In this document: positions 1 to 64,000 of the stretch, piece by piece
Position numbering within the stretch: position 1 is the stretch's first letter
Layout: the number at the start of each line of letters is the position of its first letter
DNA from: Ornithinimicrobium humiphilum
GTDB taxonomy: Bacteria > Actinomycetota > Actinomycetes > Actinomycetales > Dermatophilaceae
Length of the DNA stretch: 64,000 nt
Assembly (NCBI RefSeq): GCF_006716885.1
Contig: NZ_VFPU01000001.1
Location: forward strand, 124,001-188,000
Direction: 5' to 3'
The notes under the pieces: generated by a model
Told to the model about the DNA's origin: nothing
The model's database searches: none
Seen by the model: the letters and a program-made list of their open reading frames with translations, nothing else
Made by a program: the position numbers and the translations under genes

Positions 1-41
1 GGCCGGGCACGGCCTACCCCGGCTGTGGCAGAGTCGCGCGC

Positions 42-803
42 ATGGCGACCCTCGACCTGTTCCGTCTCGACGGCTCGGTGGCGATCGTCACCGGGGCCTC
101 CAGCGGCCTGGGCGTGGCCTTCGCGCGGGCGCTCGCGGGGGCCGGTGCCGACGTCGTCCTCGCCGCTCGCCGCGTCGACCGGCTGGAGGAGACCGCGCAG
201 CTGGTCCGCGGCACGGGGCGGCGGGCGCTGGTGCACCAGCTCGACGTCGCCGACCCGCAGCAGTGCCAGGAGGTCGTGGACGCCGCCGTGGCCGAGCTGG
301 GGTCGGTCGACGTGCTGGTCAACAACGCCGGCGTCGGCACCGCGGTGCCGGCGACCCGGGAGACGCCCGACCAGTTCCGCGGGGTGATCGACGTCAACCT
401 CGCCGGCTGCTACTGGATGGCGCAGGCGTGCGCGCGCGTCATGCGCCCCGGGTCGAGCATCGTCAACGTCTCGAGCGTCCTGGCCCTCACCACCGCCGGA
501 CTGCCCCAGGCCGCCTACTCCGCGAGCAAGGCGGGCCTCCTCGGCCTGACGCGCGACCTCGCCCAGCAGTGGACCGGTCGCCGCGGCATCCGCGTCAACG
601 CCATCGCCCCGGGGTTCTTCGCCAGCGAGATGACCGAGCAGTACCCGCCCGGTTATCTCGAGGCCCAGCAGGGGCGCATCCTGGCCGGGCGCCAGGGCGA
701 TCCCGACGAGCTGGCGGCCAGCGTCGTCTACCTCGCCTCCCGCGCCGCCGGCTACGTCACGGGGCAGACGCTCGTCGTCGACGGTGGTCTGACCATCACC
801 TGA
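42..803 (+). CDS. Short-chain dehydrogenase/reductase (SDR)
   Basis: A 253-residue classical SDR, a soluble NAD(P)-dependent oxidoreductase of unknown substrate. Visible motifs are the cofactor-binding TGASSGLG near residue 18, NNAG near residue 91, the catalytic Ser followed by YSASK near residue 155, and VNAIAPG after it; the C-terminus ends in the usual VVDGG. Size and motifs match the gluconate 5-dehydrogenase/3-oxoacyl-ACP reductase type, but I cannot name the substrate. The ATG at 42 is preceded by CAGAGT at 29-34, seven bases away, so the transcript may be leaderless. Its 3' end overlaps the convergent regulator gene by 8 bases. Confidence 0.9.
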   Translation: MATLDLFRLDGSVAIVTGASSGLGVAFARALAGAGADVVLAARRVDRLEETAQLVRGTGRRALVHQLDVADPQQCQEVVDAAVAELGSVDVLVNNAGVGTAVPATRETPDQFRGVIDVNLAGCYWMAQACARVMRPGSSIVNVSSVLALTTAGLPQAAYSASKAGLLGLTRDLAQQWTGRRGIRVNAIAPGFFASEMTEQYPPGYLEAQQGRILAGRQGDPDELAASVVYLASRAAGYVTGQTLVVDGGLTIT

Positions 804-1503
804 GCCGGGCGACCACGCAGCACCGGCCCTCGCCGGGCTCCAGGCAGGCCTGCACCTCGCCCCGGCCCAGACCCTCGGCGACTCCCTGCACGAAGTGCTG
901 GTTGAGGCCGCACACCAGCTCGGTGTGGCGCTGCGCCAGGGCGTGGAAGGGGCAGTTGGCCAGGAGCAGCGAGGGCGCGTCGGCATCCTCGGGCCCCGTC
1001 CGCCGGGGCTCGTAGCCGAGCGGCTCGAGCGTCGCCGCGAGCGCCTCGAGGGCCTCGCCGGGTCCGCCGCCCACGGGGTCCTCGCCCGCAGCCTCCTCGC
1101 CCGCGACACGGCCGGCCTCTGCTGCCTCCCGCTCCAGCGACGCTTCGAGCGGTGTCCCGGCGAGAGCACGAGCGACACCGGCCGCGAGCACCTCGCCGAC
1201 GAGGTCGTAGCGGCGCGGCGGGAGGGAGACGGCCACCTCCCGCGCCGCGCGGCGGTAGAGCTTGCTCGGGCGACCCGAGCCGGGGCCGGTGCGCTGCCCG
1301 AGCCGGCGGTACTCCACCTCGAGCAGCTCGTCACGCACCAGCCGGTCGAGGTGGAAGCTCACGGTGTGCAGCGGCAGGTCCAGCTCCCGCGCGGCCTGCT
1401 CGCGCCCGACCGGGCCGGGCTGCGCCACGACGTAGTCGTAGAGACGGCGGCGCGTCGGCTCCGCCAGGGCTCCGATGCCCGCGACCAGGGATGCGCGATC
1501 CAT
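796..1503 (-). CDS. ArsR-like (COG2345) transcriptional regulator with Cys-rich C-terminus
   Basis: A 235-residue winged-helix DNA-binding protein. The N-terminal third holds ALAEPTRRRLYDYV and the recognition helix region LDLPLHTVSFHLDRL, typical of predicted ArsR-family regulators of the COG2345/SufR type. The C-terminal part carries several Cys (CPFHALAQRH, then VCGLN, then a CC pair close to the end), an arrangement that in SufR-like proteins can hold an Fe-S cluster; that role here is inference. A start 33 bases further upstream is open, but ATG 1503 fits better because TAGAAT lies seven bases before it. It is divergent from folE, and the shared 105-base gap holds an inverted repeat, so it probably controls folE and itself. 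Confidence 0.8.
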   Translation of the reverse strand: MDRASLVAGIGALAEPTRRRLYDYVVAQPGPVGREQAARELDLPLHTVSFHLDRLVRDELLEVEYRRLGQRTGPGSGRPSKLYRRAAREVAVSLPPRRYDLVGEVLAAGVARALAGTPLEASLEREAAEAGRVAGEEAAGEDPVGGGPGEALEALAATLEPLGYEPRRTGPEDADAPSLLLANCPFHALAQRHTELVCGLNQHFVQGVAEGLGRGEVQACLEPGEGRCCVVARLR

Positions 1504-1510
1504 GCGACCG

Positions 1511-1516
1511 ATTCTA
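1511..1516 (-). promoter_or_regulatory. -10 box of the COG2345 regulator (leaderless)
   Basis: TAGAAT on the minus strand, ending seven bases before ATG 1503. It overlaps the TTCTAA sequence that recurs at 1550, so the two promoters share sequence elements. Confidence 0.5.
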
Positions 1517-1522
1517 AAACAG

Positions 1523-1553
1523 AGAACCGTTGACACAAGAGAGGCGCGGTTCT
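1523..1553. promoter_or_regulatory. Inverted repeat AGAACCG-N17-CGGTTCT, candidate operator
   Basis: A perfect 7-base inverted repeat, AGAACCG at 1523-1529 and CGGTTCT at 1547-1553, brackets the -35 box of the folE promoter and touches its -10 box. TTCTAA occurs at 1512 and again at 1550. Placement between two divergent genes, one a DNA-binding protein, suggests an operator for the adjacent regulator (inference). Confidence 0.5.
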
Positions 1554-1558
1554 AACGT
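1530..1558 (+). promoter_or_regulatory. Sigma-70-type promoter of folE
   Basis: TTGACA at 1530-1535, a 17-base spacer and TAACGT at 1553-1558. This is the best consensus vegetative promoter in the window. It precedes a GAGAAGGAGG ribosome binding site and the GTG of folE. Confidence 0.65.
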
Positions 1559-1608
1559 GGATCGCATCGTGCTTTAGAGAGCGTCGCCCCGAGAAGGAGG
1601 TCGGCCCT

Positions 1609-2229
1609 GTGAACGCCGTCGCCGCCGTCGAGCAGGCCACCCCGTTGCGGCCCCGGATCGTGGCCGAACGCCCCGTGGTCGACCTGGAGGCGGCCGAGGC
1701 CGCCGCCGCCGACCTGCTGGCCGCGCTGGGCCTGGACCTGACCCAGGAGAGCCTGGTCGACACCCCGCGCCGGATGGCGCGGGCCCTGCACGAGCTGATG
1801 GCCCCCGAGGGGTTCGAGCTGACGTCCTTCGCCAACGAGGAGGGCTACGACGAGCTGGTCCTGGTCCGCGACATCCCGGTCCGCTCCCTGTGCGAGCACC
1901 ACATGCTGCCCCTCGTCGGCGTCGCCCACGTGGGCTACCTGCCGGACCGCCGCATCCTCGGGCTGTCCAAGCTGGCGCGGATGGTGGACCTGCACTCCCG
2001 CCGCCCGCAGACCCAGGAGCGCCTGACCACGGCGGTCGCCGACCACCTCCGGCGCGAGCTCGCGCCCGCCGGGGTGGGCGTCGTCGTGGAGGCCGAGCAC
2101 ACCTGCATGACCCTGCGCGGCGCCCGTGCCCCCGGGGCGCGCACCCTGACCTCCGCCGTCCTGGGCCGGCTGCGCGACGATCCGAGCAGCCGGGCCGAGT
2201 TCCTCTCCCTCGCCAGGAGGCTGCCATGA
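1609..2229 (+). CDS. folE: GTP cyclohydrolase I
   Basis: A 206-residue FolE, converting GTP to 7,8-dihydroneopterin triphosphate, the first step to tetrahydrofolate and other pterins. Zinc ligands are visible: Cys95 and His98 in CEHHMLP, and Cys166 in HTCM; LGLSKLARMVD and RRPQTQERLT are also canonical. Length is normal. The GTG start at 1609 sits behind a strong GAGAAGGAGG site. The gene is not with other folate genes: it is coupled by an ATGA overlap to a ferredoxin-reductase-like flavoprotein and faces a COG2345 regulator, so it may be a conditional copy supplying a special pterin rather than the housekeeping enzyme (inference). Confidence 0.93.
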   Translation: MNAVAAVEQATPLRPRIVAERPVVDLEAAEAAAADLLAALGLDLTQESLVDTPRRMARALHELMAPEGFELTSFANEEGYDELVLVRDIPVRSLCEHHMLPLVGVAHVGYLPDRRILGLSKLARMVDLHSRRPQTQERLTTAVADHLRRELAPAGVGVVVEAEHTCMTLRGARAPGARTLTSAVLGRLRDDPSSRAEFLSLARRLP

Positions 2230-3443
2230 CCGGGACCAGCAGGATCGTCGTCGTCGGGGGCGGGCTTGCGGCCGCCACCGCGGTCACCGAGCTGCGCGAG
2301 CGGGGGTTCGCCGGCTCCGTCACGGTCGTCGGGGTGGAGTCCCGGGCGCCCTACGAGCGGCCGCCCCTGTCCAAGGGGGTGCTGACCGGCGACGAGGAGC
2401 CGGACACCGCGCTCGTCCACCCTGCGGAGTGGTATGCCGAGCACGACGTCGAGCTGCTCCTCGGCGAGCCGGCGACCGCGATCGACCGCGCCGCCCGGAC
2501 GGTCGAGGTGGGCGACCGACAGCTCGGCTACGACGCCCTCCTGCTCGCCACCGGCGCGACGCCCCGGCGTCTGCCGGCGGCGGACGACTCCGGTGCACCG
2601 GTGCTCTACCTGCGGACGATGGAGGACTCCCTGGCCCTGCGCGCGACGCTGGCGGGCGGGGCCCGCACCCTGGTCGTGGGCGCCGGCTGGATCGGGCTCG
2701 AGGTCGCCTCGGCCGCGCGGCGGGCGGGCGCCGACGTCGTCATGGTGGACCCGGCCGAGGCTCCCCTCGCCCGCTCGCTGGGAGCCAGGGCGGGAGCCTT
2801 CTTCGCGGACCTGCACCGGGGCCACGGGGTCGACCTGCGGCTGGGCACCGGGGTCGAGGGTTTCCGGGGCGGTCGGGACGGCGCCGTCGTCACCCTCGGT
2901 GACGGGACGCGGGTGGAGGCCGACCTGGTGGTGGTCGGGATCGGCGTCCGGCCCGAGGTGGGCCTGGCGCAGCAGGCGGGCCTGGACACCGACGACGGCA
3001 TCCTCGTCGACGGCGCCCTGCGCACGGCGGACCTCCGGGTGTGGGCCGCCGGCGACGTCGCCTCCCACGACCACCCCATGCTCGGGCGGCTGCGCGTGGA
3101 GCACTGGGACACCGCGATCCAGCAGGGGAGGCACGTCGCCCGCGGCATGCTCGGTGACGTCACCCCCTATGCGGTCCAGCCCTACTTCTTCACCGACCAG
3201 TACGACTGGGGCATGGAGTACGTCGGCCACTGCCGCCCCGACGACGACGTCGTTGTGCGTGGCCGGCCGGACAGCGGGCTGGTCCTCGTGTGGACGCGCG
3301 CCGGGCGCGTCGTGGCCGGCATGCAGGTCAACGACTGGGACGCCACCGACGTGCTGCGCCGGCTGGTGGGAGCTCCGGCACCTGCCGGCCTCGACGACCC
3401 CGACGTGCCGCTGGCCGAGCTGGGAGCCGCGGCTCGGTCCTGA
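2226..3443 (+). CDS. FAD-dependent ferredoxin reductase-like oxidoreductase
   Basis: A 405-residue flavoprotein of the putidaredoxin/ferredoxin-reductase type, which passes electrons from NAD(P)H through FAD to a ferredoxin or rubredoxin. It has an N-terminal FAD site (VVVGGGLAAA), YERPPLSK, a central NAD site (VVGAGWIGLEVA), the FAD-contacting WAAGDVA, and the C-terminal PYFFTDQYDWGMEYVGH seen in BphA4/ThcD relatives. The ATG at 2226 overlaps the folE stop codon (ATGA), so the two are translationally coupled. No ferredoxin or P450 gene lies next to it, so its electron acceptor is unknown. Confidence 0.85.
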   Translation: MTGTSRIVVVGGGLAAATAVTELRERGFAGSVTVVGVESRAPYERPPLSKGVLTGDEEPDTALVHPAEWYAEHDVELLLGEPATAIDRAARTVEVGDRQLGYDALLLATGATPRRLPAADDSGAPVLYLRTMEDSLALRATLAGGARTLVVGAGWIGLEVASAARRAGADVVMVDPAEAPLARSLGARAGAFFADLHRGHGVDLRLGTGVEGFRGGRDGAVVTLGDGTRVEADLVVVGIGVRPEVGLAQQAGLDTDDGILVDGALRTADLRVWAAGDVASHDHPMLGRLRVEHWDTAIQQGRHVARGMLGDVTPYAVQPYFFTDQYDWGMEYVGHCRPDDDVVVRGRPDSGLVLVWTRAGRVVAGMQVNDWDATDVLRRLVGAPAPAGLDDPDVPLAELGAAARS

Positions 3444-3507
3444 CGCTCGCGGGCCGGGTCAAGCGTGACGCGTGTGATCTTCGGCACAAGAGTGTATGAA
3501 GTGACGC

Positions 3508-4803
3508 ATGGGAACGTACCCTGGTGCGCGTCGGGGGCGGCGCCGCGTCCCCGCACGTCCCTGGTCGGGCCCCTCCGACCGCGTCCCGAGGAGGCCGACG
3601 ATTCCGTCCCTGCACCGCATACCCGCCGCGCTGATCTCCCTGGCCGTCCTGGCCGGACCCGGGCTCGCCCCGGCCGTCGCCAGCACCTCCGAGCCACCCG
3701 CCACCACCGCTGCCGCGGAAGAGCTGGTCCTCGGTCCTGAGCACGTCGAGGCCGTCCGCGCCCGCGTCGAGCAGGTGCGGGCCGACCGCCCCGTCGGCCC
3801 GCAGCCGGACGCCGGGCTCGCCCCTGCGGCGTCGACGAACCCCGTGGTGACCCGCCACGCCGGGACCGACCGCTACGCGACGGCGGCCGCGCTCGCCGAC
3901 ACCTGGTACCGCGACTACTTCTGGGACGAGACGAAGAGCCCCTTCCCCAAGGAGTTCGAGAAGATCGCCTTCGTGGCCAACGGCGCGACCTTCGCCGACG
4001 CCCTCTCCGGCGGCGCCGCCGCGGCCTCGTGGGGCGGCCCGATCCTGCTGACCAAGACCGACCGGCTGCCGTCGGCGACCAAGGCCAGCCTGGCGGGGCT
4101 GCGTCCCGACGCCATCGTCGTGCTCGGCGGGCCGGACGCCGTGGACGCGACCGTCGAGCGCGCCCTCCGGGCCTACGTGCCCACCGCCGACAACGTCTAC
4201 CGCGTCGGTGGCAGCAACCGCTGGGAGGTCTCCGCCGGGACCGCCGGGCTCATCGGACGGGCGCCGGTCGCCTTCGTCGCCAGCGGGGAGAACTTCCCCG
4301 ACGGACTGTCGGGCGGCGCCGCCGCGGGCACCGTCACGTCGCCGCTGCTCATCACCAAGCGCGACTCGGTGCCCTCCGTCGTGATGTCCGCCCTGCAGGA
4401 GGTCCGCCCGCAGCGCGTCTACGTCGTCGGCGGCACGGACGCGGTGAGCGACACCGTGGTGTGGCGCCTGAGCTCGACGCTCAGGGTGCCGGTGACGCGC
4501 GTCTCGGGGACGGACCGTTTCGCGGTGGCCGCCGCCGTGGCCGCCGTCCACCCGACCCAGCACGGCGCCACCGTCGCCAACGGTCAGGACTGGGCCGACG
4601 CCCTGGCGGGCAGCGCGTTCGCCGGGCTCATGGGCGACAAGCTGCTGCTGCTCAAGAGCGACTCGGCACCGCTGGCCACGCAGCAGGCGATCGTGCAGCA
4701 CGGCCTGACCTCGATCGACGCCCTCGGCGGCACCGCCAGCGTGCAGGAGAAGGTGCTCACCACGCTGCGCCGGCTGAAGGTGGACGGGCCCGGGGCCGGC
4801 TGA
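3508..4803 (+). CDS. Secreted protein with three cell-wall-binding (CWB2) repeats
   Basis: Contains a hydrophobic signal segment (PAALISLAVLAGPGL) and three repeats of the cell wall binding repeat 2 type: GTDRYATAAALAD with FADALSGGAAAA, then NRWEVSAGTAG with FPDGLSGGAAAG, then GTDRFAVAAAVAA with WADALAGSAFAG. Each unit ends in a conserved hhhhGG segment. In other Gram-positives such repeats hold proteins on the wall; no catalytic domain is visible, so this is probably a wall-associated scaffold. Taking ATG 3508 gives a long Arg-rich leader of 45 residues before the signal core. A GAGGAGG at 3588-3594, six bases before an in-frame ATT at 3601, would give a textbook 20-25 residue signal peptide; the true start is uncertain. 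Confidence 0.82.
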   Translation: MGTYPGARRGRRRVPARPWSGPSDRVPRRPTIPSLHRIPAALISLAVLAGPGLAPAVASTSEPPATTAAAEELVLGPEHVEAVRARVEQVRADRPVGPQPDAGLAPAASTNPVVTRHAGTDRYATAAALADTWYRDYFWDETKSPFPKEFEKIAFVANGATFADALSGGAAAASWGGPILLTKTDRLPSATKASLAGLRPDAIVVLGGPDAVDATVERALRAYVPTADNVYRVGGSNRWEVSAGTAGLIGRAPVAFVASGENFPDGLSGGAAAGTVTSPLLITKRDSVPSVVMSALQEVRPQRVYVVGGTDAVSDTVVWRLSSTLRVPVTRVSGTDRFAVAAAVAAVHPTQHGATVANGQDWADALAGSAFAGLMGDKLLLLKSDSAPLATQQAIVQHGLTSIDALGGTASVQEKVLTTLRRLKVDGPGAG

Positions 4804-4808
4804 CGCCC

Positions 4809-4826
4809 GCCCGGCCCCGGCCGGGC
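4809..4826 (+). terminator. GC-rich hairpin after the CWB2 gene
   Basis: A perfect inverted repeat, GCCCGGCC-CC-GGCCGGGC, begins five bases after the stop codon of the wall-binding protein. It has no T-run, as is common for actinobacterial hairpins, so termination is inferred from position and stem strength. Confidence 0.45.
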
Positions 4827-4870
4827 GCTCGGCACGTCCCTGCCAACTTCCGAGTAGCACCTCACGGTGC

Positions 4871-4876
4871 CATCAT
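4871..4876 (+). promoter_or_regulatory. Possible -10 box (CATCAT), leaderless GTG
   Basis: CATCAT ends six bases before GTG 4883. There is no properly spaced ribosome binding site for this start (GGAGG abuts the codon), which fits a leaderless transcript. Weaker than the TANNNT cases. Confidence 0.35.
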
Positions 4877-4882
4877 GCGGAG

Positions 4883-6124
4883 GTGAAGAAGCCCGGCCTC
4901 CTCGTCCGCATCGTCCTCGCCATCGTCCTGGGCATCGCCCTCGGACTGTTCCTGCCCGACCCGGTGGTGCGGATCTTCGTCACCTTCAACGGGCTGTTCG
5001 GCAACTTCCTGACCTTCATCATCCCGCTCATCATCGTCGGGCTGATCACGCCGGCGATCTCCGAGCTGGGCAAGGGCGCGGGCAAGTGGCTCGGTATCAC
5101 CGCCGGCATCGCCTACGGCTCGACGGTGCTCGCCGGGCTGGCAGCCTTCGCGGTGTGCGCGGTGGTGCTGCCTCGGATGCTCGAGGCGGGCTCCATCGAC
5201 CAGGTCGCCGATCCCGAGGCGGGGCTGCTCGAGCCGTTCTTCACGGTGGAGATGCCCCCGGTGTTCGGCGTGATGACCGCGCTGCTGGTCTCCTTCCTCG
5301 TCGGCATCGGCCTGACGCTGCTGCACACGGACACCCTGCACAAGGGCTTCGTCGAGCTGCGCTCGATCGTGGAGAAGGTCATCGCGGCGATCATCATCCC
5401 GTTCCTGCCGCTCTACGTCTTCGGCATCTTCCTCAACATGACGTCGGCCGGGCAGGTGTGGGAGGTCATCACCACCTTCATCGGGGTCATCCTGCTCGTC
5501 TTCGTGCTCACGGTCCTGCTGCTCCTGGCGCAGTACTCCGTGGCCGGTGCGGTGACCGGGCGCAACCCGCTCAAGGCCCTGCGCACCATGCTCCCGGCCT
5601 ACGCCACGGCCCTCGGCACGTCGTCCTCGGCGGCGACCATCCCGGTCACGCTGCGCCAGGCCGTCGCCGCCGGCGTGAGCCGCCCGGTGGCGTCCTTCGT
5701 CATCCCGCTGTGCGCCACCATCCACCTCGCCGGCTCGACGGTGAAGATCGTGTCCTTCTCGATGGCCGTGCTGCTGCTCTCCGGGGGGCAGATCAGCCTG
5801 GGCGTCTTCATCGGCTTCGTCTTCATGCTCGGCATCACGATGGTGGCCGCGCCCGGCGTGCCGGGCGGAGCCATCGTCACGGCGGCCGGCCTGCTCACCT
5901 CCATGCTCGGCTTCTCCGAGGAGATGGTCGGGCTGATGATCGCGACCTACATCGCGATCGACTCCTTCGGCACCGCGACCAACGTCACCGGTGACGCGGC
6001 GATCGCCATGGTCGTCGACAAGCTCAGCGGCGACGAGCTGCAGCACGGCACCTTCGTCGAGACCGAGGACGGCCGCCTGATCACGGTCGGCGACGACGAG
6101 GACCCGCTCCCCGACGAGCGCTGA
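4883..6124 (+). CDS. Dicarboxylate/amino acid:cation symporter (DAACS family)
   Basis: A 413-residue polytopic membrane protein of the GltP/DctA family, which takes up dicarboxylates or acidic amino acids with Na+ or H+. The first membrane span begins directly after MKKPG. The re-entrant loop HP1 shows GTSSSAATIPVTL, and the following NMDG-equivalent region reads PLCATIHLAGS rather than the usual PLGATINMDG, so ion coupling or substrate choice may differ from the classic members. The tail after the last span is acidic. The GTG start has no good Shine-Dalgarno spacing. Single gene between a hairpin and the next promoter. Confidence 0.85.
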   Translation: MKKPGLLVRIVLAIVLGIALGLFLPDPVVRIFVTFNGLFGNFLTFIIPLIIVGLITPAISELGKGAGKWLGITAGIAYGSTVLAGLAAFAVCAVVLPRMLEAGSIDQVADPEAGLLEPFFTVEMPPVFGVMTALLVSFLVGIGLTLLHTDTLHKGFVELRSIVEKVIAAIIIPFLPLYVFGIFLNMTSAGQVWEVITTFIGVILLVFVLTVLLLLAQYSVAGAVTGRNPLKALRTMLPAYATALGTSSSAATIPVTLRQAVAAGVSRPVASFVIPLCATIHLAGSTVKIVSFSMAVLLLSGGQISLGVFIGFVFMLGITMVAAPGVPGGAIVTAAGLLTSMLGFSEEMVGLMIATYIAIDSFGTATNVTGDAAIAMVVDKLSGDELQHGTFVETEDGRLITVGDDEDPLPDER

Positions 6125-6168
6125 CGGCGCCGCCGGCCGGTCGGGCCCCGTCGCAGGGGAGGAACCGG

Positions 6169-6174
6169 CAGAGT
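6169..6174 (+). promoter_or_regulatory. Possible -10 box (CAGAGT), leaderless
   Basis: CAGAGT ends six bases before ATG 6181. The same hexamer stands before the first gene of the window (29-34). A GGGGAGGA sequence further upstream is too far away to act as a ribosome binding site. Confidence 0.35.
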
Positions 6175-6180
6175 AGGGGC

Positions 6181-7974
6181 ATGCACTACGTCGGCATCGA
6201 CCTCGCCTGGGGCGACCGCAGCCCCACGGGCGTGGCGGTCCTCGACGCCGACGGGCGACTGGTCCACGTCTCGGTCGCGCAGACCGACGACGAGGTGGTG
6301 GCGGCGGTCACGCCATACACCTCCGAGGCCTGCCTCGTGGCCGTCGACGCCCCGCTCGTGGTGACGAACGCGACCGGCAACCGCCCGGCGGAGGCGGCCC
6401 TCAACCGCGACTTCGCGCGCTTCGACGCGGGCGCGCACCCGTCCAACACCGGCAAGGCCGAGCTGGCCGGCACCCCGCGCGGAGCGCGGCTCGTCAAGCG
6501 CCTGGGGCTGGACATGAACCCCGCCTCCGGGCGTGCCCGGCGGGCCATCGAGGTCTACCCGCACCCCGCCACCGTCGTGCTCTTCCGCCTCGGTCGGACG
6601 CTGAAGTACAAGAACAAGCAGGGCCGGTCGCTGGAGACCCTGCGCGCCGCCCTGCTCGAGCTGGCCGGACACCTGGAGGGCCTGGCGACGGCCGACCCGC
6701 CGATGACGCTGACGGGCAACCCGGCCTGGGAGGGGCTCGTCACGCGCCTCCGCGAGGCGCGCCGCAAGAGCGAGCTGCGCGTGGTGGAGGACCAGGTCGA
6801 CGCCGTGGTCTGCGCCTACGTCGCGAGGTATGCCGACGCGCACCCCGGGCGCACGACCACCTACGGCGACCTCGCCACCGGCTACATCGTCACGCCCACG
6901 CTGCCCGAGGACCTGGTGCCCGAGCCGCGGGCGCGGGCGGGTCGGGCGGAGCCGTCGGAGGACGAGGCGCCCCCGACCGAGCCCGACCCCGTGCGCGCGG
7001 CCGTGCGGGCCTACGTGCGCGACCGTCCGGCCCTGGAGGAGGCCACCCGGGGCTACGTCCGACTGGTCACCGACCTCCTCGACGAGGCCGGCATCAACTA
7101 CCTCGCCGTGACCGGCCGGACCAAGAGCGTGGAGTCGTTCGCGGGGAAGGTGGAGCGCCTGCTCGACCGCGGCGTCGCGCCCGAGGACCTCGAGGAGCAG
7201 ATCACCGACCAGGTCGGCGTGCGGGTGGTGACCTACGTGCTGACCGACGTCGCCGCCGTGGCCGACCTGCTCGGCGACCAGCTGCGCGTGCTCGACGACC
7301 GGGACATGGGGCGGGAGACCGCCTCGGAGGGACGGTGGGGCTACGCCAGCCGGCACGTGCTCGTCCAGGTGGACGAGGACAGCGCGCGGGTGGCCGACGA
7401 CCCGGCGCGGGCCGCGCTCGCGGGCCGCACGGCCTCGGTGCAGGTGCGGACCGTGCTGCAGCACGCGTGGGCCGAGTTCGAGCACGACATCCGTTACAAG
7501 GGCTCGGTGCCGGAGGAGCACGCCAACGACCTCGACCGCCGGTTCGCGCTGGCCGCGGGGCTGCTGGAGCTGGCCGACCGCGAGTTCGAGACGATCCGCG
7601 ACCGGCTGCGGGTCAGCGTCGTCGAGGCGGCCGAGGAGGACACCGACCCGCGCATCGACGCGACCGACCTGGCGGCCTTCCTCGCCGGGCGCTTCCCCGA
7701 CGCCGGGTGGTCACGCACCGACCACTACGCGTGGGTCTCCTCGCTGCTGCTCGAGCTCGGCATCACCTCGCTCAAGGAGCTGGGCAGCGTGCTGCAGGAG
7801 GTCGACTCGGCGGCGATCACCGAGCAGATGGCCTACAAGTACCCGCCCGGCGCGGTGCGCCGCCTCGACGACGCGCTGCTCGCGTCCTTCGGGGAGAGGT
7901 ATGTCGCGCTGCACGGAAACGCGCACCGCGTGGACCTGCTGCGCGCCCGGCTGGCGCGGCTCTCCGGGGCCTGA
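6181..7974 (+). CDS. DUF429 (RNase H-fold) fused to a RelA/SpoT synthetase-like domain
   Basis: A 597-residue two-domain protein. Residues 1-245 match DUF429, a predicted nuclease with the RNase H fold: VGIDLAWG with Asp7, VAVDAPL near 54-59, EVYPHPATVVLF near 125, and DAVVCAYVA near 207. A Pro/Glu-rich linker follows. Residues 271-480 match the RelA/SpoT nucleotidyltransferase domain: GRTKSVESFAGK, ITDQVGVRVV with Asp343, GYASRHVLV, and VQVRTVLQHAWAEFEHD. There is no HD hydrolase domain and no TGS or ACT domain. The usual acidic residue of the E-x-Q-x-R-T motif is Ser419, so synthetase activity is doubtful. About 117 C-terminal residues are unassigned. Single gene, convergent with the next. 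Confidence 0.82.
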   Translation: MHYVGIDLAWGDRSPTGVAVLDADGRLVHVSVAQTDDEVVAAVTPYTSEACLVAVDAPLVVTNATGNRPAEAALNRDFARFDAGAHPSNTGKAELAGTPRGARLVKRLGLDMNPASGRARRAIEVYPHPATVVLFRLGRTLKYKNKQGRSLETLRAALLELAGHLEGLATADPPMTLTGNPAWEGLVTRLREARRKSELRVVEDQVDAVVCAYVARYADAHPGRTTTYGDLATGYIVTPTLPEDLVPEPRARAGRAEPSEDEAPPTEPDPVRAAVRAYVRDRPALEEATRGYVRLVTDLLDEAGINYLAVTGRTKSVESFAGKVERLLDRGVAPEDLEEQITDQVGVRVVTYVLTDVAAVADLLGDQLRVLDDRDMGRETASEGRWGYASRHVLVQVDEDSARVADDPARAALAGRTASVQVRTVLQHAWAEFEHDIRYKGSVPEEHANDLDRRFALAAGLLELADREFETIRDRLRVSVVEAAEEDTDPRIDATDLAAFLAGRFPDAGWSRTDHYAWVSSLLLELGITSLKELGSVLQEVDSAAITEQMAYKYPPGAVRRLDDALLASFGERYVALHGNAHRVDLLRARLARLSGA

Positions 7975-7991
7975 CGGCCCGCGGCCGGTCA
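7972..7991. terminator. Bidirectional hairpin between convergent genes
   Basis: TGACGGCC-CGC-GGCCGGTCA forms a stem with one bulged base. Each arm contains the stop codon of one of the two convergent genes (TGA 7972-7974 on plus, 7989-7991 on minus), a compact shared terminator candidate. Confidence 0.45.
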
Positions 7992-9266
7992 GCCGATGGC
8001 GAGCTCGGCGTAGTCCTCCTCGAGGAGGCCACGACGCTGCAGGTAGCCCTCGGCGGCGCGCCGGCCGCTGACCATGGCGCCCTGCACGGACGCGGTGTCC
8101 ATGTGGTCGCCGGCGACGATGAGGCCGTCCTCGAGCTGCATCCGGTGCCGCTCGACGAAGGGGGCGGGCTGCACGGGCACGGCATACGGGATGTCGTCGC
8201 GACGGAGCAGCTGCCAGCCGAAGGTGCTGACGCCGTAGATCGAGCCGACGTGCTGGATCACGTCCTCGTCGCGCACCGGCTCCTGGCCCGGGCGGAGCAG
8301 GCTGCTGGCCGCGACCAGGTGCATGCCCTCGGGGGCGTAGGTCGGCTGCACGTTGCTCATGACGACGGTGCTGACGACGGGGCCGCGGTCCTCGCGGACG
8401 TCGATGAGGATGGAGCCGAAGTCGGTCGGGGCGTCGGGCACGGCATACCAGTGGGTGGTCTGGCCCTTGCCCTCCGGAGCCGGGCGGCCGGTGAGGCGCT
8501 CCGCGGTCTGCGGGTCGGTGGCCACGACGACCAGGTCGGCCTCGATGCGCTCGCCGCCCTCGGTCACGACATACCTGGACCCGACCTCGGCCACCGGCGT
8601 GCCGAGCTCGACGGGGCGGTCGAGGCGGGAGGCCAGCTGCTCGGGGAGCGCCTGCATGCCCTCGGCGGGCAGCTTGGGGGTGCCGTTGACGAAGCTCATG
8701 GTCACGAGCCGGGCGAAGGCCGTCGACGTGCTGCCGTCGTCCTCGAGGAGCACGCCGGCCAGGGCGGAGTCGACGATCCGGCGCAGCGGGCCCTGGAGCC
8801 CGGCGGCGTCCATCGACTCGCGACGGGGCACGTCCATCTCGTCCTCGTCACCGCCCAGGATCGAGGCGACGGTCGGGGAGGCCCAGCGCGCCAGGGCGGC
8901 GAGGCTCGCGGGGTGCAGCTTGCCGGACATGACGGTCTGCGGGATGAACTGGGGCTCACGGCGCGGGTCGGCCACGATCTGAAGGTTGGCCGTCCGGGCG
9001 GTGCGGATCGCCAGACCGGCGGTGAACTTGCGCACCCCCAGCGCCTTGAGGTCGACGTGGTTGCGGACCATCGGATAACCCGGGTCCAGGACGTGGAAGC
9101 CACGGTCCAGGCGGAAGCCGTCCACGACGTCGGTGCGGACGCGACCGCCCACGGCGTCGCCCGCCTCGAGGACGCGGGCGGAGACGCCGCGATGCTGCAG
9201 GGCTAGGGCGCAGGTGATTCCGGCCAGGCCGGCTCCCACGATGACGACGTCACAGTCACGGGACAT
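7989..9266 (-). CDS. FAD-dependent amine oxidase/phytoene desaturase-like oxidoreductase
   Basis: A 425-residue NAD(P)/FAD-dependent oxidoreductase. The N-terminus has the dinucleotide fold CDVVIVGAGLAGITCA followed by GGRVRTDVVDGFRLDRGFHV, the FAD-contacting segment shared by flavin amine oxidases and CrtI-like desaturases. The C-terminus has GLIVAGDHMDTASVQGA, which closes the FAD site. The substrate is unknown. It is not part of the crt operon 36 kb away. TAGGCT ends six bases before ATG 9266, so it appears leaderless and monocistronic. Confidence 0.8.
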   Translation of the reverse strand: MSRDCDVVIVGAGLAGITCALALQHRGVSARVLEAGDAVGGRVRTDVVDGFRLDRGFHVLDPGYPMVRNHVDLKALGVRKFTAGLAIRTARTANLQIVADPRREPQFIPQTVMSGKLHPASLAALARWASPTVASILGGDEDEMDVPRRESMDAAGLQGPLRRIVDSALAGVLLEDDGSTSTAFARLVTMSFVNGTPKLPAEGMQALPEQLASRLDRPVELGTPVAEVGSRYVVTEGGERIEADLVVVATDPQTAERLTGRPAPEGKGQTTHWYAVPDAPTDFGSILIDVREDRGPVVSTVVMSNVQPTYAPEGMHLVAASSLLRPGQEPVRDEDVIQHVGSIYGVSTFGWQLLRRDDIPYAVPVQPAPFVERHRMQLEDGLIVAGDHMDTASVQGAMVSGRRAAEGYLQRRGLLEEDYAELAIG

Positions 9267-9272
9267 GCCGTC

Positions 9273-9278
9273 AGCCTA
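9273..9278 (-). promoter_or_regulatory. -10 box TAGGCT, leaderless amine oxidase gene
   Basis: TAGGCT on the minus strand ends six bases before ATG 9266. The identical hexamer precedes rmlA at 31311. Confidence 0.5.
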
Positions 9279-9364
9279 GGGCGCGGCCTGCAGTTCTTCC
9301 TGTTGGAGCCCGAATCACAGGTCAGGTGCACCGGCGCCGCGAGCCGCGGTGGCACGATGACCTC

Positions 9365-10219
9365 GTGGAGTCCCTGCCCGAGGTCGCCGTGCCGCTCGCC
9401 GTGCGCATGGAGATGTGCCACGCCGCGCTGCAGCACCTGGCCGACCGCGCCGGGGCCGACCTCCTCCACCTCAAGGGCGTCGCGGCCGAGCCGCGGTGGC
9501 GCTCCAGCAGCGGCGGCACCGACGCCGACGTGCTCGTGCGGCCGTCGCAGGTGCGGCGGTTCGTCGCCGCGGTCGAGGCCGCGGGCTGGCAGCGGCGCTC
9601 CCGCTTCCAGACCGGTTCGCCGTTCGGTCACGCGCAGACCTACTGGCACGACCACCTGGGCTATGCCGACGTGCACCGCTTCTTCCCGGGGATGGGTGCC
9701 GACGACGCGACCTTCGACGTGCTGTGGGCCGACCGGGGCGGCGTGGAGCTGGCGTCGGTGCCCTGCGCGGTGCCGTCCCGGGCGGGGCAGGCGCTGGTGA
9801 TGGTGCTCAACGCGACCCGCAACCGGTCCGTCGAGCCGTGGCCGGCGTCGCTCGCGGAGGACCCGCTCGCGGACGAGGTGCGTGCCCTCGTGCCCAGGGT
9901 GGGGGCGGAGGTGGCCTTCGCGGCAGCCCTGGGTGAGCTGGACCGGATGCGCGACCACCGCGAGCACGACCTGTGGCGGGCGATCACGACCGGCTCCGGG
10001 CGCGTCGAGGAGTGGCGGGCGCGGGTCAAGGCACAGCCGACGCTCGCCGGGAAGGTCGCCACCGTGCTGCGCGCTCCCCTCGTCAACACCGAGCACCTGG
10101 CCAACACGCGGGGCCGGCCACCCTCGACCCGTGAGGTGGCCCAGGAGTTCGTCGACCGGCTGCGCCGCGGAGCGGTCGAGATCTGGGGCGCGCGCACCGG
10201 ACGGCGGGGCGGCTCGTGA
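9365..10219 (+). CDS. Nucleotidyltransferase-fold protein (NTP_transf_5-like)
   Basis: About 284 residues. LHLKGVAAEPRW followed by GGTDADVLV gives the G-S/T-D-x-D pattern of polymerase-beta-type nucleotidyltransferases, in the form called uncharacterised nucleotidyltransferase (NTP_transf_5). The acceptor is unknown; homologues are often near polysaccharide or peptide-modification genes. The next gene, a PqqD-like protein, overlaps its stop codon (GTGA), so the two act together. The GTG at 9365 was chosen because CACGAT ends six bases before it; GTG 9326 would add 13 residues. It opens the exopolysaccharide locus. Confidence 0.65.
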   Translation: MESLPEVAVPLAVRMEMCHAALQHLADRAGADLLHLKGVAAEPRWRSSSGGTDADVLVRPSQVRRFVAAVEAAGWQRRSRFQTGSPFGHAQTYWHDHLGYADVHRFFPGMGADDATFDVLWADRGGVELASVPCAVPSRAGQALVMVLNATRNRSVEPWPASLAEDPLADEVRALVPRVGAEVAFAAALGELDRMRDHREHDLWRAITTGSGRVEEWRARVKAQPTLAGKVATVLRAPLVNTEHLANTRGRPPSTREVAQEFVDRLRRGAVEIWGARTGRRGGS

Positions 10220-10521
10220 CCGCGATGTGGGCTCGCAGTCCGGGCTGGGGCGTCGTCGACCGTCCCGAGGAGGGGCCGCACGGCGGCAGCCTCTACGCCG
10301 CAGCGCTCGACGCCGGCGTGATCCACGTGCTGCAGGGCCCGGCGGCCGCGACCTGCCGCGCGGCCCTGCCCGGACGTGCCCTGACCGAGGTGCGCGACGC
10401 CGTCGCCCACGAGCTCGGCGCCGACCCGTCGAGCGTCGACGAGGAGGCGCTGGAGGAGCTCCTCGTGGAGCTGGTCGAGGTGGGCGTGCTGCGGCGCGAG
10501 GGGGCGCCGGTCTCAGCCTGA
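10216..10521 (+). CDS. PqqD-like small protein (RRE-type fold)
   Basis: A 101-residue protein with the spacing of PqqD family members: a strand-rich start (GGSLYAAALDAGVIHVLQG), a middle helix region, then SVDEEALEELLVELVEVGVL, the characteristic closing helix in which PqqD-like proteins end with a 'L-x-x-L-x-x-x-G-h-L' pattern. PqqD relatives bind peptides or proteins for modifying enzymes; in polysaccharide loci of Actinobacteria they accompany nucleotidyltransferases of the preceding type, with unknown purpose. GTG 10216 overlaps the upstream stop. The 3' end overlaps the convergent kinase by 9 bases. Confidence 0.65.
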   Translation: MTAMWARSPGWGVVDRPEEGPHGGSLYAAALDAGVIHVLQGPAAATCRAALPGRALTEVRDAVAHELGADPSSVDEEALEELLVELVEVGVLRREGAPVSA

Positions 10522-12033
10522 GCGGCGGGCCGAGCGTTCGCCGCGGGGGCGGCCCTGGCTGTCGGCCCGGGACTCGGCCCGTGCTTCTGCTCGCGACTCC
10601 GCACGGGTCTCGGTCCGGCGGGCGCGCTCGGCGGCAGCGGCCTCGGCGTGCGGGTAGGCCTTGGCCATCTTCTTGTCGCGGCCGCTGGCCCGACGACGCC
10701 CGCCACTGTCCTGGGTGGAGTAGTAGGTGTAGTAGGAGGTGGGCTGCGACGGGGTCTTGGTCAGCACGAAACCGGCGATCGTGCTGTCGCTCGTGCCGAG
10801 CACGCGCATCGCCTCCGAGAGGTGGCGCTTGCGGGTCTCGCCGCTGGCGACGACCATCAGCACGCCGCCGGTGAGCTTCTCGACGACGAGCGCGTCGGTG
10901 ACCGGGAGGACGGGCGGGCTGTCGACGAGGATGAAGTCGTAGTCGTCGCTGAGGCTCTCGAAGAGCTCGCGCATCTTGGTCGACCCCAGCAGCTCGCTCG
11001 GGTTCGGCGGGATGTCACCGGACGTGAGCACGTGCATGCTGGTGCCGCCCCAGCGCTGGATGACGTCCTGGACGTCGGCCTCGCCGAGCAGGACGGTGGT
11101 CAGGCCGACGGCACCCTCCAGGCCGAGGTTGGTCGCGACCGAGGGGTGGCGCAGGTCGGCGTCGATGAGGAGCACCTTGCTGCCGGCGTCGGACATGGCC
11201 AGGGCCAGGTTGATGGCCGTGGTGGTCTTGCCCTCGCCCGGGAGCGTGGAGCTGATCACGAAGGAGTGCCGCCCCGTCGTCACGTCGACGAACATCATGT
11301 TCGTGCGCAGACGACGGATCGCCTCGGCGTGCGGGCCGAAGGGGTCGATCTCCAGGTAGAGCGCGTGGCGGTCGCTGCCCCTGCGCACGGGGATGCTGCC
11401 GAGGACCGGACGGTCGGCGAGCGCCTCGAGGTCCCGGGGGTCGCGCACCCGCTGGTCGAGGGCCTGCCGGGCCAGCGCGAAGGCGATGCCGAGCAGCAGA
11501 CCCGCGAGGGCGCCGAGGGCGAGGTTCTGGACCGGCTTCGGCTCCACCGGTGAGCTCGCCACGGTGGAGGGGACGACGGTCTGTGCGGACACCGTGGTGC
11601 CGCTGAGCTGCAGCATCGGGGAGAAGTCGCGGGCGACCGCGGCCAGGTGCTGGGGCACGGCCGTGGCGGCGGCCGCGGCCACGCGGGCGTCGTGCGCGCG
11701 GACGACGACGTCGAGCAGCGGGGTGTCGCCGGACCGCTCCGCCGACACGGCCAGCATCGTGCTCTCGTCGATCCCGAGCTCCTCGCGGACCGGGTCGAGC
11801 ACGATCGGGGAGGTCGCGACCTGGATGATCGTCTCCAGCTCGGCCGCGGGCATGTTGTAGACGTTGGCCGAGTCGGTCTGGTTGTTGGCCAGCAGGTAGA
11901 CCCGCGTCGACGACTGGTAGACCGGGGTGATCTGGAGGGTCAGCCAGGCGGTCGCGGCGACGACGACGAGCAGCGTGGCGACGATGATGCGCCAGCGTGT
12001 CTTCAAGGTCAGGAGCAGGTCACGGACCGTCAC
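10513..12033 (-). CDS. Wzz/BY-kinase: polysaccharide co-polymerase with tyrosine kinase domain
   Basis: A 506-residue fused polysaccharide co-polymerase and bacterial tyrosine kinase. A first membrane span lies at 15-34, the Wzz-type extracytoplasmic domain follows, and a second span is near 171-188. The cytoplasmic kinase has Walker A SSTLPGEGKTTT (261-272), Walker A' VLLIDADLRHP (287-297) and Walker B FILVDSPP (367-374). Four tyrosines at 434-438 form the usual C-terminal autophosphorylation cluster. The last 50 residues are an odd Arg/Glu/Ala-rich tail of repeated ESRAEAR units. It should set chain length together with the Wzy-like protein. GTG 12033 has a GGAGG behind it; the frame stays open far upstream, but that part is the shadow of the next gene. 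Confidence 0.9.
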   Translation of the reverse strand: MTVRDLLLTLKTRWRIIVATLLVVVAATAWLTLQITPVYQSSTRVYLLANNQTDSANVYNMPAAELETIIQVATSPIVLDPVREELGIDESTMLAVSAERSGDTPLLDVVVRAHDARVAAAAATAVPQHLAAVARDFSPMLQLSGTTVSAQTVVPSTVASSPVEPKPVQNLALGALAGLLLGIAFALARQALDQRVRDPRDLEALADRPVLGSIPVRRGSDRHALYLEIDPFGPHAEAIRRLRTNMMFVDVTTGRHSFVISSTLPGEGKTTTAINLALAMSDAGSKVLLIDADLRHPSVATNLGLEGAVGLTTVLLGEADVQDVIQRWGGTSMHVLTSGDIPPNPSELLGSTKMRELFESLSDDYDFILVDSPPVLPVTDALVVEKLTGGVLMVVASGETRKRHLSEAMRVLGTSDSTIAGFVLTKTPSQPTSYYTYYSTQDSGGRRRASGRDKKMAKAYPHAEAAAAERARRTETRAESRAEARAESRADSQGRPRGERSARRSG

Positions 12034-12072
12034 CGGGCCCTCCTCCCGCCACGACGTTGTTGTACGGAGACG

Positions 12073-12078
12073 TATGGT
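12073..12078 (+). promoter_or_regulatory. -10 box TATGGT of the large EPS operon (leaderless)
   Basis: TATGGT ends six bases before ATG 12085. It would start the polycistronic message running through the glycosyltransferase genes to 19759. No clear -35 box is seen. Confidence 0.5.
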
Positions 12079-12084
12079 ACAGCC

Positions 12085-14091
12085 ATGCGCGTGCTCCGCA
12101 TCTTTCACAGCGGGGTGATGACGGCATGGAGGGCGCGCGAGCGTGAGCTGAGGGGGCTCGGCCACGACGTGGACCTGCTCTCCGCCTCCCGGTGGAACGA
12201 GGGGGGTGCGGTCGTCACCCTCCGAGCCGACCCCGCCGAGCCCGCCGGCTCGGTCCAGGGGGTGGCCACGGTGGGCCGCCACCCGGCCCTCTTCTCCTAC
12301 GACCCGCGGCCGCTGTGGCGCGCGCTCGGGAAACGGCGTGACGTCCTGGACGTGCACGAGGAGCCGTTCGCGGTGAGCACCCTCGAGACGCTCCTGGTCC
12401 GGGCCCTGCGCCAGCCGTCGGTCCCCTACGCCCTCTACTCGGCGCAGAACCTCGACAAGCGCTATCCCGTGCCCTTCCGGTGGTGGCAGCGCTGGGCGCT
12501 GCGGCACGCCCGCGCGGTGGTGGTGTGCAACAGCGAGGCCGGTCGCATCTGCCAGGACCGGGGCTTTCCCGGGGTGCCCGACGTCGTGCCGCTCGGCGTC
12601 GACGTCTCCCTCTACTCCCCTGCCGACCGGCCGCCGCCGCGCCAGGACGCCCCCGTCGAGGTCGGCTACGTCGGTCGCCTGGCCCCGCACAAGGGGGTGA
12701 CGGTCCTGCTCGAGGCGGTGGCGGCATACCCCGACCTGAGGTTGACGGTCGTCGGTGCCGGGCCGCAGGAGGCGGAGCTGCGCGCACGAGCCGCCGCGCC
12801 CGACCTGGCCGGCCGCGTGACCTTCGTCGGGTCGGCCACCCCGGAGGAGCTGCCGGAGCTGCTGCGCCGGCTCGACGTGCTCGCCGTGCCCTCGCTGACC
12901 ACCCCGGGCTGGGTGGAGCAGTTCGGCCGCGTGGTCGTCGAGGCGATGGCGGCCGGGGTGCCCGTGGTGTCGAGCGACAGCGGTGCGCTGCCCGACGTCG
13001 TCGGCGACGCGGGACTGCTCGTGCCCGAGGCCGACGCGAGGGCGCTGGGCGCAGCCCTGCTGCGGGTATGCCGTGAGCCGGGCCTGTGGGAGCAGTTGCG
13101 GGAGCGCGGGCTCGAGCGGGCGCAGGAGTGCTCCTGGCAGCGGGTGGCCGCCCGCTACGACGAGATCTACCGGCGGATGACCAAGGCGGTGCGCAGCGCC
13201 GCGGCCGACGAGCAGGACCCCGAGGTGGTCGTGGTCGCCTACGGCTCGGCCGACCTGCTGCGCGACGCGCTGGAGCCGGTCCGTTCCCTCGCGGTCACGG
13301 TCGTCGACAACTCGTCGTTGCCGGAGATCCGTGAGCTGTGCGACGAGCTCGGCGTGCGCTATCTCGACCCGGGGTGGAACGGCGGCTTCGGCGCAGGGGT
13401 CAACCACGCCCTGCGGCACCGGCTCACGCCTGGCACCGACGTGCTGCTGCTCAACCCCGACGCGGTCGTCTCGGTCGAGACCGTGCGGGCGCTGCACGCC
13501 GCCCTGCGCGCCGAGGACGACCTCGCCAGCGTGGCGCCGGCGCAGACCGACGCCGAGGGGCACCGCTCCCGGGTGGCCTGGCCCTTCCCGACACCGCTGC
13601 GGTCGTGGGTCGAGGCCGTGGGGCTGGGCCGGCTCAACGACCGGCACGAGGACTACGTCATCGGGTCGGTCCTGCTGCTGCGGGCCGAGGCGCTCGAGCA
13701 GGTCGGCCTCTTCGACGAGGACTTCTTCCTCTACGCCGAGGAGACCGACTGGGCCCGGCGGGCAGCCCTGATGGGCTGGCGCCACCGCCTGGTGCCGGAG
13801 GTGACCGCTGTCCACGTCGGGGCGGCGACCTCGAGCGATCCGGTGCGCCGGGAGACCTACTTCCACGCCGGACGTGAGCGCTACCTGCGCAAGCACCACG
13901 GCGCCGCGGGCTGGCAGGTCGCCCGCGTGGGTGAGTGGCTCGGTGCCGCCGCGCGCTCCGTGGTGCTGCCCGGTGCCCGGGGTGAGGCCGCCCGGGCCCG
14001 CGCCGCGCTGCTGCGCGCCGGCCCCTGGCGCACCGAGCGCCAGCGTTTCCCTCGACCTGCCAGGCCCGTCCGGGAGAAGGTGTCCCCATGA
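12085..14091 (+). CDS. Two-domain glycosyltransferase, GT4 fused to GT2
   Basis: A 668-residue bifunctional glycosyltransferase. Residues 1 to about 370 are a GT-B enzyme of family 4: VGYVGRLAPHKGV at the start of the nucleotide-sugar half and EQFGRVVVEAMAAGVPV, the E-x7-E motif. From about residue 385 a GT-A family 2 domain follows: VVVVAYGS, VVDNSS, GGFGAGVNHAL, LLLNPDAVV (the DxD equivalent) and FDEDFFLYAEETDWARRA, typical of rhamnosyltransferase-like GT2 enzymes. The two domains probably add consecutive sugars of the repeat unit (inference); a rhamnosyl role would fit the rml genes downstream. Its stop overlaps the next start (ATGA). Confidence 0.88.
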   Translation: MRVLRIFHSGVMTAWRARERELRGLGHDVDLLSASRWNEGGAVVTLRADPAEPAGSVQGVATVGRHPALFSYDPRPLWRALGKRRDVLDVHEEPFAVSTLETLLVRALRQPSVPYALYSAQNLDKRYPVPFRWWQRWALRHARAVVVCNSEAGRICQDRGFPGVPDVVPLGVDVSLYSPADRPPPRQDAPVEVGYVGRLAPHKGVTVLLEAVAAYPDLRLTVVGAGPQEAELRARAAAPDLAGRVTFVGSATPEELPELLRRLDVLAVPSLTTPGWVEQFGRVVVEAMAAGVPVVSSDSGALPDVVGDAGLLVPEADARALGAALLRVCREPGLWEQLRERGLERAQECSWQRVAARYDEIYRRMTKAVRSAAADEQDPEVVVVAYGSADLLRDALEPVRSLAVTVVDNSSLPEIRELCDELGVRYLDPGWNGGFGAGVNHALRHRLTPGTDVLLLNPDAVVSVETVRALHAALRAEDDLASVAPAQTDAEGHRSRVAWPFPTPLRSWVEAVGLGRLNDRHEDYVIGSVLLLRAEALEQVGLFDEDFFLYAEETDWARRAALMGWRHRLVPEVTAVHVGAATSSDPVRRETYFHAGRERYLRKHHGAAGWQVARVGEWLGAAARSVVLPGARGEAARARAALLRAGPWRTERQRFPRPARPVREKVSP

Positions 14092-15410
14092 CGATGGCGT
14101 GGCGCGACCTGGCGACCAGGGCGGGGGCGGGAGCCCTCGTGCTCCTGGCCGTCGCCCTGACGCTCGCGGTCGCCTACCTGGTGCCCGAGCGGCCCGAGGT
14201 CGCGCTCGGCCTCGCCGGCACGGTGCTCGTCGCCGTCGCCGCGCTCGTCCACCCCGTGACCCTCCCGCTGCTGGCCATGCCGCTCATCGTCGTGGTGGCA
14301 CGCGTCGGCGGTGGCGGCGTGGACCTCACGGTCTCCGACGTGGCGCTCGGGCTGGCCTTCGCCCCGGCCGTGGTGCTGGCGCCACGGCCCTTCAGCCCGC
14401 AGCTGCGGACCCTCCTCTGGCTCAACGTCGTCTACCAGGCAGCCACCCTCTTCACCCTGGTCGCCAACCCGTTCCTGGCCAACACCGTGGAGTGGTTCCA
14501 CGCCTGGATGCTCGTGTCCGGGGCGCTGCTCGTGGGTTGGGCCGTCGGCGCCGCGGGTCATGCCCGGGCCGGCCTCACGCTCTTCCTCCTGGCCTGCCTC
14601 GGCCTCGCCATCCCGACGATCGTGCAGGGTGCTCTGCAGGTGGCCTCCGGCGACTTCGGCGCGGTCTATCCGTCCTGGCCCTGGTCGATGCACAAGAACT
14701 TCATCGGGACCTTGCTGGGCTCGGCGGCTCTGGTCGTGTATGCCCGACCCACGTGGCTGGGGTGGAGCCGACTGTGGGCAAGGTCGGCCTTCTGGGTGAT
14801 GGTCGCGGCGATCGCGGCCTCGCAGTCGCGTCAGGCGCTCATCGGACTGGCGATCGGTCTGCTCGTGATCTCGCTGCGGCAGCGCGAGCGCGCGGGCCGG
14901 GTCTGGCTGCTGCTGGTCGGGCTCGTCCCGGTGGGTTACCTGGTCCTGACGATGGTGCGCGACCAGATCGCCAGTGGTAACCAGCACAACTCCTGGTTCC
15001 AGCGCCTGGAGTGGTACGCCGAGTCCGTCCGGATCTGGGCCGACGCCCCGCTCGTCGGTCACGGGCTGCGCTACTGGACTCAGCCTGACGCACCGGGGGT
15101 CTTCCAGCCGCCCAACGCCTTCCTCGAGGTCGCGGCCTCTGCCGGGCTCGTGGGCCTGGTGGGCTTCCTGGTCTTGTGGGTGGGCGTGGTCGTCGTCCTC
15201 ATGCGGATGAATCCCGTCTACGGGACCTTGGCCCTGGCCGTTGCGCTGTCCCGCTTGGGTCAGTCCCAGCTCGACCTGTTCTGGGTGAGCGTGTCGGTCT
15301 CCGTCCCGTTCATGCTCATCGGGGTCTGTCTCGGGGGTGAGCAGCGGGCCTTGGATCGCACGTCCACGGAGGCAAGGCCTCGTCGCGACGCGAGGCCGGT
15401 GCTGGCGTGA
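14088..15410 (+). CDS. O-antigen ligase/polymerase family (Wzy-like) membrane protein
   Basis: A 440-residue polytopic protein with about 10-12 hydrophobic segments. After a short loop comes ASQSRQALIGLAIGLLVI, the conserved RxxxxG segment of the O-antigen ligase/polymerase family (PF04932), then a large extracytoplasmic loop with WYAESVRIWADAPLVGHG, where the family keeps its catalytic-loop 'hhG.G' signature. It should polymerise repeat units on the outer face of the membrane. Coupled by ATGA to the gene before it and by GTGA to the gene after it. Confidence 0.82.
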   Translation: MTMAWRDLATRAGAGALVLLAVALTLAVAYLVPERPEVALGLAGTVLVAVAALVHPVTLPLLAMPLIVVVARVGGGGVDLTVSDVALGLAFAPAVVLAPRPFSPQLRTLLWLNVVYQAATLFTLVANPFLANTVEWFHAWMLVSGALLVGWAVGAAGHARAGLTLFLLACLGLAIPTIVQGALQVASGDFGAVYPSWPWSMHKNFIGTLLGSAALVVYARPTWLGWSRLWARSAFWVMVAAIAASQSRQALIGLAIGLLVISLRQRERAGRVWLLLVGLVPVGYLVLTMVRDQIASGNQHNSWFQRLEWYAESVRIWADAPLVGHGLRYWTQPDAPGVFQPPNAFLEVAASAGLVGLVGFLVLWVGVVVVLMRMNPVYGTLALAVALSRLGQSQLDLFWVSVSVSVPFMLIGVCLGGEQRALDRTSTEARPRRDARPVLA

Positions 15411-16531
15411 TCATCCTCCAGATCTCCCCGGAGTTCAGTCCCGGCACCGGGGTGGGAGCCGTCGCCTGGGCCCTCGAGCAAGAGTGGATTCGGATGGGCC
15501 ACGACGTCAGACGCTTCGATCTCCGGTCTGCTGGTTGCGGCTGGTTGGAGGGTCGCTCAGGAGGTCTTGGAGGCCGCCTGCGCCACGCTGCTCGGGTGCT
15601 CTGCTTCTCGACCATGGGCACCGTGCGAGCCCGGGCCGCGGTCCGGGCGCTACCAGCGGGCGCGATCGCGATCTGCCACAACGACGCGCTCGCGGGCCAC
15701 GTCTACGTCAACCACGGCGTGCTTCGGGCGGCCATGCGTGCCCGGGGCCACTACGCCTGGCGCATGGTGCGCAACCCGCTCCACCTCCTGACGGAGGCCC
15801 GGGACGCCCTGCGATACCGGTCCGGCGTGCACCGCGTGGTCGTCAACCTGACGCAGGAGGACGACCGAACCTTGTGCACCCTGAACCCGCACCTGCGCTC
15901 GAGGACCGTCGTGATCGGCAACGGCGTGGACCTGGAACGCTTCACGGTGCCCACCGAGACCGAACGGCTCTCGGCCAGAGAAGAGCTGGACCTTCGGGAG
16001 GAGGACATCCTCACCGTCTTCGTGGGGCACGAGTTCGAGCGCAAGGGGCTCTTCCAGCTCTTGGAGGCGATGGCCGGCATCGGGGACCGTCATCACCTCG
16101 CCGTCGTCGGCGGCACCGAGTCGATGATTTCTGATCTACATCGACGGGTCGCGGCGTTGGGCCTGGGCGCCCGGACGCACCTGCTCGGGGTGCAAGATCC
16201 CCGACCTGTCCTGGCCGGGGCGGACCTGCTTGCGCAGCCGAGCCGATACGAGTCCTACGGTCTGGTGGTGGTCGAGGCACTCGCGACCGGCGTCCCGGTC
16301 ATGTCCACGCCCGTGGGGATCGCTCCCGAGGTGCTGGAGGAGGGCGTGACCGGATACCTGACCGACGGCACGCCGGCCGACATGGCACGGATCCTCGCCC
16401 TGCACGAGCGACAGGACAGGAAGGCGATGCGAGGGCGGGCGCGAGGTGCGGTCGCCGACCACTCGTGGTCCGAGGTGGCACGCCAGTACCTCGAGCTGTT
16501 CAGGACCCTGGATCAGAAGAGTGGTCCATGA
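15407..16531 (+). CDS. Glycosyltransferase family 4
   Basis: A 374-residue GT-B enzyme. N-terminal ISPEFSPGTGVGAVAWALEQ contacts the acceptor; ILTVFVGHEFERKGL begins the nucleotide-sugar half and RYESYGLVVVEALATGVPV is the E-x7-E donor-binding motif. The acceptor and donor are unknown; presumed to build the repeat unit on undecaprenyl phosphate at the inner membrane face. GTG 15407 overlaps the previous stop. From here on base use becomes visibly less G+C-rich than in the flanks. Confidence 0.85.
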   Translation: MIILQISPEFSPGTGVGAVAWALEQEWIRMGHDVRRFDLRSAGCGWLEGRSGGLGGRLRHAARVLCFSTMGTVRARAAVRALPAGAIAICHNDALAGHVYVNHGVLRAAMRARGHYAWRMVRNPLHLLTEARDALRYRSGVHRVVVNLTQEDDRTLCTLNPHLRSRTVVIGNGVDLERFTVPTETERLSAREELDLREEDILTVFVGHEFERKGLFQLLEAMAGIGDRHHLAVVGGTESMISDLHRRVAALGLGARTHLLGVQDPRPVLAGADLLAQPSRYESYGLVVVEALATGVPVMSTPVGIAPEVLEEGVTGYLTDGTPADMARILALHERQDRKAMRGRARGAVADHSWSEVARQYLELFRTLDQKSGP

Positions 16532-17532
16532 GGATTGTGCACGCCGTCCGTTCCGACGGCTTCGCAGGCGTGGAGAGGCATATCGCCACGCTGGCGGCCG
16601 CGCAGGCGAACGCCGGCCACGATGTGGTGGTCGTAGGAGGCGACCCCGATCGGATGGCAGCAGAGCTGTCGCCTAGCGGCGTGCGAACCATCGCGGCCCG
16701 GAGCACCGCAGACGTGCTGTTGGCGATTCGTCGTGAGGGCGCTGAGGCCGAGATCGTTCATGCGCACATGACCGCGGCTGAGGTGGCGGCCTCCGTCTCC
16801 GCCCAATCCCCACTGGTCGTCACACGTCATTTCGCACGCGCCCGCGGGATGACGTCCACCGGTCGGTTGGCCGGCGTTCTCGTGCGGCGCCGGGTGCGGG
16901 CCCAGATCGCCATCAGTCGATACGTCGCCAAGGCCGTCGACGGCGAGGCGACGGTCATCTACCCGGGGGTCCCGGTCGTGGACGTGGCCCCCGGCCCTCG
17001 ACGCCCGGCGGTGCTCGTCGTGCAACGGCTCCAGCCGGAGAAGCGGACCGATATCGCCCTGCGTGCGTTCGCGGCGGCGGATCCTGCGGGCTGGACGCTC
17101 GACATCATCGGGCGGGGGCCGGAGGAACCGGCCCTGCGTGCCCTGGCAAGGCGCCTCGGTGTGGCGGACCGCGTCCGGTTCCTCGGGTTCCGCGACGACG
17201 TGTCCGAGCAGATGTCCGGCGCAGGCGTCCTGCTCGCCCCGTGCGACGTGGAGGGGCTGGGCCTCAGCGTCCTGGAGGCGATGGCGCACGCTCTCCCGGT
17301 GGTGGCCAGTCGTGCCGGTGCGCACGGCGAGACCGTCGGCAGCGTCGCCGGCGCCCGACTCCACGACCCCGAGGACTGGGAGATGGCAGGTCGACTGCTG
17401 GCCGAACTCGTGGCGGACGCCGGCGAGCGTGAGGATTACGGTGCCCGTCTCGCGGATGCGCAGCGCGCTAGGTTCACCCCGGAGGCGCAGGTCGCCGGGA
17501 CGGACGCGGTGTACCGGAAGGTGATGGGATGA
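16528..17532 (+). CDS. Glycosyltransferase family 4
   Basis: A 334-residue GT-B enzyme. It starts RIVHAVRSDGFAGVERHI, has VVQRLQPEKRTDIALRAF in the donor half and CDVEGLGLSVLEAMAHALPV as the E-x7-E motif. It is on the short side for the family. ATG 16528 overlaps the upstream stop (ATGA), and its own stop overlaps the next start, so it sits in the middle of a coupled run of five glycosyltransferases. Donor unknown. Confidence 0.85.
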   Translation: MRIVHAVRSDGFAGVERHIATLAAAQANAGHDVVVVGGDPDRMAAELSPSGVRTIAARSTADVLLAIRREGAEAEIVHAHMTAAEVAASVSAQSPLVVTRHFARARGMTSTGRLAGVLVRRRVRAQIAISRYVAKAVDGEATVIYPGVPVVDVAPGPRRPAVLVVQRLQPEKRTDIALRAFAAADPAGWTLDIIGRGPEEPALRALARRLGVADRVRFLGFRDDVSEQMSGAGVLLAPCDVEGLGLSVLEAMAHALPVVASRAGAHGETVGSVAGARLHDPEDWEMAGRLLAELVADAGEREDYGARLADAQRARFTPEAQVAGTDAVYRKVMG

Positions 17533-18677
17533 CCGACCTGGTGGTCATGTCCCTCGAGGTGTGGGACGACGTGTGGAGACGCAACCAGCACCTCGTGGCG
17601 GGACTTCTGCGCGGCGGCCGGGTGGACCGCGTCCTGTTCGTCGAGCCGCCCGTGGACGCTCTGCACCAGGTCCGCAGCGGACGTCGTCCCGACCTGCGGA
17701 GGGTTGGCCTGCGAACGATCGAGCTTTCTGGGGCTCCACGCACCGGCCAACTGTGGGGTCTGCGTCCCGTCAAGGTTCTCCCTCGTCGCATCGACGGACG
17801 AGGCGATCGACGACGGGCGGAAGGGGTGGCCAGGGCCGCCAGGAAGGTCGGGATGGAGGACCCGGTGCTGTGGGTGAACGACCCAGGCGGTGCCGAGGTG
17901 CTTGCCGCGACAGGATGGAACGCTTTCTACGACATGACGGACGACTGGCTCGCGGCTGACAGGTCGGACGCCGAGCTGGAGAGGCTCCGACGGCAGGAGG
18001 ACCGGCTGATGAGTGAATGTCGCGAGGTCGTCGTGTGCTCCGTCGGTCTCGAACGCACCCGGTCGGAACTGCGCGACGTGGTGCTGGTCCCCAACGGTGT
18101 GGACCTCGAGCCCTACCGCGTCCGGCAGCCGCGACCCTCGGACCTGGGTGAGGGACGGATCGCGCTCTACCTGGGCACCGCGCATCGCGATCGACTCGAC
18201 GTGGAGCTGGTCGTTCGCACCGCCGAGGTCTTGCGCGCCCTCCCTGAAGGTGGTCGGGTCCTCCTGGTGGGCCCCGCACCGCTTCCCCGACGTGATCTGG
18301 ACCGGCTGGAACGGGCGGGCGTCGCGTTGCTCGGGCCGCGGCCGAGCGACTCGGTGCCTGCTTACCTCCAGCACGCGGACGTGCTGCTGGTCCCGCACGT
18401 CCTGAGCGAGTTCACGGCATCGCTCGACCCGATCAAGGCGTACGAGTACCGCGCGGCCCGCCGACCGGTGATCGCCACGCCGGTCCCCGGGTTCGTCGAC
18501 GTGGCCGATCCGCTTGTCCGGGCCGTCGGCACCGAGGACTTTCCCGCGGCGGTGGCCGAGGCGTTCGAGTCCCCCGTTCCGTGGAGCCCGACCTTGCCGC
18601 GGGATCTGCCCTCCTGGCTCGATCGTGTCGCCCAGCTGTCCGCGGTCCTGGACCGAGTGGAAGCCGTTGGCGGATGA
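17529..18677 (+). CDS. Glycosyltransferase (GT-B fold)
   Basis: A 382-residue protein. Weak N-terminal similarity, but RIALYLGTAHRDRLDVELV and LLVPHVLSEFTASLDPIKA followed by YEYRAARRPVIATPVPGF are typical of GT-B enzymes of the GT4/teichuronic-acid TuaH type, where D-P-x-K-x-x-E-Y replaces the E-x7-E motif. The middle has FYDMTDDWLA, also typical of that subgroup. Coupled by ATGA overlaps on both sides. Confidence 0.75.
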   Translation: MTDLVVMSLEVWDDVWRRNQHLVAGLLRGGRVDRVLFVEPPVDALHQVRSGRRPDLRRVGLRTIELSGAPRTGQLWGLRPVKVLPRRIDGRGDRRRAEGVARAARKVGMEDPVLWVNDPGGAEVLAATGWNAFYDMTDDWLAADRSDAELERLRRQEDRLMSECREVVVCSVGLERTRSELRDVVLVPNGVDLEPYRVRQPRPSDLGEGRIALYLGTAHRDRLDVELVVRTAEVLRALPEGGRVLLVGPAPLPRRDLDRLERAGVALLGPRPSDSVPAYLQHADVLLVPHVLSEFTASLDPIKAYEYRAARRPVIATPVPGFVDVADPLVRAVGTEDFPAAVAEAFESPVPWSPTLPRDLPSWLDRVAQLSAVLDRVEAVGG

Positions 18678-19759
18678 CCCGACCGCGCATCACCTTCCTC
18701 TCCCACACGGGCGCTCCCGGTGGCGGAGAGCTGGCGCTGCGCCGTTACCTGCGGGCAACGTCGCTCGACGTGGAGCTGGTGACGATGGAGGCCGGGGACG
18801 TGTGGGACGGCCTTCCCTGCCCGGTCGCCGTGGCCCCCTCCGTGCGGCAGGTTCGACGTGCGCTGCGTAGTGGGAGCGGTCCAGTGGTGGCCAACTCCAT
18901 GCGGGCGGCCTTCTACGCCGCGCTCCTGTCTCCCCGTCGCCGCGCCCTTGCGTACTGGGTTCGCGACGGGCTGACGGAGAGCGCGATGTCGCCTGTGGCT
19001 CTCGCGCTGACAAGGCACATCACCGCCCGCAGGACGTCGCACTACCTCGCCAACTCCGTGTGGACCGCCCAGACCGTGCGAACGGCGCTCGGTCGGGCAG
19101 CGGAGCAGATCGAGGTCGTTCCCAGTCCCAGCGGGATCGGGGAGGTTCCAGGCCCGCCTCGGCGCGTGCCTGCGGCACCACTGCGCCTCCTCTACCTGGG
19201 CCGGATCGCCGCGTGGAAGGCACCGCACGTGGCGGTGCGCGCGGTCGACGTGCTCCGCGAGCGGGGGATCTCGGCCAGTCTGACCGTGGCCGGTGGGTCG
19301 CACTTCGGTGAAGACCACTACGCGGGCGAGCTCGCTGATCTCGCGTCGTCCGTGGCGGGTGTGACGATGACAGGTCACGTTTCCGACGTCGAAGCACTCC
19401 TCGCGTCCCATGACCTACTCGTGCACTGCTCGACCACACCCGAGCCCTTCGGGCAGGTCGTGGTGCAGGGTCTGGCAGCGGGGATCCCGGTCCTGGCGAG
19501 CGCGCACGGGGGACCGACCGAGATCCTCGAGCACGCCCCGGTGCCCCTCCTGTACCCGCCCGGGAGTCCTGACGGTCTCGCGGGGGCGATCGCGAAGGTT
19601 CTTCCGCGTTATCAGGAGGTGACCGCCTGGGGGGTGCGTCGGGCGCAGGACTACACCGACAGGGCAACGATCGCCCGTCTGGACGCCGTCCTGACGAGCT
19701 GGTTCACAGAAGCCGGGCCCAGACCTCGGCGTGAGCTGCCGCCGACCTCTCCCAGGTGA
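18674..19759 (+). CDS. Glycosyltransferase family 4, last gene of the first EPS operon
   Basis: A 361-residue GT-B enzyme starting ITFLSHTGAPGGGELALRR. LLYLGRIAAWKAPHVAVRA marks the donor half. The usual E-x7-E motif reads PEPFGQVVVQGLAAGIPV, so the second Glu is Gln; some active GT4 enzymes tolerate this. ATG 18674 overlaps the preceding stop. Its last 56 bases overlap the end of the convergent glycosyltransferase gene. Confidence 0.82.
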   Translation: MTRPRITFLSHTGAPGGGELALRRYLRATSLDVELVTMEAGDVWDGLPCPVAVAPSVRQVRRALRSGSGPVVANSMRAAFYAALLSPRRRALAYWVRDGLTESAMSPVALALTRHITARRTSHYLANSVWTAQTVRTALGRAAEQIEVVPSPSGIGEVPGPPRRVPAAPLRLLYLGRIAAWKAPHVAVRAVDVLRERGISASLTVAGGSHFGEDHYAGELADLASSVAGVTMTGHVSDVEALLASHDLLVHCSTTPEPFGQVVVQGLAAGIPVLASAHGGPTEILEHAPVPLLYPPGSPDGLAGAIAKVLPRYQEVTAWGVRRAQDYTDRATIARLDAVLTSWFTEAGPRPRRELPPTSPR

Positions 19760-20759
19760 ACTCCCGGGAGCGATGCGACCCCCGGGCCACCATCGCCTCG
19801 ATGGCTGACCCCCCCTGCGCCGCGGCGAGGATCCCGTCTGCGAGGCCGTCCGGGGTGGGATCGACGAGGAGTCCGCACCCGCCCACCACCTCCGGCAGGG
19901 ACGACCGGTTGCTGGAGACGAGAGGGACACCCGCAGCCATGGCCTCGAGGGCGGGCAGCCCGAAGCCCTCGTAGGTCGAGGGGACGACGACCATCCCGGC
20001 CCCCCCGACCAGTCCGGGCATGGTCTCGTCGGGGAGCCGGCCGAGATGGGTCACCCGGGGCGCCCCTGCGAAGAGCTCCGTGCGCGCCAGCGAGGTGGGA
20101 CCCGCGAGCACGAGGCCCCACTCGGGGAGGGATGGGGCGACGGCCCTCCATGCGGCGGCGAGCGCGGGAAGGTTCTTGCGTGCGGCCGATCCCCCGGCGT
20201 AGAGGGCGTAGAGCTCCGGCAGCCCAAGCTCGCGGCGGCGCGCCCGGTCGAGCGGCGTCGGATCGAAGTAGCGCTGGTCGACCCCGTTGTGGACGACCAC
20301 GGTGTTGCGCAGCCCGAGCATCTCTGCCGCCTGGTCGGCCGTGAACTGCGAGACGCAGACGACGGCGTCAGCGGCCCGGAGCTCGGCCGGGGCGCTGGTC
20401 GCCGGTGGCGCCTCGTCGGGAAAGGTCCACGCGACGACGTCGTGCAGGGTCACGACGTCGGGTCCGGGGGGCGGCGGAAGGATCAGGTCCATCCGATGGA
20501 CGAGGCTTCCCCTGGGGTAGGCGAGGGCTCCCACGGCCCGCCGCGCGCCCGGGCCCGCCGTCCGCAGCAGGCCCATCGGCAGCCGGACCGTCCCGGGGAG
20601 CGGGGAACGCAGCGAGCGTGCCACGCTCCGGGCGACCGTGGCACCGGGGCGCAGCGCTTCAAGTGCGGCGGGTGCTCGCGCCGCGACGGCCTCCTCGTAG
20701 GCCTGTGCCCCCATCGGGGTCTCCACCGCCGTGGTGGCGACGACGACCGACGCGGCCAT
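19704..20759 (-). CDS. Glycosyltransferase family 4
   Basis: A 351-residue GT-B enzyme: VVTLHDVVAWTFPD in the acceptor half, AVVCVSQFTADQA, LYALYAGGSAARKNLPAL opening the donor half, and TYEGFGLPALEAMAAGVPL as the E-x7-E motif. It resembles mannosyl/rhamnosyltransferases of the WbaZ/MtfB type. ATG 20759 was chosen for its GGGAGGTGGG ribosome binding site; the frame is open for ten more codons. Single gene on the opposite strand from its neighbours. Confidence 0.85.
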   Translation of the reverse strand: MAASVVVATTAVETPMGAQAYEEAVAARAPAALEALRPGATVARSVARSLRSPLPGTVRLPMGLLRTAGPGARRAVGALAYPRGSLVHRMDLILPPPPGPDVVTLHDVVAWTFPDEAPPATSAPAELRAADAVVCVSQFTADQAAEMLGLRNTVVVHNGVDQRYFDPTPLDRARRRELGLPELYALYAGGSAARKNLPALAAAWRAVAPSLPEWGLVLAGPTSLARTELFAGAPRVTHLGRLPDETMPGLVGGAGMVVVPSTYEGFGLPALEAMAAGVPLVSSNRSSLPEVVGGCGLLVDPTPDGLADGILAAAQGGSAIEAMVARGSHRSREFTWERSAAAHAEVWARLL

Positions 20760-20830
20760 GCCCACCTCCCTGATCGACGTGCAGCGCACAGTACCGTTGT
20801 CAGCCAGCGTGCGGTGAAGGGCGGTGACGG

Positions 20831-21976
20831 ATGGACGGGTCGGGGCCGCGGGTGGCGCTCGTGTCGAGCTCCTACTTCCCGGACATCGGTGGCGTGGAGC
20901 AGCACACGGCCCAGGTGGCGCGCGAGCTCTTGGGTCGCGGGTATGCCGTGGAGGTCTGGACCGTGGACCGTGGCAGGGCGTCGGTGAGGACCCAGGTGCA
21001 GGGGGTCACCGTCCGCTATCTCCCGACGCCACTCCCGACGCTCTCCCCTCGCGGCGTCGTGTCCTTCCTGCGGAAGGTCCCGTCCGCGTTCCGGGAGTGG
21101 GCTTGGGCCCGCAGGGACTTCCACCCCGACGTGCTCCACGTCCACTGCTTCGGACCCAACGGGGTGTACGCCGAGGCCCTCGGGCGCCTGTCCCGTATCC
21201 CGCGGGTGGTCAGCAGCCACGGCGAGACCTACATGGACGACCACGACGTCTACGGACGGTCGCTCGTGCTGCGCACCGCCCTCCGTGCCGCCCTGCGAGG
21301 GGCGCGAGCGGTGACGGCGTGCTCCCCCGAGGTCGCTGCGGACCTCCGCGCGCGTTTCGATGCCGGCGAGGTGCGGATCGTGCCCAACGGCGTCACCACC
21401 CCGGCGTCGGGGCCGCGGGAGCCGCGCGCGGAGCGACGCGTGATCCTGGCCGCCGGTCGGCTGGAGCACAACAAGGGATTCGACCTCCTGATCGAGGCGC
21501 TGCCCCTCCTCTCGGAGCACGTAGGTCTGGACATCGTGGGCAGCGGTAGTCAGGAGGAGGCCCTGCGCTCACGCGCACGCGAGCTGGGGCTGGAGGAGCG
21601 GGTCCGGTTCCTCGGGCCGACGAGCCCATCGGGCGTGCTGCAGGCCATGGCTGACGCGGACGTGGTGGTGGTGCCGAGCCGTAAGGAGCCCTTCGGCATC
21701 GTGGTGCTGGAGGCGTGGGCAGCGGGGACACCGGTCGTCGCGACCTCCGTGGCCGGTCCAGCGAGCTTCGTCACCGACGGCCAGGACGGGCTGCTCGTCG
21801 ACCCTCGCGACCCCCGGGCGCTCGCCGGTGCTCTGCAGCGGGTGCTGGAGGACGACGGGCTGTGGCGGTCACTGGCGAGCGGGGGGCGACGGACGGTGCG
21901 CCGCTACACGTGGAGCGCGGTGGTCGACGAGTACGTCACGACCTATCCGGGGCCCGATCGGCCAACGCCCGTCTGA
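20831..21976 (+). CDS. Glycosyltransferase family 4
   Basis: A 381-residue GT-B enzyme beginning SYFPDIGGVEQHTAQVAREL, the classic acceptor-side Gly-rich loop of GT4. VILAAGRLEHNKGFDLLIEA and RKEPFGIVVLEAWAAGTPV (E-x7-E) form the donor site. The start has AAGGGCGGTGA as ribosome binding site. The last 41 bases overlap the convergent GT2 gene. Confidence 0.87.
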   Translation: MDGSGPRVALVSSSYFPDIGGVEQHTAQVARELLGRGYAVEVWTVDRGRASVRTQVQGVTVRYLPTPLPTLSPRGVVSFLRKVPSAFREWAWARRDFHPDVLHVHCFGPNGVYAEALGRLSRIPRVVSSHGETYMDDHDVYGRSLVLRTALRAALRGARAVTACSPEVAADLRARFDAGEVRIVPNGVTTPASGPREPRAERRVILAAGRLEHNKGFDLLIEALPLLSEHVGLDIVGSGSQEEALRSRARELGLEERVRFLGPTSPSGVLQAMADADVVVVPSRKEPFGIVVLEAWAAGTPVVATSVAGPASFVTDGQDGLLVDPRDPRALAGALQRVLEDDGLWRSLASGGRRTVRRYTWSAVVDEYVTTYPGPDRPTPV

Positions 21977-22907
21977 TCCGATCTGCCTCGGCATCCCGCC
22001 TGACGGGATCGGTGGGGCTCAGACGGGCCTGGCGGAGCATCGCCACCGCCCCGAACCCGAGCCCCAGCGCCACCACGCCGGCCCGTTGGAGCCGGGCACG
22101 TGCCCCTGAGGGCTCGCCGATGTCCCTGACCTGCTGCACCGCCCACCGGCGCAACGCCGGGGAAGCCAGCCCGCCGTCCCTGGCGAGCAGCACCATGTGG
22201 TTGCGCCGGCCGTACAACTTGTAGCGGGTGTCGAAGCGGGCTCCCTTGACGTGTGGTGCCGGGAGGTGGTCCACGACGACCGCGGGGTCGAAGTAGGCGG
22301 GCAGCCCGAGCCGGCGGACGCGCAGGAAGATGTCGGTGTCCTCCCGAAGGGCCGTTCCGGGATAGTCGTCGCGGAAGCCCCCGAGGTGGGCCAGGACCGA
22401 CCTGCGAAAGCTCATGTTGGCACCGATGCCGTGATCGACGCGCTCGCGCTGCGGCCGATCGGCGGCGAATCCCTCGGTCAGCCGCCCGTCGGGAAGCAGA
22501 CGCCCGACGGGTGCGTCGTAGGTCTCCTCACCAGGTCGGCCGTTGAGCGTTCGCCCGGCGATCGCTGCGGCGTCCGTCCTCCTGAACGCCTCGCGGAGTC
22601 GCCAGGCCCATCCTGGGTGGACGACGACGTCGTCGTCGAGGAAGGCGATGACCGCCCCACGCGCATGGAGGAGGGCACGGTTGCGTGAGCGCGTCATCCA
22701 CCCGGCCAGCTCTGGAGCATGGACGTAGGTGTCGTTCTCCAGTAGAGCCTCTGGCCGGCATGCCTGCGCAGAGGCGTCGACGACGACCACATCGAGAATC
22801 TCGGCGCGTTCCCCCCGCAGCGATTCGAGGCAGCGGTCGACGAAGGCCGGCCGTTCGTACGTCACCACGCACACGCTCAGCGTGGTGTCCTCAGCGTGCT
22901 CGTCCAT
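21936..22907 (-). CDS. Glycosyltransferase family 2
   Basis: A 323-residue GT-A enzyme: LSVCVVTYERPAFVDRCL, VVVDASAQA, SRNRALLHARGAVIAFLDDDVVV with the metal-binding DDD, then ANMSFRRSVLAHLGGF and LREDTDIFLRVR. No long hydrophobic tail except a possible amphipathic stretch near 285-300. It follows the gene at 22907-23932 with a 1-base overlap and is the last gene of a three-gene minus-strand operon (24789 to 21936). Confidence 0.85.
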   Translation of the reverse strand: MDEHAEDTTLSVCVVTYERPAFVDRCLESLRGERAEILDVVVVDASAQACRPEALLENDTYVHAPELAGWMTRSRNRALLHARGAVIAFLDDDVVVHPGWAWRLREAFRRTDAAAIAGRTLNGRPGEETYDAPVGRLLPDGRLTEGFAADRPQRERVDHGIGANMSFRRSVLAHLGGFRDDYPGTALREDTDIFLRVRRLGLPAYFDPAVVVDHLPAPHVKGARFDTRYKLYGRRNHMVLLARDGGLASPALRRWAVQQVRDIGEPSGARARLQRAGVVALGLGFGAVAMLRQARLSPTDPVRRDAEADRIRRALADRAPDRS

Positions 22908-23932
22908 CAGGCACCTCTCACTGCCGGGCTCCGCGGAAGACGGCGCCGGAGGGCGGCAGCATACTCACGGACCAGGCTCGCTGCCGGGATGCGGCGGGGA
23001 ACCGGTCGGGCCCCCGCGAGATGCTTCCACCACACCGAAGCCACGGCGTCGGTCTCGTAGCGCCGTCCCGCCTCTGCGGAACTGCGGAACAGGTTGGTCG
23101 CGAAGCTCGTATCAATACGGAGTCGGCCCAGCACGGCCAGCACCTGCTCGGGTGTCTCCGCGGTGAGCATGTCCACCCCGTTGCGACCGATGTCCGCGTA
23201 GGGGAGGGTGGGCACCACCAGCGGGATCGACCACGCGCGCCACGCCTTGACGAGCTTGGTCGCGGGCTTGCGGGCGGGATCTCCGAGGGTGTCCGACGGC
23301 TGGCTGCAGAGTGAGACGTCGACCGCCCTGAAGTCCTCCCAGCCAGCGGTGCCGGACTCCTCGGTATGCAGCTCGAACGTCATGCCCAGGGCACGGACCT
23401 CGGCCACGAACGAGTTGCTCACCCACTCGGGCACGTTCTTGCGGTAGGCCTTCAGGACGAGGGTCTCCACCCGGGTGCCGCGCCCCGGGTCTCTGGGGAC
23501 CAGTCCGCGCTGCGGGAGGAGCGGCAGATGGGCCTCTCGGGTGGGGTCGACCACCGCGGCCTGGGTCGGCCTGACCTCCAGCGCCGTGAAGGGTGGCGCG
23601 GGGATGTGGGGATGCACGTCCGCGCGGACGACCACGAGCGGCGCCCCCGTCCGGAGGACGCTCCGGGCCAGGGCGCGCACCAGGGAGGGCTCGCACCGGG
23701 GCAGCCAGCTCGTCAGCTCCTCGAGCGAGGCGAGCAGCACGGTCGTCGCCCGTGGTGCGCGTGGGCCGATGGACACGGCACGCCCCTGAGACCGCAGGCG
23801 GGCGTAGAGCTCGAGGAAGGTGTGGCCGTAACCCGAGGGATGGAGCTCCGGAGCCGCGTCGGGGTTCCAGTCATCGACGCCGGTGACGTCACGATCGGTC
23901 CAGAAGTGCACCGAGACGGGGCGCTCGGTCAT
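22907..23932 (-). CDS. Unknown protein of the EPS locus, possibly a divergent glycosyltransferase
   Basis: A 341-residue protein I do not recognise with confidence. It lies between a GT32-like and a GT2 gene in a coupled operon (ATGA with the gene upstream). Features such as GYGHTFLELYARLRSQG near the N-terminus, TLVLKAYRKNVPEWVSN in the middle and PLVVPTLPYADIGRNGVDML towards the end have the rhythm of a GT-B enzyme, including a 'P-h-h-x-x-Y' donor-site loop, but there is no E-x7-E motif. No signal peptide or membrane span. ATG 23932 was preferred to a start 35 codons upstream, which lies inside the neighbouring gene. Confidence 0.6.
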   Translation of the reverse strand: MTERPVSVHFWTDRDVTGVDDWNPDAAPELHPSGYGHTFLELYARLRSQGRAVSIGPRAPRATTVLLASLEELTSWLPRCEPSLVRALARSVLRTGAPLVVVRADVHPHIPAPPFTALEVRPTQAAVVDPTREAHLPLLPQRGLVPRDPGRGTRVETLVLKAYRKNVPEWVSNSFVAEVRALGMTFELHTEESGTAGWEDFRAVDVSLCSQPSDTLGDPARKPATKLVKAWRAWSIPLVVPTLPYADIGRNGVDMLTAETPEQVLAVLGRLRIDTSFATNLFRSSAEAGRRYETDAVASVWWKHLAGARPVPRRIPAASLVREYAAALRRRLPRSPAVRGA

Positions 23933-24789
23933 CGGTAGGGCGTCTCCTCGTCCCAGGCCAGGGTGGCGTCGATCACAAGGTGGTCCTGGTACTTCAGGCA
24001 TAGCGGCTGGAGGATGTTGCCCTGCAGATCCATCCATTCGAAGCAGTACCGAGGATCCTCGCCCCAGGTGTCACCGGGACATTCCTGGAGCGCCGGGAGA
24101 CCGTAGTCCAGCCGGCGGTCGATCTCCCGCAGCCACTCGGCGAGCAGCGGGTTGCCGGCTCGGGCCATGAGCGTGCCGCCCGACAGGATCGTCTGGTAAT
24201 AGCGCCGGACGTGGCTGCCCAGGCGGCCCGGGGGATTGCCGGCCCACTTGGGGTCGGTGAGGGCGGTGGCAAGAACCCAAGCGTCAGGTCTTCCCCGCAG
24301 ACGCGCGAAGGCGGGTGCCCAGGACGTGCGTAGCGTCTTGATGTCGGTGTAGGCGCCCCCGTGGTGGTACAGGAGGTAGGCGCGCAGGTAGTCGGACCGG
24401 TGGTTGAGCGACAGGAACTCGTAGGCCGGGTGGAGCGGATGCTCGGGTAGGACGACCTCGTGCAGGTTGGCGGGCGTGACCAGCCGGACCGGGATGTCCG
24501 GGTGCAGGGCTCGGATGGATTCGAGACCCGCTTTCCTCGCGGGGGTCAGCGGGTTGTCTCCCGTCCAGCAGCACCAGATGACGTCAGGGACGTCCCCGTC
24601 GGTACGGGCGTCCGCGGGGGGCTGGCGCTCGAGAAACGTGTGGGGATACCGTCCCGGCCAGTACGTGCTCGGCGAGATGCGAGCGGCCAGGCGTGCGCCC
24701 GCCGCATGAGCGGCGATGACGGGTCCGGAGTCCTGCAACCAATCGGCCGTCCGTCCCACACGGGTCTTGATCCACGCAGCGCTCTGCAT
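23929..24789 (-). CDS. Capsular polysaccharide synthesis glycosyltransferase (GT32-like)
   Basis: A 286-residue protein of the Gly_transf_sug/Caps_synth type. PDVIWCCWTGDNP is the opening 'P-x-x-I-x-x-x-W' motif, NHRSDYLRAYLLYHHGGAYTD holds the conserved S-D-xx-R and the DxD-like TDIK, and LSGGTLMARAGNPLL follows as in OCH1-like enzymes. Probably transfers a hexose to the growing repeat unit. ATG 24789 was chosen because TACGAT ends six bases before it; this is the head of the minus-strand operon. Confidence 0.75.
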   Translation of the reverse strand: MQSAAWIKTRVGRTADWLQDSGPVIAAHAAGARLAARISPSTYWPGRYPHTFLERQPPADARTDGDVPDVIWCCWTGDNPLTPARKAGLESIRALHPDIPVRLVTPANLHEVVLPEHPLHPAYEFLSLNHRSDYLRAYLLYHHGGAYTDIKTLRTSWAPAFARLRGRPDAWVLATALTDPKWAGNPPGRLGSHVRRYYQTILSGGTLMARAGNPLLAEWLREIDRRLDYGLPALQECPGDTWGEDPRYCFEWMDLQGNILQPLCLKYQDHLVIDATLAWDEETPYR

Positions 24790-24795
24790 GTCCGA

Positions 24796-24801
24796 ATCGT
24801 A
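24796..24801 (-). promoter_or_regulatory. -10 box TACGAT, leaderless EPS operon head
   Basis: TACGAT on the minus strand ends six bases before ATG 24789. It heads the three-gene minus operon and is back to back with the ABC transporter gene. Confidence 0.5.
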
Positions 24802-24918
24802 GGGCCGTGCGTCGCGGTGGCTGGGTATGCTGCGACCGCAGGCAGGCCCGATCCGGCCGGCCGCGGTCCGCTGATCGTGCGACAGGGCGGCCTGGTCGGT
24901 ATCTGGGAAAGGACGGGG

Positions 24919-26698
24919 ATGCGCGCCACGATCGAGAAGTTGCGCACCGTGCTGGACGGCCGCGCCAAGCGAGGCATGGTCCTGGGCACGGTGGCGTCCA
25001 CCGTGATCGCTGTGTTCGACATGGTGGCGATCGCGCTCGTCCTGCCTCTGGTGAACCTTGCCGGGGGCGAGCGGCCGGACCATCCGGCGCTCGAGGTCCT
25101 CGCCCGGCTCCTGGGGATCTCCGACCAGCGGTCCCTCACCCTGGTGGTCGCGGCCCTGGTCGTCGGCCTCTTCATCGTCAAGGACCTGCTGTCCATGGCC
25201 TTCGCCTGGTGGTTGGCCGGGTTCAAGGCGTTCAACCGGGCACGGCTGTCGGCACGCCTCCTGCGTTACTACCTCAGGGCCCCCTACCTCGAGACCGCCC
25301 GCCGGAGCACCGGCGACCTCATCCGCACGATGAGCGAGGGGGTCATCCAGGTCTACGGTTCCGTGGTCTATAGCCTGATGAACCTGGTCAACGCGTCGCT
25401 GGCGGTGGTGGCCATCGTCCTCGCCCTGCTGTGGTCGGCTCCGGTCCCGACGGTGGCGCTCATCATCTACCTCGGGATCGCCTCGCTGCTGTATCTCCTC
25501 GTGATGCGACCGAGGGTCGAGCGGGCCGGCTCGATGTCTGCCGAGGCGACCGCCGCCTCCTGGCGAGGTGCCCTGGCTGCTCTCGGCGCCAAGAAGGAGA
25601 CGAAGCTGCGCTCCAGCGAGGACTTCTTCGTCAAGACCTTTCGTGACGCCTCGATGCGTGGTGCGCGAGCGACCCGTCTCGCGGAGTTCATCGGCGCCGT
25701 GCCGCGGTTCGTCCTCGAGATCCTCTTCATCGTGGCCGTCGGGGTGATCCTGGCGACCAGCACATCAACCTCCGCCGTTGGCGACGTGGGCATCGTCGCG
25801 CTGTTCGTCGCGGCCGGTTTCCGCATCCTCCCCAACATCACCCTCATCGTCGGGTCGATCAACAGCCTGCGCTTCGGGATGCCGTTCCTGGACCTCGTCC
25901 ACGCAGACATGGCCTCCATGCGCGATCTGCCGGCGGCTTCCGAATCTCCCTCGAAGCCCAGACATCTCCGCCAGGAGATACGGGTCCAGGACGTGAACTT
26001 CACCTACCCCGGCTCCGCCCGTCCCGCCCTCGATGACGTGACTCTGGTGGTGCCCAAGGGTTCGTCCGTGGCGCTGGTGGGGGGCAGCGGGGCCGGCAAG
26101 AGCACACTCGTCGACGTCGTCCTCGGCCTCTTCGAGCCTCAGAGCGGCGCGGTGGTCGTGGACGGCACCGACATCCGAGAGGACCTTCCCGCCTGGCAGG
26201 CCGGCATCGGTTACGTTCCTCAGGAGGTCTTCCTCCTTGACGGCACCCTGGCCGAGAACATCGCCTTCGACCGGCACCGCGTGGACATCGACCACGATCT
26301 TCTCTCGGAGTGCATCGCGCGGGCCCAGCTCGACGATGTCGTGGCATCGCTGCCCGACGGCGTCAGCACCCAGCTGGGAGAAGGGGGATCGCGGCTGTCC
26401 GGCGGGCAGCGCCAGCGAGTGGGCATCGCCAGGGCGCTGTACCGCAGACCGTCACTCCTGGTGCTCGACGAGGCCACCTCTGCCCTGGACAACGAGACGG
26501 AGCACCGTGTCGCGCAGGCTGTCTACGGGTTGTCGGGAGACGTGACGGTCATCGTTGTCGCGCACCGGCTGTCGACCGTCAAGAACGTCGACCAGGTCGT
26601 CCTCCTCGAGGACGGCCGGGTGCAGGCAACGGGCGCGTTCAAGGAGGTTCGTGCCCAGAGCGACGCCTTCGACCGACTCGTCCGCCTTGGGTCGTTGG

Positions 26699-26706
<8 letters not shown>
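24919..26706 (+). CDS. ABC transporter, fused permease and ATPase (exporter/flippase type)
   Basis: A 595-residue half-transporter: six hydrophobic spans between residues 15 and 330, then a nucleotide-binding domain with Walker A GGSGAGKST, Q-loop region GYVPQEVFLLDGTLAENI, signature LSGGQRQRVGIARAL, Walker B LLVLDEATSALD and H-loop VIVVAHRLSTV. It works as a homodimer. In this locus it is the only candidate to move lipid-linked repeat units across the membrane (PglK-like flippase role, inferred), because no Wzx is visible. ATG 24919 follows GGAAAGGACGGGG. Confidence 0.85.
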
Positions 26707-30139
<3,433 letters not shown>

Positions 30140-31310
30140 CCCACGGCACCCGGCCGCCTGGTCGGGCTGGGGAACAGCCGCCGCCCGAGCCGGTGGGTCG
30201 GAGCCTCGACCGTCCGGTACATCAGGTACGCGAGCACGGTGGTCACGGCGAGCGAGACCAGCCCCCCGAGCAGCAGCTGCACCGTCCATCCCCCCGGGAA
30301 CCGGGCGACGACCGGCGCCAGGAGGAAGAGCACCGGCTGGTGGAGGAGGTAGAAGCTGTAGGCGCGTTCGCCGAAGGACTCGGTGATCGCCAGACGCTCG
30401 GGCCGCGGTCGCGCGCTGCACATGAGCATGACGAGGGAAACCCCGAGCGCGGCCCACACCACGTGCTTGACGACCTCGTGCTGGTCGGTCGAGGTGGCGA
30501 CGACAGCCAGCACGCCGGTGCCCACGGATGCCACCGCCCAGGCGGCCCCGCGCCCCTCCCGGCCGGGCACCACGCGGGTGGCGCACCACATACCCGCGAC
30601 GAACTGGAGCAGACGGGACGGTAGGGCATGGCCGTCACCCAGGCCGAACCCGACCGGCCCGGTGACCCCCCATCCGTCGGTGGCGCTCCAGGCGGCAGCC
30701 AGGACCACGGACCCCAGGAGCAGGGGCGTCATCCCCCACCGGCGCCAGACCAGGACGAGGAGGGGGAACACCAGGTAGAGGTGCAGCTCGAGGGACACGC
30801 TCCAGAGCGATCCGTTGATCGTCCCGAGCGCACCCGGGAACCAGGTCTGGACGCCCAGGGCGTGCAGCACCAGCTCGGGCCAGGACGCCTGCTGGGCCAC
30901 CACGAGGTCCCAGGTCGCCGGGGACATGGCGAGGACGGCGGCGATGGCCAGCGCCAGATAGTAGGCGGGCAGGATCCGCAGCGCCCGGCGCCCGTAGAAC
31001 TGCCGCGCGTCCAGCCGGCCGGAGGCCCGGACGACCGGCACGAAGAGCACGAAGCCGGAGATCACGATGAAGACGTCCACACCGTGGGCCCCGAGCGCCA
31101 TGAGCTGGGGCAGCTTGCCGGGCAGCGTCAGGAAGGCCCAGTAGCCGGCGATGTGGCACACGAGCACCGCCACGGCGGACAGACCCCGCAGCGTGTCGAT
31201 CCCCGCCAGTCGTCCTGCCGGGGGCGAGGGCGACGTCATCGTGCTGTGCTCCCGGTTCCCTGCGCGGGGCGGTCGGACGGCCCCGTCGGACAGAAACTGT
31301 AGCGGCCCCC

Positions 31311-31316
31311 TAGGCT
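31311..31316 (+). promoter_or_regulatory. -10 box TAGGCT, leaderless rmlA
   Basis: TAGGCT ends seven bases before ATG 31324, and no ribosome binding site is present in the gap. Confidence 0.5.
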
Positions 31317-31323
31317 CTGCGAC

Positions 31324-32190
31324 ATGCGCGGCATCATCCTGGCCGGGGGGACCGGTTCGCGGCTGCACCCGATCACCCTCGCGGTGTCCAAGCAGCTCGT
31401 GCCGGTCTACGACAAGCCGATGATTTACTACCCGCTGTCCACGCTCATGCTGGCCGGGATCCGGGACGTGCTGGTCATCACCACCCCGCACGAGGCCGAC
31501 CAGTTCACCCGCCTCCTGGGCGACGGGTCGCAGTTCGGCATCTCGATCAGCTACGCCGTCCAGCCCTCCCCCGACGGGCTGGCCCAGGCGTTCCTCCTCG
31601 GCGCCGACCACGTCGCCGGGCACCGCTCGGCCCTCGTGCTGGGCGACAACATCTTTTACGGGCCCGGCATGGGCACCCAGCTGCGCCGCTTCACCGACCT
31701 CGTCGGCGCCGCCGTCTTCGGCTACCGCGTCGCCGACCCCACCGCCTACGGCGTCGTCGAGTTCGACGAGCAGGGCCGCGCCGTCTCCCTGGAGGAGAAG
31801 CCCGAGCATCCGAAGAGCTCCTACGCCGTGCCCGGGCTCTACTTCTACGACGAGCGCGTGGTCGACTACGCCCGCGAGCTCACCCCCTCGGCCCGCGGCG
31901 AGCTGGAGATCACCGACCTCAACCGCCGCTACCTGCGCGACGGCGAGCTCCACGTCGAGGTCCTGCCCCGCGGCACCGCCTGGCTCGACACCGGCACCTT
32001 CGACTCCCTCAACGACGCCTCCTCCTTCGTCCGCACCCTCGAGGCCCGCCAGGGCTACAAGATCGGCGCGCCCGAGGAGGTCGCCTGGCGCATGGGCTTC
32101 CTCACCGACGACCAGCTCGCCGAACGCGCCGAACCCCTGCGGAAGTCCGGCTACGGCGACTACCTCCTCGGTCTCCTCGACCGCGCCTGA
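31324..32190 (+). CDS. rmlA: Glucose-1-phosphate thymidylyltransferase
   Basis: A 288-residue enzyme that makes dTDP-glucose from dTTP and glucose-1-phosphate, step one of the rhamnose pathway. It opens with the signature [20 protein letters not shown], followed by [58 protein letters not shown] and GTAWLDTGT. Length is normal. Three bases separate it from the next glycosyltransferase gene, so the two form an operon. Confidence 0.95.
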
Positions 32191-32193
32191 GGC

Positions 32194-33348
32194 ATGGGTA
32201 TGACGAACCGTCCCCGGGTGGCGATCGCCCACGACTACCTGACCCAGCGCGGCGGGGCGGAGCGGGTGGTGCTGGCGCTCAGCCGGGCCTTCCCCGAGGC
32301 GCCGATCTACACGACGATCTACGACCCGGAGGGGACCTTCCCCGACTTCGCCGACCGCGAGATCGTCACCAGCCCGCTGAGCCGCATACCCGCCCTGCGC
32401 CACGACCACCGCCGCGCGCTGCCGCTCCTCGCGCCGGTCTCCAGCCGGCTGCGGGTCGACGCCGACGTCACGGTCGCCTCCAGCAGCGGCTGGGCGCACG
32501 GCTTCGCCACGACCGGTCGCACGCTCGTCTACTGCCACAACCCTGCCCGCTGGCTCTACCAGGCCGACGAGTACCTCGGCGACGCCGGACGCCGCTCGCC
32601 CACGCGCCTGGCCCTCGGGGTCCTCACGACCCCCCTCCGCCGCTGGGACCGCCGCGCCGCCGCCCGCGCCGACCGCTACCTGGCCAACTCCGGCGTGGTC
32701 CGGGAGCGCGTCGCCCGTGCCTACGGCATCGAGGCCGACGTGGTCCCGCCCCCGCCCGGGCTCGACTCGTCCGGCCCGCAGGAGGCGCACCCCGAGCTGG
32801 CCGCCTGGGCCGACCGACCCTTCTGGCTCGTGGTCTCGCGGCTGCTGCCCTACAAGAACGTCGACGTCGCGCTCGAGGCCTTCCGCGGACGCCCCGGCGA
32901 GCGTCTGGTCGTCGTCGGGGCCGGTCCCGAGCGCGACCGCCTCGTCGCCGCCGCGCCCGACAACGTCCGCATCGTCTCCGGGGTCAGCGACGCCGAGCTG
33001 CGCTGGATCTACGCGCACGCGGGCGGGCTGGTCGCTCCAAGCTTCGAGGACTTCGGCCTGACCCCGCTCGAGGCCAACGCTTGGGGCGTGCCGGTCGTCG
33101 CGCTGCGGGCCGGCGGCTACCTCGACACGGTGGTGGAGGGCCGCAGCGGCGTCTTCTTCGACGAGCCCACCCCGGCCGCCGTCGGCGCGGCGCTCGACCG
33201 AGCCCAGCAGCACACCTGGTCGGAGGGGGCCCTGCGCCGGCACGCCGACGGCTTCGGCGAGGTCGGCTTCGCGGCCCGCATCCGCGCCGAGGTCGACGCC
33301 CTCCTCGAGGGGCGGGACGTCAGCAGTCCCGGACCAGCTGCGTCTTGA
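32194..33348 (+). CDS. Glycosyltransferase family 4 (WbaZ/mannosyltransferase-like)
   Basis: A 384-residue GT-B enzyme: AHDYLTQRGGAERVVLAL at the N-terminus, TLVYCHNPARWLYQADEYLG, YLANSGVVRERV, FWLVVSRLLPYKNVDVALEA and SFEDFGLTPLEANAWGVPV as the E-x7-E motif. This set is typical of mannosyl- or rhamnosyltransferases of O-antigen clusters. ATG 32200 is an equally possible start. It ends the exopolysaccharide locus; its last 29 bases overlap the convergent DUF218 gene. Confidence 0.87.
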   Translation: MGMTNRPRVAIAHDYLTQRGGAERVVLALSRAFPEAPIYTTIYDPEGTFPDFADREIVTSPLSRIPALRHDHRRALPLLAPVSSRLRVDADVTVASSSGWAHGFATTGRTLVYCHNPARWLYQADEYLGDAGRRSPTRLALGVLTTPLRRWDRRAAARADRYLANSGVVRERVARAYGIEADVVPPPPGLDSSGPQEAHPELAAWADRPFWLVVSRLLPYKNVDVALEAFRGRPGERLVVVGAGPERDRLVAAAPDNVRIVSGVSDAELRWIYAHAGGLVAPSFEDFGLTPLEANAWGVPVVALRAGGYLDTVVEGRSGVFFDEPTPAAVGAALDRAQQHTWSEGALRRHADGFGEVGFAARIRAEVDALLEGRDVSSPGPAAS

Positions 33349-33892
33349 CCCACGCGGCCGACTGGTAGACGAACGCCTTCGCCCAGTCACCGAGGCCGTC
33401 GGGCTCGTCGCCCACGGTCCACACCAGCACCTCGGCGTCGGTGCACCGCTCCATCAGCATCCGCGCCCGCGCCGCGTGCGGGGTGCTCGTGAGGACAGCC
33501 ACCCGCTCCCACCCGTGCTCCTGCACCTCCGCTGCGAGGGTCCGCGCTTCCCCCTGGGTCGTGTACGGATCGGGCAGCACGCAGCGCACCTCGTAGAGCT
33601 CGGTCCGGGTGCCGCAGTGGTCCGTGGCGTAGGCCTCGCCGGTGTCCTCGTCGACCGACAGCGTGGCGAGCAGCACGGGGGCGACGCCTCGGTCGAGCAC
33701 CGCGCGGGTGTCCTCGATCCGCGTCTCCACCGGCCCCAGCACGTATGCGGCATCGACCGGCACCACCTCGTCCACCTCGGGGTGCACGAGGACGTCCACG
33801 CACAGGACCACCCACGCGGCCAGCGCCACCGCCAGCGCGGCGGCGACCGCGATCAGGACCCCCCGGCGCCGGCGAGGACGGCGCGCCGTCAC
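33320..33892 (-). CDS. DUF218 (YdcF/SanA-like) membrane-anchored protein
   Basis: About 190 residues. An Arg-rich start is followed by one membrane span (VLIAVAAALAVALAAWVVLC), then an outside domain with AAYVLGPVETRI, TTQGEARTLAAEV and RVAVLTSTPHAARARMLM, the three conserved blocks of DUF218 (the E in GEA and the STP-H-x-x-R-A segment). Members such as SanA and ElyC affect the cell envelope, but the reaction is unknown. The GTG at 33892 overlaps the stop codon of the small membrane protein upstream, so the two are coupled. Confidence 0.7.
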   Translation of the reverse strand: MTARRPRRRRGVLIAVAAALAVALAAWVVLCVDVLVHPEVDEVVPVDAAYVLGPVETRIEDTRAVLDRGVAPVLLATLSVDEDTGEAYATDHCGTRTELYEVRCVLPDPYTTQGEARTLAAEVQEHGWERVAVLTSTPHAARARMLMERCTDAEVLVWTVGDEPDGLGDWAKAFVYQSAAWVKTQLVRDC

Positions 33893-34188
33893 GCGCCCCG
33901 CAGGCCGTTGAGGAGGAACCAGAAGAGCAGCACGCCGACGAGCGCGGCGAGCAGCCCCCAGCCGACGCCGACCAGGGCGCGCCGACCCCGCGCGGCTCCC
34001 GCCGGCGCCAGTGCGGGCAGCCCGACGGCGCAGCCGGCCCCGATCGCGGCCATCAGCACCAGCTGCACCGGCAGGATCCAGTCCTCCGTCCCCGGCCCGT
34101 CGAGGAAGTAGGCCACGACGGGCAGCGAGAAGATCCCGGTGACCAGCAGGATCGCGGTGCCGAGGAGCCGCTGGACGAGCGGGGTCAC
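33889..34188 (-). CDS. Small three-span membrane protein, unknown
   Basis: A 99-residue protein with hydrophobic segments near 8-29, 37-58 and 70-95, and little else. I do not recognise it. The GTG start has a strong AAGGAGG site four bases upstream. Its GTGA overlap with the DUF218 gene suggests the two proteins work together at the envelope. Confidence 0.65.
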   Translation of the reverse strand: MTPLVQRLLGTAILLVTGIFSLPVVAYFLDGPGTEDWILPVQLVLMAAIGAGCAVGLPALAPAGAARGRRALVGVGWGLLAALVGVLLFWFLLNGLRGA

Positions 34189-34240
34189 GGTGCCTCCTTG
34201 CGGTGCGGCGGGTGCCGGCGGGCACGCCGCTGTGGTGTTC

Positions 34241-36406
34241 TCATCCTTCCACCGCCGGGGAGTCCTCGGCGACCACCAGCTGCCGCGTCGCCCGCGTCAT
34301 GGCGACGTAGCGGTCGACGGCCCCGCGGGTGCCCGCGCCCCAGCTCTGCGGACGCACCAGGACGACCAGGTCGAACTCCATACCCTTGGCCGTCACCGGT
34401 GTCAGGGAGCGGACCCGGGGGCCCTCCGGGAAGGCCGGGTCGCCCAGCACGCACACGGTGCCCTCGGCGTGCTCGGCCAGCCAGCGGTCCACGAGGGAGG
34501 GCACCTCCTCGACGGCGACCTGCAGGACGGGCAGCCCGGTGGACCGCACCGAGACCGGCACGTTGGCGTCCGGCAGGACGGCGCGGACCACCGGCTCCGC
34601 CGCCTCCATCACCTCGACCGGCGTGCGGTAGTTGACGGTCAGCGAGCGCACCTCGACCCGGTCCAGACCGACCCGCGCGAGCCGCTCCTCCCACGTCTCC
34701 GGGAAGCCCTCGCGCGCCTGCGCCCGGTCGCCGACCACGGTGAAGCTGCGCGAGGGGCACCGGCGCAGCAGCATCTGCCACTGCGCGTCGGTGAGCTCCT
34801 GCGCCTCGTCGACGACCACGTGCAGGAACGGCCCCGCCAGACGGTCGGCGACCTCCGCCGGAGCCGCGTCCGCGTCGACGAGCGCGGCCTGCAGGTCGCG
34901 GCCCCGCAGCATCGACATGACCTGCATCTCGGAGTCGTCCGTGGCCACCAGGTGCTCGACGACGTCGTCCATCCGGGCCCGCTCGGCCGCCTGCAGCGCC
35001 GCGCGCCGCTGCCGCCGGCGCCCGGCAGTGACGTCGCCCAGCCGCAGCCGGGCCGCGTCGAGCAGCGGCAGGTCGGCGGTGGTCCAGGCCTGCGGGTCCT
35101 CGCGCTGCAGCGCCCGCACCTCCTCCAGGGTGAGGCCCGGGGCGCAGCGGCGCAGGTAGGCCGGCACCGTCCACAGGTCGCCCACCAGGTCGGTCGGTTC
35201 GATGAGCGGCCAGGCGCGCGCCACGGCGTGCCGCAGCTCGGGGCTGCGCAGGAGGGAGGCCCGCAGCCGGTCGGGGTCGGTGTCGTCGTCCGCGTCGACG
35301 AGCCGGTCCACGAGGATGGCCACGAGCTCCTCGAGGATCTCCTCGCGCGCCTCGTTGTGCGGCACCGCGGCTTCGCGGGCCCCGAAGGCCTCCGCCCACT
35401 CCTCCGGGGAGATGACGACGTCGACGAGCTCGGTCGTCACCGAGGTCGGTTCGGTCGGCGGCTCCTCGTAGAGCTGCACCGCGGGCTCGACCGCCCGCAC
35501 CAGCTCGGCCGACGCCTTGAGGAGGGCCACGCGAGGGTCGTCCTCCTCCCGGGCGACGGCACCCTCCGGCACGAGGTCGCGCAGCGTGCAGGTCTGCACG
35601 CCCTCCTCGCCCAGGCCCGGCAGCACGTCGGCGACCCACGACAGGTAGGGCTCGTGCGGCCCGACGAAGAGCACCCCGCCCCGGTGGTGGCCCAGGCGAG
35701 GATCGGCGTAGAGCAGGTAGGCCGCCCGGTGCAGGGCCACGACCGTCTTGCCCGTGCCGGGGCCACCGTCGACGACGAGGGTGCCACGCGAGCCCGCGCG
35801 GATGATCGCGTCCTGGTCGGCCTGGAGGGTGGCGAGCACGTCGCGCATCCGCGAGGTCCGGGCGGTGCCGAGGCTGAGCAGGAAGGACGACTCCTCGTCG
35901 GGCACCACCCCCTCGACCGGGTCGGTGGTGAAGACCTCGTCCCAGAAGTCCGTCACCCGGCCGCCGGTCCAGCGGTAGCGGCGTCGGCTGACGAGCCCCA
36001 TCGGGTCGGCCCAGGTCGCGCCGAAGAACGGCTCGGCGGCCGGGGAGCGCCAGTCGACGAGCAGCCGCCGCCCCTCACGGTCCGTCAGCCCCAGCCGCCC
36101 GACGTAGACCGGCTCGTCCTGCCCGGCGAGCACCATGCGGCCCAGGCACAGGTCGGCCCCGAAGCGCTGCAGGGTGCGCAGCCGGGCGCTGAGCCGGTGC
36201 ACCTGCTGGTCCCGCTCCAACGCCTGCTGACCCAGCCCCGCCGGCGCCCGGCGCTCCTGCGCCAGCCGCTCCTCCAGCTCGGCGACGGTGGCCCCCACGG
36301 CGTCCGCGACGGCCGCCAGGTGGGCCTCGTCCGCCGCCACCAGCCCGTGGTCCCGCACTGCGTCCCGACCGCCCCTGGTCAGGTCGAACACCGTGGTCGT
36401 CGTCAT
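34241..36406 (-). CDS. helR: HelD/HelR-type RNA polymerase recycling ATPase
   Basis: A 721-residue superfamily 1 helicase-like protein. The N-terminal 90 residues are helical and charged (EAHLAAVADAV, ELEERLAQERR), as in the coiled coil that HelD proteins push into RNA polymerase. YVGRLGLTDREGRRLLVDWR is the HelD-specific segment; Walker A is GGPGTGKT (214-221); DEAQELTDAQW, VVGDRAQA, NYRTPVEVM and VTAKGMEFDLVVL are helicase motifs II, III, IV and V. Streptomyces HelR frees RNA polymerase from rifamycin and gives resistance; length and the RAE upstream support the HelR subtype. Start ATG 36406; GTG 36412 is possible. Confidence 0.88.
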   Translation of the reverse strand: MTTTTVFDLTRGGRDAVRDHGLVAADEAHLAAVADAVGATVAELEERLAQERRAPAGLGQQALERDQQVHRLSARLRTLQRFGADLCLGRMVLAGQDEPVYVGRLGLTDREGRRLLVDWRSPAAEPFFGATWADPMGLVSRRRYRWTGGRVTDFWDEVFTTDPVEGVVPDEESSFLLSLGTARTSRMRDVLATLQADQDAIIRAGSRGTLVVDGGPGTGKTVVALHRAAYLLYADPRLGHHRGGVLFVGPHEPYLSWVADVLPGLGEEGVQTCTLRDLVPEGAVAREEDDPRVALLKASAELVRAVEPAVQLYEEPPTEPTSVTTELVDVVISPEEWAEAFGAREAAVPHNEAREEILEELVAILVDRLVDADDDTDPDRLRASLLRSPELRHAVARAWPLIEPTDLVGDLWTVPAYLRRCAPGLTLEEVRALQREDPQAWTTADLPLLDAARLRLGDVTAGRRRQRRAALQAAERARMDDVVEHLVATDDSEMQVMSMLRGRDLQAALVDADAAPAEVADRLAGPFLHVVVDEAQELTDAQWQMLLRRCPSRSFTVVGDRAQAREGFPETWEERLARVGLDRVEVRSLTVNYRTPVEVMEAAEPVVRAVLPDANVPVSVRSTGLPVLQVAVEEVPSLVDRWLAEHAEGTVCVLGDPAFPEGPRVRSLTPVTAKGMEFDLVVLVRPQSWGAGTRGAVDRYVAMTRATRQLVVAEDSPAVEG

Positions 36407-36451
36407 GCGCACCCACCCCTCTCCGCCCGGGCCCGCCCCGGGAGGAGAGCG

Positions 36452-36457
36452 ATTGTG
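36452..36457 (-). promoter_or_regulatory. Possible -10 box of helR (CACAAT)
   Basis: CACAAT on the minus strand lies about 12 bases downstream of the rifamycin-associated element, so that the element would cover the -35 region. Same CANNNT form as several other -10 boxes in the window. Confidence 0.4.
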
Positions 36458-36468
36458 CGGCCTGACGG

Positions 36469-36487
36469 GGGCCTTGCCGCAAGCCCC
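36469..36487 (-). promoter_or_regulatory. Rifamycin-associated element (RAE)
   Basis: The minus strand reads GGGGCTTGCGGCAAGGCCC here, which matches the 19-base RAE as I remember it from rifamycin-inducible genes of Actinobacteria. It is a near-perfect palindrome, extended by further G/C on both sides. It lies about 63 bases before helR, in the direction expected for rifamycin-inducible expression. Confidence 0.85.
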
Positions 36488-36592
36488 CCTCTGCGCTATA
36501 GATTGAGAGTGGAGAGGACGCATGGCGCCCTCTCCTTCGTCGTCCCGTGGGTCGAGGGGCGGGGCCAAGGGGGCGACGTCCGGCTCGCGGAC

Positions 36593-37981
36593 CTACCGTC
36601 GCTCGAGCCGGTCCATCACCCGCAGCACCCCGAGGTCGTCGAACGCCCGCCCCACGACCTGCACCCCGACGGGCCGCCCGTCGGGCATCGCGCCCCACGG
36701 CACCGTCCCGGCCGGCTGACCGGTCATGTTCCAGGGCATCGTGAAGTTGATGTGCCACATCCCGCGCCCGCCGTCCGGATAGGGCATCGGCTGCTCCGCG
36801 GGGAAGGCCGCGCACGGGGCCACGGGCGAGACCATCACGTCCAGCCCCAGGGCGTCCCACGCCGCGACCGTGTCGGCCTGCACCCTGCCGAAGGCGTGGT
36901 AGGCGTCGACGACCTCGGTGCCGCCGAGGCCGCTCGCGGCCCGCACCCAGTCGGCGACGTAGGGCAGCACCCGCTCCTGCCGCTCCGGCGACAGCCGCGC
37001 GAAGTCGGCCCACGAGCGCGCCTGCCAGAACTGGTTGACCCCGTCGAGGTGCGCCTGGGTCAGCCACGGCCCCACCTCCACGACCTCGGCGCCCGCGTCC
37101 GCCAGGGCGTCGGCGGCCTCGCGCACGGCGGCGGCCACCTCGGGCTCCGGCTCCACGCCATACCCCGCGGTGGTCCAGACCCCCACCCGCAGCCCGGCCA
37201 CGTCCGTGCCGGTGCCGACGGAGGTCCAGTCGAGGTCCTGCCCGGGCAGGCTGGTCCAGTCGAGGGGGTCCGGCCCGGAGAGCACGGCCATGAACGCGGC
37301 GCAGTCGGCGGCGGTCGTCGCCATCGGGCCCGCCACCCGGCCGAGGTATGGCGCGTGCAGGGGGATGCGTCCGGCGCTCGGCTTGAGCGTGGCCAGGCCC
37401 AGCCAGGTGCCGGGCAGCCGGATCGAGCCGCCGATGTCGGTGCCGACGGCCAGCGGCGCGTAGCCGGCAGCCACGCTGGCGCCGGCGCCCGAGCTCGAGC
37501 CGCCGGTGGTCCACGACGGGTCGAGCGGTGAACGGGTGATGCCGTGCAGGCTGGAGACGCCGGAGGAGAGCATCCCCCAGTCGGGCATGACGGTGGAGCC
37601 GAGCACCACCATCCCGGCCCCGTCGACGCGTCGCGCGACCGGGGAGTCGACGTCGGGCACGACCGGCTCGACCCCGGCGCAGCCCGCGGGCATCGGCACC
37701 CCGGCCCGGGCGACGTTCTCCTTGATCGTCACCGGCACGCCGTCGAGCGGCCCGAGCTGACGACCCTCGGCCCAGCGCCGGGTCGCCGCCTCGGCCCGCC
37801 CCAGGACGTCCTCCACCGGGTCGCGCACCCACATCGCGTTGACCACGGGCTCACGCTCGTCCATGAGCCGCAGGGCCTCCTGGGCGACCTCCAGCGGGGT
37901 CGTCGTCCCCGCCGCGAAGGCCGCGCCGAGCGCCGCGGCGTCAGGACGGTCGGGGCCGGGTGCGACGTCGAGGGCTGCCAC
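36593..37981 (-). CDS. Amidase (amidase signature family)
   Basis: About 462 residues of the amidase-signature hydrolase family. Catalytic Lys is in VTIKENVARAG, and the Ser-cis-Ser-Lys triad is completed by GGSSSGAGASVAAGY and GTDIGGSIRLPG. The substrate cannot be read from sequence; relatives hydrolyse aryl or aliphatic amides. The start is uncertain: GTG 37981 is seven bases after TACAGT, while GTG 38008 would add nine residues and a longer open frame reaches 38077. Divergent from the dehydrogenase operon at 38068, with overlapping promoter space. Confidence 0.85.
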   Translation of the reverse strand: MAALDVAPGPDRPDAAALGAAFAAGTTTPLEVAQEALRLMDEREPVVNAMWVRDPVEDVLGRAEAATRRWAEGRQLGPLDGVPVTIKENVARAGVPMPAGCAGVEPVVPDVDSPVARRVDGAGMVVLGSTVMPDWGMLSSGVSSLHGITRSPLDPSWTTGGSSSGAGASVAAGYAPLAVGTDIGGSIRLPGTWLGLATLKPSAGRIPLHAPYLGRVAGPMATTAADCAAFMAVLSGPDPLDWTSLPGQDLDWTSVGTGTDVAGLRVGVWTTAGYGVEPEPEVAAAVREAADALADAGAEVVEVGPWLTQAHLDGVNQFWQARSWADFARLSPERQERVLPYVADWVRAASGLGGTEVVDAYHAFGRVQADTVAAWDALGLDVMVSPVAPCAAFPAEQPMPYPDGGRGMWHINFTMPWNMTGQPAGTVPWGAMPDGRPVGVQVVGRAFDDLGVLRVMDRLERR

Positions 37982-37988
37982 GTCTGGC

Positions 37989-37994
37989 ACTGTA
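37989..37994 (-). promoter_or_regulatory. Possible -10 box TACAGT of the amidase gene
   Basis: TACAGT on the minus strand ends seven bases before GTG 37981. It is the main reason for choosing that start. Confidence 0.35.
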
Positions 37995-38055
37995 GCGTCA
38001 GCCTGCACGGCCGTCGTGGACCCCAATTCACCGAGCGGGCCGCGATCCCCCGACC

Positions 38056-38061
38056 TAGCGT
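38056..38061 (+). promoter_or_regulatory. -10 box TAGCGT, leaderless dehydrogenase operon
   Basis: TAGCGT ends six bases before ATG 38068, with no ribosome binding site between. Confidence 0.5.
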
Positions 38062-38067
38062 GGCTGC

Positions 38068-39252
38068 ATGAGAGCACTCACCTGGCAGGGCCTGAAGGAC
38101 GTCTCGGTCCAGGAGGTCCCGGACCCGCGCATCGAGCAGCCGACCGACGCGGTGGTGCGGGTGACCTCGACCGCCATCTGCGGCTCAGACCTGCACCTCT
38201 ACAACGTCCTGGGCGCCTACCTGACGCCCGGCGACGTGCTCGGCCACGAGTTCATGGGCATCGTCGAGGAGGTCGGCCCCGCGGTCGAGAACCTCGCCGT
38301 CGGCGACCGCGTGGTCGTGCCCTTCACGATCTGCTGCGGGTCGTGCTTCATGTGCGACCGCGAGCTCTACTCCCAGTGCGAGACGACCCAGAACCGGCAG
38401 ACCGGCAAGGGCGCGAGCCTCTACGGCTACACCAGCCTCTACGGCTCGGTCCCCGGCGGCCAGGCCGAGCGGGTGCGGGTGCCCCACGCCGACTTCGGCC
38501 CGGTGAAGATCGACTCCGACCTGCCGGACGAGCGCTTCCTCTACCTCTCCGACATCCTCCCGACCGCCTGGCAGGCCGTCGCCTACGCCGACGTCGAGGA
38601 GGGCGGCACGCTCGCCGTCCTCGGGCTCGGCCCCGTCGGTCAGCTCTCCGTCCGCTCCGCGTTCCAGCAGGGCGTGCAGCGCGTCATCGCGGTCGACCTC
38701 GTGCCCGAGCGCCTCGAGCTGGCGCGGCAGCACGGCGCCGAGGTCGTCGACCTCTCGCAGGTCGACGACGTCGCCGAGACCCTGCGCGAGATGACCGACG
38801 GGCGCGGCCCGGACAGCGTCATCGACGCCGTCGGCATGGAGGCGCACGGCAGCCCCGTGCTCGGCGCCGCCGTCTCGGCCGCCAAGCGGCTGCCCAAGCC
38901 GATCGCCCGCAAGGCCATCGAGACCGCCGGCGTCGACCGGCTCGCGGCCCTGCACACCGCCATCGACGCGGTCCGACGCGGTGGCACCGTCTCGCTCAGC
39001 GGCGTCTACGGCGGCATGGCCGACCCGATGCCGATGATGGAGCTCTTCGACAAGCAGGTGCAGCTGCGCATGGGACAGTGCAACGTCCGCCGCTGGACCG
39101 ACGAGCTCTACGCGCTCGTCAGCGGCGCCGAGGACGTCCTCGGCCTCGAGGGCCTGGCCACCCACCGCGTGCCCCTCGAGGAGGCCGCGGAGATGTACCA
39201 GACCTTCAACGACAAGGCGGACGGCTGCGTCAAGGTCGTCCTCACGCCGTGA
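38068..39252 (+). CDS. Zinc-dependent alcohol dehydrogenase, formaldehyde-dehydrogenase-like
   Basis: A 394-residue medium-chain dehydrogenase. Catalytic zinc ligands lie in STAICGSDLHLYN and LGHEFMGIVEEV; the structural zinc site is the Cys cluster in CCGSCFMCDRELYSQCE. LAVLGLGPVGQLSVRSA binds NAD. The long insert with YGYTSLYGSVPGGQAERVRV is typical of glutathione-independent formaldehyde dehydrogenase relatives, but those are often annotated only as zinc-dependent alcohol dehydrogenases. First gene of a three-gene coupled operon with a catalase-barrel-like protein and a flavin/pyridoxamine-oxidase-like stress protein, which suggests a detoxification role. Confidence 0.87.
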   Translation: MRALTWQGLKDVSVQEVPDPRIEQPTDAVVRVTSTAICGSDLHLYNVLGAYLTPGDVLGHEFMGIVEEVGPAVENLAVGDRVVVPFTICCGSCFMCDRELYSQCETTQNRQTGKGASLYGYTSLYGSVPGGQAERVRVPHADFGPVKIDSDLPDERFLYLSDILPTAWQAVAYADVEEGGTLAVLGLGPVGQLSVRSAFQQGVQRVIAVDLVPERLELARQHGAEVVDLSQVDDVAETLREMTDGRGPDSVIDAVGMEAHGSPVLGAAVSAAKRLPKPIARKAIETAGVDRLAALHTAIDAVRRGGTVSLSGVYGGMADPMPMMELFDKQVQLRMGQCNVRRWTDELYALVSGAEDVLGLEGLATHRVPLEEAAEMYQTFNDKADGCVKVVLTP

Positions 39253-39926
39253 GCCTCGCCGAGCCGCTCGCCAGCGCCGGCGGCGCCCTCCTCGCAGGCG
39301 TCTTCGGGCAGGTGGCCCGCCTGCGCGGCACCCGGGCGCTCCACGCCGTCGGGGTATGCGGTGCCGGCTCGCTGACCGTGGAGCCCGGCCCGCCCAGCGG
39401 GGTCGTGCTGCTCGACGACCCCGGCCCGCACCCCTGCCTGCTGCGCTGGTCGCGCTCGGTCGGGCGCGAGCGCGGCCGTGACGTCGAGGGCCTGGCGCTG
39501 CGCGTCGAGGGACCGGCCGCCGGTGACGTGCTGCTGTCGTCGACCGGCACCGGCGTCGTCGGGCGGCACCTCCTCGTCGCGCGCCGCCACGACCACCACG
39601 GGCCGCTGACGACGCTGCTGCCCCTCTCGACGGCCCGCGGGCCCCTGCTGCTGCGGCTCGACCCCACGACGCCGGGCGGGGACGCGCCCGACGAGCCGCC
39701 CACGGCATACCGGCTGATGGTCGCGGCCCCCGGCCGCCCGTGGCACGAGCGGGGCGCGCTGACGATCACCTGGACCCGTCGGGACTGCACCCGCCGGCAC
39801 GACCCCGTCGGGCACCCGCCCGCCGGAGCCTGGACGCACCCCCTGCTGGCGCGTCTGCGCGACCCCTCCTACGCCGCGTCCCAGCAGGTCGCGGCCACCC
39901 CCGAGACCCCCGAGGAGACCCCATGA
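39249..39926 (+). CDS. Uncharacterised protein resembling the catalase-superfamily barrel
   Basis: A 225-residue protein with GTG start overlapping the dehydrogenase stop. RWSRSVGRERGRDVEGLALRV, GDVLLSSTGTGVVGRHLL and LTTLLPLSTARGPLLLRL have the order of the catalase-like beta-barrel (R-x-S-x-x-x-G ... D-x-x-G-x-A-h-R), but the catalytic His and the proximal heme Tyr of true catalases are not evident, so heme binding is doubtful. Similar actinobacterial proteins are often given loose names such as phosphodiesterase. Function unknown; context suggests redox stress. Confidence 0.55.
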   Translation: MSLAEPLASAGGALLAGVFGQVARLRGTRALHAVGVCGAGSLTVEPGPPSGVVLLDDPGPHPCLLRWSRSVGRERGRDVEGLALRVEGPAAGDVLLSSTGTGVVGRHLLVARRHDHHGPLTTLLPLSTARGPLLLRLDPTTPGGDAPDEPPTAYRLMVAAPGRPWHERGALTITWTRRDCTRRHDPVGHPPAGAWTHPLLARLRDPSYAASQQVAATPETPEETP

Positions 39927-40456
39927 CCGAGGTCCACGACACCCACCCGAACGACCCCGTGACCGTGACCGACGACCCCGCCGAGGTCGCCAAGGTCACC
40001 GAGCTCATCGACAGCATGGACGTCGCGATGGTGACGACCGAGGACGCCACCTCGCCGGGCCGGCTGACCAGCCGGCCGCTGTCTACCCAGCGGGCCGAGG
40101 AGGGCGGTGACGTGCTCTTCCTCGTCCGCGACGGCAGCCCCCTCGTGCGCGACGTCGAGGCCAACCCCTCGGTCAACGTCGCCTATGCCTCCACGAAGGC
40201 CTGGGTCTCCCTGGCCGGCACGGCGACCGTCGTGCGCGACCGCACCCTCGTCGAGCAGCTGTGGAGCAAGGGCGCCAGCGCCTTCATGGAGGGCGGCCCG
40301 GACAACCCCGACAACGTCGTGCTCCGCGTCAGCGGCGACACCGCGGAGTACTGGGGCGGAGGCTCGCTCGTCGGGACCGTGGTGAGCACGGTCAGGGCGA
40401 TCGCCGGTCGTCAGGACGACGAGGACGCGGGCCCCACGGTGGTCGAGCTGCCCTGA
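39923..40456 (+). CDS. Pyridoxamine 5'-phosphate oxidase-like general stress protein
   Basis: A 177-residue split-barrel flavin-binding protein of the general stress protein 26 type: VAMVTTEDATSPGRLTSRPL, GDVLFLVRDGSPLVRDV, VNVAYASTKAWVSLAGTATV and an acidic end. Homologues bind FMN, FAD or F420; the enzyme reaction is usually unknown. ATG 39923 overlaps the preceding stop. The 3' end overlaps the convergent SDR gene by 46 bases. Confidence 0.8.
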   Translation: MTEVHDTHPNDPVTVTDDPAEVAKVTELIDSMDVAMVTTEDATSPGRLTSRPLSTQRAEEGGDVLFLVRDGSPLVRDVEANPSVNVAYASTKAWVSLAGTATVVRDRTLVEQLWSKGASAFMEGGPDNPDNVVLRVSGDTAEYWGGGSLVGTVVSTVRAIAGRQDDEDAGPTVVELP

Positions 40457-41430
40457 GACGACCGCTGGTTGAGCCGCCGCGCGGCGCGCCGGCCGAGCAC
40501 GGTCAGCGCACCCACGACCCCCGTGTCGAGCCCCGCGGCGGCCTCCCGGCCGGGCCGCGCCTCGCTCTGGTCGGGGGTCCCCGGGGCCGAGGGCAGCAGG
40601 CGGTTCATCACCCCGACCAGGCGCACCGTGGTGGCGGGCATCAGCCCGTGCACCCGGGTGCCGACCAGCGTCATCGGGCTCAGCTGCAGCACCGGGCGGC
40701 CGGCGAGCGTGGCGCGGACCATCTTGCGCGCCGCGCGACGCGCGTCCATCGAGACGAGGGGGATCGAGGCGCCCGGCGCGAACCAGGCGTACTCCGCCTC
40801 GCGGTCGCCGGTGAAGAGCGCCTGCTCCGGTGAGCCGGTCCGCATCAGGCCGGGGACGAGAGTGGTCGCCGTGACCCCGGTGCCGGCCAGCTCGGCCGCC
40901 AGCGCCTCGGTGAAGCCGACGGCGCCGAACTTGGCGGTGACGTAGGGCAGCAGGTGCGGTGAGGGCACCTTGCCGCCGATGCTCGTCACGACGCCGATGC
41001 GGCCGTGCCCGCGCTCGCGCATGCCCGGCAGCACCGCCCACGCCGTGTTGACCGGGCCCATGAGCATGACGCCGACCGCCCTGTCGAAGTGCTCCAGCGT
41101 CATCGTCTCGGCCGGGCCGACCTGGATGATGCCGGCGACGTGGACGAGCACCTCGATCGGCCCCAGGTCGCGCTCGACGTCCGCCACGACGGCGTCCACG
41201 GAGTCGCGGTCCGTGACGTCGCCACGGTAGGGGCGCACCCGACCGGCCCGGACCCCGCTCGCCTCTCGGGCGCGCTCCTCGGCCAGGCGGGCACCCTCGG
41301 TCGTCTCCTCGAGGTCCCGGGCGAAGATCGCGACGTCGTGGCCGAGCTCGGCGAGCTCGGTGGCGACGAGGAGGCCGAGGCCGCGGGAGCCTCCGGCGAC
41401 GAGGGCGACGGGGCGTGCGCTGAAGTCCAT
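40411..41430 (-). CDS. Short-chain dehydrogenase/reductase with C-terminal extension
   Basis: A 339-residue SDR: ALVAGGSRGLGLLVATEL binds NAD(P); VHVAGIIQVGPAE replaces the usual NNAG; GVVTSIGGKVPSPHLLPY and TAKFGAVGFTE give Ser, Tyr and Lys of the active site. About 100 residues follow the core, ending in a Ser-rich tail, as in SDRs that act on hydrophobic substrates. TAGGTT, which overlaps the stop codon of the gene upstream, ends six bases before ATG 41430, so it can be transcribed alone although it follows the carotenoid operon. Confidence 0.87.
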   Translation of the reverse strand: MDFSARPVALVAGGSRGLGLLVATELAELGHDVAIFARDLEETTEGARLAEERAREASGVRAGRVRPYRGDVTDRDSVDAVVADVERDLGPIEVLVHVAGIIQVGPAETMTLEHFDRAVGVMLMGPVNTAWAVLPGMRERGHGRIGVVTSIGGKVPSPHLLPYVTAKFGAVGFTEALAAELAGTGVTATTLVPGLMRTGSPEQALFTGDREAEYAWFAPGASIPLVSMDARRAARKMVRATLAGRPVLQLSPMTLVGTRVHGLMPATTVRLVGVMNRLLPSAPGTPDQSEARPGREAAAGLDTGVVGALTVLGRRAARRLNQRSSQGSSTTVGPASSSS

Positions 41431-41436
41431 GGGCCG

Positions 41437-41442
41437 AACCTA
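41437..41442 (-). promoter_or_regulatory. -10 box TAGGTT, leaderless SDR gene
   Basis: TAGGTT on the minus strand ends six bases before ATG 41430. Its TAG is also the stop codon of the CDP-alcohol phosphatidyltransferase gene. Confidence 0.5.
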
Positions 41443-42117
41443 GGAGGTCGAGCGCCGCGGCGCGACCGCAGCGCGTTCCAGCCAGCGCACGTCGACGGCG
41501 AAGGACCAGGTGACGAGGGCGACCGCGAGGGCGACTGCGACCTGCACCGCGGCCTCGGGCCAGAAGGGCGCGCCCGCGATGGCCAGCGTGCCCGTCAGGG
41601 TGCCGCCCGCGAGCTTGCGGCGCACGCTGTGCGGCAGGGTGCGCCGCCAGGCCGGCCGGACGGTCTGCACGAGCACGAAGAGCGGCCAGAGCAGGCCGCC
41701 CAGCAGCGCCCAGGGAGCGCCGGGGACGTGGACGAGCGACAGGACCAGCACGAGCACCCCGTCCGCGCCGGAGTCGAAGAGCGCGCCGCGCTCGCTGACG
41801 GTGCCGGTGCGCCGGGCCACCCAGCCGTCCACGCCGTCCAGCGCCCAGCCGGCGATGCACAGCCAGACGACCGGCCAGGTGCGTGCGGGCTCGCCGGCGA
41901 CGAGGGCCGCCACCACCAGCCCGCCGGCGACGAGGATCAGCAGGCCCCGGAAGCCGGTGACGAGGTCGGCCGGCGTCGGCGGTGCGAACCACGTGGTGGT
42001 CGAAGCGGTCACGGCAGGGGCGGCGGCGCGGGCCATACCGGTGCTACGTCCGGCGCGGCCCTCCGGGATGGCGGTCACGCGCGGCGACCGCCGGGGGGAG
42101 CCGGGCCGGGTCGTCAC
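41440..42117 (-). CDS. CDP-alcohol phosphatidyltransferase family membrane protein
   Basis: About 225 residues, with four to six membrane spans. WALDGVDGWVARRTG followed by GALFDSGADG is the family signature D-G-x2-A-R-x8-G-x3-D-x3-D: DGVDGWVAR...GALFDSGAD. Members join a CDP-alcohol to an alcohol such as inositol phosphate or glycerol phosphate. It is the last gene of the carotenoid operon, where such an enzyme is unexpected. The GTG at 42117 overlaps the idi stop; ATG 42036 (198 residues) and GTG 42078 are alternatives, and the first 27 residues are Arg/Pro-rich and poorly conserved-looking. Confidence 0.78.
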   Translation of the reverse strand: MTTRPGSPRRSPRVTAIPEGRAGRSTGMARAAAPAVTASTTTWFAPPTPADLVTGFRGLLILVAGGLVVAALVAGEPARTWPVVWLCIAGWALDGVDGWVARRTGTVSERGALFDSGADGVLVLVLSLVHVPGAPWALLGGLLWPLFVLVQTVRPAWRRTLPHSVRRKLAGGTLTGTLAIAGAPFWPEAAVQVAVALAVALVTWSFAVDVRWLERAAVAPRRSTS

Positions 42118-42683
42118 GCCTGGCGCTGCTCCAGCTCGGTCAGCTGCTCGCGCAGCCACGGGCTCAGCGCCCACGGAGCGGCCGTGGCCGCGTCGCGCAG
42201 CTGCTCGGGGGTGACCCAGACCAGCTCCATCACCTCGTCCGGGTCCGGCACCGGGAGCTGCGAGGTCCGCGCGGTGAAGACCGGGCAGACCTCGTTCTCG
42301 ACCACCCCGGCGGCGTCGACCGCGCGATAGCGGAAGTCCGGCAGCAGCGGCTGCACGTCGGTGATCTCCACCCCCAGCTCGGTGCGCGCGTGCCGGCGGA
42401 TCGCGTCGAGCACGTCCTCGCCCGGTCGCGGGTGGCCGCAGAAGGCGTTGGTCCACACCCCCGGCCAGGTGCGCTTGGCCAGCGCCCGGCGCGTCAGCAG
42501 GACCCGGCCCTCCTCGTCGGAGAGATGGCAGGAGAACGCCAGGTGCAGCGGGGTGTCGGTGGAGTGGACGGTGGCCCGGGGGGCGGTGCCGATCGGCATG
42601 CCCTGCTCGTCGAGCAGGACGACCTCGTCGGGCACCTCGGTGGCGGTGTCGGCTGTGGGCGGGTGGAAGCTCGCGGTGGTCAT
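42114..42683 (-). CDS. idi: Isopentenyl-diphosphate delta-isomerase, type 1
   Basis: A 189-residue Nudix-fold isomerase that turns IPP into DMAPP, the starter for prenyl chain synthesis. The catalytic Cys is in WTNAFCGHPRPGED, the Nudix-like helix is RRHARTELGVEI, and the acidic active-site residue is in VENEVCPVF. It feeds crtE in the same operon. ATG 42683 overlaps the stop codon of the glycosyltransferase gene upstream. Confidence 0.93.
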   Translation of the reverse strand: MTTASFHPPTADTATEVPDEVVLLDEQGMPIGTAPRATVHSTDTPLHLAFSCHLSDEEGRVLLTRRALAKRTWPGVWTNAFCGHPRPGEDVLDAIRRHARTELGVEITDVQPLLPDFRYRAVDAAGVVENEVCPVFTARTSQLPVPDPDEVMELVWVTPEQLRDAATAAPWALSPWLREQLTELEQRQA

Positions 42684-43438
42684 GTCGTCTCTCGTTCAGG
42701 GGTATGGCGTGCGGCGGGAGCCAGGCGCGCGGCCCAGCGCTCCCAGGGAGGGGCGTCCGCCCAGTTGACGGACAAGGTGCGGAAGGCCCGGCGCATCCGG
42801 CGGCGCCACTGGCGTCCGCCGCGGAGCGAGCGGGCGGAGACGCCGACGGACAGCCCGGGGACGAGCGCGATCCGCGCCCGGGGCCCGAGCACGAGGGCCA
42901 GGTCCATGTCGTCGTGCAGCTCGGGGTCGTCACGGTGCACCCGCGGCGAGGCCAGCTCCCAGGCCGAGCGGCGCAGCGCCATCGAGGAGCCCCACAGGAC
43001 GTGGTGGCCGGCGGCGAGGAAGCCGAGGGCGTAGTAGCTGCCGAGGTAGAGCAGCGCCAGGAGCGTGCGCGCCACGGGCGGGCTGTCGGCGAACGTGCCG
43101 GCCCCGGTGACGGCCACGGCGTCCGGCCGCTCGTCGAGGGCCCGGACGACCCGCTCCACCCAGTCCGTGGGCGGCAGGGAGTCGGCGTCCAGCCGGGCCA
43201 CGACCGCGCAGGCGGCGGCGTCATACCCGGTCGCCGCGGCGGCGGGGATGCCGACGCGCGGCTCGGGCACGACACGGGCCCCGAAGGAGCGGGCCACCGC
43301 GGCCGAGTCGTCGGTCGAGGCGTTGTCGACCACGACGACCTCCGCCGGCGGCACCGTCTGCGCGGCCAGCGCCTCCAGGCAGCGCCGCAGGTGCTCGGCG
43401 TCGTCGCGCACCGGGATGACCACGCTGACGTCAGTCAT
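42680..43438 (-). CDS. crtX: Glycosyltransferase family 2, probable carotenoid glycosyltransferase
   Basis: A 252-residue GT-A enzyme: VSVVIPVRDDAEHLRRCLEA, VVVDNASTDDSA, VARLDADSLPPTDWV (DxD) and LHDDMDLALVL. C50-carotenoid operons of Micrococcales, such as that for sarcinaxanthin in Micrococcus luteus, end with a GT2 gene named crtX that glycosylates the pigment; the same role is inferred here from position. It could instead act on lipid or wall substrates. Overlaps the upstream gene by 8 bases and idi by 4. Confidence 0.7.
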   Translation of the reverse strand: MTDVSVVIPVRDDAEHLRRCLEALAAQTVPPAEVVVVDNASTDDSAAVARSFGARVVPEPRVGIPAAAATGYDAAACAVVARLDADSLPPTDWVERVVRALDERPDAVAVTGAGTFADSPPVARTLLALLYLGSYYALGFLAAGHHVLWGSSMALRRSAWELASPRVHRDDPELHDDMDLALVLGPRARIALVPGLSVGVSARSLRGGRQWRRRMRRAFRTLSVNWADAPPWERWAARLAPAARHTPERETT

Positions 43439-43991
43439 CGCGCCCCCGTCCGGCGACCAGGGCCAGCCCGGCCACGAAGGAGCCGGCGGTGCCGCAGACG
43501 AGGTCGCCGATCGTGTCGTCGTAGCCGACCTGGATGCTGTCGTCGAGGACGGTGTGGCCGAACCACTCCCCGGCCTCCCAGATCACCGCGAGGAGCGCGC
43601 CGACGGCGGCGGTGACGAGGACCAGCCCGGCGGCGGGCAGCGTCACCGGGAGCTGGCGCGCCCGCTGCAGGAGCACCACCGCCGCGGCGGCCAGCAGGCC
43701 GTTGGCGACGGCGTGCACGACGATGTCGAGCCACGGGACGGCGACGTACCAGTCGAGGACCGCGCTCCAGCCCCCGAGGACCAGCGTCGCCCCGGTCGCG
43801 GCCTGCAGCCAGCCCGGCAGCCGCCCGACCCGGGGCAGGACCAGGCCGAGCAGCACCAGCGCGAAGAGCGCGACCGTCACGCCGTCGCGCCAGAAGGCGA
43901 CGACGAAGGAGGTCAGGCCGGCGACGGCGACGAGGTCGGTCGCGACCCTCGCCCACCGCGGGCCGGGGACGGAGAGCAGGTCAGGAGGCAA
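43431..43991 (-). CDS. DUF2238-like integral membrane protein
   Basis: A 186-residue protein with about five or six spans. The conserved end of the family is visible: EWFGHTVLDDSIQVGYDDTI followed by GDLVCGTAGSFVAGL. No enzymatic role is known for DUF2238. Its embedding between crtEb and crtX with 11- and 8-base overlaps makes a role in pigment synthesis, placement or transport likely, but this is inference. Confidence 0.65.
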   Translation of the reverse strand: MPPDLLSVPGPRWARVATDLVAVAGLTSFVVAFWRDGVTVALFALVLLGLVLPRVGRLPGWLQAATGATLVLGGWSAVLDWYVAVPWLDIVVHAVANGLLAAAAVVLLQRARQLPVTLPAAGLVLVTAAVGALLAVIWEAGEWFGHTVLDDSIQVGYDDTIGDLVCGTAGSFVAGLALVAGRGRDD

Positions 43992-44889
43992 GGGTCATCC
44001 AGATGAACAGCTGCGTGACGAGGAAGCCGGTGACCAGGTTGAGCCACAGGAAGCGGCGCCACCCGGCGTTGGCCCGCTCGCAGTCGGCGTCGGAGAGCGA
44101 GAGGAAGGGGGCCACGCTGGCGGCGTAGGGGATCACGAGGAGCGCGGCGAGCGCCCCGGGCCAGCCGACCGGCAGCAGCAGGACCCCCGCGACCAGGTAG
44201 GCGACGAAGGCGGCCCGCACGGTCGTCGCGGCCCCGAGCACGGTCGCGATCGAGGAGATCCCGCCCTCCCGGTCGGCGATGATGTCCTGCACCGCGCCGA
44301 AGGCCTGCGAGGCCATGCCCCAGACGAAGAAGGCGGCCAGCGCCAGGAGGACCGGCGTCGTCAGCTCCGCGTCGGCGATCGCGAGCGCGAAGACCGCGGG
44401 GCTGACGAAGTGGGTGCTCGAGGTGACCGAGTCGAGGACCGGGCGCTCCTTGAAGCGCAGCCCCGGCGCGGAGTAGGCGATGACCGCGAAGACGCTGATC
44501 GCCAGCACGACCGTCGAGAAGACGTCGCCGAGCAGCACCAGCGCGACCACGAAGGGCAGGTTGGTCAGCGCCGCCGCCCACAGCGTCAGCCGGTGCCAGC
44601 GCCGCGAGAGCACGACGCCCTCGACGCCGCCCTTGCGCGGGTTGCGCAGGTCGGACTCGTAGTCGAAGACGTCGTTGACGCCGTACATGAGCAGGTTGTA
44701 GGGGATGAGGAACCACAGGGTCCCCAGCACCAGCGTCAGGGTGATCCCCCCGCCCGCCAGCAGGTATGCCGCGGCGAAGGGATAGGCGGTGTTGACCCAG
44801 CTCAGCGGGCGTGACGAGCCGACCAGCTGGCGCAGGGCGCCCGGTGCCGCGGGCGCCGGGGCCGTGGGGGTCTGTCCGGTCGTGGTCAC
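43981..44889 (-). CDS. crtEb: Lycopene elongase (UbiA prenyltransferase family)
   Basis: A 302-residue membrane prenyltransferase with about eight spans. The first Asp motif is NDVFDYESD and the second is VQDIIADREGG. In C50 pathways CrtEb adds two C5 units to lycopene, giving nonaflavuxanthin and then flavuxanthin. Its place directly after the two small cyclase genes matches the C. glutamicum order crtYe-crtYf-crtEb. GTG 44889 overlaps the crtYf stop. Confidence 0.9.
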   Translation of the reverse strand: MTTTGQTPTAPAPAAPGALRQLVGSSRPLSWVNTAYPFAAAYLLAGGGITLTLVLGTLWFLIPYNLLMYGVNDVFDYESDLRNPRKGGVEGVVLSRRWHRLTLWAAALTNLPFVVALVLLGDVFSTVVLAISVFAVIAYSAPGLRFKERPVLDSVTSSTHFVSPAVFALAIADAELTTPVLLALAAFFVWGMASQAFGAVQDIIADREGGISSIATVLGAATTVRAAFVAYLVAGVLLLPVGWPGALAALLVIPYAASVAPFLSLSDADCERANAGWRRFLWLNLVTGFLVTQLFIWMTLAS

Positions 44890-45197
44890 TCGCTCGTCTC
44901 CCTGGGGTGCAGCAGCTCCCGCAGCGCGGGGAGCAGCAGCCCGGCCGCCAGCGGCCAGGCGAGGTCCTCGAGCGGAGCGTGCCACAGGTGCACGCCGAGC
45001 AGCGAGCTCTCGTCGAAGCGGAACAGGTCGGAGATGATCATCAGGCTGTCGAAGACGACCGTCAGGACGAGCAGGACGGCGATCGTGATCGCCGTGGTCA
45101 GCCACCAGCGGGCCGGGAGCCGACGGGCGACGGCGACGCCGACGGCCACGGCGGCCGACAGCGCGACGAAGACCAGGGCCAGGCCGGCGTAGGTCAT
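44886..45197 (-). CDS. crtYf: C50 carotenoid cyclase subunit
   Basis: A 103-residue protein with three spans, starting MTYAGLALVFVALSAAVA, and with the P-x-E motif in WHAPLEDLAWPLAAG that carries the catalytic acid of this cyclase type. It works as a heterodimer with the neighbouring subunit to close the end rings of flavuxanthin. Sequence alone does not tell epsilon-cyclase (decaprenoxanthin) from gamma-cyclase (sarcinaxanthin). ATG 45197 overlaps the stop codon of crtYe. Confidence 0.85.
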   Translation of the reverse strand: MTYAGLALVFVALSAAVAVGVAVARRLPARWWLTTAITIAVLLVLTVVFDSLMIISDLFRFDESSLLGVHLWHAPLEDLAWPLAAGLLLPALRELLHPRETSE

Positions 45198-45553
45198 CGG
45201 GGGCCTCCCGTGGCCGCGGCGCGTCCGCCGCCCGCGGAGGCGCGGTCGAGCGCCAGACCCACCAGGCCGTGGAGCACGAGGGTGAGGTAGCAGAGGAAGG
45301 TGATGAAGAGCAGCTCCTCGAGCGGCAGCTCCGGGGCCAGCATGATGCCGGTCATCGCCTCGCTCTCGCCGCGGTGGTAGAAGCCGAGCGCGATCGCCGC
45401 GACGTCCCAGAGGAGGAAGAGGACGATGCCCGTCGCGAGCACCGCGGCGCTGCGCCGCGGGTCGCGCCACAGCACGAGCCGGAAGCGCGCGTCGAGCAGC
45501 GCCATGCACGCGGTCGCGCCCAGCAGGAACGCGCCGTAGAGGAGGGCGGTCAC
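45194..45553 (-). CDS. crtYe: C50 carotenoid cyclase subunit
   Basis: A 119-residue protein with three spans; LAPELPLEELLFITFLCYL contains the P-x-E-E motif. It is the upstream partner of the heterodimeric C50 cyclase, named by gene order. GTG 45553 overlaps the crtI stop codon. The last 20 residues are Gly/Ala-rich and outside the membrane part. Confidence 0.85.
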   Translation of the reverse strand: MTALLYGAFLLGATACMALLDARFRLVLWRDPRRSAAVLATGIVLFLLWDVAAIALGFYHRGESEAMTGIMLAPELPLEELLFITFLCYLTLVLHGLVGLALDRASAGGGRAAATGGPR

Positions 45554-47202
45554 CGCGGACCGACCGCCAGGTCCTCGGCCGGGCGGGCGGGCTCCGGGGA
45601 CGGCCCCGCGGAGGTGTCGCCGCGCAGGCGCTTGAGGACGAGCTCGGCGCTGATGAGGCACATCGGCAGCCCGATGCCCGGGATGGTGCTCGACCCGGCG
45701 TAGAGGAGGCCGTCGACCCGCTTGCTGACGTTGCCGGTGCGGAACATCGCGCTCTGCCGCAGGGTGTGGCCCGGGCCGAGCATGCCGCCCTGCCAGGCGG
45801 ACAGGTCGGCGGCGAAGTCGCCGGGACCGATGGTGCGGCGCACGACGACGCGCTCGGCCAGGTCGGGGACACCCGCCCAGTCGGCGACCTGCCGGATCGC
45901 GGCGTCCGCGACGGCCTCGACGGCGGCGTCGCCCTGCCCGTCGGCACCGCCGCGGCCGAGGCCCGGGTCGGCGGGGACGGGCACGAGGACGAAGAGGTTC
46001 TCGTGCCCCTCCGGCGCGACGGTGGGATCGGTGGCCGAGGGCTTGCAGACGTAGGCCGACGCGGGGTCCGGCACGCTGCCGGCGAAGATCGCGTCGAAGT
46101 TGGCCTTCCAGTCGCGCGTGAAGAAGAGCGAGTGGTGCGGCATCTCGGGCAGCTCGCCGCGCACGCCGAGCAGCACCAGGACGGCGCCGGGGCCCGACGT
46201 GCGACGGTCCCAGTAGGACTGCGGGTAGGTCTGCAGGTCCGGCGGGAGCAGGCGGGTCTCCAGGTGGTGCAGGTCGCCGGCGCCGACCACGAGGTCGGCG
46301 GCGTGGACGTGCTCCTGGCCCTCGCGGTCGCGCCAGCGCAGCCCGGTCGCCCGGGATCGTGGGCCGCGGCGGGGCCGTCGCCCGGCGGGGAGCTCCTCGG
46401 TCGTGATGCCCACGACCGTCGCCCCGGTGCGGATCCGGGCGCCGTGGTGCGCGGCCTGCCCGGCCACCGCCTCGATGAGGCGGGTGAAGCCGCCCTCGGG
46501 GTACATCACCCCGCCGGTGAGGTCGAGCCCGCTCATGAGGTGGTAGAGCGCCGGCACCCGCTCCGGGGAGGACCCGAGGAAGACGGCCGGATAGCCGAGG
46601 ATCTGGCGCAGCCGCCGGTCCGAGAACCGGGCACCGACGAAGTCCTGCAGCGAGCGTGTCAGCAGCGGCAGCAGGCGCGGCAGGCGCCGCAGCACGTCGG
46701 GCGAGGCGAGGCCGAGCGGGGAGGTGAAGCTCGTGTAGAGGAAGTGGCGCAGCGCCACGTCGTAGGCCTCCGACGAGGAGCTCAGGTAGTCGGCCAGCGC
46801 CCGGCCAGCACCCGGCTCGACGTCCTCGAAGGTCGCCAGGTTGGCGCCGGTGTCGGCGGTGATGTCGAGCGGGGACGGCGCCGGCGTGCCGGGGCGGTCG
46901 GCCTCGAAGAAGACCCGGTAGGCGGGGTCCAGCACCTCGAGCCGCAGCTGCTCCTCGACACTCGTCCCGAGCAGCCGGAAGAAGTGCTCGAAGACCTCCG
47001 GCATGAGGTACCACGACGGGCCGGTGTCGAAGCGGAAGCCGTCCACGGCCAGCGAGCCGGCACGGCCCCCGACGTCGTCGCGCTGCTCGAAGACCTCGAC
47101 GTCGTGGCCCTCGGCAGCCAGCAGGGCTGCGGTGGCCAGGCCGGCGATGCCACCCCCGATCACGGCGACCCGGCGGGGGCCGGACGCGGTGCGGGCGCTC
47201 AT
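45550..47202 (-). CDS. crtI: Phytoene desaturase
   Basis: A 550-residue FAD enzyme that desaturates phytoene to lycopene. N-terminal VAVIGGGIAGLATAALLAAE and DVGGRAGSLAVDGFRFDTGP bind FAD; the C-terminus has GLLYAGSSTIPGIGLPMCL, the CrtI signature. MYPEGGFTRLIEA is also typical. A basic insert near residue 285 (GRRPRRGPRSRATG) is unusual. ATG 47202 overlaps the crtB stop codon. Confidence 0.93.
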   Translation of the reverse strand: MSARTASGPRRVAVIGGGIAGLATAALLAAEGHDVEVFEQRDDVGGRAGSLAVDGFRFDTGPSWYLMPEVFEHFFRLLGTSVEEQLRLEVLDPAYRVFFEADRPGTPAPSPLDITADTGANLATFEDVEPGAGRALADYLSSSSEAYDVALRHFLYTSFTSPLGLASPDVLRRLPRLLPLLTRSLQDFVGARFSDRRLRQILGYPAVFLGSSPERVPALYHLMSGLDLTGGVMYPEGGFTRLIEAVAGQAAHHGARIRTGATVVGITTEELPAGRRPRRGPRSRATGLRWRDREGQEHVHAADLVVGAGDLHHLETRLLPPDLQTYPQSYWDRRTSGPGAVLVLLGVRGELPEMPHHSLFFTRDWKANFDAIFAGSVPDPASAYVCKPSATDPTVAPEGHENLFVLVPVPADPGLGRGGADGQGDAAVEAVADAAIRQVADWAGVPDLAERVVVRRTIGPGDFAADLSAWQGGMLGPGHTLRQSAMFRTGNVSKRVDGLLYAGSSTIPGIGLPMCLISAELVLKRLRGDTSAGPSPEPARPAEDLAVGPR

Positions 47203-48080
47203 CGGGTCGCCGCCAGGCTCTGGGCGACGATGCGGGCCTTGACGACGTCGGGGACGCGCACCCGGCGGCGGGCGATCTCTGCGGCCGGCGTGCGGTGCAG
47301 GCGGCGGGAGAGCTCGGCGAAGAGCCCGTGCGCGGCGTGCACGGCGCAGCGGCTGCTCGGCGGCAGCAGCGGGATGACCGCGGCCGCGGCGGCGAGGTCG
47401 GCGTCGATGTCGGCGAGCAGCAGGTCGCGCTCGCGGTCGGTGAAGGTGGTCAGGTCGACGCCGGGGAAGTAGGTGCGGCCCAGCAGCTCCTGGTCGTCGT
47501 GGAGGTCGCGCAGGAAGTTGACCTTCTGGAAGGCCGCGCCGAGGGCGCGCGCGCCCGGGGTGAGCGCGTCGTAGCGGTCCTGGTCGCCGTCGACGAAGAC
47601 GCGCAGGCACATCAGGCCGACGACCTCCGCCGAGCCGTAGAGGTAGCCCGAGAGGCTCTCGGGGTCGTGGACCTGCACCGACAGGTCGGCGCGCATGGAG
47701 TCGAAGAAGGGGTCGACCAGGTCCCGACCGATGCCGAACTCCTTCGCCGTGAGTGCGAAGGCGTGGACGACGAGGTTGGCGCTGCCGCCGCTCCCCATCG
47801 CCCGGTGGGTCTCCTCCTGCAGCCCGTCGAGGAGAAGGGACCGGCGCTCGCGGGACCACGGCTGGCGGGCGTCGTCCACGAGCTCGTCCGCGACGCGGAC
47901 GAGGGCGTAGATCGAGCGCACGTGCGTGCGGACCGGCTCGTGCAGCAGGCGGGTGGCCCACCCGAAGGAGGTGGAGTACTCCCCGATGACCACCGCCGCG
48001 CTGGCGCGGGCCGCCCGGTCGTAGGTGGACGTGCACGCCGGTGCCGAACCCTCGCCGCGAGGCGGGCGGACGAACATCAT
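47199..48080 (-). CDS. crtB: Phytoene synthase
   Basis: A 293-residue squalene/phytoene synthase that joins two GGPP to phytoene. RSIYALVRVADELVDD holds the first Asp-rich motif and GAAFQKVNFLRDLHDD the second; YGSAEVVGLMCL is the conserved central helix. ATG 48080 overlaps the crtE stop codon, and a second ATG follows at once. Confidence 0.93.
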   Translation of the reverse strand: MMFVRPPRGEGSAPACTSTYDRAARASAAVVIGEYSTSFGWATRLLHEPVRTHVRSIYALVRVADELVDDARQPWSRERRSLLLDGLQEETHRAMGSGGSANLVVHAFALTAKEFGIGRDLVDPFFDSMRADLSVQVHDPESLSGYLYGSAEVVGLMCLRVFVDGDQDRYDALTPGARALGAAFQKVNFLRDLHDDQELLGRTYFPGVDLTTFTDRERDLLLADIDADLAAAAAVIPLLPPSSRCAVHAAHGLFAELSRRLHRTPAAEIARRRVRVPDVVKARIVAQSLAATR

Positions 48081-49303
48081 GCGGCGCCCCGGACACGCAC
48101 CCGGTCGAGCACGGGCCCGTCGGGCCCGGCGGCCGGGACGGCCAGCGGCTGCTCCAGCAGGGGCGTGCTCGCCTCCGCCTCCGCCTCCGCCAGGACCTCG
48201 GCCACCAGCGTCGCGGGGACGTCGGTCTGGGTGGGCTCGGCGGCCACCAGCCGGTGCGCCATGTCGCGCAGGACACCCGCGGCCTCCACCGGGAGGGAAC
48301 GGGTGGCGGCGATCGCCGAGGCGGCCAGCTCGGAGGCCATCGCCTCCACCGCCGACCGGGCCCCGCACGCGACGAGCAGCTCGCGGGCCCGTGCCGCATC
48401 CTCCTCGGTCAGCGCGGGGTCGCCGAGATGGGTGGCCAGCTCGGGCCACAGCCGGCTGTCCCGGGCGAAGGCCACGAGGGCGGTGCACTTGCCCTCACGG
48501 AGGTCGCTGAGCGGGTCCTTGCCGGTCTGCTCGAGGGTGCCGAAGACGCCGTCGAGGTCGTCGCGCAGCTGGAAGGCCAGCCCCAGGCAGCGGCCGGCCT
48601 CGCCGAGGGCCGACACCACGTCGGGCCCCGCGTCGGCGAGGAGGGCGGCCGCCTGCATGGGCAGCTCGAAGGAGTAGGCGGCCGTCTTCCAGGCGGCGAC
48701 GTCGAGCGCCTCGTCGAGGGTGGCCTCCCCGGTCAGGCTCACCCGCACGTCGGCGAGCTCGCCGGCCGCGCTGCGGTGCAGCACGTCCTCGAGCAGGTCC
48801 AGGAGGGCGGCGACCACGTCGGGCCGGGCTCCGCAGAGGGCGACCTCGCGGACCGCCCCGGCGAGGGCCAGGTCGCCGGCGAGGATGCCCGCCGCCTCGC
48901 CGTAGCGGCGGGCGCGCTCGGGGGAGGCGCCGGCCTTCACGGCCCGGGCGGTGAAGGTGCCGGTGACGTTGGGACGCCCCCGTCGCACGACGTCGCCGTC
49001 GATGACGTCGTCGTGGACGACGAAGGCGGTGTGGAGCAGCTCGACCGCGTCCGCCACGGCCCGCGCGGCCGCGTGCTCGGTGCCCCCGAGTGCGTCGTGC
49101 ATGCGGAGCAGCAGGGTGGGGCGGAAGCGCTTGCCGCCCTCGGTCAGCCCGTGCAGGGCGTCCCAGAGGACGGCGTCGTGATCGTCGACCACCGCGGAGC
49201 GCCCGGTGGTGAAGAAGCGTGCGTGCGGGTCGGTCCCGGCAGGAGGAACCCCGGGAGCCAGCGGCGCGGCATCGGGGTCCGGTGCGAGGGTGCCAGCTGT
49301 CAT
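48077..49303 (-). CDS. crtE: Geranylgeranyl diphosphate synthase
   Basis: A 408-residue polyprenyl synthase: GGKRFRPTLLLRMHDALGG, HTAFVVHDDVIDGD with the first Asp-rich motif (Asp98, 99, 102), KTAAYSFELPMQAAALLAD and FQLRDDLDGVFG, the second region. It makes C20 diphosphate for crtB. First gene of the ten-gene operon. The start is uncertain: ATG 49303 has only a weak ribosome site; ATG 49369 would add 22 residues but lies inside the promoter by comparison with the photolyase gene. Confidence 0.92.
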   Translation of the reverse strand: MTAGTLAPDPDAAPLAPGVPPAGTDPHARFFTTGRSAVVDDHDAVLWDALHGLTEGGKRFRPTLLLRMHDALGGTEHAAARAVADAVELLHTAFVVHDDVIDGDVVRRGRPNVTGTFTARAVKAGASPERARRYGEAAGILAGDLALAGAVREVALCGARPDVVAALLDLLEDVLHRSAAGELADVRVSLTGEATLDEALDVAAWKTAAYSFELPMQAAALLADAGPDVVSALGEAGRCLGLAFQLRDDLDGVFGTLEQTGKDPLSDLREGKCTALVAFARDSRLWPELATHLGDPALTEEDAARARELLVACGARSAVEAMASELAASAIAATRSLPVEAAGVLRDMAHRLVAAEPTQTDVPATLVAEVLAEAEAEASTPLLEQPLAVPAAGPDGPVLDRVRVRGAA

Positions 49304-49357
49304 GTCGGCTCGTTCCGTCGTCGGTGGTGGTGCGAGAAGGGGTGCGGATCCGTGCGG

Positions 49358-49395
49358 TGGAGCCAGCATGCCAGATGGGACAAACATTTGACAAC
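49358..49395 (-). promoter_or_regulatory. crt operon promoter with 11-bp tandem TTGTC repeats
   Basis: On the minus strand GTTGTC (49395-49390) and TTTGTC (49384-49379) stand head to tail with an 11-base period. CATGCT (49370-49365) and then GGCTCCA follow, giving a likely start point at 49358. The element is AT-rich in a very GC-rich genome. It is nearly identical to the element before the photolyase gene: 15 of 17 bases match over TTGTCANNTGTTTGTCC. Confidence 0.65.
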
Positions 49396-49512
49396 TAACC
49401 TTGGACACGGAGTTCCCCCTCCGCGTCCACCCTAGGTGTTCGGGCGGGTTCCCGCCATCGGTGAGGGCGGGCGGTCGCGTCCGTCCGGAGGGCGCGCCGA
49501 CCTGCGGCGGGA

Positions 49513-49518
49513 CACAAT
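49513..49518 (+). promoter_or_regulatory. Possible -10 box CACAAT, leaderless
   Basis: CACAAT ends six bases before ATG 49525, the first gene of the pterin-like operon. No ribosome binding site is present. Confidence 0.4.
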
Positions 49519-49524
49519 GCCGAC

Positions 49525-50499
49525 ATGCGAGCACGTGCCTACTGGACCGTCGCCCCGGGTCGGGGAGAGCTCCGCGTCGAGGAGCTGTCCAACCCCGGAC
49601 ACGGCGAGGCCCTCGTGCGCGCCACGGCCTCCGGCGTGAGCCGGGGCAGCGAGCTGCTCGTCCATCGCGGAGGGGTCCCGGCCTCGGTCGCCGACCAGAT
49701 GCGCGCGCCCTTCCAGGTGGGGGACCTGGCCGGCGGGGGCCCGGTCAAGTACGGCTACCTCTCGGTCGGCGTCGTCGAGGACGGCGAGCCGGACTGGGTG
49801 GGCCGCCGCGTCTTCTGCCTGCACCCCCACCAGGACCGGTATGTCGTGCCCGTGTCCGCGCTCAGCCCCCTCCCCGACGAGGTGCCCGACCACCGGGCCG
49901 TCCTGCTCGGCACCCTGGAGACGGCCGTCAACGCGCTGTGGGACGGTCGGCCGCTCTACGGCGACCGGGTCGCGGTGGTCGGCGCCGGCATGGTCGGCGC
50001 CAGCGTCGCGGCCCTGCTCGCGCAGCTGCCGCTCGAGCGGCTCGAGCTGGTCGATCCCGACCCGGAGCGTGCGGCGCTGGGCGAGCGGCTCGGCGCCCGC
50101 GGCGTGGCACCGGAGGGTGCGACTCCCGGCTGCGACGTGGTCTTCCACTGCTCCGCCTCGCCGGAGGGGCTCCAGGCCTCCCTCGACCTCCTCGGTCCCG
50201 AGGGCGAGGTCGTCGAGCTGTCCTGGTACGGCGATCGCGCCGTGCCGGTCGAGCTCGGCTCGGCCTTCCACGCCCGGCGGCTGAGGATCCGGGCCAGCCA
50301 GGTGAGCACCGTCAGCCCGCACCGCGCCCCCCGGCGCGACCACGCCGGCCGCATGGCCGTGGCGCTGCGGGCGGCGCACGACGACCGCCTCGACGCGCTC
50401 CTCGCCGGGCCCACCCCCTTCGCCGAGCTTCCCGACCTGCTGCCCCGGCTCGCCGACGGCGCGCCGGGGCTGTGCCACGTCGTCACCTACGACGACTGA
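49525..50499 (+). CDS. Zinc-independent MDR-family dehydrogenase (BchC-like)
   Basis: A 324-residue medium-chain dehydrogenase homologue. The usual catalytic Cys region reads ATASGVSRGSELLVHRG, so the zinc ligand Cys is missing, as in BchC-type dehydrogenases that share S-G-x-S-x-G-[ST]-E. The NAD-binding turn VAVVGAGMVGASVAALLA is intact, and TLETAVNALWDG is conserved in the same group. The reaction is unknown; an oxidation or reduction on a side chain of a pterin-like molecule is inferred from the next genes. It is followed after 44 bases by the PTPS-like gene. Confidence 0.78.
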   Translation: MRARAYWTVAPGRGELRVEELSNPGHGEALVRATASGVSRGSELLVHRGGVPASVADQMRAPFQVGDLAGGGPVKYGYLSVGVVEDGEPDWVGRRVFCLHPHQDRYVVPVSALSPLPDEVPDHRAVLLGTLETAVNALWDGRPLYGDRVAVVGAGMVGASVAALLAQLPLERLELVDPDPERAALGERLGARGVAPEGATPGCDVVFHCSASPEGLQASLDLLGPEGEVVELSWYGDRAVPVELGSAFHARRLRIRASQVSTVSPHRAPRRDHAGRMAVALRAAHDDRLDALLAGPTPFAELPDLLPRLADGAPGLCHVVTYDD

Positions 50500-50543
50500 C
50501 TCCCTGACCTACCGCCCGACCCCGATCCGAGAGGACCGCCGAC

Positions 50544-50924
50544 GTGTTCACCCTCACCGTCCGCGACCACGTGATGGTCGCCCACTCCCTGCCCGACCCG
50601 TTCTTCGGCCCGGCGCAGGGCCTCCACGGGGCCACCTACGTGGTGGAGGCCGGTTTCGAGAGGGCCGACCTCGACGAGCACGGGGTGGTCCTCGACATCG
50701 GCGCCGCCTCCGAGGCGCTGTCCGCGGTGCTCGGGCGCATCGCCTACCGCAACCTCGACGAGGTGGAGGAGCTCGCCGGCGTGGTCACCACCACCGAGTG
50801 GCTGGCGCGGTGGGTCGCCGAGCAGCTGGCCGCCTCGCTGGACACCGCCGGCCTGTCCGCGGTGACCGTCGTGCTGCGCGAGCACCCGGACGCCTGGGCG
50901 TCCTACCGCCTGGCCCTGACGTGA
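50544..50924 (+). CDS. 6-pyruvoyl-tetrahydropterin synthase/QueD-like protein with altered zinc site
   Basis: A 126-residue protein of the PTPS/6-carboxytetrahydropterin synthase fold. Matching blocks: VMVAHSLPD (first zinc His, His14), LHGATYVVEAGF (second His28), GVVLDIGA, RNLDEVEEL, VVTTTEWLARWVAEQL and VVLREHPDAWASY. In true family members the second block reads HGH; here it is HGA (Ala30), and the catalytic Cys that normally comes before it is absent. The zinc site is therefore incomplete and the reaction must differ from PTPS or QueD. GTG 50544 has GAGAGGA behind it. Its stop overlaps the glycosyltransferase start. Confidence 0.78.
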   Translation: MFTLTVRDHVMVAHSLPDPFFGPAQGLHGATYVVEAGFERADLDEHGVVLDIGAASEALSAVLGRIAYRNLDEVEELAGVVTTTEWLARWVAEQLAASLDTAGLSAVTVVLREHPDAWASYRLALT

Positions 50925-51979
50925 CCCGGATCCTCGTCCCTGCTCGCACAGGTCTCGGCCCGAGCGGTGGCGACCGCTACGACGCGGCCCTCGCCGCAGC
51001 GTGGCGGGACCGCGGCCGCGACGTCGAGCTCCTCCCGGTCCCCGGTCCCTGGCCGGACCCCGGCCCGGCCGAGCTGGAGCGCCTCGCGGAGCTGGTCTCC
51101 GACGCGCCGGCCGGCCCCGTGCTCCTCGACGGGCTCGTGGGCTGCGCCGCCCCGGAGGTGGTCGAGGGAACGGGTCGTCCCCTGACCCTCCTCGTCCACG
51201 CCCTCCTGGCCGACGGTGCCGGCGCGACCGGGGACCGTGCCGCGGCCCTGGACGCCGTCGAGCAGCGGGCGCTCGCCGCCGCCTCGACCGTGATCGTGAC
51301 GAGCGGCTGGGCCGCCCGGCGCCTGACCGAGCGCCACGGCCGGCGCGACGTCGTCATCGCCCCGCCGGGCACCACGAGGGCGCCGGTGGCCCGGGGCGGG
51401 CTGGCGACCACCGGCACCCCCGGCCTGCTGGCCCTCGGCGCCGTCTCGCGGGTCAAGAACCAGGCCCTGCTGCTCGACGCCCTCGAGCGGGTCGCCGACC
51501 TGCCCTGGCGACTGGTCGTGGCCGGGCCGGTCGCGGACCCCGACCTCGCCCGCACCCTCGAGGCGCGCACCGCCTCCGGCTGCCTGGCCGGCAGGGTCAC
51601 CTGGGCGGGCACGGTCGAGGGCGAGGAGCTCGAGCGGCTGTGGGACGGCACCGACCTGCTCATGCACCCGTCCCGCAGCGAGACCTACGGCATGGCCGTC
51701 GCCGAGGCGCTGGCGCACGGCATACCCGCCGTGGTGGGGGCCGGGACCGGTGCCGAGGAGGTGCTGGCCGGCGAGGGCTCCTCGTGGGAGGCGCTCGCCG
51801 GCGCCGCGGTCCCGACCGACGACCCGGGAGAGCTCGCGGAGACCCTGCGCCGGTGGTTGACCGACGCCCCGTTGCGCCAGGTCTGGCGACGTCGGGCGCA
51901 CGGGCGGCGCAATCTCCTGACGGGCTGGGGACGTACCGCCGAGCAGATCGACCGCGCACTCGACAGGATCGGCCCATGA
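50921..51979 (+). CDS. Glycosyltransferase family 4 of the pterin-like cluster
   Basis: A 352-residue GT-B enzyme: ILVPARTGLGPSGGDRYDAA at the acceptor side, GLLALGAVSRVKNQALLLDA for the donor half, and RSETYGMAVAEALAHGIPA as the E-x7-E motif. Away from the exopolysaccharide locus and tightly coupled (GTGA) to the PTPS-like gene and (ATGA) to a methyltransferase, it probably glycosylates a small molecule, as pterin glycosyltransferases do in cyanobacteria (inference). Confidence 0.82.
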   Translation: MTRILVPARTGLGPSGGDRYDAALAAAWRDRGRDVELLPVPGPWPDPGPAELERLAELVSDAPAGPVLLDGLVGCAAPEVVEGTGRPLTLLVHALLADGAGATGDRAAALDAVEQRALAAASTVIVTSGWAARRLTERHGRRDVVIAPPGTTRAPVARGGLATTGTPGLLALGAVSRVKNQALLLDALERVADLPWRLVVAGPVADPDLARTLEARTASGCLAGRVTWAGTVEGEELERLWDGTDLLMHPSRSETYGMAVAEALAHGIPAVVGAGTGAEEVLAGEGSSWEALAGAAVPTDDPGELAETLRRWLTDAPLRQVWRRRAHGRRNLLTGWGRTAEQIDRALDRIGP

Positions 51980-52839
51980 CGACGCAGCAGGAGGCGCCCC
52001 CGACCGGCGCGCCGGCCCAGCGGGCCTGCCCCGACTGGCTCGCGCTGCGGCGGGAGGCCGACACCGAGGCCCGCGACACCGGCGCCCACGACCTGCTGCT
52101 GCGGCTGGAGACCGCGCTGCGGCGCCAGGGACGGGGCGAGGTCCTCGTGGTCGACCTCGGGGCGGGGACGGGCGCCAACCACGCCTACCTCGCGCCGCGG
52201 CTGCCGCTCGAGCAGCGCTGGGTCGTCGTCGACCACGACGCGGACCTGCTGGACGCCGCGCACCACGGGGACGCGCTGCGCGTCGAGGCCGGGGTCTGCG
52301 ACCTCGCCGAGGTGCTGGCGGGGCTGCCCGTCGACGACGGGCCGCTGCTGCTCACCTGCGCAGCGCTGCTCGACGTGCTGCCGACCCACGAGCTGGGGTG
52401 CCTGGCCGACGCGGTCGAGGGTCTCGGCGCGGTGGCCCTGGTCTCGCTGTCGGTCACCGGCGACGTCACCTGGTCGCCGGCCGACGAGGACGACGCCCTC
52501 GTCGGCCGGCTCTTCGACGCCCACCAGCGACGGGGCGGGCGACCGGGCCCGGACGCGGTCGACCTGCTCGCCACCGACCTGCGCGCCCGCGGCCTCGAGG
52601 TGCTGAGCGCCCCGACCCCCTGGCGGCTCGACGACCGCCGTCCCGAGCTGCTGGAGCGCTGGCTCGACGAGCGCGTCGAGGCGGCGCTGGAGGAAGCGGC
52701 CGGGGGCGAGCGCGAGCGCGTGCTCGCCTGGCAGGGGCGCCGACGTCAGCAGCTGCGCGGCGACGGCGTGGTCGCCGTCGTCGACCACGTCGACCTGCTC
52801 GTGCTGCCGGCGACGGACGGAGCGGCCGGGTCCCGCTGA
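51976..52839 (+). CDS. Class I SAM-dependent methyltransferase
   Basis: A 287-residue methyltransferase. VLVVDLGAGTGANHAYLAPRL is motif I for S-adenosylmethionine, WVVVDHDADLLDAA is motif II, LLTCAALLDVLPTHEL is the active-site strand. The target atom is unknown; in this cluster an O- or N-methylation of a pterin- or pyrimidine-type product is likely. ATG 51976 overlaps the glycosyltransferase stop. Convergent with the unknown gene that follows. Confidence 0.82.
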   Translation: MTTQQEAPPTGAPAQRACPDWLALRREADTEARDTGAHDLLLRLETALRRQGRGEVLVVDLGAGTGANHAYLAPRLPLEQRWVVVDHDADLLDAAHHGDALRVEAGVCDLAEVLAGLPVDDGPLLLTCAALLDVLPTHELGCLADAVEGLGAVALVSLSVTGDVTWSPADEDDALVGRLFDAHQRRGGRPGPDAVDLLATDLRARGLEVLSAPTPWRLDDRRPELLERWLDERVEAALEEAAGGERERVLAWQGRRRQQLRGDGVVAVVDHVDLLVLPATDGAAGSR

Positions 52840-52852
52840 GGCGGGCCGGCGG

Positions 52853-53380
52853 TCAGGCGTGCCGCACCGCCATCCACAGCGCCACGTGCTCGGGGCGCGT
52901 GCCCCCACGGACGCGCGGCGGCACGACGTCGTCCTCGCGGACGAACGACCACTCGGTGACCGCGATGTTCAGCGGCTCGGCCCAACGGCGCGAGGACACC
53001 AGCACGCCGCTGTCGGCACGCAACGTGAGCAGGGGCGGGATGGCGCGCTCGGTGAGCTGCATACCCGGCACGACGAAGCGGTCGTCCCCGACGACGTCGT
53101 AGCGGGACCGGCGTGCGAGGCCGAGGCGCCGGGGCTCGGCATGACGGATCGTCGCCACGTCCTCGCCGTTCCAGCGCACGAGGACGCCGATCTCGAGGCA
53201 GGCGTAGAACCCCAGGCGCAACGGCCTCGAGGTCTGCTCGTAGATGAGCCCACGGTGCGTCACGTCGAGCTCGACCGTCTGGTCGCCGACGACCGCCTCC
53301 ACGCCGGTGTCGAGCCTGCGGACCGCTGCCGGCCCCCACCTCGTCCAGCGGTGCAGCCTGGTCTCCTGCGGCGCCGTCAC
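52853..53380 (-). CDS. Unknown protein coupled to the GTP cyclohydrolase II fusion
   Basis: A 175-residue protein with no motif I recognise. It reads as mostly beta-strand (LDTGVEAVVGDQTVELDVTH, VLVRWNGEDVATIRHA, RFVVPGMQLTERAI, GVLVSSRRWAEPLNIAVTEW), without signal peptide or membrane span. GTG 53380 overlaps the stop codon of the ribA/ribD-like fusion gene, so it is translationally coupled and very likely belongs to the same pathway, perhaps as a binding or tailoring protein. Confidence 0.65.
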   Translation of the reverse strand: MTAPQETRLHRWTRWGPAAVRRLDTGVEAVVGDQTVELDVTHRGLIYEQTSRPLRLGFYACLEIGVLVRWNGEDVATIRHAEPRRLGLARRSRYDVVGDDRFVVPGMQLTERAIPPLLTLRADSGVLVSSRRWAEPLNIAVTEWSFVREDDVVPPRVRGGTRPEHVALWMAVRHA

Positions 53381-54789
53381 GCGTCGCCCTCGGTGTCGAG
53401 CGAGCCGACCGGCCGCAGCACCGGCCGCCCGGCCCCCGACCCGCCCAGGTCGAACTCGGTCACGACGTCCTGCCCGAGCAGCCAGCGCCGCACCGGCGGC
53501 CGCAGCGCGTCGGCCAGCCGGTCGGTGCCGTCCACCCGCAGGCCGGGGACGCCGTCGCCGATGAGCAGCGGGGCCGTCGTCAGGTAGAGGCGGTCGACCG
53601 TGCCCGCGTCGACGAAGGCCGACACCAGCCGGCCGCCACCCTCGACGAGCACCCGCCGCAGTCCGCGGGCCCGCAGCAGCGCGAGCACCTCGCGGGGATC
53701 CATCGGTCCTGCGCCCGGCCATCGCACCACCTCGACGTGCTCCGCGGTCGCTCCCGCCTCGACGTCGGGGCCCACCACCCACAGGGTCGGGGCGGCGCCG
53801 TCGGTGAGGAGCGCGGCCTCGCGGGGGAGCACCCCGCGGGGGTCGAGCACGACCCGGGCCGGGTTGTCGCCGGGGACCGCGCGCACGGTGAGCCGGGGAT
53901 CGTCGGCGACGGCGGTGCTCGCACCCACGACGACCGCGTCCACGAGCGCGCGGAGCCGGTGCAGGTGCTCCCTGTCCTCCTCGCCGGTGACGAAGACGGC
54001 GTCGCCGGTGCGGCTGGCGATGAAGCCGTCGAGGCTCTGCCCCAGCTGCGCCAGCACCGTCGGGCCACCGGCCCGGACCAGGTCGCCGTAGCGCTCCGAG
54101 AGGACCCCGCCGGCGACCGTCCCGCCGGCGAGCAGCACCTCCCACTCGCCGCCCTCGACACGGTCGTGGCCCATCCGCTCGCGCTTGGTCCGCAGGTAGT
54201 GCTCGTTCTCGGGCCGGGCGGGCACGACGAGGGCCTCGCGGCCGACCACCCGGACCCCGAGCGCCGTCAGCGCGTGCTCCTTGGCCGGGTTGGAGGAGAG
54301 CAGCCGGATGCTCCGCACGCCCAGGTCGGCGAGCATCGCCGCGCTCTGGTCGTAGGTGCGGGCGTCGGCGGGGTGCCCGAGGCGGAGGTTGGCGTCCACG
54401 GTGTCGACCCCGGTGTCCTGCAGGGCGTAGGCGCGCAGCTTCTGCACCAGGCCGATGCCGCGCCCCTCGTGGCCACGGACGTAGAGCACGGCGCCCCGGC
54501 CGTCGCGGGCGACGAGGTGCAGCGCGTGCTGCAGCTGCTCGCCGCAGTCGCAGCGGAAGGAGCCCAGGGCGTCGCCGGTGAGGCACTCGGAGTGGACGCG
54601 CACCAGCGGTGGTGGCGCGTCGAGCGGGTCGTCGTCGGCGATGCCCACGCTGAGGGCCACGTGCTCCTCGCCGCCCTCGTCGCGGTAGGCGGTCATCCGG
54701 AAGGTGCCGTGCCGCGTGGGCAGGACGGTGTCGGCGAGGCGCTGCACCGATGTCAGCGGGCCGTCCTCGAGAACGGGTTCGGAAGACAT
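53377..54789 (-). CDS. GTP cyclohydrolase II fused to a RibD-type pyrimidine reductase domain
   Basis: A 470-residue two-domain enzyme. Residues 20 to about 215 are GTP cyclohydrolase II: zinc ligands Cys69, Cys80 and Cys82 in SECLTGDALGSFRCDCGEQ, the GTP-phosphate loop RGHEGRGIGL, and LLSSNPAKEHALTALGV. From about 243 follows the dihydrofolate-reductase-like RibD C-terminal domain: LAQLGQSLDGFIA, VDAVVVGASTAVADDPRL and VLVEGGGRLVSAFVDAG. Together they could open GTP and reduce the ribose side chain to a ribitylamino-pyrimidine. There is no deaminase domain and no DHBP synthase, so this is not simply a riboflavin gene. CATACT ends six bases before ATG 54789. Confidence 0.88.
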   Translation of the reverse strand: MSSEPVLEDGPLTSVQRLADTVLPTRHGTFRMTAYRDEGGEEHVALSVGIADDDPLDAPPPLVRVHSECLTGDALGSFRCDCGEQLQHALHLVARDGRGAVLYVRGHEGRGIGLVQKLRAYALQDTGVDTVDANLRLGHPADARTYDQSAAMLADLGVRSIRLLSSNPAKEHALTALGVRVVGREALVVPARPENEHYLRTKRERMGHDRVEGGEWEVLLAGGTVAGGVLSERYGDLVRAGGPTVLAQLGQSLDGFIASRTGDAVFVTGEEDREHLHRLRALVDAVVVGASTAVADDPRLTVRAVPGDNPARVVLDPRGVLPREAALLTDGAAPTLWVVGPDVEAGATAEHVEVVRWPGAGPMDPREVLALLRARGLRRVLVEGGGRLVSAFVDAGTVDRLYLTTAPLLIGDGVPGLRVDGTDRLADALRPPVRRWLLGQDVVTEFDLGGSGAGRPVLRPVGSLDTEGDA

Positions 54790-54795
54790 TCTCCG

Positions 54796-54801
54796 AGTAT
54801 G
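54796..54801 (-). promoter_or_regulatory. Possible -10 box CATACT, leaderless
   Basis: CATACT on the minus strand ends six bases before ATG 54789 of the cyclohydrolase II fusion gene. Confidence 0.4.
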
Positions 54802-54903
54802 TCCGTGGGCGCGGGGCTCATCCTGCCCAAACGTGCGGGCGGGCGGCCCGACCTGCTCGGATCCCCTTCGGTCGTCCGATGGTCGCCAGGGCGCCGCTGG
54901 CCC

Positions 54904-54909
54904 TAGGGT
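54904..54909 (+). promoter_or_regulatory. -10 box TAGGGT, leaderless osmoprotectant operon
   Basis: TAGGGT ends seven bases before ATG 54917, with no ribosome binding site between. Confidence 0.5.
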
Positions 54910-54916
54910 GGCGTCG

Positions 54917-55981
54917 ATGATCCGGTTCGAGAGCGTCACCAAGAGGTATGCCGACGGCACGGTCGCCGTCGACGACCTCACCCTGGAGGTGCCCCGGGGC
55001 GGGATCACCGTGCTCGTGGGCCCGTCCGGCTGCGGCAAGACCACCAGCCTGCGGATGGTCAACCGGATGGTGGAGCCGACGTCCGGCCGCGTGCTCCTCG
55101 ACGGGGAGGACGTCGCCGCCCGCCCGGCCGCCCAGCTGCGGCGCAGCATCGGCTACGTCATCCAGCACGCCGGCCTCTTCCCGCACCGCACGGTGCTGGG
55201 CAACGTCATGACCGTGCCCCGGCTGCTCGGCTGGGACCGGGCCAGGGCGCGCGCCGCCGCGATGGAGGCGCTGGAGAAGGTGGGGCTCACCGCCGACCAG
55301 GCGCGCCGCTATCCCGCGCAGCTCTCCGGCGGCCAGCAGCAGCGGGTCGGCGTCGCCCGGGCGCTCGCGAGCGGGCCGGAGGTCGTGCTCATGGACGAGC
55401 CCTTCAGCGCCGTCGACCCCATCGTGCGCGCCGAGTTGCAGGACGAGGTGCGCCGGCTGCAGCGCGAGCTCGGCATCACCGTCGTCCTCGTCACCCACGA
55501 CATCGACGAGGCCCTCGGCCTGGGAGACACCGTCGCCGTGCTGCGCGAGGGCGGTCATCTCGCCCAGGTCGCCGACCCCGCCACCCTGCTGGCCGAGCCG
55601 GCGGACGACTTCGTGGCCAGCTTCGTCGGCCGCGACCGCGGCTACCGTGCGCTGGGCTTCGCGGACGTGGCCGTCGAGCCCCGGCCGGTGCCCACGGCCC
55701 GCCTCGGCGAGAGCGTGCCCGCCGGCGCGGGCTGGGTGCTCGCCGTCGACGAGGCCGGTGCACCGCTCGGCTGGGCCGACGCCACCGGCTGGGGCGGCCC
55801 CCTCACCGAGCAGCGGCTCCAGCGGCTGGGCGGCCTGGCCCCGCTCGGGGCGAGCGCCCGCACCCTCCTCGACGCCGCGCTGTCCTCGCCGAGCCGCCGC
55901 GGCGTGGTCGTCGCCGACGGCAGGGTGGTCGGGACCGTGGGCGCCGACGAGGTCCTCGCAGCCCTGGGGGAGCGCCGGTGA
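54917..55981 (+). CDS. Osmoprotectant ABC transporter ATP-binding protein (ProV/OpuCA-like)
   Basis: A 354-residue ATPase: Walker A GPSGCGKTTS, Q-loop IQHAGLFPHRTV, signature LSGGQQQRVGVARAL, Walker B VVLMDEPFSAVDP and H-loop VLVTHDIDEAL. About 100 residues after the ATPase (from 250) include SSPSRRGVVVADGRVVGTVG, a CBS-like repeat as in OpuA-type importers, where it senses ionic strength. It powers uptake of glycine betaine, choline or a relative. First of four coupled genes. Confidence 0.9.
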   Translation: MIRFESVTKRYADGTVAVDDLTLEVPRGGITVLVGPSGCGKTTSLRMVNRMVEPTSGRVLLDGEDVAARPAAQLRRSIGYVIQHAGLFPHRTVLGNVMTVPRLLGWDRARARAAAMEALEKVGLTADQARRYPAQLSGGQQQRVGVARALASGPEVVLMDEPFSAVDPIVRAELQDEVRRLQRELGITVVLVTHDIDEALGLGDTVAVLREGGHLAQVADPATLLAEPADDFVASFVGRDRGYRALGFADVAVEPRPVPTARLGESVPAGAGWVLAVDEAGAPLGWADATGWGGPLTEQRLQRLGGLAPLGASARTLLDAALSSPSRRGVVVADGRVVGTVGADEVLAALGERR

Positions 55982-56619
55982 TCGCAGGGGTGGCCTGGGA
56001 CACCCTGGGCGACCTGGCGCTGCGCCACCTCTACCTCGCCGGGGTGCCCCTGCTGGTCGGGCTGCTCGTCAGCCTCCCGCTCGGCTGGCTCGCGTCCCGG
56101 GTGCGCTGGCTCGGCTCGACCGTGGTCGCGGGCACCGGGCTGATGTACACGATCCCCTCGCTCGCGCTCTTCATCCTGCTGCCGCTCGTGCTGGGCACCC
56201 GGATCCTCGACGACACCAACGTGCTCGTCGCGATGACGATCTACACCGTCGCGCTGCTCACCCGCACGGTCGCCGACGGCGTCGGCTCGGTGCCCGCGCA
56301 CGTGCGGCAGGCCGCCACCGCGATGGGTTACGGCGAGCTGCGCCGCGTGGTGGCGGTCGACCTGCCCCTGGCGATCCCCGTCATCGCCGCGGGCCTGCGC
56401 GTCGCCGCGGTGAGCAACGTCTCGATCGTCTCGGTCGCCGCGCTGATCGGCGTCAGCCAGTTCGGCTCGCTCTTCACCGACGGCTTCAACCGCAACGCGA
56501 TGGGGCCGATCGTCGTCGGCACCCTCGCCTGCGTCGTGCTCGCGCTGCTCCTCGACGCGCTCATCGCGCTCGTCGCCCGGGGTCTGACGCCGTGGCTCCG
56601 CCGGGGGGTGCCGTCGTGA
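55978..56619 (+). CDS. Osmoprotectant ABC transporter permease
   Basis: A 213-residue inner-membrane permease with about five or six spans. QAATAMGYGELRRVVAVDLPLAIP is the cytoplasmic EAA loop that contacts the ATPase, and YTIPSLALFILLPLVLGT is the conserved binding-protein-dependent permease span. OpuCB-like. GTG 55978 overlaps the stop codon of the ATPase gene, and its own stop overlaps the second permease gene. Confidence 0.88.
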   Translation: MIAGVAWDTLGDLALRHLYLAGVPLLVGLLVSLPLGWLASRVRWLGSTVVAGTGLMYTIPSLALFILLPLVLGTRILDDTNVLVAMTIYTVALLTRTVADGVGSVPAHVRQAATAMGYGELRRVVAVDLPLAIPVIAAGLRVAAVSNVSIVSVAALIGVSQFGSLFTDGFNRNAMGPIVVGTLACVVLALLLDALIALVARGLTPWLRRGVPS

Positions 56620-57305
56620 TCGACCAGACCTGGGCGTGGCTGACCGACCCCGCCAGCTGGACCGGGACGCGGGGCATCCTGGCGCAGTCGCTGGCGCACC
56701 TGCGCTACTCCTTCGTCGCGCTCCTCGTCGCCGCGGTGGTCGCGGTCCCGGTGGGGCTGTCGGTCGGGCACACCGGACGAGGCCGCTGGCTGGCGGTCAA
56801 CGTCGCCGGCTCCTTCCGGGCGATCCCCTCCCTCGGGGTGCTGTTCATCGCCGTGCTCCTGCTGCTGCCCCGGCTGCGCGGCGAGCTGGCCTTCGAGCTC
56901 CCGGCCCTGCTCGTGCTGGTGCTGCTGGCCATACCCCCGATCCTGTCCGGCACCTATGCCGGCGTGCAGGCGACCGATGCCGCCGCCCGCGACGCGGCCC
57001 GGGGCATGGGGATGACCGGCACCCAGGTCCTGCTCCAGGTGGAGGTCCCGGGAGCCATGCCGCTGGTGATGTCCGGCCTGCGGGCGGCGATGCTGCAGAT
57101 CATCGGGACCGCGACGATCGCGGCGGTGGTCGGGCTGGGCGGGCTCGGCCGTTTCCTCATCGACGGGCAGGCCAGCCGCGACTACGCGCAGATGGCCGGC
57201 GGCGCGATCGTCGTCGCCGCGCTCGCCCTCACCGTCGACCTCGTGCTCGCCCTGGCCCAGCGGGTCGTCGTCTCGCCCGGCCTCACCGCTGCCGTTCGGC
57301 GTTGA
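56616..57305 (+). CDS. Osmoprotectant ABC transporter permease
   Basis: A 229-residue second permease, OpuCD-like, with about six spans. FRAIPSLGVLFIAVLLLLP and DAARGMGMTGTQVLLQVEVP (EAA loop) are conserved, followed by IIGTATIAAVVGLGGLGRFL. It should form a heterodimer with the first permease. GTG 56616 overlaps the preceding stop codon. Confidence 0.88.
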   Translation: MIDQTWAWLTDPASWTGTRGILAQSLAHLRYSFVALLVAAVVAVPVGLSVGHTGRGRWLAVNVAGSFRAIPSLGVLFIAVLLLLPRLRGELAFELPALLVLVLLAIPPILSGTYAGVQATDAAARDAARGMGMTGTQVLLQVEVPGAMPLVMSGLRAAMLQIIGTATIAAVVGLGGLGRFLIDGQASRDYAQMAGGAIVVAALALTVDLVLALAQRVVVSPGLTAAVRR

Positions 57306-57364
57306 GCGCAGCGGCCGGAGCAGACATGCTGGACCTCGCCCGGACCACCGTCGAAAGGGTGCTC

Positions 57365-58300
57365 ATGCGCCGCACCAGCCTGACCGTCCTGTCCCTGACC
57401 GCCGCCCTCGTGCTCACCGGCTGCGGAGGCGGCGGCGACCCGCTCGACGCCGACACCGAGGACACCGGCTCGGAGACCGGGGCCGGCACCGGTGACGGTG
57501 CCGCGACCGTCGTCATCGGCTCGGCGAACTTCCCCGAGAACGAGCTGCTCGCCGAGATCTACGCCGCCGCCCTCTCCGACGCGGGCGTCGAGGTCTCGAC
57601 CACGCTCAACATCGGCAGCCGCGAGACCTACATGGCCGGCCTGCAGGACGGGTCGATCGACCTCATCCCCGAGTACACCGGGGGCCTGGCCACCTACCTC
57701 AACCCCGAGATCACCGCGACCTCCCCGGAGGACGTGCTGCAGGAGGCCCAGGACAACCTGCCCGCGGGGCTGCAGCTGCTGGAGATCAGCGAGGCCGAGG
57801 ACAAGGACGCGCTCGTCGTGACCCGCGAGACCGCCGACGAGCTCGGCCTCACTTCCATCGCCGACCTCACGGACCAGGCCGGCGACCTCGTGCTCGGCGG
57901 TCCGCCGGAGTTCGAGACCCGCCCCAACGGCGTCGCCGGGCTGGCCGAGGTCTACGGCGTGGAGTTCGGCAGCTTCCGTCCGCTGGCCGCCGGGTCCAAC
58001 CTCACCGTCCAGGCGCTGGTCAACGGCCAGGTCAACGCGGCCAACATCTTCACGACCGACCCGGCGATCGAGGAGAACGACCTCGTGATCCTCGAGGACC
58101 CGGAGTCGCTCTTCGCCGCCCAGAACATCGTGCCCCTGATCAGCAGCGAGGTGGTCAACCCCGCGGTCGAGGACGCGCTCGACGCGGTCTCCGCGGCCCT
58201 GACGACGGAGAACCTCACGGCGATGATGGTGCAGGTCATCACCGAGGGCCAGGACCCCGCCGACGTCGCCCGCCAGTTCGTCGACGAGAACCTGCGATGA
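57365..58300 (+). CDS. Osmoprotectant ABC transporter substrate-binding lipoprotein
   Basis: A 311-residue binding protein of the OpuAC/OpuCC type. Signal peptide with lipobox LVLTGC at residues 17-22, an acidic Gly/Thr-rich linker, then TVVIGSANFPENELLAEIYA, GSIDLIPEYTGG and VNGQVNAANIFTTDPAI, all typical of glycine betaine/choline-binding proteins. Anchored to the outer face of the membrane. ATG 57365 has GAAAGG seven bases upstream; ATG 57326 would place 13 extra residues before the signal peptide. Confidence 0.9.
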   Translation: MRRTSLTVLSLTAALVLTGCGGGGDPLDADTEDTGSETGAGTGDGAATVVIGSANFPENELLAEIYAAALSDAGVEVSTTLNIGSRETYMAGLQDGSIDLIPEYTGGLATYLNPEITATSPEDVLQEAQDNLPAGLQLLEISEAEDKDALVVTRETADELGLTSIADLTDQAGDLVLGGPPEFETRPNGVAGLAEVYGVEFGSFRPLAAGSNLTVQALVNGQVNAANIFTTDPAIEENDLVILEDPESLFAAQNIVPLISSEVVNPAVEDALDAVSAALTTENLTAMMVQVITEGQDPADVARQFVDENLR

Positions 58301-58752
58301 GCGGCGACGACACGCGGCGCAGCGTCGACGCCGAGCACTCCCGTCCCGAGGGCGCCACGGACGCCGAGGTCGAGGCGGCCGGCACGATCAGCGAGGCGCT
58401 GGAGAAGGTCGAGCGGGCGCGCGGGCACCTCTACTCCTTCCACCAGCTCATCGGGGCGGCCGACTTCGGCTTCGAGGACGGTGCCGACCAGCTCGAGGCG
58501 AGCGGTCACCGCGAGCTGGCCGAGCGGCTCCGCACGGAGCTCATCGGCCTCAACGTGCTCGCGGGCCGCTGGAGCTTCCAGGTCGTCGAGGACTTCGACG
58601 ACGGTTACTGGACCACGGCGCGCGAGCTCGACCGGGTCGTCCGGGACGCGGTCACCGACGAGCGCCGGCACGTCTACGAGGCCGAGCTCAAGCAGGAGCG
58701 CCGCACCCACGGCCGGTCGGGCCACGAGGCCACGCCCGCCGACGTCGACTAG
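58297..58752 (+). CDS. Conserved hypothetical protein
   Basis: A 151-residue acidic, helical, cytosolic protein. ISEALEKVERARGHLYSFHQ and DQLEASGHRELAERLRTELI give two amphipathic helices, followed by WSFQVVEDFDDGYW. I recognise the pattern only as an uncharacterised actinobacterial family. ATG 58297 overlaps the stop codon of the binding-protein gene, so it is the last gene of the osmoprotectant operon by position; its stop overlaps that of the convergent photolyase gene by 4 bases. Confidence 0.7.
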   Translation: MSGDDTRRSVDAEHSRPEGATDAEVEAAGTISEALEKVERARGHLYSFHQLIGAADFGFEDGADQLEASGHRELAERLRTELIGLNVLAGRWSFQVVEDFDDGYWTTARELDRVVRDAVTDERRHVYEAELKQERRTHGRSGHEATPADVD

Positions 58753-60110
58753 CGCACGGCCTCGTAGCGCCGCAGCGCCTCGCGCCGCTCCTCGGCGTGG
58801 TCGACGATGCGTCGCGGGTAGTCGTGGTCGTAGCCCTGGGGGTGGTCCCACGGCTCGTGCGCGGCCCGGCCCGGCAGATGGGCCAGCTCGGGCACCCAGC
58901 GCCGCACGTAGTCGCCGTCGGGGTCGAAGCGCAGCCCCTGGGTCACCGGGTTGAAGACGCGGAAGTAGGGCGCGGCATCGGTCCCGGTGCCGGCCACCCA
59001 CTGCCAGCCGTGGTTGTTGGAGGCGAGGTCGCCGTCGACCAGGTGGTCGAGGAAGTGCCGCGCGCCGACCGGCCACCACACGTGCAGGTCCTTGGTGAGG
59101 AAGCTGGCGGTGATCATCCGCACCCGGTTGTGCATCCAGCCCTCGGCGAGCAGCTGCCGCATGCCCGCGTCGACGACCGGATAGCCGGTCCGTCCGGTCC
59201 GCCACGCCTCGACCGCGTCCTCGGGCTCGTCGTAGCGCAGCCCTGACAGCCCGTCGCGCAGGTCGCGCCAGGCGCTGTGGGGGTGGTGGTGGAGGACGTC
59301 GGCGTAGAACTCCCGCCATGCCAGCTCGGTCCGGTATGCCGTGGCACCCTCGCCGCGGTGCTCCTCCAGCTCGACGAGCAGGGTGCGCGGGTGGACGGCC
59401 CCGACCTTGAGGTAGGGCGAGAGCCGGCTGGTCGCGTCGAGGTCTGGCCGGTCCCGGCCGGAGCGGTAGCCGGCGAGGTCGGCCCCGAGGAAGGACCGCC
59501 AGCGCGCCAGGGCCGCGGCCTGGCCGGGCTCGGGCAGCCGGGGCAGGTCGTCCACGGCGAGCGCCTCGACGAGAGCCCGCTCGGCGGCGGGGTCGGACGG
59601 TGCGTCGACGAGGTCGAGGCGGCGGGGCGTGGGAGCGGGCTGCGGCCAGCCGTGCTCCTCCCAGGCGCGGGAGAAGGGGGTGAACACCTTGTAGGGGTCA
59701 CCGGAGCCGTTGCGGACCAGGCCGGGCCCCACGGCATAGGGCGTGCCGGTCTCGACCCAGGCGACCTCCTCGTCGAGCGCCGCACGCACCCGCGCGTCGC
59801 GCCGGGCGCCGGTGGGGAAGGTCTCGCGGGTGACGTGCACCGAGGTCGCGCCGAGCTCACGGGCCAGCGCGGGCACCACCTCGACGGGGTCGCCGGCGCG
59901 CAGGACCAGCCGACCGTCCAGCCGCTCCGCCACCGCGCGGACGGAGGCGGCGACCCAGGCGCGGCGGACCGGACCGCCACCGCGCCAGAGCGCCGGGTCG
60001 ACGACGAAGACCACCGCCAGCGCTCCTCCTCCCGCGGCCTCGCGGGCGGCCAGCAGGGCCGGGTGGTCGCTGGTCCGGAGGTCGCGGCGGAGCCACAGGA
60101 GGGCGGTCAT
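58749..60110 (-). CDS. phrB: Deoxyribodipyrimidine photolyase
   Basis: A 453-residue DNA photolyase that repairs cyclobutane dimers with light. The N-terminal alpha/beta antenna domain starts TALLWLRRDLRTSDHPALLA. The FAD-binding helical domain shows SRLSPYLKVGAVHPRTL, LAWREFYADVLHHHP, GYPVVDAGMRQLLAEGWMHN, NNHGWQWVAGTGTDAAPYFR and FNPVTQGLRFDP. TAGACT ends six bases before ATG 60110, and tandem 11-base repeats stand just upstream that are shared with the crt promoter, so it is probably light- or stress-induced together with the carotenoids. Confidence 0.94.
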   Translation of the reverse strand: MTALLWLRRDLRTSDHPALLAAREAAGGGALAVVFVVDPALWRGGGPVRRAWVAASVRAVAERLDGRLVLRAGDPVEVVPALARELGATSVHVTRETFPTGARRDARVRAALDEEVAWVETGTPYAVGPGLVRNGSGDPYKVFTPFSRAWEEHGWPQPAPTPRRLDLVDAPSDPAAERALVEALAVDDLPRLPEPGQAAALARWRSFLGADLAGYRSGRDRPDLDATSRLSPYLKVGAVHPRTLLVELEEHRGEGATAYRTELAWREFYADVLHHHPHSAWRDLRDGLSGLRYDEPEDAVEAWRTGRTGYPVVDAGMRQLLAEGWMHNRVRMITASFLTKDLHVWWPVGARHFLDHLVDGDLASNNHGWQWVAGTGTDAAPYFRVFNPVTQGLRFDPDGDYVRRWVPELAHLPGRAAHEPWDHPQGYDHDYPRRIVDHAEERREALRRYEAVR

Positions 60111-60160
60111 GGAGCCAGTCTAGATCGCTATGGACAAACACGTGACAAAAATATGACAAA
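60110..60160 (-). promoter_or_regulatory. phrB promoter with three 11-bp TTTGTC repeats
   Basis: On the minus strand TTTGTC occurs at 60160-60155, 60149-60144 and 60138-60133, an exact 11-base head-to-tail period. TAGACT (60122-60117) follows, then GGCTCC and the ATG at 60110, so the message is probably leaderless. The stretch from the -10 box to the start (CTGGCTCCA) is shared with the crt promoter. Confidence 0.7.
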
Positions 60161-60241
60161 CTGTGAATCCGGACGGGGATCGCCGCCCGTAGTGACAGGT
60201 GAGGGCGGATCCGCCGCCCCCCGAGAACCGAGGAGCACCCG

Positions 60242-61054
60242 ATGCGCAAGACCGCCACCACCGCCACCGTCCTGCTGGGCGGCGTCGCCCTCGCCGCGCT
60301 GGCCGCCCCGGCCACCGCCGCCGAGGACGAGTCGACCGTCTCCGTGCTGCACGGTGTGCCGGGCCTGACCGTCGACGTCTACATCAACGGCGAGGAGGCC
60401 CTGCCCGACTTCGCCCCCGGCACCCTGACCGACCCGATGATGCTGGCCGCGGGCACCTACGACATCGACGTCTACGCCGACGGCGACACCCCCGACTCCG
60501 CCGAGCCGGCCATCTCCGCCGCGGGCCTGGAGGTGCCGGGCGGCGCCAACCTGACCCTCGCGGCCCACCTGGGCGAGGACGGCACCCCGATGCTCAGCGC
60601 CTTCGTCAACGACGTCTCCGCCACCGAGGCCGGCCAGGCGCGGCTGACCGTCCGTCACGCCGCGGCCGCCCCGGCCGTCGACGTCCGCGCCGGCGGCAGC
60701 CCGGTCATCGAGGGTCTGACCAACCCGGACGAGGAGGTCCTGAACCTCGACGCCGGCACCGTCTCCGCCGACGTCGTGCTCGCGGGCACCGACGAGGTCG
60801 TCCTCGGCCCGGCCGACGTCGAGCTCGCCGAGGGCACGAACACGATCGTCTACGCGTGGGGCTCGGCGGAGGACGGCTCGCTCGACCTCGCCGTCCAGAC
60901 CATCGACGGCCTGCACAGCGCCCCCGAGGGCGTGCCCTCCGGCCAGGGCGGCCTCGCCGACTCCGGCGCCCTGCTCGTGCTGGCTCTCGCCGGCGCCGCC
61001 GGTGCCGTCGTCGCCGGTCGTTCCGTCGTCCGCGCCAACGCCACCGTCGCCTGA
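60242..61054 (+). CDS. Secreted DUF4397 protein with LAxTG-like sorting signal
   Basis: A 270-residue exported protein. Signal peptide over residues 1-28 (ATVLLGGVALAALAAPATA), then a DUF4397 beta-sandwich region beginning SVLHGVPGLTVDVYINGE and a second similar stretch from RLTVRHAAAAPAVDVRAGG. The C-terminus is LADSG (238-242), a hydrophobic span and RSVVR: the layout of a sortase substrate, close to the LAxTG used by actinobacterial class E enzymes. The next gene is a sortase, so it is probably anchored by it. Ribosome site CGAGGAG. Probably an abundant wall protein. Confidence 0.85.
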   Translation: MRKTATTATVLLGGVALAALAAPATAAEDESTVSVLHGVPGLTVDVYINGEEALPDFAPGTLTDPMMLAAGTYDIDVYADGDTPDSAEPAISAAGLEVPGGANLTLAAHLGEDGTPMLSAFVNDVSATEAGQARLTVRHAAAAPAVDVRAGGSPVIEGLTNPDEEVLNLDAGTVSADVVLAGTDEVVLGPADVELAEGTNTIVYAWGSAEDGSLDLAVQTIDGLHSAPEGVPSGQGGLADSGALLVLALAGAAGAVVAGRSVVRANATVA

Positions 61055-61059
61055 CGACC

Positions 61060-61821
61060 ATGCGCCCCCGAACCCGGCGACGGACCCGCGTCGACCTGAC
61101 CGCCCTCCTGGTCACGGTCGTCTGCGTGGCCGTCGCCGGGTGGGCGCTGCGCGGCCTCCTGGCCGACCCGGTGCCGCAGGTCGACGACTTCGGCACCCCC
61201 GAGAACGCCGCGGTGGCCACCGCCGGGTCCAGCCCCTCGGACGACCCGGCGGGGGCCACCGCGGTCCCGGACGACGACGCCCGGACCACCGCCGTCCCGG
61301 ACCCCGAGCGCGGGTCGGCACCCGTCCCTCCCACCTACCGCTCGGCCTCCCTGGCAGAGCGTCCCGCGCGCGACCCGGCGCCGGTCCGGCTGCGGGTGCC
61401 GTCGGTCGGGCTCGACGTCCCGCTCGACGCGGTCGCCGTCGCCGCGGACGGGCAGATGGAGGTGCCGGACGACGCCTCGCGTGCCGGTTGGTACCGCCAC
61501 GGCCCCCCTCCCGGCTCCGCTGCCGGCTCCGCCGTCGTCGCCGGGCACGTCGACGACCCCACCGGCCCGGGGGCGTTCCTCGCCCTCACCGAGGCGGCCG
61601 AGGGTGACGACGTCCTCGTCGACCTCGAGGACGGCACGACCGTCCGCTACCGCATCACGGCGCGGGAGACCGTCGCCAAGCCCGAGCTGGCGGTCGACGA
61701 CCTCTTCCGCCGCGACGGCCCGTCCGTCCTGCGCCTGGTCACCTGCACGGGCGAGTGGTCGCGGGCGACCGGGCACTACACCGACAACCTCGTCCTGACC
61801 GCCGAGCCGAGCACCTCATGA
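61060..61821 (+). CDS. Class F (actinobacterial) sortase
   Basis: A 253-residue membrane-anchored transpeptidase. One N-terminal span (LLVTVVCVAVAGWALRGLL), a long acidic Pro/Ala-rich linker to about residue 105, then the sortase barrel: RLRVPSVGLDVPLDAV, GSAVVAGHVDDP with catalytic His163, and LRLVTCTGEW with Cys229 and Arg235. The domain type matches the class F sortases of Actinobacteria, whose substrates are little known. It starts five bases after the DUF4397 gene, its likely substrate, and its stop overlaps the sigma-factor start. Confidence 0.87.
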   Translation: MRPRTRRRTRVDLTALLVTVVCVAVAGWALRGLLADPVPQVDDFGTPENAAVATAGSSPSDDPAGATAVPDDDARTTAVPDPERGSAPVPPTYRSASLAERPARDPAPVRLRVPSVGLDVPLDAVAVAADGQMEVPDDASRAGWYRHGPPPGSAAGSAVVAGHVDDPTGPGAFLALTEAAEGDDVLVDLEDGTTVRYRITARETVAKPELAVDDLFRRDGPSVLRLVTCTGEWSRATGHYTDNLVLTAEPSTS

Positions 61822-62414
61822 GAGCCGTTCCCGATCCCCCCGCCGTGACGGTGACCACCGGAGCTCCCGCCGCGCCCCTGGTCGCCGAGGAGGAGCTGGC
61901 GGCCGCCTGGGCCGACGGCGACGAGACCGTCGTCCAGCTCGCCTACGAGCGCTGGGGACCCCTCGTCCACGGCCTGGCCCGACGTGCCGTCGGTCCCGCC
62001 GACGCCGAGGACGTGACCCAGCAGGTCTTCCTCGCCGCCTGGCGGGGACGCAGCACCTACCGCCCGGCCGACGCGCCGCTCGGCGCCTGGCTCGTCGGCA
62101 TCACCCGCCGGCAGGTCGCCGACTTCCTGCGCCGCCGGCACCGCACCGCCGAGGTCCCGACCACGGCCGAGGACCTGCCCGAGGGCACCGACCCCCGCTG
62201 GAGCCCCGACGACGCCGACGACCTCATGGCCGTCTACGCGGAGCTGGAGAAGATCGGGGAGCCGCAGCGCCAGATCGTGCTGCTCGCCTACGTCCACGAC
62301 CGCACCCAGCGCGAGATCGCCGAGGAGCTCGACCTGCCCCTGGGGACCGTCAAGACCCACACCACCCGCACCATGGCCCGGCTCCGCTCGATCCTGGGAG
62401 GAGGAGCGCGATGA
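61818..62414 (+). CDS. ECF RNA polymerase sigma factor
   Basis: A 198-residue sigma-70 family ECF factor. Region 2: VVQLAYERWGPLVHGLARRA and DAEDVTQQVFLAAWRG; region 4: IGEPQRQIVLLAYVHDRTQR, EIAEELDLPLGTVKTHTTRT. The SigK/SigL-like arrangement with the next gene, an RskA-type anti-sigma factor, fits control of envelope genes. ATG 61818 overlaps the sortase stop codon; an upstream start at 61755 lies inside the sortase gene. Its coupling to the sortase suggests that it is co-expressed with the surface protein it may regulate. Confidence 0.9.
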   Translation: MRAVPDPPAVTVTTGAPAAPLVAEEELAAAWADGDETVVQLAYERWGPLVHGLARRAVGPADAEDVTQQVFLAAWRGRSTYRPADAPLGAWLVGITRRQVADFLRRRHRTAEVPTTAEDLPEGTDPRWSPDDADDLMAVYAELEKIGEPQRQIVLLAYVHDRTQREIAEELDLPLGTVKTHTTRTMARLRSILGGGAR

Positions 62415-63052
62415 ACGACCTCACCGCCGTCGACCCGCACGCCCGGGTCGCCGCCCTGCTGCACCGCGCCGGTCCCGTCGAGGATCCGCCCCCGCCCCGG
62501 GTGTGGAGCGCCGTCGAGCGGGATCTCTCCGACCCGTCGGCCGCCCCCGTGGTGCCGCTCGTGCGGCCCAGCCGTCGTCGTACGGGACCCCAGCTGGTCG
62601 CGGCCGCCGCCGTCGGCGCCCTGCTCACGTGGGGCGGCCTGTCCCTCCTCGGCGAGGAGGGCGGTGACGTCGTCGCCAGCGGCCCCCTCGCCCCCCTCAC
62701 GGACACGGGCGTCGGCGGCTCGGTCTCGGTCGTCGAGACCGCCGGCGGCCAGCGGCTTCGGGTCGAGCTCGACGACCTTCCGGACGCCGGCGACGGCTAC
62801 CTCGAGGTCTGGCTGCTCCGCCCCGACGTCTCGGGCATGGTGACCCTCGGGGTCCTCGACGGCACCACCGCCGAGTTCCCCCTCCCCGCCGGTCTCGACC
62901 TCGGCGACTACCCCGTGGTCGACATCTCCCGCGAGCACATGGACGGCGACCCCGGTCACGGCGGCGACAGCCTCGTCCGCGGCGAGGTCGCCACCGGGGC
63001 GGGGCAGAACGCCGCGCCCGCCGCGCCCGACTCCACTAGCCTCGAAGGATGA
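62411..63052 (+). CDS. Anti-sigma factor, RskA C-terminal domain family
   Basis: A 213-residue single-span membrane protein. The cytosolic part (1-55) lacks the Cys/His zinc motif of ZAS-type anti-sigma factors; there is no Cys in the protein. One span at about 60-80 (QLVAAAAVGALLTWGGLSLL), then the extracytoplasmic anti-sigma-K domain: YLEVWLLRPDVSGMVTLGVL, GLDLGDYPVVDISREHMDG and GHGGDSLVRGE. It should hold the sigma factor until proteolysis. ATG 62411 overlaps the sigma-factor stop codon. Confidence 0.87.
   Translation: MNDLTAVDPHARVAALLHRAGPVEDPPPPRVWSAVERDLSDPSAAPVVPLVRPSRRRTGPQLVAAAAVGALLTWGGLSLLGEEGGDVVASGPLAPLTDTGVGGSVSVVETAGGQRLRVELDDLPDAGDGYLEVWLLRPDVSGMVTLGVLDGTTAEFPLPAGLDLGDYPVVDISREHMDGDPGHGGDSLVRGEVATGAGQNAAPAAPDSTSLEG
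63037..63042 (+). promoter_or_regulatory. -10 box TAGCCT, leaderless TspO-like gene
   Basis: TAGCCT lies inside the end of the anti-sigma gene and ends six bases before ATG 63049, which itself overlaps the anti-sigma stop. The gene may thus be read both from the operon and alone. Confidence 0.4.
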
Positions 63053-63849
63053 CCCCCCTGCGACGAGACCAGCTGATCGTGACCCTGGCCGCCGTGGTCT
63101 GGGTCGTGGGCACCCTCATCGGGACCGGCGTCGTGGGAGGCGGTGGTGGCGTCGAGGAGCAGGGCGAGGGCTCCTTCTCCGACCAGGCCACGCTCATCGC
63201 GCCCGACGGTCCGGCCTTCTCGATCTGGTCGGTGATCTACCTGTTCCTGGCGATCTACACGGTCTGGCAGTGGCTGCCCGCCGCGGCCGGCTCCGAGTGG
63301 GCCCGCCGCACCCGGCTGCCCGCTGCTGCCTCGCTGGCCCTCAACGGCATCTGGCTGCTCGTCGTCTTCGCCGGGTGGATCCTCGGCTCCGTCCTCGTCA
63401 TCCTCGCCATCGCGATCTCCCTCGGCGTCGTCCTGCGCCGGACGGCGGGGCTGCCCGACGAGGGCTGGGTCCCCCGGGCCGCCGTCTCGGTGACCTTCGG
63501 GCTCTACCTGGGCTGGGTCTGCGTGGCGACCTGCGCCAACGTCGCCACCTGGCTGGTGGACCTCGGGGTCCCGGCCGAGGGCACCGCGCCCGCCTGGACC
63601 ACCGTCGCGGTCCTCGTCGTCGTGGTCGCGCTCACCGCCCTCCTGCTGACCCGCACCGACGACCTGGTCCTCCGCCTCGCGCTCGTTGCCGCCGCAACGT
63701 GGGGCGTCGCCTGGGTCGCCGTCGGCCGCTTCTCGGGCGAGCCTGCCAGCGACCTCGTCGGGTGGGCGGCGGTCGTCGCCGCCGTCCTCGTGGTGGGCCT
63801 CGGCGTCGTCTCGGCCCTGCCGCGCACCCGTGCGGCGGTGCGCGTCTGA
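63049..63849 (+). CDS. TspO/MBR-like membrane protein
   Basis: A 266-residue protein with about seven spans. PAFSIWSVIYLFLAIYTVWQ is close to the P-x-F-x-x-W-x-x-h-Y segment of TspO/MBR (tryptophan-rich sensory) proteins, and LALNGIWLLVVFAGW also fits, but the protein is longer than classical 150-170 residue TspO. Such longer actinobacterial versions are common; ligand and role are unknown. TspO proteins bind porphyrins in other bacteria. Last complete gene of the window. Confidence 0.6.
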   Translation: MTPLRRDQLIVTLAAVVWVVGTLIGTGVVGGGGGVEEQGEGSFSDQATLIAPDGPAFSIWSVIYLFLAIYTVWQWLPAAAGSEWARRTRLPAAASLALNGIWLLVVFAGWILGSVLVILAIAISLGVVLRRTAGLPDEGWVPRAAVSVTFGLYLGWVCVATCANVATWLVDLGVPAEGTAPAWTTVAVLVVVVALTALLLTRTDDLVLRLALVAAATWGVAWVAVGRFSGEPASDLVGWAAVVAAVLVVGLGVVSALPRTRAAVRV

Positions 63850-63890
63850 GGACCGCGGCGCGTGACGCGGACCGCCCCGGGGGAGCACCG

Positions 63891-64000
63891 GTGAACCCGG
63901 TCGCCGAGCTGCGGGCGTTCGTCCGCGCGGCGCTGGTCACCAAGGTGCCGCGCTCCCAGCACGACCCGGCGCCCGTCCTCAGGCGACGTCGGATCGTCGC
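63891..64000 (+). CDS. Partial gene, start of an unidentified protein
   Basis: GTG 63891 behind a good GGGGGAG site opens a frame that runs off the end of the window (36 residues seen). KVPRSQHDPAPVLRRRR followed by IV looks like the cytosolic N-terminus before a first membrane span, as in some actinobacterial CPBP-family intramembrane proteases; too little is present to be sure. Confidence 0.4.
   Translation, partial: MNPVAELRAFVRAALVTKVPRSQHDPAPVLRRRRIV

Follow-up and report, generated by a model that had tools for sequence, protein, structure and literature searches.

The question raised by this locus of Ornithinimicrobium humiphilum is whether crtE of the carotenoid operon and the photolyase gene phrB, which lie 10.7 kb apart, are controlled by one light-responsive regulator through a common operator. 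A preliminary description of the window, i.e. the whole 64,000-nucleotide stretch of DNA that was analyzed, claimed three TTTGTC units before phrB, a related pair before crtE, a close likeness of the two sites, and a regulator encoded outside the window. The sequence claims are all borne out. On the minus strand, TTTGTC occurs at 60160-60155, 60149-60144 and 60138-60133 with an exact period of 11; GTTGTC (49395-49390) and TTTGTC (49384-49379) stand 11 bases apart; and the two stretches compared (TTGTCANNTGTTTGTCC, phrB side versus crtE side) are identical in 15 of 17 bases. The features are collected in Table 1, where G000 denotes the genome under study; other genomes (G###) and fetched stretches (L###) are numbered in the same manner.

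Table 1. Positions of genes, predicted promoter elements and putative operators (window coordinates unless stated otherwise)
Feature	Position	Strand	Remarks
Two small lycopene-cyclase-type frames and UbiA-type prenyltransferase	43984..45549	-	PF18916, UbiA; PRK13105 prenyltransferase above cut-off
crtI-like phytoene desaturase	45550..47202	-	Amino_oxidase
crtB, phytoene synthase	47199..48080	-	SQS_PSY
crtE, polyprenyl synthetase	48077..49303	-	PF00348; preferred start ATG 49303
Putative crtE -10, CATGCT	49365..49370	-	predicted; 18 bp from TTGTCA within the upstream repeat
Putative crtE-side operator, GTTGTC-N5-TTTGTC	49379..49395	-	score 11/12
phrB, deoxyribodipyrimidine photolyase	58749..60110	-	Pfam DNA_photolyase and FAD_binding_7
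Putative phrB -10, TAGACT	60117..60122	-	read from the sequence; six bases before ATG
Putative phrB-side operator, three exact TTTGTC units, 11-bp period	60133..60160	-	score 18/18 bases
ECF-type promoter-like TGAATCC-N17-CGTAGT	60164..60193	+	3 bp from the outermost repeat
DUF4397 protein gene	60242..61054	+	PF14344; divergent from phrB
Sortase-like ORF	61060..61821	+	named by eye from the translation
ECF sigma factor	61755..62414	+	true start probably 61818
RskA-type anti-sigma factor	62411..63052	+	PF10099
litR	G000:C1:189614-190582 = L014:6615-7583 = window-equivalent 65614-66582	-	MerR, B12-binding_2 and B12-binding domains

The crt operon is laid out as in C50 carotenoid operons of the type crtE-B-I-Ye-Yf-Eb, and its product would presumably be a C50 carotenoid; the segment 45197-45550 has no Pfam match. 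The closest photolyase to PhrB (83%) is that of Ornithinimicrobium pekingense. Photolyase requires FAD, and a riboflavin gene with GTP cyclohydrolase II and RibD_C domains is located between the crt operon and phrB (53377-55149, minus strand). The position of the putative phrB -10 suggests a leaderless mRNA, such mRNAs being frequent in actinobacteria. Upstream of crtE, the stretch GCATGCT or GCATCCT around the putative -10 is kept in eight of ten orthologues. Measured from the putative phrB -10, the phrB-side units lie 11-38 bp upstream, with a spacer of 22 bases between the innermost unit and the ATG at 60110. The repeats would cover the predicted -35 region of both crtE and phrB.

The pattern TTTGTC-N5-TTTGTC, when up to two mismatches are allowed, has three matches in the window, whereas 100 dinucleotide shuffles gave a mean of 0.25 and a maximum of two, none reaching three. 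When up to one mismatch is allowed, it fits five places in the 3.44-Mb genome, of which three belong to the phrB and crtE sites and two (L004 and L005) were inspected by eye, and none when the pattern is read backwards; with at most two mismatches the counts are 16 and 8. A chance repeat was rejected on these shuffle and reversed-pattern counts in window and genome, and the scan did not show the repeats to be common before unrelated genes of this genome. At crtE, most relatives have a third, degraded unit (e.g., GCGTC) 11 bp farther upstream, and G000 and G001 have a GTGTCC that is out of register, at 13 and 12 bp upstream, respectively (49395-49415, minus strand).

According to PMC8156234 and PMC9304148, operators of the B12-dependent photoreceptor CarH consist of direct repeats of 11 bp arranged in tandem (consensus nAnnTnnACAn), three in Thermus thermophilus and four in Bacillus megaterium, that overlap the -35 or -10 element. 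When the window sites are read on the plus strand, where TTTGTC becomes GACAAA, the ACA core is present in all five units of both sites, and the T three bases ahead of it (the published TnnACA unit) in one unit per site; the common repeat form of the genus, TTGACAAACATTTGACAAA, carries both. The carH gene of T. thermophilus HB27 and a phytoene synthase gene, behind which lies phr, are transcribed in divergent directions; the carH gene run includes an NDUFA9-like SDR gene. Scanning the carH/crtB-phr intergenic region with the window motif identified AATGTA-N5-TTTGTC-N5-TTTGTA, a match in 14 of 18 positions that was reached by one of 2000 shuffles. The two systems share a regulator with MerR and B12 domains and Wx9EH, three tandem 11-bp repeats, linked carotenoid and photolyase genes, and an SDR-type gene near the regulator (the NDUFA9-like gene there, NmrA beside litR here). 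They differ in that the core is TTTGTC/TTTGTA there and TTTGTC here, in the 10.7-kb distance between crtE and phrB, and in that the operator described here also abuts an ECF-type promoter.

A gene combining MerR and B12-binding domains, litR, is located 1.6 kb beyond the window end, in agreement with the placement of the regulator outside the window. Its product has an N-terminal MerR domain followed by the B12-binding_2 and B12-binding domains, the order expected of class I LitR/CarH photoreceptors. The B12-binding family occurs at eight places in G000, and the other two LitR matches of this genome comprise the B12 part alone or the MerR part alone. LitR matches T. thermophilus CarH (5c8d) with an E value of 4e-29 and 31-37% identity over the aligned parts. 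The Wx9EH motif, which caps the Ado group, is kept in LitR of G000 and in all 24 LitR rows of the genus (the set left after removing six rows from outside it; the match is weak, 29%, in G005 and truncated in G023). In the B12-ligand motif D/ExHx2G (PMC9304148), the His is kept in the alignment with CarH, while D/E is replaced by T and G by A; the G is present in several LitR proteins of the genus. The NCBIfam CarH equivalog NF052513 is the best match of LitR (E 4.9e-36), yet the score is 124 of 400 bits, below the cut-off. Because of the altered ligand motif and the missed cut-off, we call this predicted regulator LitR/CarH-type and not CarH proper. A phylogenetic tree built from 30 MerR-B12 proteins places it in a cluster with seven others (97/94), five of which sit beside crtE in their own genomes. 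The genome also encodes a cobalamin adenosyltransferase. Between the sigma operon and litR are genes for a CPBP-type intramembrane protease and an NmrA-like protein (L014:4892-6649; window-equivalent 63891-65648); in G000 the CPBP gene closely follows the preceding gene, and the TTTGTC pair that precedes CPBP-NmrA in G016, G027, G028 and G004 was not seen there.

Among 31 genomes of the genus, crtE orthologues (E at most 1e-40) were found in ten. Within the 300 nt preceding crtE, each of the ten has two TTTGTC-type units spaced at 11 bp with a score of 10 of 12 or better: six reach 12, two reach 11 and two reach 10; the second prenyl synthase of G014 (G014b), kept apart from this count, scores 8. 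The phrB gene is present in 24 of the 31 genomes, and a site precedes it in five. Four species, G000, G001, G014 and G024, have an own phrB site adjoining the DUF4397 gene, with at least two good units kept; in G005, the crtE site is located between divergent crtE and phrB. The other 19 phrB genes have no site, scoring at most 8 (8/12 for phrB of G004). The pairing of crtE and phrB as joint targets stands for crtE throughout its orthologues; for phrB it has to be amended, as only a minority of the genus phrB genes would be targets. Two phrB pieces (L210 and L211, C-terminal halves) and a DUF4397 paralogue (G020b) were left out of the counts.

The element was also expected at the regulator gene itself, which holds for most litR genes of the genus: a score of at least 9 of 12 is reached within 420 nt in 22 of the 24 rows, and a shuffle p of at most 0.05 in 21 of the 24. 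The litR and DUF4397 counts overlap, because in three genomes (G004, G016 and G018) one and the same site precedes litR and faces DUF4397. The expectation fails for litR of G000, whose upstream region scores 7/12 (p 0.78). This region holds a variant, TGTACAAGGTCCGTCC, whose surroundings are conserved in 16 of 16 positions in G001 and 14 of 16 in G007 and G021 (0, 1 and 2 of 200 shuffles, respectively, reached the score); with G003 and G017, the litR upstream region of G000 has its best shared stretch at another position.

The fetched stretches, which were chosen for holding sites and annotated by a simple gene caller, contain 275 called genes. A pair scoring at least 10 precedes 23 of them (the site at phrB of G000 enters this number twice), and with the single exception of L142 these are known targets or adjoin DUF4397; the remaining 252 genes serve as the control. 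The L142 case is TTGTC-N6-TTGTC before a gene outside the known target set in G002 (L142:7298-7924). Further sites recur upstream of two other genes, one for the CPBP protease, with NmrA behind it, and one for an SRPBCC-like protein named from sequence. The SRPBCC-like gene has a TTTGTC pair just upstream in G010, G008 and G073 (L137:7947-8378, L138:7335-7808 and L144:7747-8199); in G073, which belongs to another family, the SRPBCC-like gene is followed by litR. Across the 31 genus genomes, TTGTC-N6-TTGTC occurs 65 times, compared with 14 for the reversed control. In a sample of 396 genomes from the order, the stricter TTGTC-N3-TGTTTGTC was found in ten genomes (13 places) versus five genomes for the reversed control, so that outside the genus it is near background. 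Two of the 13 places are in G000 and one in G073; eight (L117, L225-L229, L232 and L233) have no light gene within 3 kb by comparison with light-gene proteins, the weak match at L117 being a wrongly called frame, and the two places in G294 (L234 and L236) lay outside this comparison.

The phrB-side site needs a further amendment to the preliminary description, as it also abuts the promoter of a divergent operon that encodes DUF4397, sortase-like, ECF sigma and RskA-type proteins, and is kept there where phrB is elsewhere. The ECF-type motif TGAATCC-N17-CGTAGT is present upstream of DUF4397 in nine of 11 loci examined; its shorter form GAATCC-N15-19-CGTAGT has a single occurrence in the genome. 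DUF4397 orthologues are found in 24 of the 31 genus genomes. Repeats scoring at least 10 of 12 stand beside the DUF4397 promoter in 17 of the 20 LitR-bearing genomes and in none of the four that lack LitR (Fisher p 0.0033, uncorrected for kinship and with several rows near-identical); the LitR-bearing list for this test includes G023 and excludes G005, neither of which has a DUF4397 row. The LitR-bearing genomes below the threshold are G007 (8), G002 (9) and G025 (9), and those without LitR score 9 (G026), 6 (G009), 7 (G020) and 7 (G015). The ECF motif has been kept in G026, where the repeats are degraded. Neither is present in the remaining three (G009, G015 and G020), whose scored stretches were placed by distance alone, so that only G026 separates the repeats from the ECF motif. 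Since the repeats stay at DUF4397 in G027, G003, G004, G016 and G018, where phrB is located elsewhere, the DUF4397-side operator is probably older than the arrival of phrB.

The earlier reading of the repeats as an operator of the CarH/LitR kind gains support from the genus footprint, the co-occurrence of DUF4397-side repeats with LitR, and the match in the T. thermophilus carH region. Together with the repeat statistics and the nearby LitR/CarH-type gene, these make a dark-repressed, light-released CarH/LitR operator, a known kind of element, the most likely identity of the repeats. That they are operators of the single LitR/CarH-type regulator of this genome, which would block crtE and phrB in the dark and release them in the light, is in our judgment probable. 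In the dark, adenosylcobalamin-loaded LitR would bind head to tail on the 11-bp repeats and block RNA polymerase at crtE and phrB, whose predicted -35 regions the repeats cover; in the light, the cobalt-carbon bond would be broken, LitR would leave the DNA, and the carotenoid and photolyase genes would be expressed together. The phrB-side operator, which also touches the divergent promoter, would probably gate the DUF4397-sortase-sigma-RskA operon as well. We infer LitR binding, B12 loading, the light response and its sign; for the sign, dark repression with light release at crtE and phrB is favored, given that CarH operators at which the polymerase is blocked in the dark likewise lie across the -35 region. 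Against this assignment to LitR stand the low score upstream of litR in G000 itself, where only the variant is conserved, the single TnnACA T per window site, the altered B12-ligand motif (T for D/E, A for G), the low NF052513 score of the protein, and the many phrB genes of the genus without a site. A further contrary observation comes from a Streptomyces atratus plasmid, where the same motif scan of the intergenic region between a sigma factor gene and a MerR-B12 gene gave no such repeat (best triple 10/18).

Streptomyces also provides the basis for an alternative that we regard as unlikely, namely that the repeats are promoter elements of the neighboring ECF sigma factor, which would transcribe crtE and phrB as LitS does, with LitR acting through the sigma factor only. 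According to PMC12705666, LitR of Streptomyces acts through LitS on crtE and promotes litS transcription in the light, so that the sign of control at the DUF4397-sigma promoter may be either positive or negative. Both systems have a MerR-B12 regulator and a similar ECF sigma factor in a light/carotenoid neighborhood, and the sigma factor described here is the best match in its genome to the LitS-type sigma of S. atratus (E 4e-34; next 3e-16), a reference encoded next to a MerR-B12 gene within a carotenoid cluster and presumed to be LitS from this position. Unlike in Streptomyces, crtE and phrB themselves carry the repeats. Those at phrB abut the promoter of the LitS-like sigma operon, but the likely ECF promoter is a separate motif that was not found upstream of any of the 11 crtE rows examined, and two to three head-to-tail copies are unlike a -35/-10 pair. 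An improbable reading assigns the repeats at 60133-60160 to the DUF4397-sigma operon only, with phrB adjacent and uncontrolled. Their retention at DUF4397 in the five genomes where phrB has another location, and the small share of genus phrB genes with a site, are in its favor; the perfect units of G000 close upstream of the putative phrB -10, the good units kept by all four species with phrB at this position, and the position of T. thermophilus phr behind the carH-facing crtB argue for control of phrB.

Light-induced crt genes of another actinobacterium, Corynebacterium glutamicum, are controlled by the MarR-family CrtR (PMC6739363), which resembles the induction predicted here, and a divergent marR gene is reported in the same source at crt clusters of light-responding Micrococcales. 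Binding of the repeats by such a regulator is nevertheless very improbable: the neighbor divergent from crtE is of the alcohol dehydrogenase type and not marR, the repeat is direct, in contrast to the inverted repeats of MarR sites and the TTAA that CrtR requires, and light has little effect on phrB of C. glutamicum (PMC6739363). That the AT-rich upstream stretches are alike by chance, to which one could appeal because only two sites share more than the core, is scarcely credible in view of the site at all ten crtE orthologues, the shuffles, the genome counts, the 23 of 275 genes and the co-occurrence of DUF4397-side repeats with LitR. Another relative of the proposed system is class II LitR of Pseudomonas (PmlR2/PplR), where phrB and other genes are light-induced via a LitR homologue; it differs in having part of the B12 region only, a LOV protein partner, and TGTACA-N12-TGTACA sites (PMC9758184).

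On the reading of the repeats as LitR operators, it is possible, and we advance it with some doubt, that one back-to-back operator serves both a housekeeping-type photolyase promoter (or that of litR in relatives) and the ECF-type promoter of the DUF4397-sortase-LitS-like sigma-RskA operon. Direct repression in the Thermus style would then be combined with a Streptomyces-style sigma branch ending at the cell surface, and relocation next to an operator already present would have brought phrB into the regulon. Growth of the regulon by relocation of phrB is in itself likely, judging from comparison of the genomes, because phrB has the element only beside DUF4397 or crtE. A search of open-licence papers found no LitR study in Ornithinimicrobium. 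The analysis thus provides this genus with a predicted B12-photoreceptor regulon that has a sharp operator motif, and makes the relation of direct CarH-type repression to LitR-sigma cascades in actinobacteria testable.
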